Of a stretch of DNA of 64,000 nt, positions 1 to 64,000 are shown piece by piece. The notes below the pieces were generated by a model. It was not told where the DNA came from. It saw only the letters and a program-made list of their open reading frames with translations, and made no database searches. This stretch comes from Akanthomyces muscarius. Lineage: Eukaryota; Ascomycota; Sordariomycetes; Hypocreales; Cordycipitaceae. The position numbers and the translations under genes are program-made. Position 1 is the first letter of the stretch; every line of letters begins with the position of its first letter. The stretch is from assembly GCF_028009165.1 (NCBI RefSeq), contig NC_079242.1, positions 124,001 to 188,000 on the forward strand. The letters run 5' to 3'.

Positions 1-204
1 CGACGGCGGTCCATGTTGCCGGCAATGTCTACATCGGCAACAAGCGACGTGGAGTCGGAGGTGCTTTCGCAGACGGTGAGCCACGAGCCGGCGCAGCGGA
101 ATGCCGTTGTCGGGAGCAGGCGGCGTCAAGAATCGCCAGGCAAGAAGCGGACTGACTCGGGAGTCGGACAGCTGAGCGAAGCGTCGAGCGAGGTGAGCGA
201 CTAG
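1..204 (+). CDS. 3' end of an unidentified gene, truncated by the window
   Basis: Frame 1 is open from the first base to a TAG at 202-204, giving 67 residues. The sequence is rich in Ser, Glu, Arg and Gln (RRRQESPGKK, SEASSEVSD), as expected of a disordered C-terminal tail. No domain can be recognised, so no function is offered. It could also be a chance open frame, but an open, polar frame running off the window edge fits the end of a real gene. A minus-strand frame of similar length overlaps it and looks less protein-like. Confidence 0.4.
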   Translation, partial: RRRSMLPAMSTSATSDVESEVLSQTVSHEPAQRNAVVGSRRRQESPGKKRTDSGVGQLSEASSEVSD

Positions 205-728
205 GCTGAGATGCAAGGTGTGGGGATGCTGAAGGCTTGGATATGAAATGCATGTACGCGGGACGTACGACGATCCTGATGAATGTGACAATTGAATGCG
301 CAGCGTATAGCAGAACATCTTACCTCATTTATCTGGAGCAGGTAACATTTACTTTGAAAATTTGCATGCTGCAAAGCGCAGAGCTGGATAGCGAATGAAT
401 CAGCCAATCTTGTATATATTGGGACCAAACACGATGCTTGTGATCCGTGCATGGCCTTTTGTATTTCTTTTCGGGGTGCGCAATCCACATGATTCGGCGA
501 CTAATGAAGACGTCTGAACGGGGAGTATTTCAATTGTTTTTGAATTTATGGTAAGTAGCTATCCTGCTAGCTGCGACGCGACTCTTTCGTCGAGTCGACT
601 CTTGTTCTCCGCCCCGGGTATAAGATGTTCAGGAATCGCAGTATTTTTTTTCTCAGTAGTCCTTGTTCGGTGTTTAGAACTCTTCGCTCGTCGAGAACTG
701 CATAAATCACCACAAAGAGAGTGTGCCG
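205..728. other. Intergenic region without recognisable genes
   Basis: This 0.5 kb lies between the end of the truncated gene and the thioredoxin stop codon. It probably holds both 3' untranslated regions. I see no convincing gene in it. Confidence 0.5.
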
Positions 729-1115
729 TTAGAGATGTGCAGCATTTCCATCCGTCGTCGTGGCACTCACAGCATCGCCCGCTTTGGCCTTGGTCGAGAG
801 GTCCTCAAGAGTTTTCTGCAGCGCGGGGGGCTTGGGCGCCGTCAGGTCGCTCGTCTTGTCGCCCTTTTCGAAGAAGAAGAAGGCGGGGATGGAGCGGACG
901 CCAAGCTCAAAGGCCAGGTCGGGCACCTCGTCGGTGTCGAAGCGCGCAAAGGTGTACTTTTCGGGGAGGCTGAGCGAGGTGGCGAACTTGTTGAAAAAGG
1001 GCGAGATGGCCTTGCAGGGGCCGCACCAGACGGCGTGGGCCTGCAGAGCGACGTAGGGCGTCTTTTGGACGAGCTCGTCGAACTGGGCCTTGGTCTTGAT
1101 GTCGATGATGGACAT
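729..1115 (-). CDS. Thioredoxin (cytosolic type)
   Basis: Protein disulfide reductase of 128 residues, intron-free. The active site is WCGPC (residues about 29-33) in the setting AHAVWCGPCKAISPFF, and the cis-proline loop is RSIPAFFFFEKG. Length and fold order match single-domain thioredoxins, with a polar Ala/Thr-rich tail of about 20 residues (KAGDAVSATTTDG). The start at 1115 (MSIIDIKTKAQF) was chosen because it begins exactly at the fold. An upstream in-frame extension to 1340 is open but low-complexity and unlikely to be translated. There is no targeting peptide, so a cytosolic location is inferred. It would be reduced by thioredoxin reductase with NADPH. The Ala-His-Ala before the active site replaces the more usual Phe-x-Ala-x. 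Confidence 0.93.
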   Translation of the reverse strand: MSIIDIKTKAQFDELVQKTPYVALQAHAVWCGPCKAISPFFNKFATSLSLPEKYTFARFDTDEVPDLAFELGVRSIPAFFFFEKGDKTSDLTAPKPPALQKTLEDLSTKAKAGDAVSATTTDGNAAHL

Positions 1116-2450
1116 GGTGGTGGTGTTTCTTCCCTTTTCTGGCGTAGGTAGTTGCAAGAGAGCAGTTTTTGGTCGGTGGTGGGGGTGGGAGGGTGGCCGC
1201 GTTGGGATGTAATGAAGGGTTGAAGGAGGGAAAAGTGCCGCGAGTGGACGATGGCTGGACGAATATATGTCTCCAGTGCCAATTGAGCTAGCGAGTTTGA
1301 TAGCTGCCAAGTTTGATCGGTAAGCTAGCTGTTTTGTCATCGACCAGTGCCGCCGCCGCCGCCGCCTGTCCTCCGCCCATCACGCAGGACGAGCCATGAC
1401 AAAATGCCGTGAGGGCGATGGCGTGCTTTGGCGGGGCACACAGGCTAGTTCGGATCGCCGACGACGCGGCCACGACGGGGCCGACGACGTGAATGATTCC
1501 AGCGAAAGAACTCGGATCATCGGCATAGAAGGGATGGGCGGCTCAAAATGGCAATGGAACTGCAGTGTTCGAGGGGATTAATGCCCTGGAATCCCGTCGG
1601 TTCGCAGCGACATGAGTGTTGAACATCGCGCGTGGCATTTGCCGATGGTCCGACTGTGGGCTAGGGTGGCTCAACAGGCATGCCAACAAAGAGGCAAGAA
1701 GTTATAATACCTATACGTTGTGTTAGTAAATTACTGATGGTGAATGGTATGTAATTTTTCTTTAAAAGAATTATGCCAGAGGCAAGAATAAAAGCGAAAA
1801 GAGGATAAAATAAGGAATTCTAAGTCAATAGAGGAGAACAAGAGCGCTACTCTCAAATTTACTGTCCTGTCTAATTGACAAGACCCCGGATTATGCAGAA
1901 CAGACATGGGTAGGGTACGGGTGGCGAGGCAAGAAAGGCGTAGGTGCTGTTTCCAAGCAAACAAACAACTTGTTGATTTGCATAAGATAACGAAACGATT
2001 TCAAGGAACACATTAGAACGACATCGTCCACTAAATTGTTACCCATAGCTAAGGGGAACTTGCTCCTTTATTCGAGCCGCGCCGGTGTATTGATTCGCCC
2101 GCGTGCTGGCTTGAGGTAGCCTTTACACACTTTGAAACTTTGCATTATCATCAAACTCGGCAGTTTCATCTCTCACGCGCTGCTTCAATTGCTCTAGGCT
2201 ATAATATGGCGCAAGCAAAGGCTCATGGCTTCGCAGCCGACCATGGTCTTAGTGCGGAGCCAAAAAAATCACTTAGAGATGCGAACGAAGTCGAGGACTA
2301 GCGACTGAGCCGGCCGCCACGCCACGCCACGCCACGCCTAAAAATAATAATAAAAATAATAAAATAAAACGGCTTGCCTCATAAGTTGAGCAAATACTCA
2401 AATTGAACTATCAACTCTAGTAGAAACGAAGGGGCAATTTCGTACAGAGG
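1116..2450. other. Intergenic region with simple repeats
   Basis: About 1.3 kb between the thioredoxin start and the LPMO-like stop. It contains a GCC-rich triplet run near 1349-1365, four direct copies of CCACG near 2316-2337, and then an A/T-rich run of AATAAT units at 2340-2370. I see no supported gene. Confidence 0.5.
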
Positions 2451-3128
2451 TTAGCTGCAGCTGCCGACCGGGGGACAGGTGCCGGATGAGGCGTTGTCAA
2501 CATCAGGGCCAGGGTCCGGGAACTCAAGATCGCAATTCTCAGCTGTACCACATCCATCATTCACATTAGCCACAAAAATAGCCGGGCGGCTTCCAAAGGG
2601 GTCTCCAGCACCTCGCCTGGAAGTCGAGCCTCCACTTCCAGCGCCAATGGTAACGTGCGCGCAGTTCATGTACATCTCGCGATTGCCGATCTTGTTGAAC
2701 CACGACCAGGCAAAGAGCGCATCACCCGCAGGGGTATCGTTAGGCAGCGTAAAGCTCCAATTGGACATCAGAGGACAGCTGCCAATGTAGGAATGGATCA
2801 CGGTCCATGACGCGCCGTGGTCATAGGAGAGCGATGCCTGGCAACTGCCACCTCCGTGAGTAGCGCCACCAACAATGGTCATGTTGTAAGTCTGGCCGGC
2901 CTTCCAGGTGACCACGGATGCACCCTGCGGTGTGCCCAACAGAGACTGGTATCCCTTGCAGGGGTAGTTGTCGCCATTGGCGTCGAGAGGGCTGTTCATG
3001 TTGTAGTCGATGTCGGTAGTGTAGGGGTTGTACTTGGATCGAAACGGCGGGGGCCAGCTCATTTGCATGTGAGCAGAGCTGAGGGTGCCCATAAAAGTGG
3101 CTGTTGTCGCGAAAAGTGCCACCTTCAT
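2451..3128 (-). CDS. Secreted AA11-like lytic polysaccharide monooxygenase
   Basis: A 225-residue secreted protein without introns. A 19-residue hydrophobic signal peptide ends in SSA, so cleavage would expose His20 as the new N-terminus (HMQMSWPPPF). An N-terminal His is the hallmark of the copper 'histidine brace' of LPMOs. A second candidate His lies in GGATHGGGSCQ, and the MYMNCAHVTI strand near residue 160 could supply the axial Tyr or Phe. These features, with paired Cys (YPCKGY, GSCQAS, MNCAHV), resemble the AA11 chitin-active group and its relatives. A glycine-rich linker (GAGSGGSTSRRG) leads to a short Cys-containing tail with no known binding module. The inferred role is oxidative cleavage of chitin or a similar polymer outside the cell. 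The exact family is inferred from motifs only. Confidence 0.75.
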   Translation of the reverse strand: MKVALFATTATFMGTLSSAHMQMSWPPPFRSKYNPYTTDIDYNMNSPLDANGDNYPCKGYQSLLGTPQGASVVTWKAGQTYNMTIVGGATHGGGSCQASLSYDHGASWTVIHSYIGSCPLMSNWSFTLPNDTPAGDALFAWSWFNKIGNREMYMNCAHVTIGAGSGGSTSRRGAGDPFGSRPAIFVANVNDGCGTAENCDLEFPDPGPDVDNASSGTCPPVGSCS

Positions 3129-3230
3129 TTTTGGAAATTCTTTCTTTGTTGCGTTGAAGTATATGTGAATAGTAGTGGCTCACTTGTCAGGCTGCGAATC
3201 TGGGGAGCCAACATGCCGCCAACCAGGCCC

Positions 3231-3238
3231 TTATATAC
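3231..3238 (-). promoter_or_regulatory. Probable TATA box of the LPMO-like gene
   Basis: On the minus strand this reads GTATATAA, about 103 bp upstream of the ATG at 3128, a normal spacing for a strongly regulated fungal secreted-protein gene. Confidence 0.55.
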
Positions 3239-3706
3239 TTCAGATCGCCCACTGCACTGTGCGCGAAGCTCTTTGAGCAGTCTGAGTTCTTGCCATTAGA
3301 ATTTCCCATTGGGCGTGGAATATATTAAAGTCACGTCGCTATGTTGATAAGAGCGATGTTATCCGGAAGAGGAAGCTGTCAAGGTAACGTATCATCAAGA
3401 GCACTCTAGCTTAGCGCCGACATCATTCGTGTACACAGTCACACGACTCCAGCTGTGCCGGGAAATCGGCATTTGTTTTATTAATAATAAATGAAAGCCA
3501 ACTTGGCAATCATTCTATTGTGACGCTACGACGGGACATGGACGCTATTTGTGCTTTACTCTGTAACTCTAGTCTCTGGAGTGATCTTTTCCTAGGTTGC
3601 CTCGCATCAAGATGTCTCGGAAACTAAAAAGTTGTTTCGCCGGCGCTTAAATGGTTTTATCAATGAAGTGCACGAGAGGAAACGTTCTATCGAACAGATA
3701 TCAAAT

Positions 3707-4709
3707 CAGAACTTCGGCTGGTAATACGTCGCCGGCTCCTCCAACCCTACCCTCGTCAGCATCTCCGACCCGTCCATGTAATCACCAGCCATGAAATCCC
3801 ACATAATCGGCTCTCCACCCTCCACCGTTTCACTCTCAAACAAGAAAAAGGTATTAAAAATGCCTTATACATCATCTCCTGGCTCTGAACGCATGCAAAA
3901 TGCAGGGAACGATAGCAGCGCCTCCTGCTGGTCGTCGGAAAGGTCATCGTCACTGGGCTCGATAGGGCCACTCGTGTACGATGGCGCATTATACAGACCG
4001 GAAAGGGTCGCACCCGCAATGAGAATACGGCAAATGGCCAGATAGATGTGTTCACTGCATTCGATCATGTACTCGAGAGGCTCTACGTCGATGCCGATGA
4101 CAAAGGCACAGCAGTCGCCGTGCCGCACGATCTTGTCGCACATCTGGGTCTCAACGAGGTGCTGCGCCCAGACGTCGTTAAATTCTGCGAGACAGGGTCT
4201 TTTGTGGCTGCTTCTGAATCGAAAAACTTCAATTACAGACGGAAGCACCTCTTTGCGCATTTCATGCTCCAAGACAAACTGCGCTGCACGAAGCTAAAAT
4301 ACGTCAGGGCTGGCATTCAACATCGCAAGACACAGACTGAAGAAAAAAAACAAAGGAGGCTGTCGCAACTTACAGAAACAAGTGACTCTTCCGCGGCTGG
4401 GATGTGTCTCCTCCATAGCGACCACAAGACGACCGCTCCTTGGACTTGCATAGCGCGTAGAGCGGTTTGCTGGAAGATAGCATTGGCGATGCCGCAGGCA
4501 TCTCTGGGCGAAGCTGAATATATGTTTGGAAAACGAACTTTGCACTGAAAGGAAGAGCTGTAGGAAGATGATCTGCATTCATGTAACCGGTCGGCGAGGT
4601 TCATCGCTTGGCATCATGGTGAGCTTACATTGTACGACAGCAGCATCACTGCACTCCAGACGGCCTTGTCACCAGTGCCACCAACACGGCTGATATTGGT
4701 GGTCAACAT
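3707..4709 (-). CDS. Unrecognised protein, spliced, with a doubtful 3' junction
   Basis: I do not recognise this family. Exons are 4709-4629, 4544-4374 and 4293 onward. All junctions have good signals (GTAAGC, GTAAGT; branch CTGAC before TTTTAG) and are phase 0, giving a continuous reading that starts MLTTNISRVGG. The third exon encodes helical segments (FVLEHEMRKEVLPSV, CSEHIYLAICRILIAGA) and an acidic stretch (EPSDDDLSDDQQEA). It meets an in-frame TAA at 3865-3867 after PGDD. The same frame continues open to 3707 with a protein-like tail (MWDFMAGDYMDGSEML). Either a very short intron of 36 bp (GTATAAGG...TTTGAG) removes the stop, or the gene is truncated or broken here. Without the tail the product is about 225 residues, with it about 270. 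No membrane segment or signal peptide is obvious. Confidence 0.5.
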
Positions 4710-4973
4710 TTATCAACACACTTGAGAGCTTTTCGTAATTTACACACTGTATTTTTCGTCAGCTCAAACATTGTCTTTTGCTCTCATATGCTGCGTCGTC
4801 TTTCTATCTTGCTGCAATTCAGCACGGCTTGTCCTGCACCGAACGAAATGATACCAGTGTTTCGCTCCACTGCAATCATTATAACGTGGCCTGCACACTT
4901 GTGATGAAAATTGCGTGAATCCATGTGCGTTCACAGCCTGTCTCTGTAGTGTTATTGTAAAGTTCCGCCGTGT

Positions 4974-7900
4974 TTACCAAAACCCAGATTGTCGCTCCGG
5001 CGATGTTGTCGACGGACGTGGGGAGGGAGAAGTTCGATATTCGTTGCTCGCGCGTCGTCGCCGACGGGCCACGAGCCATTCACGCACCTCATGTGCCCAT
5101 GGAGTCAGCCTCATACCCAAAGAACGCATGCGAAGCTTCTCGGGACGCCTTTCAATAGAGCCAGATGGCCCCGAGGGTGTAGTAGACTCAACCCGGGGCA
5201 AGGTAGTGTCTGGGCTGGCACGAAACGGCCACCAGGCCAGAAGCCTTGCGCGCCAGTGTGAAGCCCTCACGTGTATCCAGTAAACTGCGCGTGACCAGGC
5301 GAGTTTACGAAGAAAAACCTGCCAGTAGTCTCCAAGCTTTGGCATCCAGTTAAAGAGGCCCAGTGCTGAGCGGTCGTCGCCCAGATTTTGCTCACCACCC
5401 GCGGCATCCGAAGCATCTCGGGCTTCCTTAAAAGAGCGATAGACACCATTTAGGCGCTCCCAAGTGTGCTTAACGAGCGCGTTCGCATTGTCCGAGTAAA
5501 AGGCGTAGACGGCCAATGTCACTGAAATCAATGACGACGCACCGACTATGCGGTCTCAAATCAATTGAAGAATCTTGTGCATAGAGGGAGTTGACTTACA
5601 CATGATGCCAAATGCCCAAGGCGGAGTCTTGAGGAACGTGTCAATTTGTACTGCGAACAGCGAGGTAAAGTATGACATGGGTAGCTACAACAAGAGTCAG
5701 TAGTTTTGGCTGAGAAAGCAAAGCAATGCCAGGAATGGGAATAAAAGAGGAGCAACGGTGGATAGACGTACAAAAACAATGGTGACGACCGTAAACAGTA
5801 AGAGAATCCGCCCTTGGTATACCGCTGCGTCTGTCTGCGCAATAGCGGTTGCATTTTGTTGGAGAGTCAAGGTTCTATTGACCTGTGGACAAACAAATCG
5901 TCAATACTTGCATCAGTCTGGCATATCTGAAAGCCAGCTGCTCGACTTACAGATGTTTCGATAACCTCGATATTCTTGTCCATTTCTAGCAGGTCATCGA
6001 CAACGTCCTTGAACCCGCCAGCTTGAGGTTGGATGCTTGCGAGGACGAGAAATTCTTTTTGAACGGAGCGCTGAGACTCGGCAATAACCCGGAGCATCTT
6101 AAGCTCATCACGGATATCCTTGATCTCACGGAACAGTTGGGCAGCCTCAATGCGATCGTTTGGCGACGAGGGGCTGTCACCGCCCTGAGTGGAGGAGCGC
6201 CCGCACTCGGCCACTTGTTTGTGTTTGTCAATAAACTTCTGGTAAAGTCTGCCTTCTTTTGCTGCCTGTTGAACAGCATTATATTTGCCAGGTTAACCGA
6301 TCAGTCAAGTGCAAGCTTGGTGGCGGGAATTTAAGGGGGGGTTGCAGACTGAGAAAAACTTACGGCTTCGGCGGTGACAGTGACGAATATTTCACTGATG
6401 CATATCGCATCCTCTCCAAGCGGCGTCTCGCATGTCCCAAGAGTCCAAGTGATTTCTTGCTTTTGGAGACCCTGTACTTTGCCTCTGATAATTCTGCCAT
6501 AATTCTCCCAAGGGTCCAGCCAATTCATCCATTTGGGTAGCTCATTCATCTTAAATTGCCAATGTAGCAAGTTGATGCACGAGGTCATGACGAGATTCGC
6601 CATCTCAAACGAGTTCTGTGGGCTTTTGCCTCCCGCATCGATGGATTTTTGCAAAGCTGCGAGTGCAGCCGTAAAGACTGGATCGAACTCACCGTCGCGC
6701 CGATGAGTCGCAGATGTAACGATGGTATCTAGAGTAGAGTTAGGAGAGAAACGAGGCAGAAAAACAACGAGAAGAAGTAGAAGAAAATCAAGAAACGAGA
6801 CAGAAGACGGATAGAGCTAATTTGCGAGCGAAAGCGTACCTTTATCCACGATCCAAACCCACAGCTGGCCGACATTGACCAATACCCGATCATCTTTGGC
6901 ACCCAGACGCTTGTGTGCGTATCTGCTCAAAACCTGGTCACCATTGCGATCTTCCATCGTTTGGCCTATATCTTCCAATCGACAACGGTGGTAAAAGTAC
7001 TCATCGAGCGTCCTCATTTCATGGATCACGCAATCGTGCTCCACGTAGTGTTGCAGTAGCGGGTCGCAATCCATGTCAAAACAGTGCCAGGCTGGAGCGA
7101 CATATGGCATCTGAGTGCCAATCAGCAAAAATGAATGGAGTGAGTAAAGGCTCTCCGGGGCTCACATATACAGCTGCGCATTTCTGTTTACATGTTAGAT
7201 TCTGGAAGTCAAATGAGCAGGGAGTAGACACGTACTGTCTGGCCTTTGTCGAAGCGTGCAGTACAGAGAGGCTTCATAAAGTTTGTTTTGTGGCCGTTTC
7301 CCACAACTTCTGCCCAACTGGTAGACAGTCATTCATAATTTGTGAGCGTTTCCTCAACTTCTTTGAGCTTGAGCTCAGAGTTCAGCTTCAAACACACATC
7401 CTGCCCATTCCGAATTAGTACTGCCTTGACATATTACTCCTCTTGGACGCTCACTTCATGCCATTTCATCTGAAGCTGTGTTAATTTCGATTTCTCAGTG
7501 GTAGAAGAAAATGACTCACATTATTCACCGGAAGATGAATCCACCTGACTTTCGGAGGCCCCTGGTGTCCCAGTGTATCGTCTGTCTGTTCCGGTCCACT
7601 GAACTCGGCCTGTAGCTCGCGTGTGCGCTGTGACGTGGTTTCCATAATTGAAACGGGGCCTCTATCATACAGCGCTTCTTTGACCGAGACGGATCTTCGT
7701 AAAAATGAGTCGTTTAAACACTCTACCAACTCGACTCTGTACTCATCAACGAACGTGGCTGGATGAATCCTAGCGCTGTAGACAGGCCCTTTTTCGGGCA
7801 GACTTTCGCCGGGGGGCTCGAACTGTGGCGGGTGGGTTATGTAAAATCTCTAGAACATCATTATATACTTTGGACGTCTCGCCAATCACTGAACAGGTTT

Positions 7901-9236
7901 GCCGGTTGATGGTAGACTCCATGCCTTCATCTGACAACCAGTCTCCTGCGATGCCAACGAGACCGGCAGATTTTCCACTATTGGCTGCAACATGCCCCTG
8001 CAGTACAGAATAGGCGGTATTAATAGCACTCTTGATACTATTGTCTCTTGATGGGCCAGGGGAACTATTTTGAAGCAGCAGCCATACGAGTCTTGCAGAC
8101 CCCGAAAACGCGGCCCACCCCAGCTGATCCAGGTCCAGTGGCGGAGTATAGCAGCGATGAGCAGACTCGTTTTTAGACAGAATCTTGGAAATTACCTTGT
8201 GGTGTTCCGGACTGTTTGTGAGCCATTTTAGCAGGTTATCCCTGTCCTGAGCGTCATGGAAGCGAATCCGGGTCATTCTTTTGGCAAGGAATTTGGCAAC
8301 GGCTGGATCTCGCTTTCTGAGCGCACAAACAAGTGGTGTTTCTCTCTCGGTGTTTGTCGATTTAAGAACGTCGTCCAGATTTGCGCCATAGAATGGTGTT
8401 AGGAGGGGTTTGCGCAGATCGATGTTCCCTTGCGCGGCTGCGAGGTGCATGACCCAGTTCCTGTCCGTATCTGATAGAGAACTGGTGATGTCTTGTGGAC
8501 TTGTCATGCCATCAGACGTGGTATCATCTCCAGGCGTCTTGTTCAACCTCTTGAGCTCCTTGAAAAGTATTTCTAAAACGGAGATTTGACCCTTTTCAGC
8601 ACCGATATGCCATGCAGTGCAACCATTGCAATCCCTGACGAATCCCGCCTCTGGAGCCAGCTTCGCCAGAAATTCAGCTATATCTGTGAACTCATTTTTG
8701 CATGCAAGGCTTAGCGGTGTGCTACCATCTCTGTGGACGCCGAAAAGCGCGAGCGCGCTGCGGTCATTGAATAGCAGATTCTGCACATCGGTCAAGTTAC
8801 CACAAAGCACAGCCGCATCCAATGCGTGTTCTCTGGTGGGAGTTCCAAATCGAATGTCAACTTCACTTCGCATGAGTTCTCCAATCGCACGCTGAAATCG
8901 CTCCAAGTCTGTGGATTGCAAAAGAGAGTCCAAGAAATGGCTTGCCACAGAGCTTTTCAGAATACTGCCCATGCGATCAATGGCGCCGAGTATAATATCG
9001 TCAAAATCAGGATCGATCCCTGTCCCCTCTCTACCGTAGAGCTGCAGTAAGGCAGAAATCAGGGCCGGGTTGGTGTCTCTTTCGGATGGAAGGTGAGAAA
9101 TTTGGTCGTCCAAGTAATGCTGGAGTTGCCTGCCGTGGTCCTTCCATTCCGGTTTCTGCAGCTGCAGATAGAGGTCTGCTCTTGTCTGTGCTGCAGTATC
9201 GGCCGGTGCGACTTGAGAACTCTCGTGAACACCCAT
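4974..9236 (-). CDS. Ankyrin-repeat protein with a C-terminal CorA-like membrane domain
   Basis: A large multi-exon gene encoding roughly 1,170 residues. The first exon (from 9236, MGVHESSQV) carries ankyrin-like repeats: DGSTPLSLA, NGCTAWHIGA, NWVMHLAAAQG, RETPLVCALRK. The rest matches the divergent CorA-like domain fused to ankyrin repeats in many fungal proteins: VRWIHLPVNN, KCAAVYMPYV, RTLDEYFYHR, QLWVWIVDKG, then two membrane segments (FTVVTIVFLPMSYFTSLF and ISVTLAVYAFY). Exons read as 7849-7520, 7469-7438, 7317-7236, 7183-7166, 7110-6840, 6728-6364, 6265-5951, 5882-5772, 5684-5600 and 5545-4974, and all phases agree. The junction between the ankyrin exon and the exon starting at 7849 (acceptor TTCTAG) is unresolved; the donor lies somewhere near 7890-7960. 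The 120 bp intron 7437-7318 also contains a coding-like stretch ended by TGA, so exon structure there may differ. Function is unknown; ion transport is not demonstrated for this family. Confidence 0.78.
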
Positions 9237-9836
9237 GATGTCTCGGGTGTACGCAATCTTTCGGTTGCACGGGAGAACAGACGACGGATGACGAACGACA
9301 GACGAGAGGGCAATGCGGAAGAACACAGCTACTCTCTGCTGCTTTGTGTAACACCAGCACAGCCAAGCGCAAAATTGACAACCCTTGCTGCGGGCACCAA
9401 TGAAAACATCTATTTTACCGCCGGAATTAAAGCGCAATGCAGGATGCACGGGATATCACCTAAGGGCATTAGTAGACAAGCCTGTGACAAAGTAGACCAC
9501 CCAGACGTGCCTCGAAACAGAGTGCATTTTCTTACGGACGACGCCGTCCGAAATCCGAAACAAAGACCATCTAACACTTTAACTAGCTTTATAAATTAGG
9601 AGAAGGTTATTCATAGAGGTTTAAAACTCTGCTTTGGTAATTTTGCTGGTCAATGGCCCGCACGCAACGTTTTTTGCACCCGGCGGTGAGGGAGGAGATG
9701 TGCATGCCACCCATGCGGAGGCTGCGCAGCTTATGAATTGGGGCAAGAATTTAGTATTTCGCTCTCGGGCTACTCCCCTGTTTGTGGCCATGGCCTGCTG
9801 AATGCCTCAACTACCGCTCTCTGTCTGTTCTGTGTA
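9237..9836. other. Intergenic, about 600 bp
   Basis: Upstream region of the ankyrin/CorA-like gene and 3' flank of the next minus-strand gene. No gene or clear regulatory element was found. Confidence 0.5.
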
Positions 9837-10499
9837 CTACAGCAGCCCGCAGATGGCAAGAACAACTATATGCGACCCATCTTCTGCGTTTACATCGCCC
9901 ACATATCCCAGCTTTCCGCTTCCGACTTTGGCCAACGCAACGGCAGTCTCCCCTGTGACATGAGCGCTTGTTGGAGCAAACACCGTAGACTGCACCACCG
10001 ATTCCTTGTCGGTTGTGTACAGCATGTCCCCAGACGCGACATGGCTCACAAACAAGGCCTTTTGGCTGTAGCTCACCGGCATCTTCTGGGCGTTGACATT
10101 CGCTGCGTCAGCCGTTCTCTTGTTGACTGTCAAAGTTGTCCGGTGATATGAGCCCCTGGCCCAGTTTAAGCCTGCACGGGCAAAAAATGGCTTCATATTG
10201 TCGGGTAGTACAAAAGACGAGAAGAAACATGTCACAACAGCTGTACCCCCAGTGCGGACATAATCCAACACCGCGTCCCAGAGAGCAGAGTGCTCGGGCA
10301 GCGTCAAAGCCTGATCAGTTACCAGCACGGCAGACGGCGTTGGCTCCTGGCGTAGGAGTCGCAGGGCAGATGCTGCATCCTCGGTTTGCTGAAACTCTGC
10401 CTTGGACTGGATGCCTGTGACAAGTGGTGCATACATCTCATCAAACCACGGCTGGTTCATGATGGAAATGGCGAGAATCCGCGCCTGTTTGGAAGCCAT
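9837..10499 (-). CDS. Conserved fungal protein with a glutamine-amidotransferase-like fold
   Basis: A 220-residue intron-free protein starting MASKQARILAISIMNQPWF. Its layout, ILAISIMNQPWFDEMYAPL, then SAVLVTDQAL, DYVRTGGTAVV, a substrate-cap-like middle, and GKLGYVGDVNAEDGS near the end, resembles a class I glutamine-amidotransferase/ThuA-like alpha-beta fold known from conserved fungal proteins of this size. The nucleophile-elbow Cys typical of true amidotransferases is not evident (TCFFSSF is nearest), so catalysis is doubtful. No signal peptide or membrane segment is seen. It is divergently transcribed from the Rrb1-like gene, with about 560 bp between the starts. Confidence 0.7.
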   Translation of the reverse strand: MASKQARILAISIMNQPWFDEMYAPLVTGIQSKAEFQQTEDAASALRLLRQEPTPSAVLVTDQALTLPEHSALWDAVLDYVRTGGTAVVTCFFSSFVLPDNMKPFFARAGLNWARGSYHRTTLTVNKRTADAANVNAQKMPVSYSQKALFVSHVASGDMLYTTDKESVVQSTVFAPTSAHVTGETAVALAKVGSGKLGYVGDVNAEDGSHIVVLAICGLL

Positions 10500-11059
10500 G
10501 GCAGATTATGAGGCTTAGCAATGGTTTAGAACCTGACTCGAGTTGTTGAAGTGGGATATTGCCTCGAGAGCGTGATTTTATAGGGAGGGGTACTGTAGCG
10601 AATCCGCTGCTGGGTCTTGCTGCACATTGTCTCATGTTGGCACTCACGGGGCTGCTTAGTGCGGGCGCCCAGTACCTGGTAGTTCTGATAAAAGAGAAAG
10701 AGAAATAAAGGAGAGAGGAAATGATTGCAAAACCAGGAAAAATGTGAGAGGAGTAGAAAATAATCAAAGATAAAAATGGTCGTAATTCACTGCTTCTACT
10801 TGAGCGCTGCGCTGTGGCTTTTTGGCACTCCTGTGGCACTTACACCACCAAGTTGACACCGCCACACATACGCCACAGCTACAGCAGCCACATTTAGCGG
10901 GAGCACCATAGCTCGTCGCAGCAAAACTTTTCGATGGCGGGGCAAAAATTATTTACGGATAAGCTGATAAGAGGACCACCACCAAAATTCTTAGCTACCA
11001 CTTCCATCCTCTGGGATCATTTTCTTGCACGGCACATTCATATACCTATACTTCTCACC
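10500..11059. promoter_or_regulatory. Divergent promoter region between two genes
   Basis: A 560 bp region separating two oppositely transcribed starts (10499 minus, 11060 plus). It contains a purine-rich run at about 10686-10725. No specific factor site can be assigned. Confidence 0.4.
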
Positions 11060-12575
11060 ATGTCGAAACGTGCGGCAGAAATTGGGCATGAGGGTGCCCC
11101 CCTCAAGGGCGGTGATCGTCCTGAGAAGATGGATATTGACGACAAGGAAATGGGCGACTTTGAGGACGAGTACGAGGACGAGTTTGAGAGCGAAGATGAG
11201 ATTGTCGAGGCTGGTGTAGACGGGCGCCCCGACGCAGAGCGCGAAGCTGAAGAGGGTATGACTCTGTTTCTTTGGTATTACATACAACCTGCTAATCCCC
11301 GCAGCCGCTGCCATGGAGGTCGACCAGGGCACTTTTATCGTTGGCCGCCACAAGCTCGAGCCCGGCCAGGTGCTGACGCCCGACCTAACAACCTACGAGA
11401 TGCTGCACAACTTGACGACGCCGTGGCCGTGTCTATCCTTCGACATTGTCAAAGACGGGCTGGGTGACAACCGCAAGGCGTACCCGGCGACCATGTACGC
11501 CGTGACCGGTACGCAGGCCGACTACAAAAAGACCAACGACAACCAGCTCATGGTGATTAAATTCTCGGGCCTCTCCAAGATGAACAAGGACGGCGGCGGC
11601 GACGAGTCTGATTCTGATGACGACGACGAAGACGCCGAGCCGATCCTCGAGTCCAAGAGCATCCCGCTGACATCGACGACCAATCGCATCCGCACGCACC
11701 AGGTCCCCGCTGCCGAGCCCGGCCGCGCGCCGACCACGCTGACGGCCACCATGACGGAATCCACCAACGTCTTCATTCACGATGTTACACCGCACCTAGC
11801 ATCGTTTGACACGCCTGGCACAATCATCACGCCGGCGCAGAACAAGCCCGTCTCGACGATCCGCGCGCACAAGTCTGAAGGTTACGCCGTCGATTGGTCG
11901 CCCAATCATCCCAACGGCAAGCTGCTGACGGGTGACAACGATGGCCTCATCTACCAGACCACGCGTAACGACGGTGGCGGTTGGGTCACTGACAACAGAC
12001 CCTTTGCGGGCCACACATCGAGTGTCGAGGACATTCAGTGGTCTCCCTCTGAACAATCCGTGTTTGCGTCGTGCTCAGCCGACGGCAGCGTGCGCATCTG
12101 GGACGTCCGCTCCAAGACGCGCAGCCCCGCGCTCACGGTGCAAGTCTCAAACTACGACGTCAACGTCATCTCGTGGTCGCGGCAGACTTCGCACTTGCTC
12201 AGCACCGGTGCCGACGACGGCACCTGGGGGGTGTGGGACCTGCGCCAGTGGAAGGCCACGGGCACCGACAAGCCGCAGCCACTGGCCAGCTTTGACTTCC
12301 ACAAAGAGCAGGTGACGAGCATTGAGTGGCACCCGACCGACGACTCCATCATGGCGGTCGCGGCGGCGGACAATACCGTCTCGCTGTGGGATCTCGCTGT
12401 GGAGCTCGACGATGAAGAGAGCAAGGACACGGCGGGTGTCAAGGACGTGCCGCCGCAGCTGCTCTTTGTTCACTACCTCAAGGGCGTCAAGGAGCTGCAC
12501 TGGCACCCGCAGATTCCGGGTAGCCTTGTGGCGACGGGTGAGGAGTTTTCCATTTTCCGTACCATTAGCGTCTAA
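11060..12575 (+). CDS. RRB1: Ribosome assembly WD40 protein, Rrb1/GRWD1 type
   Basis: Nuclear/nucleolar chaperone of ribosomal protein L3 (uL3) in 60S subunit assembly. Exons 11060-11255 and 11305-12575 join in phase 1 (donor GTATGA, branch CTAATC, acceptor CGCAG) to give 488 residues, the usual size. The acidic N-terminus (FEDEYEDEFESEDEI) is followed by the CAF1C/H4-binding-like segment (MLHNLTTPWPCLSFDIV) and WD repeats: SEGYAVDWSP, HTSSVEDIQWSP with ADGSVRIWDVRS, YDVNVISWSR with DDGTWGVWDLR, EQVTSIEWHP with ADNTVSLWDL, and GVKELHWHPQIPG. A second acidic loop (DESDSDDDDEDAEP) splits the first blades, as in this family. It is expected to be essential and growth-regulated. Confidence 0.95.
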
Positions 12576-12819
12576 TTTGGATACAAAAATGATGCAAGGA
12601 GGGAAGACAGTGGGAGATGCGAGAAAAGGGGGAGTTGGAACGCATGCTTGTATATACCCGGGGCCAAGGCAGTCGTGCTGCGAAAAGTATATAACGAAGA
12701 AATGATAGACTAAAGTGAAGCACGGAGTCATTTACGCATGTGCGACTATATGTGCTGTTATTGATAGTGTATGTGAACGTTATAAATAGACTAATAATAT
12801 ATAGTATAAACAGAAACCA

Positions 12820-14463
12820 CTACTTTGCTTCTTTTTCGCAATCCGGCGAGTCGGTATGCGAGTCCCGCGGCGCCACACCGTCCGTCGCACCGACCGAGTC
12901 GCTCCGCAGCACGGGCGGGCCGGTGAAGTTGTGTCGCGCATGCACCAGGTACCAGAGGCCCGCAATCGCCGCAAACCCCGCAAAGACGACCGAGGCGTAG
13001 TTCATGGTGTCGGCCTCCACGGGCAGGGCGCTGGGCATGGAGAAGATGACAATGGCAAAGAAGATCCAGACGGCGCAGACACCATTGACCACCACGCCCC
13101 AGCGACCAAGCGAGTATGGCGAGTCCTTGACGGCGACGCGGCCCTGGGCGAGGTTGACGATGACGGGCACGGCGTAGGACGCGGAGAGACAGATGGTACC
13201 GACGCCAGTAAAGGAGTTGAAGGCGGTCGGGGAGCCAAAGTAGATGCAGCCGAGGAGAGAGATGACGATCGTGGACAGGAGAAGGGCCCAGATGGGCATG
13301 TCGAAGCGGTGGTTGATGCGACGCCACAGCTTGTAGCCGGGGATGGCACCATCGCGGGCAAAAGCGTAGGTGCAACGCGAGGCGGCCGTCAAGGAGCCAA
13401 TGCCAGCAAACATGAGAATGCCGAGGATGAGGAAGAGCAGACCGAAGCCACCGCCGGCAGAGCCCGTGGCGTGCTTGAAGATGATGCCGATGGGCTGGCC
13501 ACCGGCATGGTCGTTGGCTTCCTTGAGGAGGGCGCCCACCTCAGGGATGACGAAGAGCAGCGGGACGAGGTAGAAGAGGCCGGTGACACCGGCGGCGGCG
13601 ACGGAGAGGACAATAGCCTTGGGGACCTCGCGCTCGGGATTTTGGACTTCTTCACACATGGACGCGACCATGCCGTAGCCGGTGAGGACGTATGCAGCTG
13701 TTCACCATGAGTCAGTATATTGGGTGTGTCGTGGGAGTTTTGTGGTGGACGCACGCTGGAGCAGACCAACAAAGAATGACCAGCCGGCAGGCCAGCCGCT
13801 TTCAGAGCTGTCGTAGTGCGCAAAGACATATCGGCCGGAATTGCGCGTGTCCGCCATGGACAGGAGCGTGACGAGAATAATGATGACGCTGGCGCCGGTC
13901 CAGTAGATGCAGACCTTGTTGATGAGGTCGAGGTATCTCGAGCCAAAGGCGTTGATGGCGGCGCAGACGAGCATAATCGCCCAAAAGATCAGAACCGTAT
14001 GCCAGGACTGAATGACATAACTCTCGTCAAACATGTATATAGCAGAAACAATGAGCTGGGCGCCGCCAAAGTTGATGGACAGGGTAATGGTCCAGTTGCC
14101 GACGAGCGTCAGCCAGCCGTCGATGAAGCTGACAATGGGCGCCCAGCGACGGCTCGAGAGCATGGCGCTCCAGTAGTAGACGCCGCCGGCGGTTGGGTAG
14201 ACGGCGCAGATTTCGGCGAGCGAGGCGGCGATGCAGAGCGAGATGATGGAGACGAGGCACCAGCCGTAGAGGGTGGTGACGGACTGGCCGTTGACGAGCG
14301 AGTAGGACATTGTGGTGGAGAGGCCGTAGGGCACGGCCATGATGGCAAAGGACAGGCCGAGGACGGACATCATCTTGAGGTTACGCGGGAGCTCGCTCTT
14401 GTAGCCGAGATTGGCAAGGGCAATGTCGGCCTGCTGCGTGGCAGAGGCGCGTCGGTCCTCCAT
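12820..14463 (-). CDS. APC-family permease, choline/GABA/amino-acid type
   Basis: Plasma-membrane transporter of 528 residues from two exons, 14463-13755 and 13697-12820, joined in phase 1 (donor GTGCGT, acceptor AACAG) to restore GLLQPAYVLTGYG, a segment characteristic of fungal choline/GABA-type permeases. Other family marks are the N-terminal MMSVLGLSFAIMAVPYGL, AEICAVYPTAGGVYYWSA, and CEEVQNPEREVPKAI in the middle. About 12 hydrophobic segments are visible. The C-terminus is polar and rich in Asp and Ser. The substrate cannot be told from sequence; HNM1-like choline uptake or GABA/amino-acid uptake are the likeliest. No pathway genes sit beside it. A TATA-like run near 14570 lies about 105 bp upstream of the start. 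Confidence 0.9.
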
Positions 14464-15690
14464 GGCTGTGGTTTTCTGGGGTTGTTCGGCGGTGGTGGTG
14501 GTGGCGATGTCAAGGTCGGTTCATTCGTGTCGCGGCACGTCGCCGACGCAATTGTCGCAGCAGCGCGGTCTATATATGTAAAGATATCGGACTGTGACTG
14601 ATGATAAAAAAGCCACACGTACTGGTATATCAAAATAGCGCGATAATTGATAAAGAAGAGATAACGGCGTAAGCAAGGGCGCGGCGCCGACCTAAATAAG
14701 AATGGAGCTTGGGGAATCGAGTCACAGCTTGGAGCTTGGAGCTTGGAGAAGGACCGGCGGCATCTGTCCGGTGGAGTCTGCCCTTGGTTTTAGGGGGGCT
14801 TGGGGGACTTGTAGTGGAGCGGACCGCTGAAGAAGGGTGCCCTATTTAGTGGACTCGAGGCCTGAAGAACGTGGCTGCAACGGGCGCAAAAGGCGTTGCC
14901 AGCCCCTGTGCGGAGTGCCCAGTCTCTGCTGCAGGGCAACGACTCAGGGCTGCCAATAGAAAAAGGACGCACGGCGCCCCGTGCAGCGCAGCACAACGCA
15001 TAAGAGGCAACACCAGCGAGCCTGGTCGCGTGGCGTCTTGCTCATTTCAGCCGGGTATCCGTTTCCTCCAAGCATTGAGCTCTCTTCCTCGGTATAGGTG
15101 CTGGATATAGTACCACTATCACTATATCACCTCGTCCCGCATCATCGACGCTCCCCCGTGGGGATAGCTCCGCCAAATCTCCCCCTATCTCTGCAGCCTG
15201 GCCTATTCGCTCCTCAGTGTGGCCTAATCGCTAAAAGTACGGATTAGTCTGAAAGCAGCCACTGATAAAGGACTGCATGGCGAGATAGTGCCGATGTAGC
15301 GCTGTGGTGTCCGGACCGCGCACTCAGGCTGCCAGCCACAGCCCAACGCGGCTCGTAACCGCGCTCACCCTCCAATCACGAGACCGAACTCTAATCAGCC
15401 CAGCCCCTCGCAATGGAACCTGTCCGGCCCCGGATTGTTATCAGCCTTCCCCAGGATCGGCGCTGGATCACTTGCCGCGCGCACCGGGAGACGTTGGTCC
15501 TTTGCGACAGTGCTTGGTGAATTGCAACGTCAACCGTGGAAGATGGCCTCGCCACAACATGGCGTTTGGCGTTGACTGCCCGTGTACCAGGTGACATTCG
15601 AAGGCTGCATGTCGACGCCACCCAAGCCTCACCACCTAGACATTACAAAACACAAACACAAATAGTACGCTGTTGCCACGCTGTTGCTCA
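14464..15690. other. Intergenic, 1.2 kb
   Basis: Promoter side of the permease. It contains short direct repeats of CTTGGAG at 14728-14748. No supported gene. Confidence 0.45.
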
Positions 15691-15691
15691 C

Positions 15692-15945
15692 TTACCTCGC
15701 TACTCTTGAGTTTCCACCATTTCCGTCGCCACCCCGAACCCGTTTGCGCGCGGAGAATAGTCCTCTTCGGAGCTTGCGACAGCAGCGCGGCAATGAGCAG
15801 CATAGATACTCCCAATCCAAAACTGCCGAACATCGTGGCCCGGCAGCGGGTCCATTTTGTCGAGAGCCAGCGAGGGCACAATCGAGCCCACGATGAACAT
15901 GGTATTGATACAACCTACCAAACTGCATGCATTCCTGTGGCTCAT
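15692..15945 (-). pseudogene. Fragment of an MFS sugar transporter, frameshifted
   Basis: On the minus strand one frame reads CINTMFIVGSIVPSLALDKM (about 15921-15860). A second frame then reads TMFGSFGLGVSMLLIAALLS (about 15835-15775). Together these resemble the MFS sugar-porter sequence in which a helix ends in an LDxxGRR loop and the next helix begins. A single indel between the two segments breaks the frame, and the loop has lost its GRR. Nothing matching the rest of a 500-residue transporter was found on either side. It is therefore probably a relic of a duplicated sugar transporter; an intact MFS gene lies 1.8 kb away. Confidence 0.45.
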
Positions 15946-15994
15946 CTGTGTTGATTTCTATCAACTTCAAGGTGGTGGAACGGCCAAACCCTTC

Positions 15995-16032
15995 TCTTCT
16001 TCTTCTTCTTCTTCTTCTTCTTCTTCATTTCT
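15995..16032. repeat. TTC/GAA trinucleotide microsatellite
   Basis: About ten uninterrupted CTT units followed by imperfect copies. Confidence 0.9.
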
Positions 16033-16192
16033 TCTTTTTTACTAGAGAAGAAAGGCCAAGCGCTTTTCTTCTACTTTTTTTCTGCTTTTCTACTGGAGAA
16101 GGGAAAGCATTATCCGCAAATCTGCCCACGCTAATCACCATCTCTGATCCAGCCGTGTCGCCTTCTGATTCCGAGAGTCTCAAAGGCCTGAA

Positions 16193-16909
16193 TCAGTTCT
16201 GGGATGGCTCGTCCCGAGCCATCTCGTCGGCCAGGTCCTGCGCTATCCTCGCTTCCGTGTATTCCTCTGGCCGACGATAGCTCGTGTGCTCCCGCTGGTT
16301 TGTGTAGACCCACCACGCCGGGTGCCGTTCCATCAGAGTCCGGACGGTGCTGCAGCCTGCGAATCTCACCTCGTCGGCACTTTGCGCCAGCACCTGGATG
16401 TACGAGCTGTACACCTCGTCCGTCGATCGCGGCAGGCCATCACCCCAGAGAAGCCCGTGCAGCGAATGTTCGAGCTGATAGTACGCATACTTGCCTGCGG
16501 ATATCATGCTCAGCTCCTCGTCGATTCCACTGGTGCTCACCCACTTGGAGTCAAAATCACCGGAATTGGTCCCGGCCGAGCTGAATATACCCCTCTTTGT
16601 AAAATCGACTCCTTTTACGGCCGTCTTCTACTCCTACAGGAACAGGCTTGCCGTGGATGTCCTATTCATAGTGTGGCTTGGGACGTAAATGTTTGTGATG
16701 TCGGGATAGTTTTCATCGAAGCAATTGCGCAGGCGTCCGCGACACTCGATGGGTTTCCTGCTGAATACGGGCTCGGCGCGTTCACGTTTAAGAACCTCGA
16801 CGGTAATGGGCCGTCGAATCTCCCATGGAAGGCTTAGTAGCAGGGCAGGAGTCATGAATTCAACCATTTCGGAAACCCGGGAAGCCTTTGACCCTGATGA
16901 TGCGTTCAC
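16193..16909 (-). CDS. Doubtful two-exon hypothetical gene or relic
   Basis: Two protein-like segments lie in the same minus-strand frame. The first (about 16873-16690) reads MVEFMTPALLLSLPWEIRRPI and ends near DITNIY. Its LLSLPWEIRR resembles the opening helix of fungal F-box-like hypothetical proteins. Two TAG codons follow, but they can be removed by a 57 bp intron (weak donor GTCCCA, acceptor GAGTAG) in phase 0. The second segment begins KTAVKGVDF and ends EMARDEPSQN at 16193, with the coherent stretch HPAWWVYTNQREHTSY. Upstream on the same strand (17050-16930) there is further coding-like sequence with a stop, so the gene may be longer and decayed. The function is unknown. Confidence 0.35.
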
Positions 16910-17707
16910 TGACGGATGTCTAGACTCGGGTGTAGTATGGCTGGTTTCTCAAGTACTCATCGTCAAAGGACAACCGGGCGGTGATGCATTTCGAAGAGAG
17001 ATGTAGATTGTGTAGAAAACCAGCTCTGCACGGAGCTCTGCGTTTCTAGCGACAAGGCTGTGGTTAATTAGGTCGAAGCGGGGGACCAATTTTACATCAG
17101 CCAACAGTCACTACCCAAGCATTGCTGTCCTTTTTTGTTGGCAATATGGGCTTGGCGAGCTCGACGCCACCAGCGGACGGGGGAAGTGTGAGTGTTCCCG
17201 TGTGGTGCGGCGTTTTGTTTTCTACCAGCTTTTCAGCCAACCATCTCACACAACCCAGCAGCCTACAACGGCCAAGTCTAATAGGTCATCTACTACGGAT
17301 TAGGTAGTCAAGGCAGTGGGCGGCGAGTTCACTTATTCAATATTTGCAATGGCCAGCAGCCCGTGGTTACAGGGACAAGCACCCGCTGGCCCTACCTACC
17401 TACAATACCTACCTAGGTACCCAACGACCAAAGTACCTGGCTGCTACAGCCGTTCCACTGTATTGGCTGCTTGTTTGTCGACGGACTGACTGCCGACCGT
17501 TACGTACCCACATTGGATGGTCGCGAATTGATAATGGCGTTGACGACGGTGCTGAGAATGCCGTCGCATGATGGAGTAGCTTCATCGGACATGAACAGAC
17601 ATAAATAAATGGTAAGGTATATGAGTTAATTGGTATATGCAGTATATGCTCGTGTATAAATACAAATCGCTAAATGTCATGAATCATTCCATCGCTAGCA
17701 GGAGAGA
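16910..17707. other. Intergenic, about 800 bp, with CCTACCTA motifs
   Basis: 3' flank of the MFS transporter. It contains a cluster of CCTACCTA copies at 17391-17420 ending in the palindrome ACCTAGGT. Confidence 0.5.
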
Positions 17708-19411
17708 TCAAATCCATACAGATCTCGATCTGTAGTACTTTGCGCTCTCAAGGGCACCGTCGGCACGCCAATGTTTAAATTCTCGGGTCCTGAGTTTGAG
17801 GTCAAACATGCGGTCAATCTCAGACGGGGTGCGACCCTTCATCTCAGGCACGTAGAGCCAGGTAATAATTAGACTGAAGAAGCAGAATGCGGCAAAAATG
17901 TAGCCAACCATGGCGCGCAAGTTACCGGCATCCGGGTTGTATATGTAGGGCAGGCCGAGGCCGAAACCAGCACTAAAAGCGCTGGAAAACAGCCAGCCAG
18001 CACCCTGGGCTTTGGCACGCAGGTGCAGGGTGGAGACTTCGGAGCCAACGGCGTATGAGGCGGGCCAGACGGTCAGACCTGAGCTGGCGGTGACGAGAAT
18101 CAGAATGGCAGAGCAATACCATGCGACAGTAATGTTGCGGGCGATGCTGCCGGCGATTCCCATGCTGAGCCAGAGGAAGCCGCAGACGGTGAGGCCAACG
18201 AGGGAAAGAGAGCGGTGGCCGAAGCGGCCAATGGACCACATGCTGATGATATTTGCAATGCAGCCGGTCAGGACACCGGCGATCAAGAGGACCAAGCTGA
18301 CCTTGGCTTCGATGCCTACAACCTGGCCAAAGTAGCTGGCTTGCGAGAGGAGGGTCAGGCCGAACATCTGCGGAAGAACGCTGGTGAAGAGGACAACCAT
18401 GGTTCGGCGCAGCTGAATCTTGGAGAAGCAAGCGGTCAGGGTTGCAGGGGACTGGCGGTTTTCGTGCTCAATGTCGCGCTCCATGATGGAAAGGATGCGG
18501 TCGGGATCGGTATCGTGGCCCGCTAATCTGTGCTGAGCCTTGCGAGCCTTTTCGATCTGGCCCTTGCGGATCAGATAAATGGGACTCTCGGGAATGATGA
18601 AGGAGACGACAAAGGCGATGACGGCAAAGATCCATTGGGTGGCGAAGGCAATAGCGTAGCCGTTGGGAGACGAAACAAGACCGTAAATGACGAGGGCGCC
18701 GATCAGCTGGCCAACGAGGGTGAAGATGGGGAAAAAGGCGAGGAGCGGGCCACGAAGCTTGGGAGGGGCAATCTCGGAGAGATAGGTCTGGCAAGTGGTC
18801 ATCATCATACCGAGAGCGAGACCTTGAAAGCCCTTGCCGCCGAGAAAGGTACCGCGGCGCTGGAGAATCTCGTCGGGGTACTGGGAGCAGAAGCAGATGG
18901 CCGTGGCGATGGCGGCGAGGAAGGAAGAGACGAAAAACGAGGCTTTGCGACCGTACCAGTCCTGAAAGTAGCCAACAAAAAGGGATCCAATCATCATGCC
19001 GCCGGGGGAGATGAATGTCCATAGACCAAGCCAGAGCGAGGGTATAATCCACTGGCCTTGATAGTACTCGCCAAAATCGTGCCTGGAGCGGTTAGTTGTT
19101 GGTTGGCTAGGGATTTGCGGTTACGAGTCGCATTGGCAGAAATAGACGTACTGGAAAGCAGGCATGGAGGACGAGTTGCCGACAATGACGAAATCATAGC
19201 CAAACATGAGAATGGTTGATGAGATGGCGAGCGAGTACCAAAAGACACGATTCCACTTCCTAATGGCCTGCCATAGTGTGAGGTGACCATACTCGTCGAC
19301 GTCGACGGTGGTGCTGTTGGACGAGGTCTGGCGCGAGGAGTCGGCGAGGGGCTCAGCAACGACACCCGAGTCGTGCTTATTGGCGTAGTCGCTTGCTTGC
19401 GACGAAGCCAT
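17708..19411 (-). CDS. MFS sugar transporter, alpha-glucoside/hexose type
   Basis: Plasma-membrane proton-coupled sugar porter of 544 residues, two exons: 19411-19152 and 19082-17708. The junction (GTACGT donor, CTCCAG acceptor, phase 2) restores MPAFQHDFGEYYQGQWII. Sugar-porter signatures present are GYFQDWYGRKA (GRK loop), PESPIYLIRKGQ, a loop near GRFGHRSLSLVG, and a C-terminal PEMKGRTPSEID. Twelve membrane helices fit the hydropathy seen. The start at 19411 (MASSQASDY) was preferred over an in-frame upstream one at 19552 because the extension is Arg/Ser-rich and unlike the family. The MAL-like layout suggests maltose or a related glucoside, but the substrate is not proven. Confidence 0.9.
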
Positions 19412-22400
19412 TGCGGAAAGGGGAGGATGGCGAGATGCGCTGCGGGCTGAAGGGCAATGCGCGTTGTGAGATCCGGCGTCGATGGTGAGAGAAGGAAGTC
19501 GTCGAGGGACAAGAGAAAAAAGTCGAGTCCAGAGTGGTCTTGCCGAGAGCAATCTTACATGTCTGAGGTGACAGGGAGGGCCCGGTGCTATATAGGTAAG
19601 GCTACTCTGGGAACGGGTAGCAGTGCAACGCCAGCGGAGCCAGGGCCAGGTTCTGTGGTGGTTGTGGTTGTGACGAGATGTGGTGGTGGAGGTGTCGAAA
19701 TGTCAAAGCAGCACAGTCGTGGAGTGTGCGTCGTAGCTGTCTGTACACGCCCCGAAGATCATTGGAGGAGCAGAGAGCAAGACCCTTGCTTGCCGCCATT
19801 TGTGCTGCGGGCGCCGCGATGATTGTTAGCGTCAGCCTACCGGCATGGGGATGTGGATGCGAATGGGGAGGGCGTACGCACTAATCACAACCTGGCGGCA
19901 ACTAGCCAACTAGCACAGCAGAGTTCGCTGGCAATTCAGGATCCCATCAAATGGCGATGCAGCAAAGCACAGTACAGAACGCGCCGGTCAACGCCATTTC
20001 AGAGACGAAGGATTAACGCCAAAGTTGAAACGAGGATCAAATGAGGGGGTGGGACTGGCCAGACGGTTGCTGGCGATCGGCGGCATTGGGGATATCAGGC
20101 TGGCTGGGCAGGGCAGGACAGGGAACAAAAGAGCGGGAATGGGCATAAAATTGGACAGGTGGGCAGGCTTTCGATGAAAAGATGCCCGGATTGGGCATGA
20201 TTGATGCTGGGCGATGGCGATACTGGCGATGACGACGATGGAGGAGGGCGGTGCAGCGAGATGAAATGGAGCGTCCGCCAGGGAAACCCGTCTTTGGCAG
20301 AGTAGGTACACTGGCACTGGGCTGCAAGGCTGCTAGAAACTACCTACCTACCCAACTATCCATAGGTACAATTGCCCGCCTAACCGGCCCCTACAACAAG
20401 GCCCGAAAGGTCATGTCTCACAGCGCCACTGCCCGCTAGATGGCGCAGCCATCCCGCTAATTCCAGTGCCAGAGCCCTACAACACATCGCTCCCGGGAAA
20501 CGGCACGCCAGCGTAAAGCTTTCCGCATCAGGCATCTCAATCCGCATCGTGCACACTCAGCCACCAGAGACGCGTATCTACGAACAATAAAGGAACGAAT
20601 CGAACCGAGGTCAAGAAAACTTGGTTTTCTCCCTTCTTCTTTCCAACCTCGTTTTTTTCCCTTTGTCCTTCGCAACTGAATCAGAATACCGGGTCAAAGC
20701 TGACGCTGACGCATATATACGACTAATAAATAAGAGGCCCCAAAAGCATATGAGGTAGCACCGTGTACGGATACTGCTCACAGTCTCCAGCGACTGTCAA
20801 GTTCAATAAGACAAAAAGAACTCGCCTCTAGCAGCACACATGTAGCGATGAATACTGAAGCTTACAGTTGGCATACGAACCACGGATTGTCGCTGGCGCC
20901 ACCGGTTCTCGCCCGCTCGCGCGAGGCTAACCACGAGGCTTTCCAATCATACCAATCACAGCTCGCAAATACGGCCAGCCACGCTCCTTCGCTTCGTCTC
21001 TCATTCGCTGTGAATCCACCCCCTCCGGATGGGTTTGCGCCCCCTCAATCTGCTCCTGCCCTGTATCTTTTCTTTGCCTTGCCCACTGACCAGATTTGCG
21101 TCGGCTCACTTTCTCTTGCTACAAGATTAAATATACAATATCTGAACAAGGTCAAACTCCAGATATCACGGAAACAGTTTTTTATCTAAATTGGAATTTT
21201 CCATCGCCCTCGCAACGCAGCAGCAACTTGGCGAAACCCTTCTCCACCATGGTCGCCCATACTTATCACTTGCATCATCTCCTCACCATCTCGTTTAAAC
21301 CTTCTATATTTTCCAGCCTTCACCTTGTTGTCGATAATCTTTTCTTCGCAAACTGAGCTCAACTGTCCGACGTTTCGTCCTCTTCTCCGCTGACACATCT
21401 CACAAGCCCCATGTCTCGTTGGCGTCAAGCTGAGCCAGCCCGCCACCCTGCCCCCTATCCTCCCCTGTCAGCTCTCAGCTTACTATGCCCACTGTAGTTA
21501 TCAGTCTTCACCTCCCACTGGGAGACACCGCTGCTCTTGTTCGCCGTCGACACGCACGCCCGTCACACTGTACGAAACGGCGTCTTGCACCGGACTACAG
21601 TTGCCGACGTACAGATTCTAGCCCCCAAACTCATGTTGGCAAGGGCCGGCGCAAGGGTTCATGCCTTGCCTCTGCAGTGTTAGCGCTTGACCAGCGCACC
21701 GGGCACCCCAACTGCTTTAGCTCCGGATGACCTCAAGTCTAATCTTTAATCCTCTTACACGCCGATATATAGGTCGCGGGCAATAAAATGAGCTGCAAAT
21801 CTGGAAATACAGGCCTCAACAGTCAAAAACTTGAGATTGGTGGAAATCGGCTGTAGTTTTGGTAGCCCACTGCCATCGCCGGCCCTCTTACATGCCTAGC
21901 CTGTCGTCTTGCCCGATATGGCTTCAAGATCAGCACTCATCTTCCATCCGTCTTTTCCGAAGCGCCATTTTTATCTGACCAAAACGCCATTGCGGACAGC
22001 CTCATACTCAGCCTTCCTTTTCGACTTGAAACTACATATGCAATCCCTATAGCCGTGTTCCAAATGCTTCCGTCAGCCCTGAGCCGTGGACCTTGCCCCA
22101 TTGCAACCGACGCCTGCGCATGCATGCCACGCTGCATCAACGACTGCACAGTCACTCTACACGTGAGATCGGGTCGCGCGATCTTCCACGCCATCCTCTT
22201 TAGCACTTGCCGCTGCCGTTTCCACGGCCTGCATCAAGGCAACTTGTAAGACCTAGTCTAGCACAACTGCTCCGCGCAGGGGCGTGTAGCCAGCGCTGGG
22301 TGAGACGGGTGGGGATAAGCCCTACGCAGCTCAGCAAGTCGACAAGCAAGTCATGTAGGGCTCTTGGTCAGCTTGGCTTTTTCTCGGTAGATCCATTGGA

Positions 22401-22979
22401 GCATACCGATCGTCCCAATGTACTCATGGTATTCCCAATCGATGTTGCTATTGGGTGTCGATCAACTCCTGCGCCACAACGTGGTCTGCGGCCGTACCAA
22501 GAAGGAAGTAATGCGCCACGTGCATGCCGATTTTCTAGAAGGTCGATACTCAGACCTTTCAAATTGCACGGATAGAGGCTGCGCTAAATTTAGTAATGCC
22601 ACACAAACACGCGCGGCTGCTGCCGGTGGCTGTTGCGTAACGTCAATCTAACCTCAATCACGTTTGACCAGCCATCCTCGTACATAATCACGCCCGACTC
22701 AGCAGTAAGTGAGTTTTGATAGCAGTAAGTGGTGTAGATGTTCATTCAAAATTCGTAGCCGGTAGCCGTTATCGGAGGCCCTCCATCGGATGTGTCGCTC
22801 CGAGCGGCCCGAGACGTAAAAACAGAGTTGAGACCTGTCCAAAATCCCAAGAAAATAACAAATTGCTGGTTTCCATATATGCAAATATCATGCGCCAGTT
22901 CCGCAGCATCCTTCAGTCATACATCGTCATCTTAAGAATATACAGCCTGTCGTCCTGATTCTCTTGTCTTCTTCCCCGT
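19412..22979. other. Long intergenic region, 3.6 kb
   Basis: Promoter of the MFS gene (TATA-like run near 19589-19594) and 3' flank of the P450. CT-rich stretches at 20625-20670 and 21190-21450 resemble fungal promoter or 5' leader sequence, but no downstream plus-strand gene could be identified. CCTACCTA copies recur at 20341-20352. Small open frames here lack protein character. Confidence 0.45.
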
Positions 22980-24696
22980 TTACTCGGCAAAATGCAGTTT
23001 CAGCGGAACGCCTTCGCCGGGGCAGTTGGTCAGGCCCAGACCGTGCGACTCAGCCGGCAGCGTCGAGCCGTCGAGATCGTCGAAGCGCTGGAGCATGCGC
23101 ACCACCACGTACGTGATTTCCGTCAGCGCAAACTGCTGGCCGATGCAGATGCGCGGGCCGCCGTTGAACGGGAGGTAGTCCCAGCCGGGCCTGCGCTTCT
23201 CCCACCGCTCTGGGCGGAACTCGTCGGCGTCGGCGCCCCAAAGGTCGGTGCGATGGTGCATGACGTGGACCTGTGCGGGAGTTAGCATTTGAGGCAGCGA
23301 GGTGGGGGCCTTGGAGGAAACTGACTGAATATCCAATATCCTGCCCCTTCTTGACCAGGATCGGCGAACGTCCATCAGCACCGCCACCAAGAGGAAGAAC
23401 GGTATCCTTGACGGCGGAGCGGCCGTTCATGGGCACAATTGGGTATAGGCGGAGCGTCTCGTTGACGCACCACTGCAGGTACGACAGGTTTTTGAGGCCC
23501 TCAAAGGTAATGGGTTTAGGGTTGCGGTACGTGCCAAACTCGTCGACAATCACCTCGCGCAGGCGCTTGTAGATGTGCCGATTCTTGGCTTGGCCCATGG
23601 TGTAAAAGAACCAGCCAAGCGTCGAGGCGGTTGTGTCGCGGCCGGCAAGCAGGATGTTGATGAGCTGTGAGCGTAGCTCCACTGGGTCCGAGGTCTCCTT
23701 GGCAATAGCCTCGAGGAAGACGTAGCGCTCATTGTCCTCGGCCTTTTCACTCGTATTCCTCTGTCCATTAATCGCCTTTTGCACAAAATAGTCGATAAAT
23801 TCGTGGCAGATTCGCACGTCATTGTGAAACTCCTTGGTGTGGCCGATCCAGTAGTTGTTGCCGTAGCGGCCGGCAATCGCCAGCTGGTTCTGTGAGGCGT
23901 CAAAGGACGTCGCAAAGGCCGCCGCGTTTGTCGTGGCGTCGCCCTCGCGCCGCAGCTGGCTGTTGACGCTCTCACCAAACAGGAACTCGGTCGCCGAGTC
24001 GAGCGTGAGTCGGAAGAAGAGCGGCTGTAGGTCTACGGCCGCCGACCACCCCGTGCCCTTGTCGAGATTGGCGTCGAGCACCGTCATCAGGTTTTGCACG
24101 TGCGTCTCCTCGAGGGAAATGTCGCTGACTTGGCTGCGGACAAACTGGGGGCGCAGCATGGCGCGCGAGTGCTCCCACTTCTTGCCATCGGACGCAAACT
24201 AAAATGACCTCATATTAGCCTACACAAATCCTTCGGTCGCAGGGAGTATCAGCTCCCCGCCCGTCGTAGTGAAACATACAATGCCGTCGCCGAGTAGTGG
24301 CTTGAAATTTCCGATGCGGTTCTCGCCGAGGCTAAAGTCTTTGAAACTCGTCGCGAGAATTGTCTTGATGTTTTCGGGTTCGCATGTGAAGAGCACGTTG
24401 CGGAACAGCGGTGCGCTCATTTGAAAGGTGCCGACCTGGCGGCCCTCTCGCACCGACAGCCGCGCAAATTCCTGCCTTATCCAAATGGGCACGTTCTTCT
24501 CGCGCTGCGCCTTGAGGCCCTTCCTCATCAGGCTCAGGCCGGCCCAGTCGCCGCCAAAACCCCAAACGGCCGGCTTGCAGCCGAGGCGGGCCGCCGCGCT
24601 TCGGAATCTTATGTACTCGATGAGGCGTAAAAGGACAAAAGCTACAGCCAGCGACACCAGCAGCGCTGGAATGGAAATCACGGATAGTACCGCCAT
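22980..24696 (-). CDS. Cytochrome P450, CYP52-like (n-alkane/fatty-acid hydroxylase type)
   Basis: Heme monooxygenase of 526 residues anchored in the ER by an N-terminal helix ([16 protein letters not shown]). Three exons, 24696-24280, 24198-23326 and 23270-22980, all phase 0, with donors GTATGT and GTCAGT. Visible motifs are the I-helix [11 protein letters not shown]-helix ETLRLYP (ExxR), DEFRPERW, and heme loop [14 protein letters not shown] with the axial Cys. The [13 protein letters not shown] loop and the AGRDTT helix are typical of the CYP52 clan, which hydroxylates alkanes and the omega end of fatty acids. In insect-associated fungi such enzymes handle cuticle hydrocarbons, but the substrate here is inferred. 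It needs a separate P450 reductase. A TATA-like run at 24822-24830 lies about 130 bp upstream. Confidence 0.93.
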
Positions 24697-27102
24697 AGTG
24701 TATGTCTGTATGGTTTGAGTTCTGTCTTTGTATCTTAGCAGGAAAGACTAGAATGCCAGGACAAAAGCGGAAAATCCAAGAAAAAAAGGTGTCCTCGACC
24801 CAGTCTACGCCATCTATATAGTTATATAAAGCCGATTGGGTGGCCGAGCGAAACCCCGGCACTAAAGAAGGCCCTACTGCGAGTCTGCGACACACTCTTA
24901 GCAGGGGGCGGGGAAACCTGTCGAGGCCGTACCCGAGCAACAACACAGCTGGGTCCATAGCGTCATTTGGCCATCATGGGCCAACAAGGGTCGGTGCCAC
25001 AACAGTGCGGAATGGCTCAGCTTCGACCCGGGGAAAATTGGCACATCGGCGCTGTGTGGTGCCGGTCCGGGGACTGCGCCCACAGCCTCTATGGCCGTGA
25101 TTGGGCAGTTGGTTATCCGATGCTTCACTTTGGCAGTTTACAAATATCAGCTTATGATATCTGTCCCGTCTGAGGCGGAGTTGTTCACGGGGACCGTCCC
25201 TCTTTCCTTTTCTCCTACTCCGCAAATCTCGGCTCCTTCATAGATTGTAGCCTCCCAGGGCTGTCCACTGAGATGCTGCACATTTACAAAACGGCGCGCC
25301 AACGCACCGCGTCGGTGTCAGCTTTCCCCTTCGCCGGGCGGAAGCAAAGCGACAATACATATGTTGTTGATTAGAAAACTAGTAGGCTATCGGTTGCTAG
25401 CCTGGGACCTCCGCATCCAAGGCGCGCATAACACTAGTATTGACACGTAATTACTGGTATTTATAAGTAATCGCTAGTAAATTGCCATGCGTCGAAATAC
25501 TGTCAATTGTTATGAATTTCTGCCAAATTGGTTCTGATACCTTTATATTTCACTTCTAAGTAAACATGATCATCATTTAGCTATTGCCACTTACTGAATG
25601 CCTAGTTAAAGCCCAATCTGCGCTCTGTTCGGTGGCGTTCGCATGTGAAGGTGCACACGACGCCGATGACGAACCGGCCATGAGAGATGCTCCGCGTGGT
25701 GCGTTTCACGTCGCCCTGCGCCTCTGGCAAGCCCAAAATTTCGTTGCGTATGCCGGCGAATCAGTAACGCTCTAATTCCTGCCCACGAGCGTGACGCTAA
25801 CGTTGGCCAAGTGGGCTACATCGGACTTTTCTTCGCTCTCGTTTTAGTAATAGATTCGCTCATCGTCGCCTTTTCAAAACTCCGTTTACCGTGCTAGTAA
25901 ACAGCCTTTTTCCCAAGAGACGTTGCAATTGGAAATGGGGTTGCTATGCAGGTGAGACGCCGCGTGCGTCGGGCGGACAATCGGTCGGCACATTGCCCCA
26001 TGCTTGCCCGAGCCCGAGATGCATTTAAGTCCGCGCATGTTGCATGCATGGCCGCCGCGGAAACTATGCAGGTATAACGGCCAAGAATAACCCGACAAAA
26101 ATGCTTCCGCCTCAGCATCTCCGCAAGGCCGAACTTTTCGACCGCCTCATAATTTCTTAATGTATTCGACAGCATCACATCACGGTCTATTGGCTTACGA
26201 CATCTGCCGGCTTCGCGCTGCTACATAACTGGACTCTTGCCAAGCCGACCGAACCAAGATGCCGCCCAGACGTATGGAGGGGAAACGCGAGGCGGCCCCA
26301 CGCACCTGTACGAGAGCTTGGATGTTGGCATAAAGTCGTTGACTCTGATCCGAGAGGCCGTGGGGTCAGTAATACAGTCTGACAAGCGCAGTAGAATAAA
26401 GAGCGGCATTTTAATGAAGTACACACAAACCTGCTCTGACATCCACCAAAGTCGTCATCGCCAGCCACTGCTCCGCGCAGAACACTTGTAGAGGCACGGA
26501 GGGACTAGAGAAAGAGGCCCAGTGGCTAGGCTGTTCGTCATTACAGAGAGAAAGAAATTCAAGGGAAAAAAGACTAGAAAAGAGGAGGAACGAGAAAAAC
26601 AGGAGGTAATAAAAAGAATGTGAGAGTAACAATGAGAACAAAAAGACACAAGTACAATAAGTCGCTGCTTCTACTTGAGTAAGTCAGAGCGTTTTCAGCA
26701 CCTCCCCAGTGCTCCTGTGAGAGGCTGGATGCGGCAGCAATCTTCCTTTCCCCATTGCATCTCTGCGGATATCGTCCCCTCTCACTTGCGCACAGGCCGA
26801 TCAGCACTCACATTAAGCCGTGTACATGTTGAGCTCATCAAACTCCGTGTACCTAGGGGCTGTAAAAACCACTCGTGACTTGTCATGACGCGGTCCACGA
26901 CAGTCTCATATAGCGCGACGATACGAAGTTCATCTCAGCTGCTCCAGTACCTGTTAAGGGCATACGGCCAAGGAAGTGTGCAAAGCAGTGTCGTTGTGCG
27001 TTGCCAGTACGCACAGCGAGGTCGCTAAGCGACCCCTCAAGCTACGGGATGTTGCGCAGCTCGATGGGCGAATTTATTCGCCCAAACCCGACATGAAGTG
27101 AG
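24697..27102. other. Intergenic, 2.4 kb
   Basis: Promoter side of the P450, then 3' flank of the transcription factor. AT-richer patches occur at 25370-25580. Open frames here are short and not protein-like. No gene is supported. Confidence 0.45.
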
Positions 27103-29182
27103 CTACCTGACAGGTATTATACAATATTGGACAAGAAATTCATGAAATTCCTTAGCAGTGTCGTGTCCAATACTGCGCAAGTAAGGCGGCCTGGCCGCCT
27201 CTGAAGCGACTACCTCGATGACTCTTCGTACGAGCCAGGCATACTCATCACTATATCTCTCAATACCACTTTTCTTTATCGCCTCACTGCTCAAATGACG
27301 CAGACTTTCTTTCCAAAGACTTTGCCACCGAACCACAGCTTTAAGTAATGCAGGAGCAGTCTGGCCGATGCTTAGGGACAAGTCTGCACTTATCACGACA
27401 CTACTCAGCCCTGCTATTTCGTCAATACACAATTCCTCAGAAATACCTAGAAGAGCTCTCTCATTCCTTACCTAGTATCACAATCATCAGATCTGATATG
27501 GAAAAGTGTTTGCCAGTGAGAGAGAGTTCGGCGGGCAATCCAGGTTCCTGCACCAAGCTCTGGATGCAGCCATGCACCGAGTATCGGTAAGATGGAATGT
27601 CATGCAGCTGAGATAATGTGACAAAATCGGTAGCATTTCTGCTATTCCAAATATCGAGCAAGCAGGGCATATCACCTGTCATTTCTCGCACCGAAACTTG
27701 TGGCGGCATATACAGCATGTTTGCCTGGTTCCAGTCAGCCATGGCCGTCCAGTATGCGATTCTATAATCATTGACTATTAGTGGGTTTGCCAAAATGAAA
27801 GGAGCAAGGAAGATACCTGATGCAGCTTTCTGTCTCGACAAACTGAAGCCAATCCGCACCAGCTTTGTGTGTGGTTGCAAATAGCCCCAATTTTCGAACA
27901 GCGGATACTAAAGCTGGGAGTCGAGCTGCTCTCGTTCTCTGGAGAGTCACAGCTGTGCTTGACATGAATTGTATCTGATACATTAGAATCGCAGCTTCTA
28001 GAGTCTCGAGCAGTTCCCTAGACCGATCATCTGACTGGACATTGGTCATCAGGTATTCCAACTGTCGGAAGACAAGTTCTTCCAAAAGCCGTGCTAGGCT
28101 GCGGACACACATGACGTTTTCACTCGTCGGCGATCGTGTAGAGCCTGCAAATGCGACCGCTAGCAAGAGTGCCGCAGAAGTGTCGTGTGAGCCAAACGAT
28201 GGTCGATGCACCAATGATATGTATCTATGGGACTGTTGAAAGTAGACAACAGAGAACATGATGACAGTCCTCGCCGAAAGAGCCAATTTTATATGATGTT
28301 CATCGAGTTCAGTGTGGTACGATGGATTGTGGGCAAGAAGCTGGCCGTGTAGAGAGCTGAGTCGGACAATGCTCGACTGGATCTTTCCTTCAAGCGTTTC
28401 AAACGCAGAAGGCGCGAATATGGGAGCCAGCTCTGCCATGCTCGCAGGTGGGCCGGCAATGCCAAAGTCATGTGAAGATGCCAACCCCAACTCGTGCAGG
28501 TCGAGTACAGAGCTGAGACTCCACAGCAAGATGTCGTCTTCCTGCGCGACAGCCTGGCCCCAGCCGATGGTGGCCACAGCGGCGGCGCCATCGATGTCAG
28601 GGTCTTTGTCGTCATTTTCGAATGATTCCAGCATGGTGCTAGCGGCGGGGTTCGTGAGCCGAAGCAAAAACCGCATGTCACATTGCGGAGCAGACGTCGT
28701 CGCCTCAATTGGCGATGGCTGGCGGTAGCTGCATTCTATCTGGCGAGACTGGCATCGATCGCAGGGTTGACGCTTGTCGCACGCCGATTTGCTCCGATGG
28801 CAGGCTTTGCAAGCTTTCGGTCGTCGCCCACGAGTGAGCATCGGCAGATCGTTGTCAGCATCTCTCTGTGGACATGTTTTGGCGTGCTTGCGGCAGATGT
28901 CACTACGTTTAAACTGCGTTAGAACCGGGGTACAATGGACAAGATTGTATGAGATGAAGTGACATGCCTTCTCGCGAACGTTTTGGGGCAATACCAGCAG
29001 CAGTGTCGGCGGTCTCGAGTATCTGATAGCTTAGAATTAGGTGTCGCGGAGCGAAGTACATTTGTCTGCCACTCACGAGTTGCAGTGTGCCGAGTCAGAT
29101 GGTGTTGGCGCGAAAACACCTTGCCGCAAACCAGACAAGGAAATTTACCGTCCATGGTCGAATCATTATTTCTTTTTGGCAT
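27103..29182 (-). CDS. Transcription factor with two C2H2 fingers and a Zn2Cys6 cluster
   Basis: Nuclear regulator of 615 residues, five exons: 29182-29077, 29022-28968, 28902-27817, 27761-27472 and 27413-27103; all phases close. Finger 1 is CLVCGKVFSRQHHLTRHTATH. Finger 2 is CWYCPKTFARRSDICRKH and is split by an intron. A binuclear cluster follows: ACKACHRSKSACDKRQPCDRC with the last Cys in RQIECSY. The remainder (YWTAMADWNQANMLYMPPQ and helices to the end) is the usual helical effector region of such factors. C2H2 plus Zn2Cys6 in one protein is a known fungal arrangement. Intron 2 starts with GC (AGAAG followed by GCATGT), the only way to rebuild finger 2. The gene is divergent from the PSST gene and so may control it. 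Its targets are unknown. Confidence 0.9.
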
Positions 29183-29452
29183 GATAGTCTCTTGAGGTTG
29201 GTGCTTGTTTGGCGGAAGTGTGGTGGGTAATGTCCGCCAGGTTCTGGCAGCTAAACTAGCAATCTGGCGGGTTATCTCCGGAAAGGATCATTCTACTACA
29301 CTGGGATGGGGCACACTTACGTTTACTCTCCAATAAATTGGAGTTGCAAAGGTTTCTACTCAGATGAAAAGAAATTCTGTTCTTCTCTTCTTCCTTTTTT
29401 TTTTTGCTTCTTTCAAATGATGGTCAAGTGGTGAAGTAAATACGCTTCACAC
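29183..29452. promoter_or_regulatory. Shared 270 bp promoter between the regulator and the PSST gene
   Basis: The two ATGs (29182 minus, 29453 plus) face away from each other across 270 bp. A pyrimidine-rich run at 29379-29412 precedes the PSST start. CGG half-sites that a Zn2Cys6 factor could bind are few (for example the CCG/CGG at 29277-29282), so autoregulation is only a possibility. Confidence 0.5.
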
Positions 29453-30261
29453 ATGGCATCTTTCCTAATGCATCGCGTTGCGCGTCGAGCCATCACAGGT
29501 CAGTACATTACAATTCTAAATACCAGGACTAGAGTCCGCTCATGACCAGCACTAAGCAATCTCATCTGTAATACAGGGTCACATTTCTTAGTACCTTGTA
29601 TCACAGTCTCTTCCCCATCATTGTTCGCACAACCCGAAAAGAGCATAGCGCAGTCGAACATATCTGTTGCATCTACGAGATGGGTTACGACCTCATCAAA
29701 CAAACCGATCGAGTCTGTAAATTCGGGAAAAGAGGATTCATCTGCCGCTGAGTATGCGCTGTACGTTTCGTGGTATCCATTCAAGCTCGAGTATATGCTA
29801 ATACATGCAGGACGACGCTCGACGCACTGGTCAACTGGGGACGTCAATCGTCGCTGTGGCCCCTCACGTTTGCTCTGGCGTGCTGTGGTATTGAGATGAT
29901 GCATGCATCTATGCCAAGATATGATCAAGACCGGCTCGGACTCATCTTTCGGGCTTCTCCACGGCAAGCAGACGTCATGATTGTTGCGGGCACCGTCACA
30001 AACAAGATGGCATCGGCGGTAAGGCAATGTTACGACCAGATGCCTGACCCGAAGTGGGTCATTAGCATGGGCAGCTGCGCCAACGGTGGAGGATACTACC
30101 ACTACAGCTACTCTGTTCTGAGAGGTGTTGATCGCATATTGCCCGTGGACGTCTATGTTCCTGGATGTCCTCCAACATCTGAAGCATTATTGCAGGGCGT
30201 ATTCTTGCTGCAAGCCAAGATGCGGCGAACCAAGGTTACTCGCATGTGGTATCGAAGATAG
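29453..30261 (+). CDS. Mitochondrial complex I subunit PSST (NDUFS7/NuoB type), divergent copy
   Basis: Subunit of NADH:ubiquinone oxidoreductase that carries iron-sulfur cluster N2 and lines the quinone pocket. Exons 29453-29498, 29577-29760 and 29811-30261 (donors GTCAGT and GTACGT) give about 226 residues. The start [16 protein letters not shown] is a plausible mitochondrial presequence. The four cluster ligands are present: the tandem Cys in [10 protein letters not shown], Cys in [10 protein letters not shown], and Cys in [10 protein letters not shown]. The core is otherwise clearly PSST ([32 protein letters not shown]). It departs from residues that are nearly invariant in eukaryotes: ALACCGIE for GLACCAVE, ASAVR for [17 protein letters not shown] for RGCDRIVPVDIY. 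This suggests a second, specialised copy rather than the housekeeping gene, but the genome must be checked. Confidence 0.88.
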
Positions 30262-31261
30262 GATGTTGGTTCAAGACTTGTTTTGCGATACGTCACATAT
30301 TCGTACTCTTTTTTACCAACAGTCATCTCTATAATCTAGCCAAATGAACTGCTTTGCACAAAATCGAAATCTGCACAAAAGAAAAATGGTAAATTCCGTA
30401 ATGACCTTTTGATCCTAGTCAGAATTCATTTGTAGCAAACGTAGAGACGCGTTGGAGTCAGCCTAGTTGGTTCATAATAGATTCGAACCCCTGACGTGAT
30501 CACTGGATCGGCAGTCGCCATCAAGGAAAGAGCGCATAAGGAGTACTAACAACCAGTAAGTTGGTGCCCAGCAGAGTCCAAACGAGTTGCGTCCAGTGCT
30601 GAAGAAGTTTCTAGCTAGTCACAGCGCATGGCTTAGGGATCGGAGAATTGTTATCAAAGTTGAAGGCTGAGAAAACAATAATCGCTTATGTACAAAATAA
30701 AGGTAGGCCGCTCCCATTACAGCCTTTGAAAACTCCAATTTATTGAAGAGTAACCGTAAGTGTGCAAGGCAATTAGCAGAGCCCGCGACGGCAGCGGCCG
30801 ACAGGGCAACTGCAAGTATTGTTTCCAAGAGAATCATGATGCCAATGATTAGCTTCCAGACTATCATGCGAGTGAAGAAAATGAATTTTTTCTCGTCGCT
30901 AGATCTACTTATACTATTATTTCACGGCCCCGAACCCATCTAGGACAGTCTCAGCCTGACAACAAACAAGCCATGATTAGCTGAGACCACTCAGAGCTGC
31001 GCCGCTTTTCGGTGCCTTTGGTACTGCAGAAAAAGAATACTGGGTAGAACAAAAATCAGGCTTGCAATCAGACTGTCGCATTTGTTCATAAATGTCGAAG
31101 TTGGCGCTACAGCTGCCGAGTGACTCATTCAAATTACTTACGCCAAAGAGTGCACAAATAGACAACCAATAGTCCCCGAGAAACAAGTCAAAAGCGGCAT
31201 ATAGAAACTCCGCCCCATCCAACCCCAAGCCTAGCCGTCAGCAACGCCTGCGGGGCTGCTC
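30262..31261. other. Intergenic, 1 kb
   Basis: Between the converging PSST and aquaporin genes. It contains a short tRNA-like T-arm on the minus strand near 30485 that does not form a full tRNA. No gene is supported. Confidence 0.5.
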
Positions 31262-32379
31262 TCAATGCTTGCCGTTGTGCTCCAGATGCTTCGAAGCATC
31301 GCTGTCATCCACAGGCGCCCCTGTTGTCCTACTCAGATGACGCATAAGCCCTTCGTTACCAGATTCAAACTCGGCATGGCCCTTGTGAATCCTGAGTAAG
31401 CTGTCGCGCATCAAAAACTCATAGTACCCAGTCGCAACAAGAGTCGCAGGAATGCTGACCAGGATACTGATTGGTGAGTAAGTCATGTACGTAAACGCCT
31501 CTTTCCCAAAGAAAATCGCGGCAACTATGCGCGTTCCCAAGTCACGAGCCATGTTCGTGCTAATAGTAACGTCTGCAAAGCCCCATACCATGGTTGCATA
31601 GGCACAGCCAATAACGAATGGGGCGCTTGCTGGCGAGATGAAGGGGTTGGTCGGGTCGATGGCGGCCCAAATGACGAAGGCGAGGAACGCATCAACAAAG
31701 AACTCGGTCATGAACAAAAAGCCATGGTTTGTCTGGTTTGGGTTGGGGAAAGAACAAAGGATACTAGCCGGTGCACCATTTGCAACCAATGGCTTGCCTG
31801 CGGCGATGAGCTCTGCTTTCATTTCCTGAATTTCCGGCCAGTACATGCCCATAACCAGCAATCCCGCTATGAAGGCGCCGAATATTTGACTGATGATATA
31901 TTGCGGTACCTTTTTCAGAGGAAAGCCCTGCCAGAACCAGAAAGCGATGGTGATGCACGGATTGAAGTGTCCACCAGACGTGGGCGCGCAGCAAATAATG
32001 GCGAACGCAATGCCGAAGCCAAATGCCCAACCAATCTGGAAGAGGCTGCCGAAGGCCGCCACTCCGACCGGGTTCGAAAGATTCAGGGTGAAGCCGGCCA
32101 CGGCGGCGATGCCGGGGAACACATAGAAGAAGACGCCCGTGGCCTCGGCCAAGCACTCGCGCACCCATCGAGGGCGCGCGCGCTCAAACTCGAGACGACG
32201 CTGCGACACGGGCTTCGGAGGGACAACGTGACGCGAGACATGTTTCTGGATCGCATCGGTGACACCAAGCTCTACTGCAGGGCACACACGCATCAGTACA
32301 GATACCATCAACCGGGGCGACCATGGGCACAGCACTCACAGTCATGGGTGTGGAGACGAGTAAGGTCGGGAGAAGACAT
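31262..32379 (-). CDS. Aquaglyceroporin-like MIP channel with altered NPA motifs
   Basis: Membrane channel of 350 residues; exons 32379-32340 and 32274-31262 join in phase 1 (GTGAGT donor, CTGCAG acceptor). The start MSSPDLTRLHTHD requires this junction; the long open frame alone has no ATG near the family start. Six membrane segments are visible. The two pore motifs are changed: first GHFNPCITIAFW (NPC for NPA), second STNMARDLGTRI (NMA for NPA). The Arg after the second motif (selectivity filter) is kept, and the Asp that follows is typical of glycerol facilitators. The inferred role is glycerol or small-solute movement; water flux cannot be judged. The basic N-terminus (SQRRLEFERARPRWVRE) precedes helix 1. 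Confidence 0.88.
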
Positions 32380-34826
32380 TGTTTGCTGGCCAGCTCTCTG
32401 CGAGGTGTGACTGAGACAAGGGCCGGAAGTCGCGGCTGTGAAACAAACATAAAAATTAGGTTCTTGGAGGGGAAACCCTGCATATATACTGGTTTGGCTG
32501 GGGCTATTCCATTCCCGGAGACTTGGTTTTGTCCGCACCCGAGCGCTGGAGCGTCCAACAACCGTTCGAAAACCGAAATCGCGGCAAATAGTTGCCGGTT
32601 CGAGACCAGTTCTATTGATGCGCGGGGCGGAGGCTCTACTGAGTTATCCACTCGAGCCACAAAGAGTGTGGTTGGAGGCTCTGTCAACTCCCGCGTTTCT
32701 TTGGGAAGTGGCCGGGCTGACCGCCCGCACTTGCAGCAAAACGCTCCTTGATGCTACAGAGGGGGCCAGCGGGCGTAGGGGGCGGAGGCAATTGGGGAAC
32801 ATTAAAACAGGCTCAGTCTGAACTATTTGCGGGGGAGTGGTCAGTGAGACGCGCTGCAGTTTCTGGGGTAAAGGCTAATGCTATAACTGGCATTACCGCC
32901 TGAGGATCTGGCTACATATGTGGAGGGCGACGTGGTTACCATCAGACCAGGACAGGGTCTTTGGACCAATAGCGATTCAATATCGGTCGCTCTCGGCCGA
33001 GGCTCTTCCTGGGGGCTGCGTTTTCCCCGGTCATCGGAGATGGATTAATCTCATCTTTTTGCGGCAACCTGGTTTACCCCAAATTGTGGCTTGCGCACCG
33101 GGCAAGAGGCGGCTGCGAGTCAGCCTTCACATTCGTCGGTTTGACACGCCACGCCGGACATTTGGGAAAGTGGCGGTTATAAATTCCGTCTGTCAATGAC
33201 GACGCAAACTCTCATCGGTTAGCAAGCTCGGGAATTGAGCTTTGTATGTCTGCTTTGCGTAGCAAAGCACCATGAATGACAGCGGGATGGAGACGAGTGC
33301 GGGGGGCCGGGACACACCCTCCCCCACAGCAGACTACTGATCTCTAGCATCAATCAGCCGCTGGGTTTGGTGACTTGCCCGGGGCGAAGTGGAGCGTTCA
33401 GTCCGCAAGTCTCTCAAGGGAAGTCCTGTTTCCGTGCTTTCCCCCTCATGGCATTATCATCACTAGCTACGTGGTCGCCCCTATCTGCTCAGTGGTCCTC
33501 AGCTATTTGGCGATATAGGCAGTCGAAATCCGACCACGAGCAGAAGTCATGATTATGCCGTCCACTTGATTCACTATAGCCAGCCTCATCGCCCCCCCTT
33601 TCCCGTGCCAAGAAGAGGCTTGGTGAAGAACTGCAGCCACCCGAGATTCGCCAACAAACACAAGGGACCGTCTCGTGTCAAACCCGCCCGCCAAGAGTAT
33701 TTTTACGGAGGCGCACAGTATTTTCCGGTGGGAGGTTTTACACCCAGAAAATGTTGTGAGACAAGGCCCCGCGTGACACTACCCTATACCCTTACCAAGA
33801 TCTATAATACCCGATGCAAATGGACCGCTTCTATCACGGCGTCTCAATAAATCAAAAGCTTGGCAGCGCAGCGATATTTATTGTTTTTCCGTGTGCAATG
33901 TTACGATGCGCTGCAATAATTGTTAATAAGCAGCTATAACCATGGAGAACTATTAAACAATGCAAATCACAACTTGGAACGAAAGCCCACTTTGAAACCT
34001 CCTTCTCTTTTCGGAAGGAGGACTAAATGGCCCGGGGGTATTAACTAACTGGTCATTTGAAGGTTTGCGCGCCCTCATGACCTGCGCTACCAGTGGACAG
34101 CTTGCCGGGCCTGAGCCAGTTGACCCTAGCTAGTAAATAGTGCACAGTAGGGAAAAGTTGGCCTTTCTCGACGAAAAATTTCGGACCGAGCCCCTGTTCT
34201 TATCCGCCTCAGGAGTATCGCCCCTGATTAGCAGCGGGAGCGGCCCCCGACGGAGTGAGGTGCCATGGCTGGTGCTCGATGCTCGGAAATGAGGACGCGT
34301 GCCGATGCGCGACGCGCTCAAGTTTAATTAGACCGGATTTAGTTGGTGCAGCCAGGGACTGTTTCTATTTCACTATTTACGAGTCAAACGGACGAAAATG
34401 CGACCTCGAGAGAACAGCGAAATACATCTCGGTAATCTGCCCGCCGCATTCAAGCGGACACAGGTTGGTACCGTGACCATGGACAAAATTTCCACGTGAT
34501 GGGAGCAACGGCACCTCCTTCACTATCAGGGTGGTATTCGCACGTCGCGTGCGAAGTATCATGATCGACGGAAGGATGCGCAGTGCAACCCTGCTCACTG
34601 CGCGTAGTGGCACGCCAATCTGCCGCTGGCGATGAGACAGTGCAAGACTGCCTGTAGAGAGGCATTCTGTATTACTAGCTGCACTCTTGCATACTAGCAT
34701 TGCTTCGACGCAATGCCCGGCTCTCCCAGTGCGTATATTAACTCGTGCATCCCCGTGCTTTCGCTGCATGCTTCTTCAGGACCGCACTTGCATTCTTGAT
34801 TCGCAAGACGCTGCCCCGTTGAAGAT
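32380..34826. other. Intergenic, 2.4 kb
   Basis: Divergent region between the aquaporin and GH92 genes. Minus-strand TATA-like sequence sits near 32481-32488, about 105 bp from the aquaporin start. Open frames within it look random. No gene is supported. Confidence 0.45.
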
Positions 34827-37314
34827 ATGGCGCCTGCACTCAAATTCCTAGCCCTGTCCTTGCCAGTCGTCGCGCGAGCGGCCGCAACATCTCGCGACGT
34901 CCACTATGACCCCATCGACTATGTCGACCAGCTGATTGGCTCCAGCAACGGTGGCAACGTCTTCCCTGGCGCCACCGTGCCCTACGGCATGGCCAAGGCT
35001 GTTGCCGACACTGACAGCGGCAGCAACCAGGGTGGCTTCACCCTCGACGGCTCGCCCGTCACGGGCTTCAGCGTTCTGCACGACTCTGGCACCGGAGGCT
35101 CTCCCTCTCTCGGCAATTTTCCATTATTTCCGTACGCCTCCTGCAAGAATAATGATGTCGATCTGTGCGATTTCCCGAAGAAGACGCGCGCACAGCATGG
35201 CACGTTCAAGAACGACAGTGTCGTCGCCACGCCTGGCTACTTTGGCATCACGCTCGATAGCGGCCCGAAGGTGGAGATGACGGCCACCCATCACGCAGCG
35301 CTTTTCAAGTTCACCTTTAACGGCGCCAAGGATGGCGACAAGCCTCTCATTTTACAGGATTTGACCGACTTGTCCAACTCGCGCCAGGATAACGGCACAA
35401 TCTCCGTGGACCCCCAGACGGGCCGTATCAAGGGTAACGCCGTCTTTGTTGCTAGTTTCTCTCAGGGCATGTACAAGGCCTACTTTTGCACCGACTTCAA
35501 GGGGCCCAAGATTGCCGACTCAGGCATCTTTGCTGATAGCCGCGCGAGTACCAAAGTCCACGATCTCAAGATCTCGCGCTCCATCAACGGCTACCCTCTG
35601 CCCGGCGGTGCCTTTGTCCGCTTCGCGGACAACCACACACCCGTCTATGCGCGTGTGGGTGTCAGTCTCATCAGTGAGGACCAGGCGTGCTCCAATGCCG
35701 AGAATGAAATTCCCAATTTTGACTTCAACAAGCATTCTCGGGAAGCCAGAGATGCATGGAAGTCTAAGCTGATCAACATCAAGGTTGAGACCGAAGGCGT
35801 CGACGAGTCCTTTGTGAAGAACTTCTACTCTGGAATCTACCGCACCATGGTCAACCCTCAGAACTACACTGGCGAGAATCCTCTGTGGAACGATGGCGAG
35901 CCTTACTTCGACTCATTTTACTGTATTTGGGATCTATTCCGCTCTCAATTGCCTTTCCTCACCATTCTCGACCCTTCTGCCGTGTCGCAGATGATCCGCT
36001 CTCTTATTTCTACTTACGAAAATGATGGCTGGCTGCCCGACTGTCGCATGAGTCTCAGTCGCGGATACACGCAAGGTGGTTCAAATGCCGATAATGTCTT
36101 GGCCGATGCATATCTCAAGGGCCTCGAGGGCGGCATCGATTGGGCTAAGGGCTATGAGGCTGTGAAGAAGGACGCCGAAGTCGAGCCATTCGACTGGTGC
36201 TGCCACGGACGAGGTGGAATCGATTCCTGGAAAGAGCTCGGCTACATCCCCGTACAAGACTTTGACTACAAGGGTTTCGGCACTCTCACTCGCAGCCTCA
36301 GCCGTACGCTCGAGTACGCTTACAATGATTTTGCCATTTCTCAGATTGCCGGTCGGATGGGTAAGAAGGATGAGCAGCAAAAGTACCTCTCCTCCAGCCG
36401 CAACTGGGAGAACTTGTACCGTGCGGAGCAAAAGTCGTCGTTTGAGAATGGTACCGATACCGGCTTCTCTGGCTTCTTTCAACCCAAGTACCTAAACCAG
36501 ACTTGGGGATACCAGGATCCGCTCAAGTGCAGCAACCTGGACAGCAAGAGCGTCTGCTCGCTCCAAAATAGTGGCCCCGAAACCTTTGAGAGCAGCATCT
36601 GGGAGTACGGATTGTAAGTAAAAATTCATGCCAACCGAAACAACAAATACTGATTCCTATTCTAGCTTTGTTCCGCACGACCAAGCTCTCCTTGTTACTC
36701 TCTATGGTGGCCCCGATGCCTTCTGTCGCCGACTTGACTATCTACATGACCAGGGCATCACTTACATCGGAAATGAGCCTGCCTTCCTCACCGTTTTCCA
36801 GTATCACTATGCCGGCCGTCCTGCCCTGTCTGCCAAGCGCAGCCACTTCTACATTCCCCGATTTTTCCAGCCAACGCCTGCCGGTCTTCCCGGAAACGAC
36901 GACAGCGGCGCGATGGGCTCCTTTGTCGCCTTCAGCATGATGGGGCTGTTCCCCAACCCCGGACAGGACGTCTACCTCATCACACCTCCATATTTCAGCA
37001 GCGTCTCCATCAAGCATCCTATCACAGGAAAGACGGCCAAGATTCGCAACGTCAACTTTGACGCCTCGTACAACGACATTTACATTCAGAGCGCGACACT
37101 TGACGGCAAACCCTACACGAAGAACTGGATTGACCACTCTTTCTTTACGGAAGGCAAAGAGCTTGTCCTGACGCTCGGAAAGAACGAGAGCAGTTGGGGC
37201 ACCGCCGTGGGCGACCTGCCCCCTAGCTTGGGCCGGTACTCTGGCTACAACCAAACTTACTCCAAGAGATGGTCTGTCCCAGGAGGTGCACAGCTGTACC
37301 CGCCTTCCATGTAA
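34827..37314 (+). CDS. Secreted GH92 alpha-1,2-mannosidase
   Basis: Exo-acting, calcium-dependent alpha-mannosidase of 811 residues; exons 34827-36613 and 36666-37314 join in phase 2 (GTAAGT donor, TTCTAG acceptor) as IWEYGFFVPHDQ. A signal peptide (MAPALKFLALSLPVVARAAA) sends it out of the cell. GH92 marks: DYVDQLIGSSNGGNVFPGATVPYGM at the start of the N-terminal beta domain (quoted here as two parts: DYVDQLIGSS and NVFPGATVPYGM), GFSVLHDSGTGG, FYCIWDLFRSQLP, DGWLPDCRMS, and GNDDSGAMGSF, which holds the conserved acidic pair thought to act as base. Several N-glycosylation sequons are present (NDS, NGT, NYT, NQT). It probably trims mannans or N-glycans of cell walls or host glycoproteins. It ends 121 bp from the convergent sphingomyelinase gene. 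Confidence 0.93.
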
Positions 37315-37435
37315 ATACACAATACGGCTGACTGGCATTTTATTAGTAATTTAAATTTGATACTATCTACTTCGACAACCTGCTCTTCATTTGTGAACCC
37401 CGCTATCAATTCTTTAGCCTTGGACCGTTGTCCTT

Positions 37436-39790
37436 TCAGCACAGGACTAGGGCGAGAACAAGTGTAGTGACCATGAACAGCGCCCGTGGAAGCTGCATTG
37501 TGAGGGCCGATGAATTGGGCGACATTGTTGCTGTGGGCGAAGTAGCGGTGCCGCTTTCACTACCTGAAGTGGTGGAGCCACGCTTCACGCACTCTGCATC
37601 AGCGCTCCGGGGAGATGGCTGAATCAATGACCGTAGGCGAGCCGGGGACTCTACTTGCTTCCAGGGCTTAATCATTGCGCCTTTGGCAATAAATCTCGCT
37701 TGAAGATCCTCAAGTAAATCCTGTCGCGATGCGAGCAGGCGCAGCATGTCAGGCATGACCGGATTGTCGCACTGCGCACGCCTCGGTCGCTCCAACTGAA
37801 CATCTCTCTTACTAAATGTCGCGCCAGGCTTGATCTTATGGCAGTTATCCTGGCTGCGACCGGCACGGAGCTGGCAGATTTCCCGATCCTTGCAGTCTTC
37901 GTCGCACTTCTTCTTGATCCAGCCGCGACTCTTGCGAGATACATACTCGTCGAATAGAGTTGTGTTGCTTTCGAATGCTGAGGTGACATTGTGCCAGAAA
38001 GATGGCGTCAGATCAGCCTCCGCCGCGACGGGTGGAGAGAGCAGCGCGCCATACGTCTCTTTGGCAGAGTAGTATTTCTTCCAAACAGGTCCGGACTTTT
38101 GGAACTCTGGGTCGTCCATATCGGCCATATATGTAACGGAATCGAGAATGGCAAATGTATCGGGGTCGACGTCGTACACGCGGAAAGCGGGCATGCCAGA
38201 AGTCGGCACGAGAGATGGACAGATGTAGGACATGGCAGTGGCGTGTGATGAGTCGCGCTTCGAGTAGTCCGAGTAGCTGACCTCGAAATGGTCGTCGTGG
38301 GTGTGGCCAAAGAACAGGCCACGAATGGTTGTCGAGTACCGTTGAACAACCTGGTCGAAGTAGTTGGCGTAGTCGGTCAGCGCATCGGAGGTGCCCATGG
38401 GCATGTGACCAATGATGTACACATTTTCCCCAGCCTTCTCCGCCTTGTCGAGTTCCTTCACCAGCCATGCTAGCTGACCATTGGGATCCTGCAGCATCTT
38501 TTGTTGATAAACGGCAAAGTTGAATCGATAATACATGTTGGTGTTCAGGGAAATGACCCGCAAGTTGCCGTTGGGGTACTTAGTAGAGTAAGCACCAATG
38601 TCCAGAACTTCCTGTTTGGCGGCGTCTCCAATCCATGACGCCCATTTCTTTGCTATGGCATCGTATACCCACTGAGATGCGTTTCCAACCGACTTGGGCT
38701 CGAAGATGTTGACGGGATGCACTTCGTGATTGCCGATGGTGCCGTACACTAGCTTGAAGCTGTCGTTCATCTTGTTGTAGGCGTCGTCAACTACAGCGGT
38801 GTTAGTACAGAGTTTCCATTCGTCCTCTTTCGTCGTCGGCTTACTCTCATTGAGATTATAAGGCTTGCTGGTATTAGAAAGCATATGGTCAACAATGTCA
38901 CCAGTGAAAATGGTAAATGCTTGATCCGGAAACATTTTCTCGATCGCGTTGTACATGCTCAGCTCGAGCGACTCAGGGACGCCGCAATTGTGGTCGCCGT
39001 AAGGTCCAGCAGGGGATTTTGTATTGCCTGGCTCATCATCTTTGGTAAACGGTCTAATTGATTAATGTTAAGTTTTCCCTTGCAATGATTCTTGGAAGAA
39101 AGGTGCTTGTTACATACCTGCAGCAGATTGCCTTCTTGCACTCAGTGCTGGAGCCCGTCACGTAGAGTGGATCGACATGAATGTCGCTGTAATGAACGAC
39201 TTTCAGAGGCTTCTTATTGCTGGGAGCAGGGGCCGGTGCATCACAATATGGCTTCGACGGAAAAGGAACTGTCCACTCCTGAACTTTTGGGTAGTCGCAG
39301 ACGCCGAGAAATGTGATGCAGAATTGAATAGCAGCCGTGGAGTTGGGCTCTACGTTCCGAGCCAGCTCGGCCAGCGCTGGAACCTCGCGCTCGACAGTAC
39401 CAGCACAGAATTCCTCATCGTAGGACTGTTGCACAATCAGAATGACGAAATTAATCAACAAGGAGACAATGCATTACAGTGCTTGCCAAACACAATGTTT
39501 TCCCGACCGAAACAAGTGGCTCGTCGCTGTCCTCAACCAGTCCTTTGATGACACTGATGAGATTCTGGCAGAACGGTTAAAAGACAGCGTCGGACTTCGA
39601 TAAATAGACAACTGACCTGGCAAGAATCACAAGTTTTGACCTCAAACATGTCTCTAGTCTCCAACGCCCAAGTGCCTGCCTCCAGTGACCTCTGGAGCAT
39701 TGCGTGCTTGCTTATTAGCTGCTGGGCACGCGCTAGAAACGCGCATTGAAAAGCTAGGGCAACGAGGCCCAAAAAGCGAACGAGGGCCAT
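37436..39790 (-). CDS. Secreted acid sphingomyelinase-type phosphodiesterase, probably GPI-anchored
   Basis: Metallophosphoesterase expected to hydrolyse sphingomyelin or inositol-phosphoceramide-like lipids. Exons 39790-39617, 39564-39478, 39425-39118 and 39053-37436 give 728 residues with all phases closed. After a signal peptide (LVRFLGLVALAFQCAFLA) comes a saposin-B-like segment with spaced Cys (FEVKTCDSCQ, EEFCAGTVE, IQFCITFLGVC). The two-metal site follows in order: SDIHVD, TGDIVDH, GTIGNHEVHP, IIGHMPMG, GHTHDDHFE. The C-terminus is Ser/Thr-rich and ends in a hydrophobic run (LFMVTTLVLALVLC), fitting a GPI signal. A Cys-rich basic stretch (KKKCDEDCKDREICQ) follows the catalytic domain. 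The wall or membrane location is inferred. Confidence 0.92.
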
Positions 39791-40676
39791 TTTGCGCGAA
39801 TGTTCTGATTCCTCTCAAGACCAACCCTGGAAAATAGAAGTGAAGTCGTTACCTTGAAGTACTTGTCGCTGAACAGAAAGCACCCCATTGCCATTACCGC
39901 GCACCGAGCAGAGACTCCTCACGGACGAATTGTCTTGGAAAGATTGGTACGCGGCGTCCATACGAGCAAGGGCCCTTTACGTCCGACGAGGGAGCTCGCA
40001 GCTGCGGGGGAATAATTGTGTGGCGGCCCCGTCAGCTCTAACTATTACTAGGGTCAGAAAGCTGAAGGAGTGACATTGGGAACTGAGAGCCCCTGTCCAT
40101 ACTCCGCATTCTGCTATCAACTTTAGTATCCGCTTCGTAAGCGTTCGAAACGGCGATTGGTAGCGGATACCTTTCACTGACCCACGTGTGGGCGAGCGGA
40201 GACAGTCTCGTATGGTTCTAGTCCAGTTCTTCAATCTTGCTCAGCCCTTCGGCCTCTTCCCTAGCCCGGCGGCCGCTAGGTGTCTAATGAAAGGGGCGGG
40301 GCGCGGGGGGCAAGGGGGGGGATAATGGAGCTGGGAATGAATTCGCAACACTGCTGGAAAGAAACGATCTCCGGGGAGATGGCAGCCCCATAGCGCTATA
40401 TGGGGTGACGGCAATCCGTCGCAGACAGCTACTTATGCAATACATGGTCAAGAAAGGACTTTGGAAAACGGCACTTGATGACACAATCCAAAACGAATTT
40501 ACTGCGATCGATAATATGAGAGAAGCTTGGAACCGCCACATCGCAGCAAGTGAATGAAAACTATATATTAGAAGGTAAATATAAGACTAGATCGTACATT
40601 TTGCTCGTAACAGGGGCATTTGCCAAGGAGACAAAGTTGAAAGATCGTACTAGACATAAACGTGAAGAAACTACGT
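39791..40676. other. Intergenic, 0.9 kb
   Basis: 5' flank of the sphingomyelinase and 3' flank of the HsbA-type gene. It has a G-rich run at 40295-40321. No gene is supported. Confidence 0.5.
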
Positions 40677-41969
<1,293 letters not shown>

Positions 41970-44230
41970 TTTGATCGGCAAGCACTGAAGGTGAGGGGTT
42001 TAACGAAGGTCAAAAGGGTTGGAAACGAGTGAATGTAAGGAGGAGAAAGACTGATGAGGAGTTGCAGGGGAAACTTGAGTAGGATGTATGAGAATTTATT
42101 ATGCAACCTGCCATCTTAAGCGCGGGGCGAGATGGCTCACAAGCTACCGAGGCGAAAACTATAAATTACCTGACAACTTCTAGCGCGCCATACTATAGCC
42201 AGTAGCTGGCTTGGACAATCAGGCTGCGTGATGAAATGAGCATTTGGCTTATGGATACGAGCACCAATAGACAAGTGAGAAATACAATAGCCACACATGA
42301 GCTGGCGACGCCACATTACAAGTAGCAGATGAACTAAAAAGAGCCTTGCAGAATACTTGCAGAAATGGGTGCACCAATGAGGCGTCAATACGGGCCGGAG
42401 ATGCCAGCCCATTTCGGAAATGCCCGACGTAACCAATGCTGCACCTCTCTAGCACAACTCTGACTGGAGAACGATAGTCGGCGCGGGGTAGCTTGGGTTC
42501 GGGTTGACCGTGAAAACAACAGATCTACTCCGCCCCGATCGAGACCCTGATGAGCGACAACGGGCGAGAAACGGGACGATCACTTTGTCAAACATAGGAG
42601 TAGAATGCACACTATCAACTGCACTTAATTATTGAGGACTGAATCTGGGACAGGCAGTGAGATCAAGCTGCTATCGCTGCCTTTGTTTGTTTACCATGTG
42701 GTGCGGCAGCCCCGACTGAAATTTGTACAATGCAAGCTGCAAGCCATGGCCTGTCATTTGCCGTTAGGCCCATATCCCGCCAAGTAAAAATAGAGACTAA
42801 CTAATACGGAGCCACCCACCAACTCCTGGCGCGGTGGATGCAGCGCCACGCCGAGACTGGGCATTTCAATTTTAACCGTGGCCGAGATTTGCCTCTGAAT
42901 CCTACCTCTCCACTTGCCGCTGTTTGTCTTGTGCCAGCCCTCGGTTGTCTACCCCATTTGGGTCCACACCATACTCACTATTGACGCCACCAACTTACAC
43001 GACGCTGCACGCTTGCTGTATTTGGCCGTCGCAGGTCCATTTCCACCAGCCGGTCGTTGTCATAGAATGTAGCCATGTTCGCCGCGGTGGTTCGCGTGGG
43101 AACCGCAGAAGGCAAGGTCCAGGGCTGGTCAGACGACGGATGACTGCCCCCGATGAGCGAGCGCCCCCTAGGGCGGAAAGTGACCAAGTCCGCGATGGTT
43201 CGAAAAAAAGAGACAAAAGCATCCACAGTCGTTTCGGGGCCGTTACCCGCAACAGAATTCACCAAACCCATTCGTGCCAATTTTCAGTCGTGCCTACCCC
43301 CATATATCCCCGCAATGGCTCTCCATCTGGAGTAATGTGCCTGGGTCGATTGCACATCTACCCCCCGAGGTCAAGTGAACTGTCAGCATTGACCTAGTGA
43401 AATTGTTCGCTCTGCTCGACCTCCCTATTTTGGAAGGACCGATTTCGCATTACGCTGCCGTTTGACAATTGCAAGTCGGGGGAATTGTTTCTTCTTCTCC
43501 GTGCCAGTGTGGCACAAAACTACACTTTGAGGACTCGGCAGAGGTAAGCGTACGACTGCATCACTCACAGGCATAAAAAAAAGCGAGACCGTTTCGCCTC
43601 AACTGCGGGTAAAATGAGTAGGGTGATACTGGTTTAGAAACTTCTCTCAGCCTCGAGTCAATAGTGCGCGCTATCTTGTTTTTGGTAGCTGCTTGATCAG
43701 ATGTTTCATTCGGCAGTTTGAACAAGATGGCTGGATCCGGTACGTCCATACAGTGCCCTCCATGCAGACCCAAGCGAATTAGTGGTGTCTGTATCTCTAA
43801 CTGGCATACTTGGCCAATCAAAATGAACGTGGGGTTGCACTGTACCATGTTTTCCAATTGAACTCCGATGGCGCAAACACTACTTGGGCCAAGTCCCGTT
43901 ACCTAGCAAAGCTTGGAAGGCTCACTCCATTCTTTGACGTGAAGCAGAATGCGGGGTAATGTCAGCCTTTACTATCACGTAGCGATATTATGTCGTTTAT
44001 ACCTGTATAGCTTCGTGTGGCGTGAGAATACTAAGGAACTGAGCCTCGGAAGCACATGGAAATTGAGACCCGTGAGAAGCAGTGTGTTGCCGTGTAGGAT
44101 TCAAAAGATATAAAAACCCCCAAAAGTCTCCCAGTCCTACGACTGAAAGTTCTTACAGACAAATCACTCATCACAGTCTTCATACTTTCAACCCATCCTT
44201 CTTCTTTCTTAACGCTCCACGTTCTTCACC
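41970..44230. other. Intergenic, 2.3 kb, divergent HsbA promoters
   Basis: Separates two divergently transcribed HsbA genes. Open frames are short and not protein-like. The TATA box of the plus-strand gene is listed separately. Confidence 0.5.
44109..44116 (+). promoter_or_regulatory. TATA box of the small HsbA gene
   Basis: TATAAAAA, 115 bp before the ATG at 44231. A CT-rich leader (44195-44228) follows, typical of highly expressed fungal genes. Confidence 0.6.
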
Positions 44231-44761
44231 ATGAAGTTCTCTGCTCAAATTGCCGTTGCCTGCCTCAGCGCTGGTGCTTTGGCTCATGTCGCACCCCGCG
44301 CTCTTTCCGATTTCCAGCAGGTCCTCACCACTGTACAAACCGATGTCGATAATCTTGACTCGGCCATTAACGCATTCACCGGCAATACTGCGCCAGTGCA
44401 ATCGGCCGCCACCACCCTCGTCAACGACATCAACAGCGGCAACAGCCAGCTCTCTGGCCAGCCCGTCTTGAGTCTTGCTGACACCTTCACTCTCAACAAC
44501 CAGGTCACCTCTTTCAAAAACCACGCCAAGACTCTGGTCACTGACATCAAGGCCAAGCGCCCTACTGTCATTTCTACTGGCAACTGTGGGCTTGTTCGGG
44601 ACAACGTCAATGCCATCAACACCGCCGCTGGGGCCCTGATCCAGACTATCGTTGCCAAAGCCAATCCTTCGGCCAAGAGCATTGCTGAAGGTCAAGCCAA
44701 GGACATCCAAGCCATTCTTGACGATGGCAAGGCTTACTACACCACTGCCAACTGCCCTTAA
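44231..44761 (+). CDS. HsbA-family secreted protein
   Basis: A 176-residue secreted protein, single exon, with signal peptide MKFSAQIAVACLSAGALA. The mature part is one helical HsbA domain (SDFQQVLTTVQTDVDNLDSA, VTSFKNHAKTLVTDIKAK) with the typical Cys in GNCGLVRDN and a second Cys at the C-terminal TANCP. Family members bind hydrophobic surfaces and, in Aspergillus, recruit a cutinase-type hydrolase; the role here is inferred. There is no repeat or GPI tail, unlike its neighbour at 40.7-42.0 kb. The start context CACCATGAAG is strong and a TATA box lies 115 bp upstream, so high, regulated expression is likely. Confidence 0.92.
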   Translation: MKFSAQIAVACLSAGALAHVAPRALSDFQQVLTTVQTDVDNLDSAINAFTGNTAPVQSAATTLVNDINSGNSQLSGQPVLSLADTFTLNNQVTSFKNHAKTLVTDIKAKRPTVISTGNCGLVRDNVNAINTAAGALIQTIVAKANPSAKSIAEGQAKDIQAILDDGKAYYTTANCP

Positions 44762-46040
44762 GGCTTGCGGCATTGCTTCAATCACTGGGAGGCTGCTTTA
44801 TGAAAAAGACCGGCTCTTTTGTACTCATCGGGGCACGATGGAGACGCGAGCTTTGCAAACTGCCTCAGTATAGCTACGTTGGATGACAGCTGAATAAACC
44901 GTTAAAGTAAAGATCGCTCAGTTCTCTCACTTTTTTTGATAAAAGAGACACATCCGACATGGCATTGTAGTTTTCTTACTGCCTCAATCTTCGGGCTGCT
45001 CCAGTGTAGTCTATTCTTCGGAATGGCCCCGTCAGTGACCTGTAGTCTGACTGTGAAGCAAGAGAGATAGTTGATGGAAAAGTGGTTTACACACATCATT
45101 GCGCTTAGCGCTTACTATGGTCACCATAAAAGCGATTACGAAACTTGATAGAAACCTTGTAAGGGAAACCATTATGAGATTTACTAGCTATTTTGACGTA
45201 GTCGAAGTAAACTATGACTACGGCCAAGCGAGGCTAGTAAAAACACCATAAAATCTTGCTTTGTCGTTGACTCCCTTTCACGTAAAGCGTGGCGAGTCTG
45301 GATTTAGTCTTCGCGGAGACAGTTTTCGCTAGAACTATGTTGTAGGACTCAGCCGGAAGTGCCTCTTTCCTGACATCATGGCACCTCGGGGAACCTTCTA
45401 TGCGGCTCTTATGCGGGATCAAGTGGTCCAGGTTGTCGGCAACCTGTTTGCCCGGAGAATTATAGATGGAAAGACATCCAATAGAGTCGGGCTAGTCTAG
45501 GGCTAGCTGTACGTAGAGAGTATCGGCTCCATTTTGGAAACTAGTATTGATCAAATCAAACTAGCCGCGCAGAAATGCTGTTGGTGGCGAGATTCCAGCC
45601 GGCGACCTCGTCATTAATAAATTGGACAGTGCTCCTGAATGTAGCTAGGTCGCGCTGCTGTGTAGTAGCGATTGTACCGGCATCAAAGACGACAGCTTAC
45701 ATGAGCTTGATGACGAAGCAAGTCGTGACAACTGGAGTACGGGTGAATATTTGTATCGACAGAAAATGTGTAAAGTTCGGCACTACAGGAGTACTTTAAT
45801 ATGTTGTGTCTAGGCCGGGCGATGAAAGAAAGAAAGAAAGAAAGAAAAAACAAAGCTCAGCAATTGGAAACTGGTAAATTGAGTCACGTGAGTTTAGTAA
45901 AGAATATTGAATTTAAGTCGTTCTAACTAGCACTGACATGTCTCTGTCAGGAGTGGTTTACGACACAATACTAGACGCTTCTCACAGCTAGTAAGATTCC
46001 TATGATACTCGCGACTGAACAAAAGCTGGACAATATTCTA
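44762..46040. other. Intergenic, 1.3 kb
   Basis: Between two convergent HsbA-type genes. It holds a GAAA microsatellite. No gene is supported. Confidence 0.5.
45824..45850. repeat. GAAA tetranucleotide microsatellite
   Basis: About six GAAA units running into an A-rich stretch. Confidence 0.9.
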
Positions 46041-46556
46041 TCAGACCGCATTACCATCGCAACTCAGAGTGTTATACTGGTCAAGGATCTTGCCCATCAT
46101 ATCGTCGCTGAGACTTTTGGCCAGCGGCTTGAGTTCACTCGGAATCTTCCGCGAGACGGAGGTGAAGAATATGGTACCGAAAGTGAAAGCGCGGAGCAGA
46201 GGAAGTATGGTAGCACGACATTCGCTAGACTTCTGGACGACCTCTCGCCGCTCCGCCAAGTGGCCCATTGCGATGTAAATCTCCGACTTGAGCGTGTAGA
46301 AGTCCACAAGCAGTGTTCTCGCCTCATCCAGAGTCAGGACCGGCTGGTTTTTAATCGTGGAGATGGCTTGCCTGAAGAACTGCTGAGTCGTATTCAGCTG
46401 ATTTGCGACACCAATGATGGCGTTGTCAACCGCAACAAAATCAGCTGTGGCATTCCTCAAGTAGGCTTGGAATAGGGAGAGGTCGCGTTTCTGTAGATTC
46501 TTGGCGCCAACGGTGGCGGTCAGCGCAACTAGAACGAGTTGAATGAAAGACTTCAT
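46041..46556 (-). CDS. Divergent HsbA-like secreted protein
   Basis: A 171-residue single-exon protein with signal peptide MKSFIQLVLVALTATVGA. The layout matches HsbA: LFQAYLRNATADFVAVDNAI, then a helix pair (LDEARTLLVDFYTLKSEIYI) and a Cys at SSECRATILP where the family has its central Cys. A short Lys-Arg site (LQKRDLS) right after the signal may be cut by a Kex2-type protease. Similarity to the other two HsbA genes is low, so it is an old or fast-evolving paralogue. The ATG at 46556 begins the signal peptide; the upstream open frame was ignored. It completes a group of three related genes within 6 kb. Confidence 0.72.
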   Translation of the reverse strand: MKSFIQLVLVALTATVGAKNLQKRDLSLFQAYLRNATADFVAVDNAIIGVANQLNTTQQFFRQAISTIKNQPVLTLDEARTLLVDFYTLKSEIYIAMGHLAERREVVQKSSECRATILPLLRAFTFGTIFFTSVSRKIPSELKPLAKSLSDDMMGKILDQYNTLSCDGNAV

Positions 46557-49356
46557 AATAAACGGAGATAAAGATGTGTCTGGATAATAATATATTGAAG
46601 AAAGAGTAAGAGGTGCGGATCCAGTTTTGCATAGCTGGCTAGCAGACCAGCTGTTTAAATATATTCGCGGCCATAGCCGTCGCATGCTGCCGAGAGCGAA
46701 AAAAAGGTTTACGAGAATCAATATCGCATAGAAGGAGTCAAGATGTCTATCTGCCTATAAAGCTGCATCTAGTGCTGCATGGCGTTGCGTCTGCTTATTG
46801 GGGAGGGGTAGATCCAGCACCCACATCATCACAACTGTTCTGGTGGCCACGCTCAATCTGGCTTGTACTTGCACCTATCACTTTACCAAGCGGTGCATTA
46901 ATCTTGAAACATGGCTCACAATGGTTGCTAGACTATATTTTTGTATTTTCCTTTTTTTTTTTAAGGTTTTGAATGGGAATTAACCGCTTGTATTGGTCAT
47001 TGTAGATGAACGTCTGCCGGAGTTGGCGCGCACCGGCGCGCCGTGCAGACGCAGCAATTCAGACGTAGTGCTACCATTGGCGCTAACACAGTTTCCGCCC
47101 AGAAGAAGCATTACCGGATGCAGGTCGCGGCCCGCTAGATTATTCCTATGGTGACATTTTCTACTGCAGTTGTGGCTTACCAACCCTGTCCAGACCTTTC
47201 GACAGGTGGCGCTGGCGCTGGTGCTGCGGGAGCATTCAAGCCGCCATGCAAAGTCACAGCATCATCTCGTTGTTGCGGGACGAAACAGTACACCGAACCG
47301 GAGGGAGATGCAGCAAACCGACGAACAGCGAACACTGCTAAAAAAAAAGTACTGATGACGGGTTTGACACAGTTCTGCGGGGTGTTGGCCGTCCTCTCTG
47401 CAGCTTACACAGCATTAGTTGCATTAAAGGCAAGTAATGTGATTCACTTGACTGAAATACCAGTCAAGCTACAGCTTGGGAGATTTCGAGCGCTTGCAAG
47501 TCAGAATCAGAACCAACACTAGCCATTAATCTGCTTACAGGACTCATCTGCCATGCTCACAATCCAGCTCCTCGAGCCTGGGGCGCTGCTGCAATTTCTT
47601 GGTCGCGGTGGGGGTGCTGGCCACTTCAAGCAAAAGATCACATGCAACCGAGGATTTTGAAGACCATATTTTCGATAATGTAATAGCTCAGTAAATCCTA
47701 CAACATTGCAGGAGGTGGCGTTGGCTGTCAAGTCCACGATGCACAACGCTAGCGGCGCGCCTGTTAGGCTTGTGAACTAAGCTACCACCACCAAGATAAG
47801 ATGGCCGCAGCTTAAAGCAAGTGTTGACGTTATAGCATAGATTCTCATCTGAGTTCGAGCTAAGATACATCCAATCGCATTCATGATGGTAGTCCCAGAC
47901 ACTCGGGGGTGACAAACTCACCATCTGGGACCTCTTCCGGCCGGTGGTAGATGGCGGAGGAAATGGCGGGGGTGGCCGAGCGAAACGGCGCGGGGGACTT
48001 GAACCGCCACAGCGGAGCAGAGAATCTTTGATGGCTGGAAGCGAGGAAATTGCTCCTCGAAATGACTGTAGTTGCCTAGTTGCCTAGTGTCCTAGCTTGT
48101 ATGCAACAACAACGCCACCCGTAAGACTGTCGCTAATTCGGGCTTTGGCACGGGCAACAAGGCTGTGGGTTGCGGGGCCGCCAGCGCCAGGACATGTTAA
48201 CCTAAGCGTGGCTACCATCGAGACCAGCAATTGACCAGATTAAAAAGTTCACTACACTGTTGGCAGGAGGATCGGGCCAACCCTCTCGCCGCTTTTCCCG
48301 TTAGCCACACTCTTTCTCCTTGCCTTCGCGGCCAACCAGGCGCTTTCAACTCAGCGTGCTGCAGCTCAATTTTCGAGCCGTCCACCCCCACCGTGTTATG
48401 CTTCGGGTCTGTAATCTGTAATCTGTAGCACGCGAGCCTTTGGCGGAGGCTATGCTTGGTCCCCCCATTCCTTCCGGCCTACCTTAAGTTAGTGCCTACG
48501 GCGCGAGTGAGTTGGGCCGGCGAGCAACCCACTCAGCCGGAGGATGCTACTCTTCTCACCTAGCGTGCTCACTAACACGCTGCGACAAACTCCCGTCGCA
48601 GTGTCTGGCTTTGGAACAGTCCGGTCTTTCGTCCAATATCTCTCCTTCAGCTTGTTAGAGATAGAAGAGATGATCAAGGCACCGAGGTTCCACTCGCCAT
48701 CAGCGCCAAGCTCCCCGAAACTCTTCACCTTTTAGAGGCGCATTGGTGTAAAAAGCGCATTCGCTAATGACAGTGGAACTAATGTTCTTCTTGGGGACAG
48801 TATTACATTACATAGCTAATATCAGATGAAAAGACAGAGGCTCACTATCCCTCCCACAGCTAATCACATTACTGAGATGCTATAATGAAGGCTAGAGGCG
48901 CTGGAAGCATACACTGGAGGTGGCGCTACAGGCCCTGAAGGTGCTAGAGGTGGCGCTGTAAGCACAACGTTTTATTAGGTACTGCTGACCTCTGATGGCT
49001 GTGTCTGCCATTCCTCCTGCGATTTGAGTGCTGCATGACGTTGAACGCGATTTGACATTTAGAGGCACAGTAATAAACGAGCCTATCAGGGAAATATGCT
49101 TTGTATCCGGCCGAACAACAGCTGGAAAACAAGAGCTACTGGGGGAACCTAGAACTGTTATCTGGTTCTTTCTACTACTTGGTACGATTATTCTATTATT
49201 TTCACTATGGGTCTTGGTCCTAGCGAGTTAAACATGGCCTTCGGCATTTTTGCTTCCATATTTCAATCATTCATATTTCATAGATCAATTTTGCACGCAA
49301 CCATGTTCTCTGAAAAGAACACCGTGATGAACAGACATGGCCATCGTCTATTTGCT
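46557..49356. other. Gene-poor region, 2.8 kb
   Basis: No supported gene. An inverted GGCGCGC-containing element occurs near 47025-47042 (GGCGCGCACCGGCGCGCC). Short open frames do not look like proteins. Confidence 0.45.
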
Positions 49357-50540
49357 TCATTCACCGGGTTGATGGCTAACCACAAGCGCTGTGCTCGACG
49401 ATCGGATCCGTTTGCCCTCGTTCTCAAGCACCTTCTCAATACGGCAGCTGTCGCCGGGTTTCTGAAGAGACTTTGCGACCTGGCTCGCTTTTATGCCCCA
49501 GACCACGCTGGGGTAGGCTGCATCTGGATTCCTCATGGTCAGCAAGACTTTGGCGGCTTTGGCGAGGCCTACGAACTTCATATGAAACTACTCTCGTCGA
49601 CGTCGTTTGCGGCAACCGGATCTCGGAAAAAGGCGGGATTGTCGAGAGTGAGTCAAGTTTGAGCGAGGCCATTATCCGTATTTTCAACCCGCCCGACTCC
49701 GCTCGCGGCACAGGTCACAACTATCTCATTTTTCGTTTTTCCATGCCCAATACCATTTGTGCCGTGAATTTAGGAGAGAGCCCCAGAAACTCGAACCGTG
49801 CTGCTTTCGTCTCCGATGGCGGTCTCTCCTGCCGGCAAGTAAACCCGGATGTGACCAATATTAGCCCAGCTGCAAAGCCAGTTCACGTCCTCGAAGAAAT
49901 TCATGTATTCTTCTCTGAAATAGTGATCGTTGGTAATGAGAAACGATGAGGGAGACAGCGCAAGATTATCATTGGGCGTAGTGATCAAGGGATGCCACAC
50001 CGTGCGTACATGTGTCACAGCGTCCGAGCCGATCTGTGATGGAAAACTTCCACCACAGAGTGGCATTTTGGTAATCGCCCAATAAAACCCTGCTAAGAAC
50101 GGTTGGGTTGCGGTAGGTGGTTAATCACCAGAATGCAAATGGCTGTTCCCGGTGTTGAGGCGGGATCATCCTCAATATCCATGCCGTGAGTTAGAAAGGC
50201 TTTTCGAAACCATCAAGCCGGAGATGGCGCGTCACCAAGGTCTGTAGCGTGCAGAAGCGACTGGTGTAAATACGTGGTGCGAGAATAGGTGGGACTTCGT
50301 AACCTGGTAATATAGCAAATGTCACCTTTTGGATCGATCGTCTCCAATGAACCTTGTGGTCTGCGAAATGATTTCAGGTCGTTGAAGGTATCCAAAATAG
50401 GCTACCATGAGAGCCGGGTACCTGAGTGGGCTTCTCCAATCGTAAATATGAGACCCGACGCCTCATAATAGTGCATGCCCTCGCATTTGGGCGTATCCTG
50501 ATTGATGTTAAAGTCTGAGCCGCTGTCCACTAGTGTGTCT
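49357..50540 (-). pseudogene. Degenerate serum paraoxonase/arylesterase (SMP-30-like) gene
   Basis: Pieces of a fungal paraoxonase-like beta-propeller esterase occur in order on the minus strand but in different frames. 5' part: CEGMHYYEASGLIFT and DTFNDLKSFRRPQGS (50500-50340). Middle: LTHGMDIEDDP (50200-50160), then HPLITTPNDNLALSPSS and FLITNDHYFREEY (50000-49905). 3' part: LDNPAFFRDPVA (about 49650-49610), DAAYPSVVWG and KVLENEGKRIRSSSTAL (to about 49370). The conserved NDxxx and TNDHxFR metal-site segments of the family can be seen. At least three frame changes and several stop codons (for example TAG near 50410) separate the pieces, more than introns could plausibly explain. It is most likely a dead lactonase/arylesterase gene; a heavily spliced gene is less likely. 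Confidence 0.65.
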
Positions 50541-52014
50541 CAAATCCTTCTGAAAATGTTAAAGACAACAGCCAGCTTGGGCAACAGTGGAGAGACAGCC
50601 ATACTACTCTGATAAGGAAGCAAGAAGTATAAGACTTTAACAAGAATAGAGACGTAGCGACGCACAGCTTTAAACAACAACTATATTTACCAACTATATT
50701 TGCAATATGCATTGTAAAGGGCGGCAGCAAACCCGGGTTTCGAGACAACTCTGCTTAACAAGACACCGATAAGCTCTTGCGACACCATAGAATGACGCGC
50801 AGGGGTATAGATCCTCGGTTACAACAAAACCGGCGACCTCTCATCCGGCAGTTGCTCTGGGTACTGCAGTGTACGCGTCGCCTTGGACCATGACGCAGCA
50901 CAAATCGCCAAATGGAGATAATGAGAGACAATTAGCTTTCATCAAACTCTATCAGACAACCTATTTCGTACAAATGCAATACAGGAGCGCCTGCTGGGCA
51001 GGATATTGGATCTAGCACGAGCAAGAGATATCTCTTACCCTTTGTTTAGCTTGGCCTATAGCAGGGACCGTCAGGAGCACTATGGCCTCATATTTATGGC
51101 TTACGCAGAGTCAAACATGTCTTAACTGGTGATCATCTCTCAGTTTCCAATATAGTTCAGGTCTCGCTTGCTTGGTCAATGGCAATTCGGATCTTGTCCA
51201 TGTATGATCCGGTCTGTCACAAGAGCAGCATTTAATGTGGTCAATAGTAGGTATACCCTTTCTCGGATTTAACTACCGAGCACCACACTGTTTTGGTAGA
51301 GAGTCTCGACCCAGTTGCTCTTTCATAATGTTTTCGGTATTGCGATGTAGTCTCTCCTTGAATCTAAGAGTTTGTCCAAAGGCAAAAATGGTATTTTGCG
51401 TTTGAGAAATGCCGCTTAAAACGTCGTCCAGTTGCAGCGTCAGTAAGTCCAGCCCTAGGCCAAAGCTGCGTCAGTTTGTCTTCGAAGCGTGCTGCGGCTA
51501 ACATGTCAATCACCATAAAGTGAAAAGTAGTGATGAGCGGCGACAAGCCGTAATATTCTGAATATTCGCCATTATATTCAACCAGTCAACCAAGATTGCG
51601 AGCAAATCGCAGCAGAGATACAGGTGCGGACATGCTTGATGCTTGGGTTGACTTACACGGGGCCTGATCACTTAACGTTAACTAGCGGCTCTCAGGCGAC
51701 ACGTACCGCGGCTGCTTTCATACGATACCTGCTCACACATATAGAGAGTAATATGTTCTTGGGATACCTTATGCGTCTTCCGTAACTTTCTCTGGCTTTC
51801 CTGTCTCCGCCGTTTTGCTCACAGTTGGTGGAGTGGAACGCGTTCCGTGGAACGCGGGTGCTCAACAGTCGAGCCCTCCGTGCAAGCCGTGGAATGGTCC
51901 TTATAAATCCGGCCGCAGTCGGTAGAGGAATACGAATGGTTGGGAAGACGAATAACGACTTGATTGATCACTTTCTACAATTTAAACAAACTTCAATCAG
52001 TAATCCTTTATATC
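50541..52014. other. Intergenic, 1.5 kb
   Basis: It may contain the decayed 5' end of the paraoxonase-like gene (50750-50541). Nothing else could be recognised. Confidence 0.4.
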
Positions 52015-53057
52015 ATGTCTGGATTCTCTGCCAAATTGCTACAGGGCAAGGTTGGCATCGTTACTGGCGCCGGCTCGCCGTACGGCATCGGTCGATCACT
52101 GGTACTCGGCCTAGCTGCTGCTGGCGCCCGCGCCGTGTATGCAACCGACCTGATGACCAAGCACATTGCTTCCCTACGCGACGAGGTCAAGAAGAGCGGC
52201 TCGTCCTGCGAGGTGCGTGAGCATGTGCTGGATGTAACCGATGAAGCGCAGACGATCGAAGTCCTCAAGAAGATTATTGCTGATTATGGCCGCCTCGACT
52301 TTTACTTTGCCAATGCCGGTGTTGGCCTGTACAAGTGCGCCGCGTCCCAGCATCCCTACACCACTGGCACGACCACTAACACGAGAGACTTAGGCCTCTG
52401 CCCGAGACTGATACCAGCTATTATGATAAGATGATCAATATCATGCAGCGCTCATTTTTCCTCGCAATCAGATACGGTGGCCAGGCAATGAGCAACATTT
52501 GTGCCGAAAAGCCTGCTCCTGGCGGGTCGATCATTGTCACCAGCTCAATGGCGGGTGCATCTGGTGGTGTTTCTGACATCTCGTACTGTAAGCGCTAAAG
52601 CACAGAACCGATCAATCACAATATTTCCAGTGCATTTCCCGACTGATCTTTCCCCGTTTTGGCAGCCAGTGCCAAGGCTGCTGTTTCCGGTATGGCAAAA
52701 CCTGGCGCAGTCCAGCTCTCGTCGACAAATGTTCGTGTCAACGCTATCGCGCCGGGGTTTGTTCGCTCGTCTATTGTCTCATCGAGCGCCGGCTTCGACA
52801 CCAGCAGGGACGATAAGCCATACGAGAAGAAAGACGCCGCGAGCGCCTTCGATCGTACGATGGGCCGATTTGCCTCTGAGAAGCACTACTATTCTCGAAT
52901 TTTGGAGCCCGAAGAGATTGCCAACATTGGCGTGTTCCTGGCGTCAGATCTAGCCGCTTCTATCAACGGGGAGAATATTATGGCAGACAGTGGTAGAATT
53001 GCAGCGGGCAGCAACTATAATGAGCCTATGCCGCGCATGACACCTCTCCAGCCATAG
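52015..53057 (+). CDS. Short-chain dehydrogenase/reductase
   Basis: NAD(P)-dependent oxidoreductase of 299 residues in three exons: 52015-52328, 52394-52587 and 52666-53057. Donors GTACAA and GTAAGC and a CACTAAC branch site fit, and the phases close. The Rossmann motif is VTGAGSPYGIGRSL (a TGxxxGxG variant with an extra residue), then YATDLM, FANAGVGLP (NAG), the Ser of VTSSMAGASGG, and the catalytic SYSSAKAAV (YxxxK), followed by NVRVNAIAPGFV. The Asp in YATDLM suggests NAD preference. The length is long for a classical SDR because of a C-terminal insert (DDKPYEKKDAASAFDR) before the LEPEEIANIGVFLAS helix. The substrate is unknown. It stops 229 bp before the convergent DUF300 gene. Confidence 0.9.
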
Positions 53058-53286
53058 ATATCCCAACGAGCTACCACATTGGTGTATTTACTCAGAAGAC
53101 TGCGAATTGTAAATTGGATCTCACTTTGTTAGCACGCGACAGAAAAGGTACAAAGTGATATGAGCTCGTAAGGCTGTGTGTTACTGTCTATCCCAGGGCT
53201 ACAAAAGATAATCATTTAAAACCAAGAACAACGCTTTCAATCTGGATGCAATAGAGGTATAAAATCAAATGACGAATTAGAGGTGC

Positions 53287-54889
53287 TTATCGTCGCTGGT
53301 TCATAGGGTATGACTCGTGGTTCTCAGGGTAAGAGTTGCCGCGGGTACGGTCGTAGCCGCGACCGTTGGAGTGACCGTAGCCGTTATTGTAGCCGTCACG
53401 GGCGTTGCGGCCGGGGCCGAACTGGTTGTAGGCTTCACGGGCAAGACCAACGGGGCCGTGCGACCGACCACCCTGATAGTTGGGGCGGTACTGTGTCGGG
53501 GGCTGCTGGTAGCCGGGACCAGTGGCGTAGGTCTTGCTACCACTGTCGTTGCGGTTGAACTTGGAGGACGAGTAGTCGCGAGCAGCGATGGTGAAGGCGG
53601 CGAAAGTGGCCTTGAGAACATCAAAGGGGTTGATCATGCTGAAAAATGCACGGAGACCAAGGAAACCTCCCTGGTAAGAAGTAGGAGCCCAGGTTTGGTT
53701 CTCACCACGCTCAGCGCCACGGGCAACCAGTGACTCAAGCTTGTAGGGTCCCACAGGGTAGGCCCAGAATACAACGAAAGAGATGGGAACCATTTCCAAG
53801 CAGCTGAGAAGCGAAGGGATGCCATAGTGCAGATCAGAGTAGGTGAGGGTGTCAGTCTCCTTAAGAACGTGGGTGCTCTGAAGAATCCAGAAGAGAATCT
53901 GCTGCAGGAAAGCCAGGCCGACAACGAGTTTAATGGCGACGAGCTTATGGATGGGCTTGAGGTTGGGCATGTGCGTTTTGAGCTGGATAGCGACGAGCAG
54001 AACAGCAGCAATGGCCATACCAGAGGAGATTGTGATGACGATGCTGAGCCAAAGCTTGGCGAAGTTGGTCTTGCTCTCAAACTGGCAATAGACGCCAGCA
54101 ACCTGCGTGATGATGGTGGCAATGGCGACACCAAGGGAGATGAGGGGATACTGGAAGATCATGAAGGAGCGTTGCTTTCGAAAACTTGTTAGCGCTTGCG
54201 AGTCGTCGCAAAGATCACAGGGTAATAGCTTACAGCGAACCACTTGACACCGTCCTGGACAACACCACCCTCGGCCTTTTTGTCCTTGATCTCAATCTGG
54301 GAAAAGAAGCCATCGCGACCCTCATCATGGGGGGAAATGTATTCGCAAAGAAGCATAAAGTAGGAGGCGAGGCATAGTGCCTGGATGAGCTCGAGGATCG
54401 GGTCGAGGTAGACTTGGGCCTGGGGGAAGCAGATGCACAGGAGGTTGACGATGGCGTAGAGGGGCACCAGCGAAATGACCCTCATAACCCTGTAGCGGAG
54501 AAAAAGCAGGACAAGGTCAGCAAAAGAGATAACATTATCGAGGGCTAGTTTGGCGCGCAGCGAGCTCTGCGTGATGGGCGGGAGTCGCAAGGGGGCTGCT
54601 TACTTGATCTGCTGACGGGGCACCGACAGGTGAGTGGCATGCCGCCACATGTGGATGAAGCTGACTAGACAGGCCAGAGCGGTGCAAGCACCTGCAAGGA
54701 TACGGTTGAATTCCTGAAATGTGAGACCGGCGAGGAAGGTCTTGTTGGCACCTGTAAAGAAGAAGAAAAAGTTCAGCCATTGCGGTCTTCTTTCGCCAAG
54801 CCGTCGCCGTCGCTGGGTGAAGCCTTACGCGCTGTGAGGTTGTGCGTGGGGCACGAATCGCCATCGTCGTCGTCGCCGATACCGAACAT
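53287..54889 (-). CDS. TMEM184/OST-alpha (DUF300) family membrane protein
   Basis: Seven-helix membrane protein of 450 residues, four exons: 54889-54829, 54751-54604, 54489-54234 and 54174-53287, with consistent phases (GTAAGG, GTAAGC donors). The N-terminus (MFGIGDDDDGDSCPTHNLTA) is outside the first helix. Family segments are HMWRHATHLSVPRQQIK, VISLVPLYAIVNLLC, FMLLCEYISPHDEG, RSFMIFQYPL and ILFWILQST. The C-terminal 120 residues are polar and rich in Gly, Asn, Tyr and Arg (YNNGYGHSNGRGYDR), a probably disordered tail. Relatives include plant LAZ1 and vertebrate OST-alpha; fungal members have been placed at the vacuole or endomembranes, and their transport substrate is unknown. Confidence 0.92.
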
Positions 54890-57800
54890 TGTGAAGTAGT
54901 TGTGAGTGGCTCGGGTTAAATGCCAAGGGAAGACGCTTGCGAAGAGAAGAAAAGAGCTCAGGTTGTTGTTGTCAGAGTCAATACAGTATGGCAAACAAAA
55001 AAAAACAATCCAGGGACGAGCTCACAGCGAACCGCTACCTCTTATATCTTTGCTTATGCGGCCGGCGAAGCTGTCCCAATCGGGTAACCAATATGTCGAG
55101 ACATGCATCTCACAAAGCGGTTGGCAGGCTGCGACTAAGACAGGGCCCTGCCACAGCCACGCCAGCCTGGCTCATCGACGTCAGCCTTTGCGGTCGCTGG
55201 TTCCACCTGTGAGATTGGACTCGCGCCCGCACTCGCCCAATGCAGCCCAACTAGGATACGCTCTTCTGCGGTGACAGCAGATCTTTCCCGTTGGACGCTG
55301 GGGCTCTTCCCCTGGACCCAATGTGGCTCGGCGCAGCGACGCTCTCACGATAGGCAGTTGCCGCTCGTCCAAGTGAGGCTACGAGGCGTCTACATGATGT
55401 GCAAATCTTTTGCGAAGAGTAATTCGCTCAACGCGGAGGAGCTAGACAAACTCTGCGACTATTGAAGCGTCACATTCATTACAGGGAAAAATTGATTGAT
55501 TGCGCAAGCCTTTTCTGAATCCCGTTCCGGCTGCGCCCATGCTGCAACCCCACCGCTCATACCCGATCCACGCGATCCAAGAGGTACATCTCCAGACTCG
55601 TGTCTTGTACGCGCCCAGGGGGGAGAGATGGCCCTCTGCTCCCTCCCCGACAAATCAGCGGGCTGTGTTCTGCAGCTAGAGCGTGGGACGGGATTTGAGA
55701 AACGTTTTGGAGGTGATCCAAGCACATGCACATACGCGGCCTGTTTAAACTAGCCCGGGAATAGATAGCGAAATCTCGGTAGACCCTTGTCGAGCACTGT
55801 GCCCTTGTTTTTTGCTGTCTTTGTATTGACTTCTCATTTTGTCCTGTTGAATGATCAATTGTTAAAAGATAAAAGCGACGAGTGTACTTGGAGGCCAGGC
55901 TACAGCCTTGTGAGGGAATGCCTACCTAAAACAGCCAGCGACTCATGCATGCCAACACACCCTCCCAGCGCCCAACCAACCACACAGAAATTCAGAAAGT
56001 CTCCAGCTTCGGGTGAAAGACGTGAAGCAGACGATGCAAAAGAAAAGGCTAGTTGTTCCTTTCTTCTTGAGCGCCCCGCTCTTCGTCTGGGACAAGCAAC
56101 AGTGCACAGCCCTGCAACTTGCCGGGAGCCGGAAGTCATTACATCTGTGGCTTGTGAATTCCGGTCTCTCAGCCCGCGAATCCCGACTCTCCCTTTTTTT
56201 CTCGCCGGGGTTGGGCGATTCCCCCTTGGGCTGCCTCTCTCTCGAAACCAAGTGCAGTGGCGCAATGCGTTTTTTTGAACGACCAGGAGATCTTATTAGT
56301 GTGAAATCAACCTGATGAGGCGCATTCTAGCATCCCTTCCGGTGCCGATCTTGAAAGGCTCGCGTGTTCGCACCTCGGCGTCTTGTTGACCTTGGCAGCG
56401 GCCCATTTGTCCAGATGAGGCACAGCGACTTACAGACGGCCACACCGCGATCGTCGCACACATTCATCAGCCCTGTGGCGTCCACCTGCAGACAGCGCAC
56501 CATTTTTCCAAAAAGGACCTTCTTCGAAATGCCTATCGATCAGTCATCTTTGCCTGCTCTTCGTCCCGCCACTCGCCTAAAGTGGTCTGCAATCTATTCA
56601 CCAATGATTCTGCGCGACCGACTCAGCGGAGCAAGACGTTACGGTCTCGATTTGACGCTGTCGAACGGCGGCGCCACCGACCACTGCCGTTCTGCTCAAC
56701 GTCAGCCTAGTAGTTACCCAGTATCTCGTAGCAAATAAGACCCGCAAAACGGCCCAAGAAGCGGAATGAGCGACAGGAAAATTTGTTTGGTCAGAGATCG
56801 AAGAACTGCATTAATAGTTTCTGGGACACGCCGACTTGTGCAGGTTTGAGTACTGTGGCCGCTGCAGCTCTTTCGCCTCTGAGGCTTTGACGATAGTCGA
56901 GTAGCCGAGGGCACCAAGCTCGTCCCAGAAATATTCATAAAAGCAGCACCTGCGTGCGAGTGGGTGGAAGTTTGAAAACCGTCACCCGTTCAGTCCCAGC
57001 ATACCGCTTTTCTTTACCAACCGAATCTGGGGAACGCTGACGATCCTAGTGGTTCTATCTCTGGGCAGCTCGGCAGCTTGTACGTGCGATGGGTTGAAAG
57101 ATGATGTAACTACTGTAAAGGTGCTCTAGTGGCCCACACAGAGGTCGCAGCTAACAAAACGTCCACGCGGGTGTCACGGGGAGTTGCCCAGCAGCTAGCC
57201 TGTGTTAAGGAGGCTCGCTTAGTGCTTGGGAACAGAAAAACTCATTGTTAGACCATAGTAGTTCTTCGAAGTATGGTTTAAATAAATAGACAAGCCTTTG
57301 CGCTTTAATTTAATTCGAGTGTAGGGCGAGGTGAGCCCTCCCGAAACCATGCCCCGGGCGCCTCTTGCCGAACCTACCCTCAATGTCCACTCCCGTAGCT
57401 GGCCCTACTTCATGTGGTAACCCCGGGCTGCGGGGATGTGTCAGTACCAGTACGAGGTTTTGTCCCGATGCCAGTGCGGCATATTTTGTTCACAAAAGAG
57501 CTCGCGCGAGGCTCTCAAGCAAAGGTACCATAATCGTCCCACAATGTGACATTCTACGATGGGGACAAGCGGTACCTGCAACAAGCCTCGTACAATCAAA
57601 ATCTGGGTTGGCAGGGCCATTTCACGGACACGCCGCCAACAGCTTTCCTAGCGCATGCCCCAGTTCATCAACAGAGAACCTACCTCTAAGTGTACCCAGT
57701 GGCATGTAGATGAGCAATCAACGAAGGCACATGCATCTTGCTGTGAAAAGCCGACACACTCTTACTCTGCATCGTACGATATTACGTATGCGGAGATACT

Positions 57801-57973
57801 AAGTAAAGTGTTCGCGATCTCGCGTGACCCGGGCAATCTTGTAGATCCTGTTTCTCGCTGCTGCCGTAGGCCAAGGTGTAGTTGCATACAGTGACCTACC
57901 TAAAGCTCCGTTTAAGAGAAGATTTTCAGCCTTGGAAGTGCAGCTGCACTAAACTGCGCAAACCCCAGCCAAA
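54890..57973. other. Gene-poor region, 3.1 kb
   Basis: 5' flank of the DUF300 gene and sequence upstream of the flavohemoglobin relic. Several open frames of 60-160 codons occur on both strands (for example 55787-56278 plus), but they lack domains, signal peptides and compositional coherence. No gene is supported. Confidence 0.45.
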
Positions 57974-59215
57974 ATGTATTTAAACAGATACGCAGAAGAG
58001 GCTTGTCAAGTCAACAATTCCTACACTTGTGGGTTATGGGGAGCGAATTACGCAGCTTTTTCACATTTACTACGCGATCATCCTGAACTTAAGAACTACT
58101 TCAACATCGCGAACCAAGAAAATGGCATCCAGCCCCAGGCCAGGGCATGCGTCATCCTTCAGTTCCCTGGAAACATCGATATCATCCATGAGCTAGTCTC
58201 AAAACTGGAGGCAGTTTGCCACAAGCACAGCTCCCTGGGAATCCAACCGGAGCACTATGGCATGGTCGGAAAGTATCTAATCACTGCATTTAAGCACTTT
58301 GATCCGTCAATGACATTGCAGACAAAATTGCCTGGAAGAAGGCTTATGACATCTTCGCCAATACGTTGATGCACAGTGAGCAGCAGCTCCTCGATAGCTT
58401 TGATGGCTGGACTACGTGGCGGCCATTTCGACTTGCTGAAAAGGTCCCAGACGGCAAGGATATTCGCTATTTTCTAATCGAACCTGGGGACAGTTGCTAA
58501 TGCCAACATTCTTCCCTGGACAGTATGTCTCTGTACGAGTCGATATCCCAGGACGTCCGTACGAACAAATCAGACGATACGCTCTCTACAACTCACCGCA
58601 CTCGGAGTACTACGAGATAGCAACCCAACGGGACTTGGGAGGCTTCGGTAGTCAATCTGTCGATACAGCTACTCATTGTACTGCACCGGTCCCTGGAATT
58701 GTTTCAAGTCATGTGGCCGGCGAGATCTTGGCGGGCGACTCTCTAGAGCAGAGTCATCCTACTGGTCAATTCTACCTAGACACGAACAATCTTTCTGAAG
58801 AGCTAATTGTGTTGTTTTCGGCTGATATCGGTGCTGCGCCACTTTTATCAATATTGCACTATGTTGTTGAATAACAACCTGAGCGAGCAATATCGTGGAT
58901 TCATAGCGCTTAGCGTACTGTGCCGTTCTCCCGATATATAAGCAGCTTGTCGCAAAACAAACGGGCGTTCTGGAGCAAGGTTTTCAAAATATATCTCTCC
59001 GATGCGGATTTGCCGGGTGTCACCTACGACTACAACTGCAAGATTGACCTGACAAAACTTACTCCAAGTAATCTATACCTGCCATATAATTTCGCCAAGT
59101 ATTATGCTTGGGTCCCGAGAGCTTTACCCGAGAGGTAGCAGAGTACGTAGCAGCTCTCGGTGTTGACGCTGCTAGGGTCAAGTTTGAGCAGCTTGGTGCC
59201 AGAGAACTGTTGAGC
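57974..59215 (+). pseudogene. Degenerate flavohemoglobin gene
   Basis: Relic of a nitric oxide dioxygenase. The globin part starts MYLNRYAEEA (57974) with HPELKNYFNIANQ, QPQARACV, VCHKHSSLGIQPEHY (proximal His region) and MVGKYLITAF. Frame is lost near 58320 and resumes one base over as KIAWKKAYDIFANT and DGWTTWRPF. It is lost again near 58495, then the FAD/NAD reductase part reads FFPGQYVSVRV (FAD loop), QIRRYALYNSP, and FSADIGAAPLLSIL. A stop at 58872 and further stops follow. The C-terminal GPESFTREVAEYVAALG with VKFEQLGARELL (59111-59213) is in frame with the sequence after it. At least three frame breaks make a working enzyme very unlikely. The same frame continues past the normal end for about 180 codons with one TAG (59489). 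Confidence 0.85.
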
Positions 59216-59758
59216 GCATCAAGCACAAGACTTCCAACTAGCGCTGGAATACTAAACTGTCGACATATCTCCTCAAATTCTTCTTCAACTATCGGTGTCG
59301 AGGGCTCTGGAAGTTTCGATCTTGTGGAGGACTCAGAATGCCCCGCGCCAAGTCACAGGACTATAGGAGGGATGCTCGAAACGAAGGGATCGGGCGCTAC
59401 GCATTCATTGTTGAAAGTAGAGCCTGAACTGCAAAGCAAGGAAAATCAGGGCAGCAGTGTCATTTCTGCTCATAATATGTCTCTCCAATAGACGGCAGAG
59501 CTATTGAGCACAATGAGGTGTCAGATAAGTCATCTGCAGAAACTTGTCCCTGACCAGGGCAACGCTATCAGCATGCAAGCAGACGTGATGCTACAGCTGT
59601 GCTCTTGGGTTCAAAGCTGGAAAAACGCAGATACATTTTCTCCAGAGGAGCCACTAAAAACGATGCAGGAGTTGGAAGCAGCAAAAGCTTCGTCTACACA
59701 AACTGCAGAGCTGCTCGGAACAGGCAAGGCCGGGCGCGAATCTGGGTTGAAATAGGCC
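59216..59758 (+). pseudogene. Open extension after the flavohemoglobin relic
   Basis: In frame with the last flavohemoglobin segment, this stretch codes for Ser/Gly/Glu-rich sequence (SSNSSSTIGVEGSGS, KVEPELQSKENQGSS), then one TAG at 59489-59491, then a more helical part (CQISHLQKLVPDQGN, LKTMQELEAAKAS) to a stop at 59758. It may be a C-terminal extension of the former gene or a fused neighbour. No domain is recognised. Confidence 0.35.
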
Positions 59759-60802
59759 CCAGAAAAGAGAAGTGGCGTTCCCGGTAGTCAAATGACATAA
59801 TGTATTTTGCATAGCCAAAGATCTCTAGTAGACACTCTCTTGACGCTTGTGGCGGGGGATGGGCTTGGACGACGTTGGAGACTTGATGTAGATACTACAG
59901 GGTGGGGCAGAGCGCTACAAGGGCGTGCGTGCGCATTTGGTACTTATACTGCCGTTGTACAACATCTTGTCTCGCCTGTTTCAACAGTAATAACATGAGG
60001 AAGCGCCCGTCTTTTTCTCTCCATCCAATATTAAAAAGGGTCGGGAGATGGTCCTATCGTGCCCTCGACAAACCCATTGACTCTGCCACAGCCCAAATTC
60101 TGCCGAGATGGCTGGGGAAATAAAAATTATTTTATGGATTTTCGACAATCTTGGATCGTTAGGTTACAAACCAGGGTGACAATTAAAGGGAAATTTTACC
60201 AGTTCAGATCTATTGCCCCGGGCATGACTATTCATGTCATTATCCCTAGCTGTGCGACGAGACTTTGTACTGAACCTCTGGGTACCAAACTAGCACGATT
60301 GGCCTACAAACCAGGCAGCGAAGACAGCGGACGAGCATGCAGAATGTGTTTTGTTAGGCTTCGAAAAGAAAAAAAAAATCAAACCGATGACACGCAATAT
60401 CAATTACACATACGGGCGCAGTACTGGGGTTCGGAGGCTCACGATTCCCGTATAAGCCTGGGGACAAAAACACTAGGAGCTCCATGCAGAATACGCGGAA
60501 CTATTTCCACAGTGACTTGTCGACTAAAAACATATCATCAGCGCTCACCTTCTGCTTTTCGAAGTATCCCCAAGCTTGTGCGCAACCTTGGCGGTCGACC
60601 GGAGGAAGCGCTGGCCCATAAATGAGATTTGTATGTGTCATGGCGCAGGCTCGCGATGAGCACAATGTTGGGGCGAATGCCGCCTTTCTCACATATAGCC
60701 TTTTATTTATCCACTTGCGAGCCTCGTGCATCTCTCATCTACATGCGCAGAACTGTAGTCAGCGCACCCAGCTGAATCCTGGCATTCACGTAAACAGAAG
60801 GT

Positions 60803-60845
60803 GGCTGGGCTGGCTGGGCTGGCTGGGCTGGGCTGAGCTGAGCTG
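60803..60845. repeat. GGCTGGGCT simple repeat
   Basis: Four to five GCTGGGCTG-type units running into GAGCT units. Confidence 0.85.
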
Positions 60846-61764
60846 ACTCCAGCGGCAGCCCGGCACCGACTGCGCTCAATGCTTGCGTGCCCTCCGTAGA
60901 GCATACAACCTATGGGTCTTTCGGCAACGAGCGAGGCGCGGCCCATGCCACATCGAGAAATCAAGGAGGGCGACTCCGCATTCTGCTTCTCCGCATGCAT
61001 GCGCCACACAATTCGTCTACTCCGTACATGCGCAAGATTCATGGTTGCCGCCGTTTAGCATGGGCCTTATCGGCGGGAACTTGTACCTCGTGTTGTTTGG
61101 AAATGCATCCTCACCTTCCTAGATGGGTAAGTCTCGACAGTGGCGGGTGTGCATGCATATTGGCGGCCGCGGTGCCCTGATGTCCCGACGGCTCACTCTG
61201 TTTTAGCGTCTGGGCGGACGCCTCTCCTCAGTACGAAAAAGTCTGCAGCACCCGGCGCACAAGACATCGGGGCTCCATCTACGATCGCATCTCTTGGTAT
61301 AACAGCCACAATGGCTGCATAACTCGAAGAGCCCACAGAGAGTCTGCTCTCATCTGCAACACTAGATTTAGTATCGGGTAACACCCTGATCTGCGCCGAG
61401 GCAAATCGTACCCCGCAAATGTAACTTGGCTTCTTTTTTCTGGCCAACCTGGTCTGCAATCTGCAACTAGCCGGTCAAGGTCCGGTGTGCATGGACAATC
61501 CTTTCCGTAGGTGGAGCTAGAGGTCGGGAGACAACTCGGATCAACAATGCAGGCCTTTGGCCCTTTTGCTAGCGCTGTTGCTCACCTTCCTAAACTAATG
61601 GCGAGGTTGCACGTCAAGCGGAGCCTACAGCCTTTGTGACCTCGATACTGCCGGCCGATGCCATGCAACTGGAGAGTATGATAGGTGTTTCCGGGCAGAG
61701 TGGTCCATGCATGTCATGGTCACCGAGGGCCTACGGCTTAATCTCGCTCTGGAGGGTGGTTGAG

Positions 61765-61772
61765 TATATATA
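61765..61772 (+). promoter_or_regulatory. TATA box of the sedolisin gene
   Basis: TATATATA, 77 bp before the ATG at 61849; spacing suits a regulated secreted protease. Confidence 0.6.
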
Positions 61773-61848
61773 CCATGGCCGCGCCGGCCGTATTTACTGC
61801 TTTGCCATCTTTTATTGACAAGTCAGTGCAGACCGCCAACTCGAAATC

Positions 61849-63977
61849 ATGAAGACCACTCTTCTCATTGCCAGCTTGGCTGCGGGCGCTCTCGCCCTCC
61901 CCTCGGACACTCACACTGTCCACCAGCGACGCAACCTGGTCCAGGATGCTCGTTTCGAGAAGCGCTCAGCTGTGGATGCGAACGCCAAGATTCCGTTCGA
62001 GATTGCTTTGAAGCAGGGCGGTCTTCAGGAGGCCGAGGATAAACTCTATGACATGCAAGTCTTGGCTTCCACTGCGCCTTCGTTCCTCAACTAACCAATC
62101 TCTTACTGCAGTTCCAACCCCTCCTCTCCCAACTACGGCAGCCACCTTTCGAAAGAAGATGTCGTCCAAATGTTCGCTGCCGATGACAAAAGCATCGACT
62201 CTGTCAAACAGTGGCTGATCAGTCACGGCATCGCGGAAAAGGACATCCACGTCAACCCCACCAAGACCTGGATCACCGTTGATACCACTGCCGGTGTTGT
62301 GGAGAAGGCTCTGAAGACGAGATATCACATCTACCGCAGCAACGCCTCGGGCCAGGACCACATTGGCTCGGAGGAGTACAGCCTGCCCAACAACCTGCTC
62401 GACATTGTCGACTTTGTTCGCCCCGGTTCTGCGATGACCAAGGTCACGGTCCGCGCTACGCAGCCTGCAAAGGGTGATGCGCCCATCGGCGAGCCGGTCC
62501 GCAAGCTGAGCCAAGACCAGATCAAGTCAGTGCAGGATGCCATCAAGACTGGTCCCAGCGCCGGTGGTGACCCTCACAACACTGCAAACTCTACTCTACG
62601 TGAGGGCCCTTCTTGAAGAACTCCCATAATTGTACAGGACAACATCAGGGCTAACATGTGCTTCTACAGCTGCTTATCTGCAAATTTGCGGGCAGGTCGT
62701 TACCCCCGACTGCATCGCCTACCTCTACAAAATCCCGAAAGCTACTGGCACCAACAGCACCAACCGCCTCGGCATCTACGAGTCCCTTGGCGACGTCTAC
62801 GATCAAGAGGACCTTGACCTCTTCTACAGCACTGCGGCTCCGTACATCCCTGCCGGAACTGGTCCTGAACTGGATCTTATCAACGGTGCCACTGCACCCA
62901 ACAGCCCTGACAATGCTGGCGGCGAGTCTCTCTTGGACTTTGACATGGCTTACCCCATCATCTACCCCCAAGGTACCACTCTTTTCCAGGTGAAGCCTGA
63001 CCAATACTACAACATCTTTGGCGACTTCCTCAGCGCCATTGACAGCGACTACTGCAGCCAAGACCCCTACTTCAACAACCACAAGATGTGTGGCAAGTTT
63101 GATCCTACCAACGTCGTCTCCATCTCCTATGGTGGCCCCGAGGATGTCACTGACCCCAAGGGTGCTCACGTATGTACCCGCTTCCAACGAGGCTATTGTA
63201 TAAAGATCCCTTATTAACTATTCATTCTAGCGCCAATGCAACGAGTTTATGAAGCTTGGCCTCATGGGCATCACTACTGTTGTTGCCAGCGGCGACGCTG
63301 GTGTCTCCGACCGGAACGGCTACTGCCAGGGTCCTCACCACGACATCTTTGTCGCCGATGATCTCTGCAGCTGCCCCTACATCACCGCCGTCGGCTCGAC
63401 TCTCATCCACTCCATTGACAAGCCCGAGACGGCCACCGAGTCCTTTTCCTCCGGCGGTGGCTTCTCCAACATCTTCACCCGCCCCACGTGGCAGGACGAT
63501 GTCATCGGCCACTACCTCCTCCGTCACAACCCGGGCTACTTTGCCTACAACACCTCGGAGGGCAACATTCCTACTGATGCTGGAATCTACAACCGCGGCG
63601 GCCGTGGCTTCCCCGATGTTGCTGCTGTTGGTGACAACGGTCTGGTCGCAGCCGGTGGTGGCCTCGGTCTATCTGGTGGCACTTCCATGTCTGCTCCTAT
63701 TGTCGCTGCTATTCTGAACCGCATCAACGAGAAGCGTCTCAGCGCTGGAAAAGGCCCTATCGGCTTCGCCAACCCCGCCCTATACGCCATGTCAAAGACC
63801 AAGGGAACATACAACGACGTCACCGTCGGCGATCAGGCGCTAGGCGGTGCCTTCAGCGACCGTGGCTACAGCGCTTGTGGCAACAACGGCTTTTCTGCTG
63901 TTGAGGGCTGGGACCCCGTAACTGGCCTCGGCACGCCTGTCTACGACAAGTGGGAGGCCTACTTCCTCAAGCTTTAG
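61849..63977 (+). CDS. Secreted S53 sedolisin (tripeptidyl-peptidase type)
   Basis: Acid serine-carboxyl protease of 646 residues in four exons: 61849-62054, 62112-62599, 62670-63169 and 63231-63977, phases closed. A signal peptide (MKTTLLIASLAAGALA) is followed by a pro-activation domain (SNPSSPNYGSHLSKEDVVQ, LKTRYHIY). The catalytic domain begins near TPDCIAYLYKIP. Glu and Asp of the triad lie in IYESLGDVYDQEDL, the oxyanion Asp in VVASGDAGVS, and the Ser in SGGTSMSAPIVAA. C-terminal GWDPVTGLGTP belongs to the calcium-binding region. Activity in acidic surroundings, releasing tripeptides or cutting internally, is known for the family; which applies here is open. Intron 1 begins with GC (GCAAGT) and ends in CTGCAG; only this junction gives the LYDISNPSSP reading. 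Confidence 0.94.
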
Positions 63978-64000
63978 AAGGCTGATGAAGCATATATTCA

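Follow-up and report, generated by a model that had tools for sequence, protein, structure and literature searches.

A second, divergent PSST-type complex I gene beside a putative regulator in Akanthomyces muscarius, and the old paralogue group in which it falls

The 64,000-nucleotide stretch of the Akanthomyces muscarius genome analysed here (the window) encodes what is very probably a working alternative version of PSST, one of the highly conserved core proteins of mitochondrial complex I. Judged by its sequence, this second gene, which we call alt-PSST, is a member of an old paralogue group that is widespread in filamentous ascomycetes. The best explanation that we can offer, at a probability of roughly 0.45, is that alt-PSST supplies an inducible and possibly inhibitor-tolerant subunit, a counterpart in complex I of the alternative SDHC of complex II. 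Similar second versions in many other moulds might let respiration go on despite complex I poisons.

An intact second PSST gene

The gene for alt-PSST, a second NDUFS7/PSST-type complex I subunit, lies at 29453-30261 on the forward strand and was modelled as three exons (29453-29498, 29577-29760 and 29811-30261) with GT-AG introns of 78 and 50 bp; the reading frame and splice sites are intact. Its 226-residue product matches the Pfam family PF01058 with 97 bits against a curated cut-off of 27, and the best match in the PDB, the PSST subunit NUKM (6gcs_K, E 4.9e-89), puts the identity of the gene as a PSST far beyond chance. All four cysteines of cluster N2 are present (C101, C102, C166 and C196). 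The N-terminus is presequence-like in composition, with no D or E in residues 1-35 and a net charge of +3 when K/R and D/E only are counted. A first-pass annotation of this DNA had described a complete PSST layout with a mitochondrial presequence and the four N2 cysteines, and these results agree with it.

Profile searches of the 36.2-Mb, 12-contig genome returned two PF01058 matches: alt-PSST and, on another contig, the canonical PSST gene (G000:C4:3245338-3245664), whose protein shares 96% identity with an entry from Cordyceps militaris and 95% with one from Beauveria. A canonical copy, which the first-pass annotation had suggested looking for, is therefore present, and alt-PSST is not the only PSST gene of its genome. 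The two genes share their intron layout. Intron 1 (29499-29576), following the presequence start in exon 1, has phase 1 in both, and intron 2 (29761-29810) falls in the identical codon, that of L in the YALT motif, in phase 2. The proteins are 73% identical over 176 aligned positions and about 80% identical over a 153-residue core, while the presequence region of alt-PSST is unlike the canonical one and its C-terminal segment (positions 204-219) is also divergent. These two divergent regions would suit a protein that had taken on a new function outside complex I, for example as an assembly-stage or signalling form. We consider this very unlikely, since such a protein would have no need to keep most of the quinone-tunnel and N2 residues, and yet they are kept (see below).

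The other core genes tested, for the 49, 30, 51 and 24 kDa subunits, are each represented by one gene (PF00346, PF00329, PF01512 and PF01257, the last as two adjacent exon matches counted as one gene), and genome-wide profile searches found no second copy of any of them. Among the core genes tested, PSST alone is thus doubled.

An old paralogue group in filamentous ascomycetes

A protein search with alt-PSST scored 7996 candidates, of which the best 120 were listed. We took 113 of these as alt-type and four as canonical-type (P0072, P0091, P0098 and P0120); two were non-fungal (P0001 and P0004) and one, P0002, was the last exon of the window gene itself. Dropping the last three and adding the full protein of the window gave 114 alt rows. 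The 123 canonical rows comprise 118 new proteins from a search with the canonical protein, the four canonical-type matches named above and the canonical PSST of this genome. Each row went to the group whose search had returned it, apart from the four canonical-type matches, which were reassigned by eye; the column counts given below therefore describe the two groups and are no test of them. The top phmmer score, 431 bits, belonged to the 292-residue P0001 of Phytophthora kernoviae, yet its identity is 66% over 68% of the query; it is perhaps a fused or duplicated model.

Among the matches listed, canonical and alt-type copies occur together in at least 11 species, counting this one (species names follow the sources; the Pyricularia oryzae copies come from different strains). 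We take the named species with alt-PSST to be Pezizomycotina. As far as seen, there is no case of close relatives whose only PSST carries the alt-type residues. In a FastTree tree of 201 unique rows, all 109 alt rows fall in one clade with a support of 0.738, the next node having 0.937, and the nearest row to alt-PSST other than itself, among the matches listed, is P0019 of Purpureocillium takamizusanense (support 0.835). An IQ-TREE analysis of 65 rows, whose bootstrap had not settled, grouped 35 alt rows at 97/95 and 24 canonical rows at 90/57; with Thermomyces lanuginosus the alt group (36 rows) has 77/0. The sequence from the latter species, P0106, takes a basal, weakly supported place in the alt group and has a mixture of residues of the two types (SMPRYD with TLTNKM and RGCDR). 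The best IQ-TREE tree joins the canonical rows to two yeasts at 96/80, and the data do not reject a duplication postdating the split from the yeasts (p-AU 0.14). A recent local duplication, in which alt-PSST would fall among the canonical PSST genes of its family, was rejected (p-AU 0.008). The tree of both copies that had been proposed as a check thus shows the alt rows grouping together, and the earlier framing of the gene as a local oddity gives way to an old paralogue group with both copies in at least 11 species.

Alt-PSST evolves faster than its canonical partner. Across the 11 species the average difference between species is 13.5% of core positions for alt-PSST against 3.1% for canonical PSST, a ratio of 4.4, and the alt copy is the more divergent in 55 of 55 species pairs, which are not independent of one another. 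This rate also fits relaxed constraint, and alt-PSST could be an old paralogue that does little or nothing in this fungus. The third-position GC content of the gene (0.54 against 0.87 for the canonical gene, with 0.55 in the long exon of the adjoining regulator) points the same way, as do the C-terminal piece of that regulator, which could not be joined in frame, and, as weak evidence of absence, the fact that no named Cordyceps or Beauveria protein appears in the best 120 of the 7996 alt-PSST matches. Against this, the frame and splice sites have stayed intact over an old divergence, every one of the 114 listed alt rows keeps the N2 ligands and the adjoining divergent regulator has recognisable zinc domains. 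On balance we find a decayed or marginal gene improbable.

Residues kept and changed around the quinone site

Compared with canonical fungal PSST, the window protein carries G98A, A103G, P145S, L147V, C183V and V187L, each at a position fixed in 123 of 123 canonical-type rows. Four changes run through the whole alt group: M to L at 95 (111 of the 114 listed alt rows), T to M at 111 (113), L to V at 139 (110) and C to V at 183 (112). The signature L95, M111, V139 and V183 is complete in 107 of the 114 and none of its four residues occurs in any of the 123 canonical rows; in P0106 and P0111 fewer than three of the four are found. Other changes are frequent in the same 114 rows, namely A to G at 103 (80 rows), S to A at 130 (86), V to C at 150 (88) and R to K at 158 (87). 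The first-pass annotation had placed the changes at sites nearly invariant from fungi to mammals. Set against the canonical rows this is real for positions 98, 103, 145, 147, 183 and 187, and it is overstated in part: PDB chain 9iho_B, which we take to be from Komagataella, has V at both 139 and 183, and chain 8b9z_B, presumably from Drosophila, has L at 95 and A at 130. With these residues in a yeast and an animal chain, part of the signature is compatible with an ordinary complex I, and L95, A130, V139 and V183, as far as sequence comparison goes, need not alter inhibitor binding.

Nearly all quinone contacts are kept, and residues beside them have changed. The N2 cysteines, F97, M106, F123, R124 and R128 are kept in all 114 listed alt rows; W93 is found in 113 of them and M107 and I122 in 112 each. 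Subtracting 16 from the alt-PSST position gives the Yarrowia number (ungapped PDB-chain alignment), so that positions 93, 106, 107, 122, 123 and 124 correspond to W77, M90, M91, I106, F107 and R108, named as tunnel residues in the available text of PMC9503403. All six are present in the window protein, in which neighbours of the contacts are altered (95, 103, 104, 109 and 111) and the contacts themselves are kept. The conserved N2 ligands and tunnel residues would fit a protein still doing quinone chemistry in altered surroundings.

Several of the variable positions have been discussed in connection with inhibitors or enzyme state. Position 95 corresponds to residue 58 of mouse NDUFS7. According to the accessible portion of PMC7567858, the 58-60 stretch counts among the marks of the active state, and T59 lies near the chain of bound piericidin. 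The equivalent of T59, position 96, is T in 123 of 123 canonical rows and in the window protein, and S in 44 of the 114 listed alt rows. Position 104, where the window protein has I in place of V, corresponds to mouse V67, mentioned for an alternative acetogenin pose in the portion of PMC8861642 at hand. In Tetranychus, H92R in PSST is associated with METI resistance, with moderate resistance after backcrossing (PMC7469217 and PMC5569037, available passages). From the numbering and the primer sequences in the accessible text of PMC7469217, we infer that H92 is our position 108. This position is H in 123 of 123 canonical rows and Q in 12 of the 114 listed alt rows, these being P0019 of P. takamizusanense and eleven Aspergillus proteins, several from close relatives; with 11 of the 12 rows from Aspergillus, H92Q reflects few independent events. 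Three species are each listed with two different alt-type PSST proteins, Aspergillus sergii (P0079/P0082), A. pseudonomiae (P0068/P0086) and A. parasiticus (P0097/P0099), and one member of each pair has EMMQ at the METI position. M91I occurs in two of the 114 listed alt rows, P0019 and P0045. In Yarrowia, variants at Met91 gave resistance to DQA and rotenone at almost unchanged Vmax (PMC7567858, same portion). P0019, the nearest listed relative of the window gene in the tree, combines H92Q with M91I. In the window protein both H92 and M91 are ordinary, and since the listed quinone and inhibitor contacts are likewise unchanged, the sequence gives no clear sign of a resistant pocket. This counts against inhibitor tolerance as the explanation of the gene.

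The same residues bear on a second reading, in which alt-PSST is a condition-specific isoform with no link to inhibitors, switched by its regulator and differing in kinetics, ROS output or active/deactive behaviour. Such an isoform would serve during a stage of development, under low oxygen or while the fungus grows in a host. Retention of the catalytic residues and the pairing with a regulator suit it equally, position 95 falls in the stretch that marks the active state, and metabolic adaptation is offered as an alternative role of SDHC paralogues in the available part of PMC6941823. Changes at the METI site (12 of 114) and at Met91 (2 of 114 listed alt rows), and the two alt copies of some Aspergillus species, look more like a response to chemicals, but they are not decisive. 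We treat a purely condition-specific role as possible, if on the doubtful side.

A divergent regulator and an inverted repeat

Head-to-head with alt-PSST, across a shared intergenic region of 270 bp between the two start codons (29183-29452), lies a gene on the reverse strand (27472-29182; exons 29182-29077, 29022-28968, 28902-27817 and 27761-27472) encoding a putative regulator with a C2H2 finger, a second finger-like motif, a Zn2Cys6 domain and a middle region. Pfam detected Zn_clus (6.6e-7) and one zf-C2H2 finger (2.8e-7) on separate frames, which the spliced model unites; the second finger-like motif was read by eye in that model, and the second intron (28967-28903, reverse strand), which lies within it, appears to be GC-AG. 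A C-terminal piece at 27471-27106, also on the reverse strand, is in another frame and outside the joined model, and we found no acceptable intron that would join it in frame; a frameshift or an unusual intron is possible. The arrangement reported at first pass, an altered second PSST adjoining a dual-zinc transcription factor of its own, is thus what the models show.

A search with the 512-residue model, by a method that needs shared 5-residue words and can miss distant relatives, gave nine matches, namely the window protein itself, seven clear relatives and a weak hit from Rhizoctonia (2.7e-6, 30% over 23% of the query). P0243 of Purpureocillium takamizusanense can be aligned with the spliced regulator over the zinc domains and the middle region. 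In that species JDV02_006139 is a relative of the regulator (41% identity) and JDV02_006140 is an alt-PSST (88% over 69% of the query); because the two tags are consecutive and both are on contigs of equal length (2,964,418), the pair is probably conserved between two hypocrealean lineages, a view based on locus tags, without orientation, from one other species. That the neighbouring regulator controls alt-PSST seems to us rather probable.

Two 35-nt arms of an inverted repeat, 94% complementary to each other, bracket alt-PSST. The left arm (29311-29345, forward strand) lies within the shared promoter and contains a CCAAT/ATTGG palindrome (29330-29341), and the right arm (30731-30765, reverse strand) lies about 470 nt after the stop codon. 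Searches of the genome for a third copy (an 18-mer with up to two mismatches, and a DNA search with an 80-bp query) found none, and no target-site duplication was seen by eye, which makes a repeated element, and with it carriage of alt-PSST by a transposon, unlikely. The repeat may serve in regulation or be left over from the arrival of alt-PSST.

Genomic surroundings and biosynthetic genes

Pfam scans covered 40 of the window's 184 open frames of at least 100 residues and identified a cytochrome P450, transporters, an aquaporin-type channel, GH92, HsbA and other genes as neighbours, with no PKS or NRPS among them. In whole-genome searches no PKS, condensation-domain, DMATS or terpene-synthase match fell inside the window, in keeping with the first-pass statement that no PKS or NRPS is visible there. 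The nearest backbone genes upstream are a DMATS followed by a PKS with SAT, KS, AT, DH, ACP and TE matches (C2:74150-85429), which by its domains looks non-reducing. Further upstream of this pair lies a Fungal_trans fragment (L012:2709-3317), and together they make up a biosynthetic cluster toward the contig start. The nearest condensation-domain (NRPS) gene downstream, at C2:352021-362055, is about 198 kb off, and none of the five terpene-synthase matches in the genome is nearer than these backbone genes.

These positions bear on the suggestion, also made at first pass, that alt-PSST protects a producer at this locus, as the self-resistance gene of a cluster making a complex I inhibitor. There is some circumstantial material for it: a PKS and a DMATS upstream on the same contig, the P450 frame (23053-24198) about 5 kb from alt-PSST, the existence of fungal complex I inhibitors such as verrucosidin (PMC3675020, available text) and the Aspergillus PKS clusters described in the accessible part of PMC10734572, whose gene content includes a P450, two Zn2Cys6 regulators and an NADH-dehydrogenase gene of unspecified kind. 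The PKS, however, ends at about C2:85429 and alt-PSST starts at C2:153453, leaving a gap of 68 kb that contains genes for ribosomal L27A, an M61 peptidase, an eRF1-domain protein and Prp19. With the backbone genes this distant and housekeeping genes between, alt-PSST has no biosynthetic cluster adjoining it, and self-resistance of a linked cluster is not supported; we rate it very improbable.

A proposed role

The features of alt-PSST fit an inhibitor-tolerant or a condition-specific complex I. Under the explanation that we prefer, alt-PSST would be an alternative form of the quinone-site subunit that is imported into mitochondria, binds cluster N2 and takes the place of canonical PSST in complex I, its expression being turned on by the neighbouring C2H2-Zn2Cys6 regulator. 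The resulting enzyme would still reduce ubiquinone and may bind quinone-site inhibitors differently, as expected where residues beside the quinone contacts differ and the contacts are kept. The long retention of the gene would most likely be due to tolerance of natural complex I inhibitors from the environment, and inhibitor tolerance is our best single guess at its reason for being, held tentatively. More speculative, and in our view unlikely to hold in full, is the generalization that many filamentous ascomycetes keep alt-PSST as an inducible tolerance to complex I poisons, arranged in at least part of the Hypocreales as a two-gene unit whose dedicated regulator senses the respiratory block.

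That an old paralogue of PSST persists alongside the canonical gene, and in this lineage next to a divergent regulator, points to an ability of some fungi to exchange the part of complex I where quinone and inhibitors bind. If alt-PSST confers tolerance, it would be a standing resistance mechanism, worth checking for in any use or development of complex I inhibitors against moulds, and the group would offer a natural set of PSST variants for testing the workings of the quinone pocket.

Comparison with known systems

Among the papers listed by text searches of the open-access literature we recognized no report of such a PSST paralogue or of complex I self-resistance, with most subscription papers and other wordings outside its reach; this is weak evidence that the paralogue group is unreported. 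Relative to canonical PSST/NDUFS7/NUKM (PF01058), alt-PSST is alike in family, N2 ligands, the listed tunnel residues, its presequence-like start and the phase and order of both introns. It differs group-wide at 95, 111, 139 and 183 and often at 103, 130, 150 and 158, in forming a separate old group and in having a divergent regulator next to it.

The METI-resistant PSST of Tetranychus urticae (H92R; available passages of PMC7469217 and PMC5569037) is altered at what is by numbering the position that carries Q in the 12 listed alt rows noted above, whereas the window protein keeps H there, and in the mite a point mutation is involved and not a second gene. Among self-resistance duplicates of fungal biosynthetic clusters, the ALS homologue of the pts cluster (PMC12616698, accessible part) is, like alt-PSST, an altered second copy of an essential target; unlike such duplicates, alt-PSST has no adjoining biosynthetic cluster. 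Alt-PSST resembles in kind alt-SDHC (ZtSDHC3) of Zymoseptoria tritici complex II, also a quinone-site paralogue beside a canonical gene in a filamentous ascomycete (PMC6941823, available part). Alt-SDHC belongs to another complex, and its assembly and its role in resistance are proven according to the same part of that paper, whereas alt-PSST is known here from sequence; alt-PSST in turn has an adjoining divergent regulator, unlike alt-SDHC. If the proposed role is right, alt-PSST would be to complex I what alt-SDHC is to complex II, and might account in part for the varying sensitivity of fungi to complex I inhibitors.
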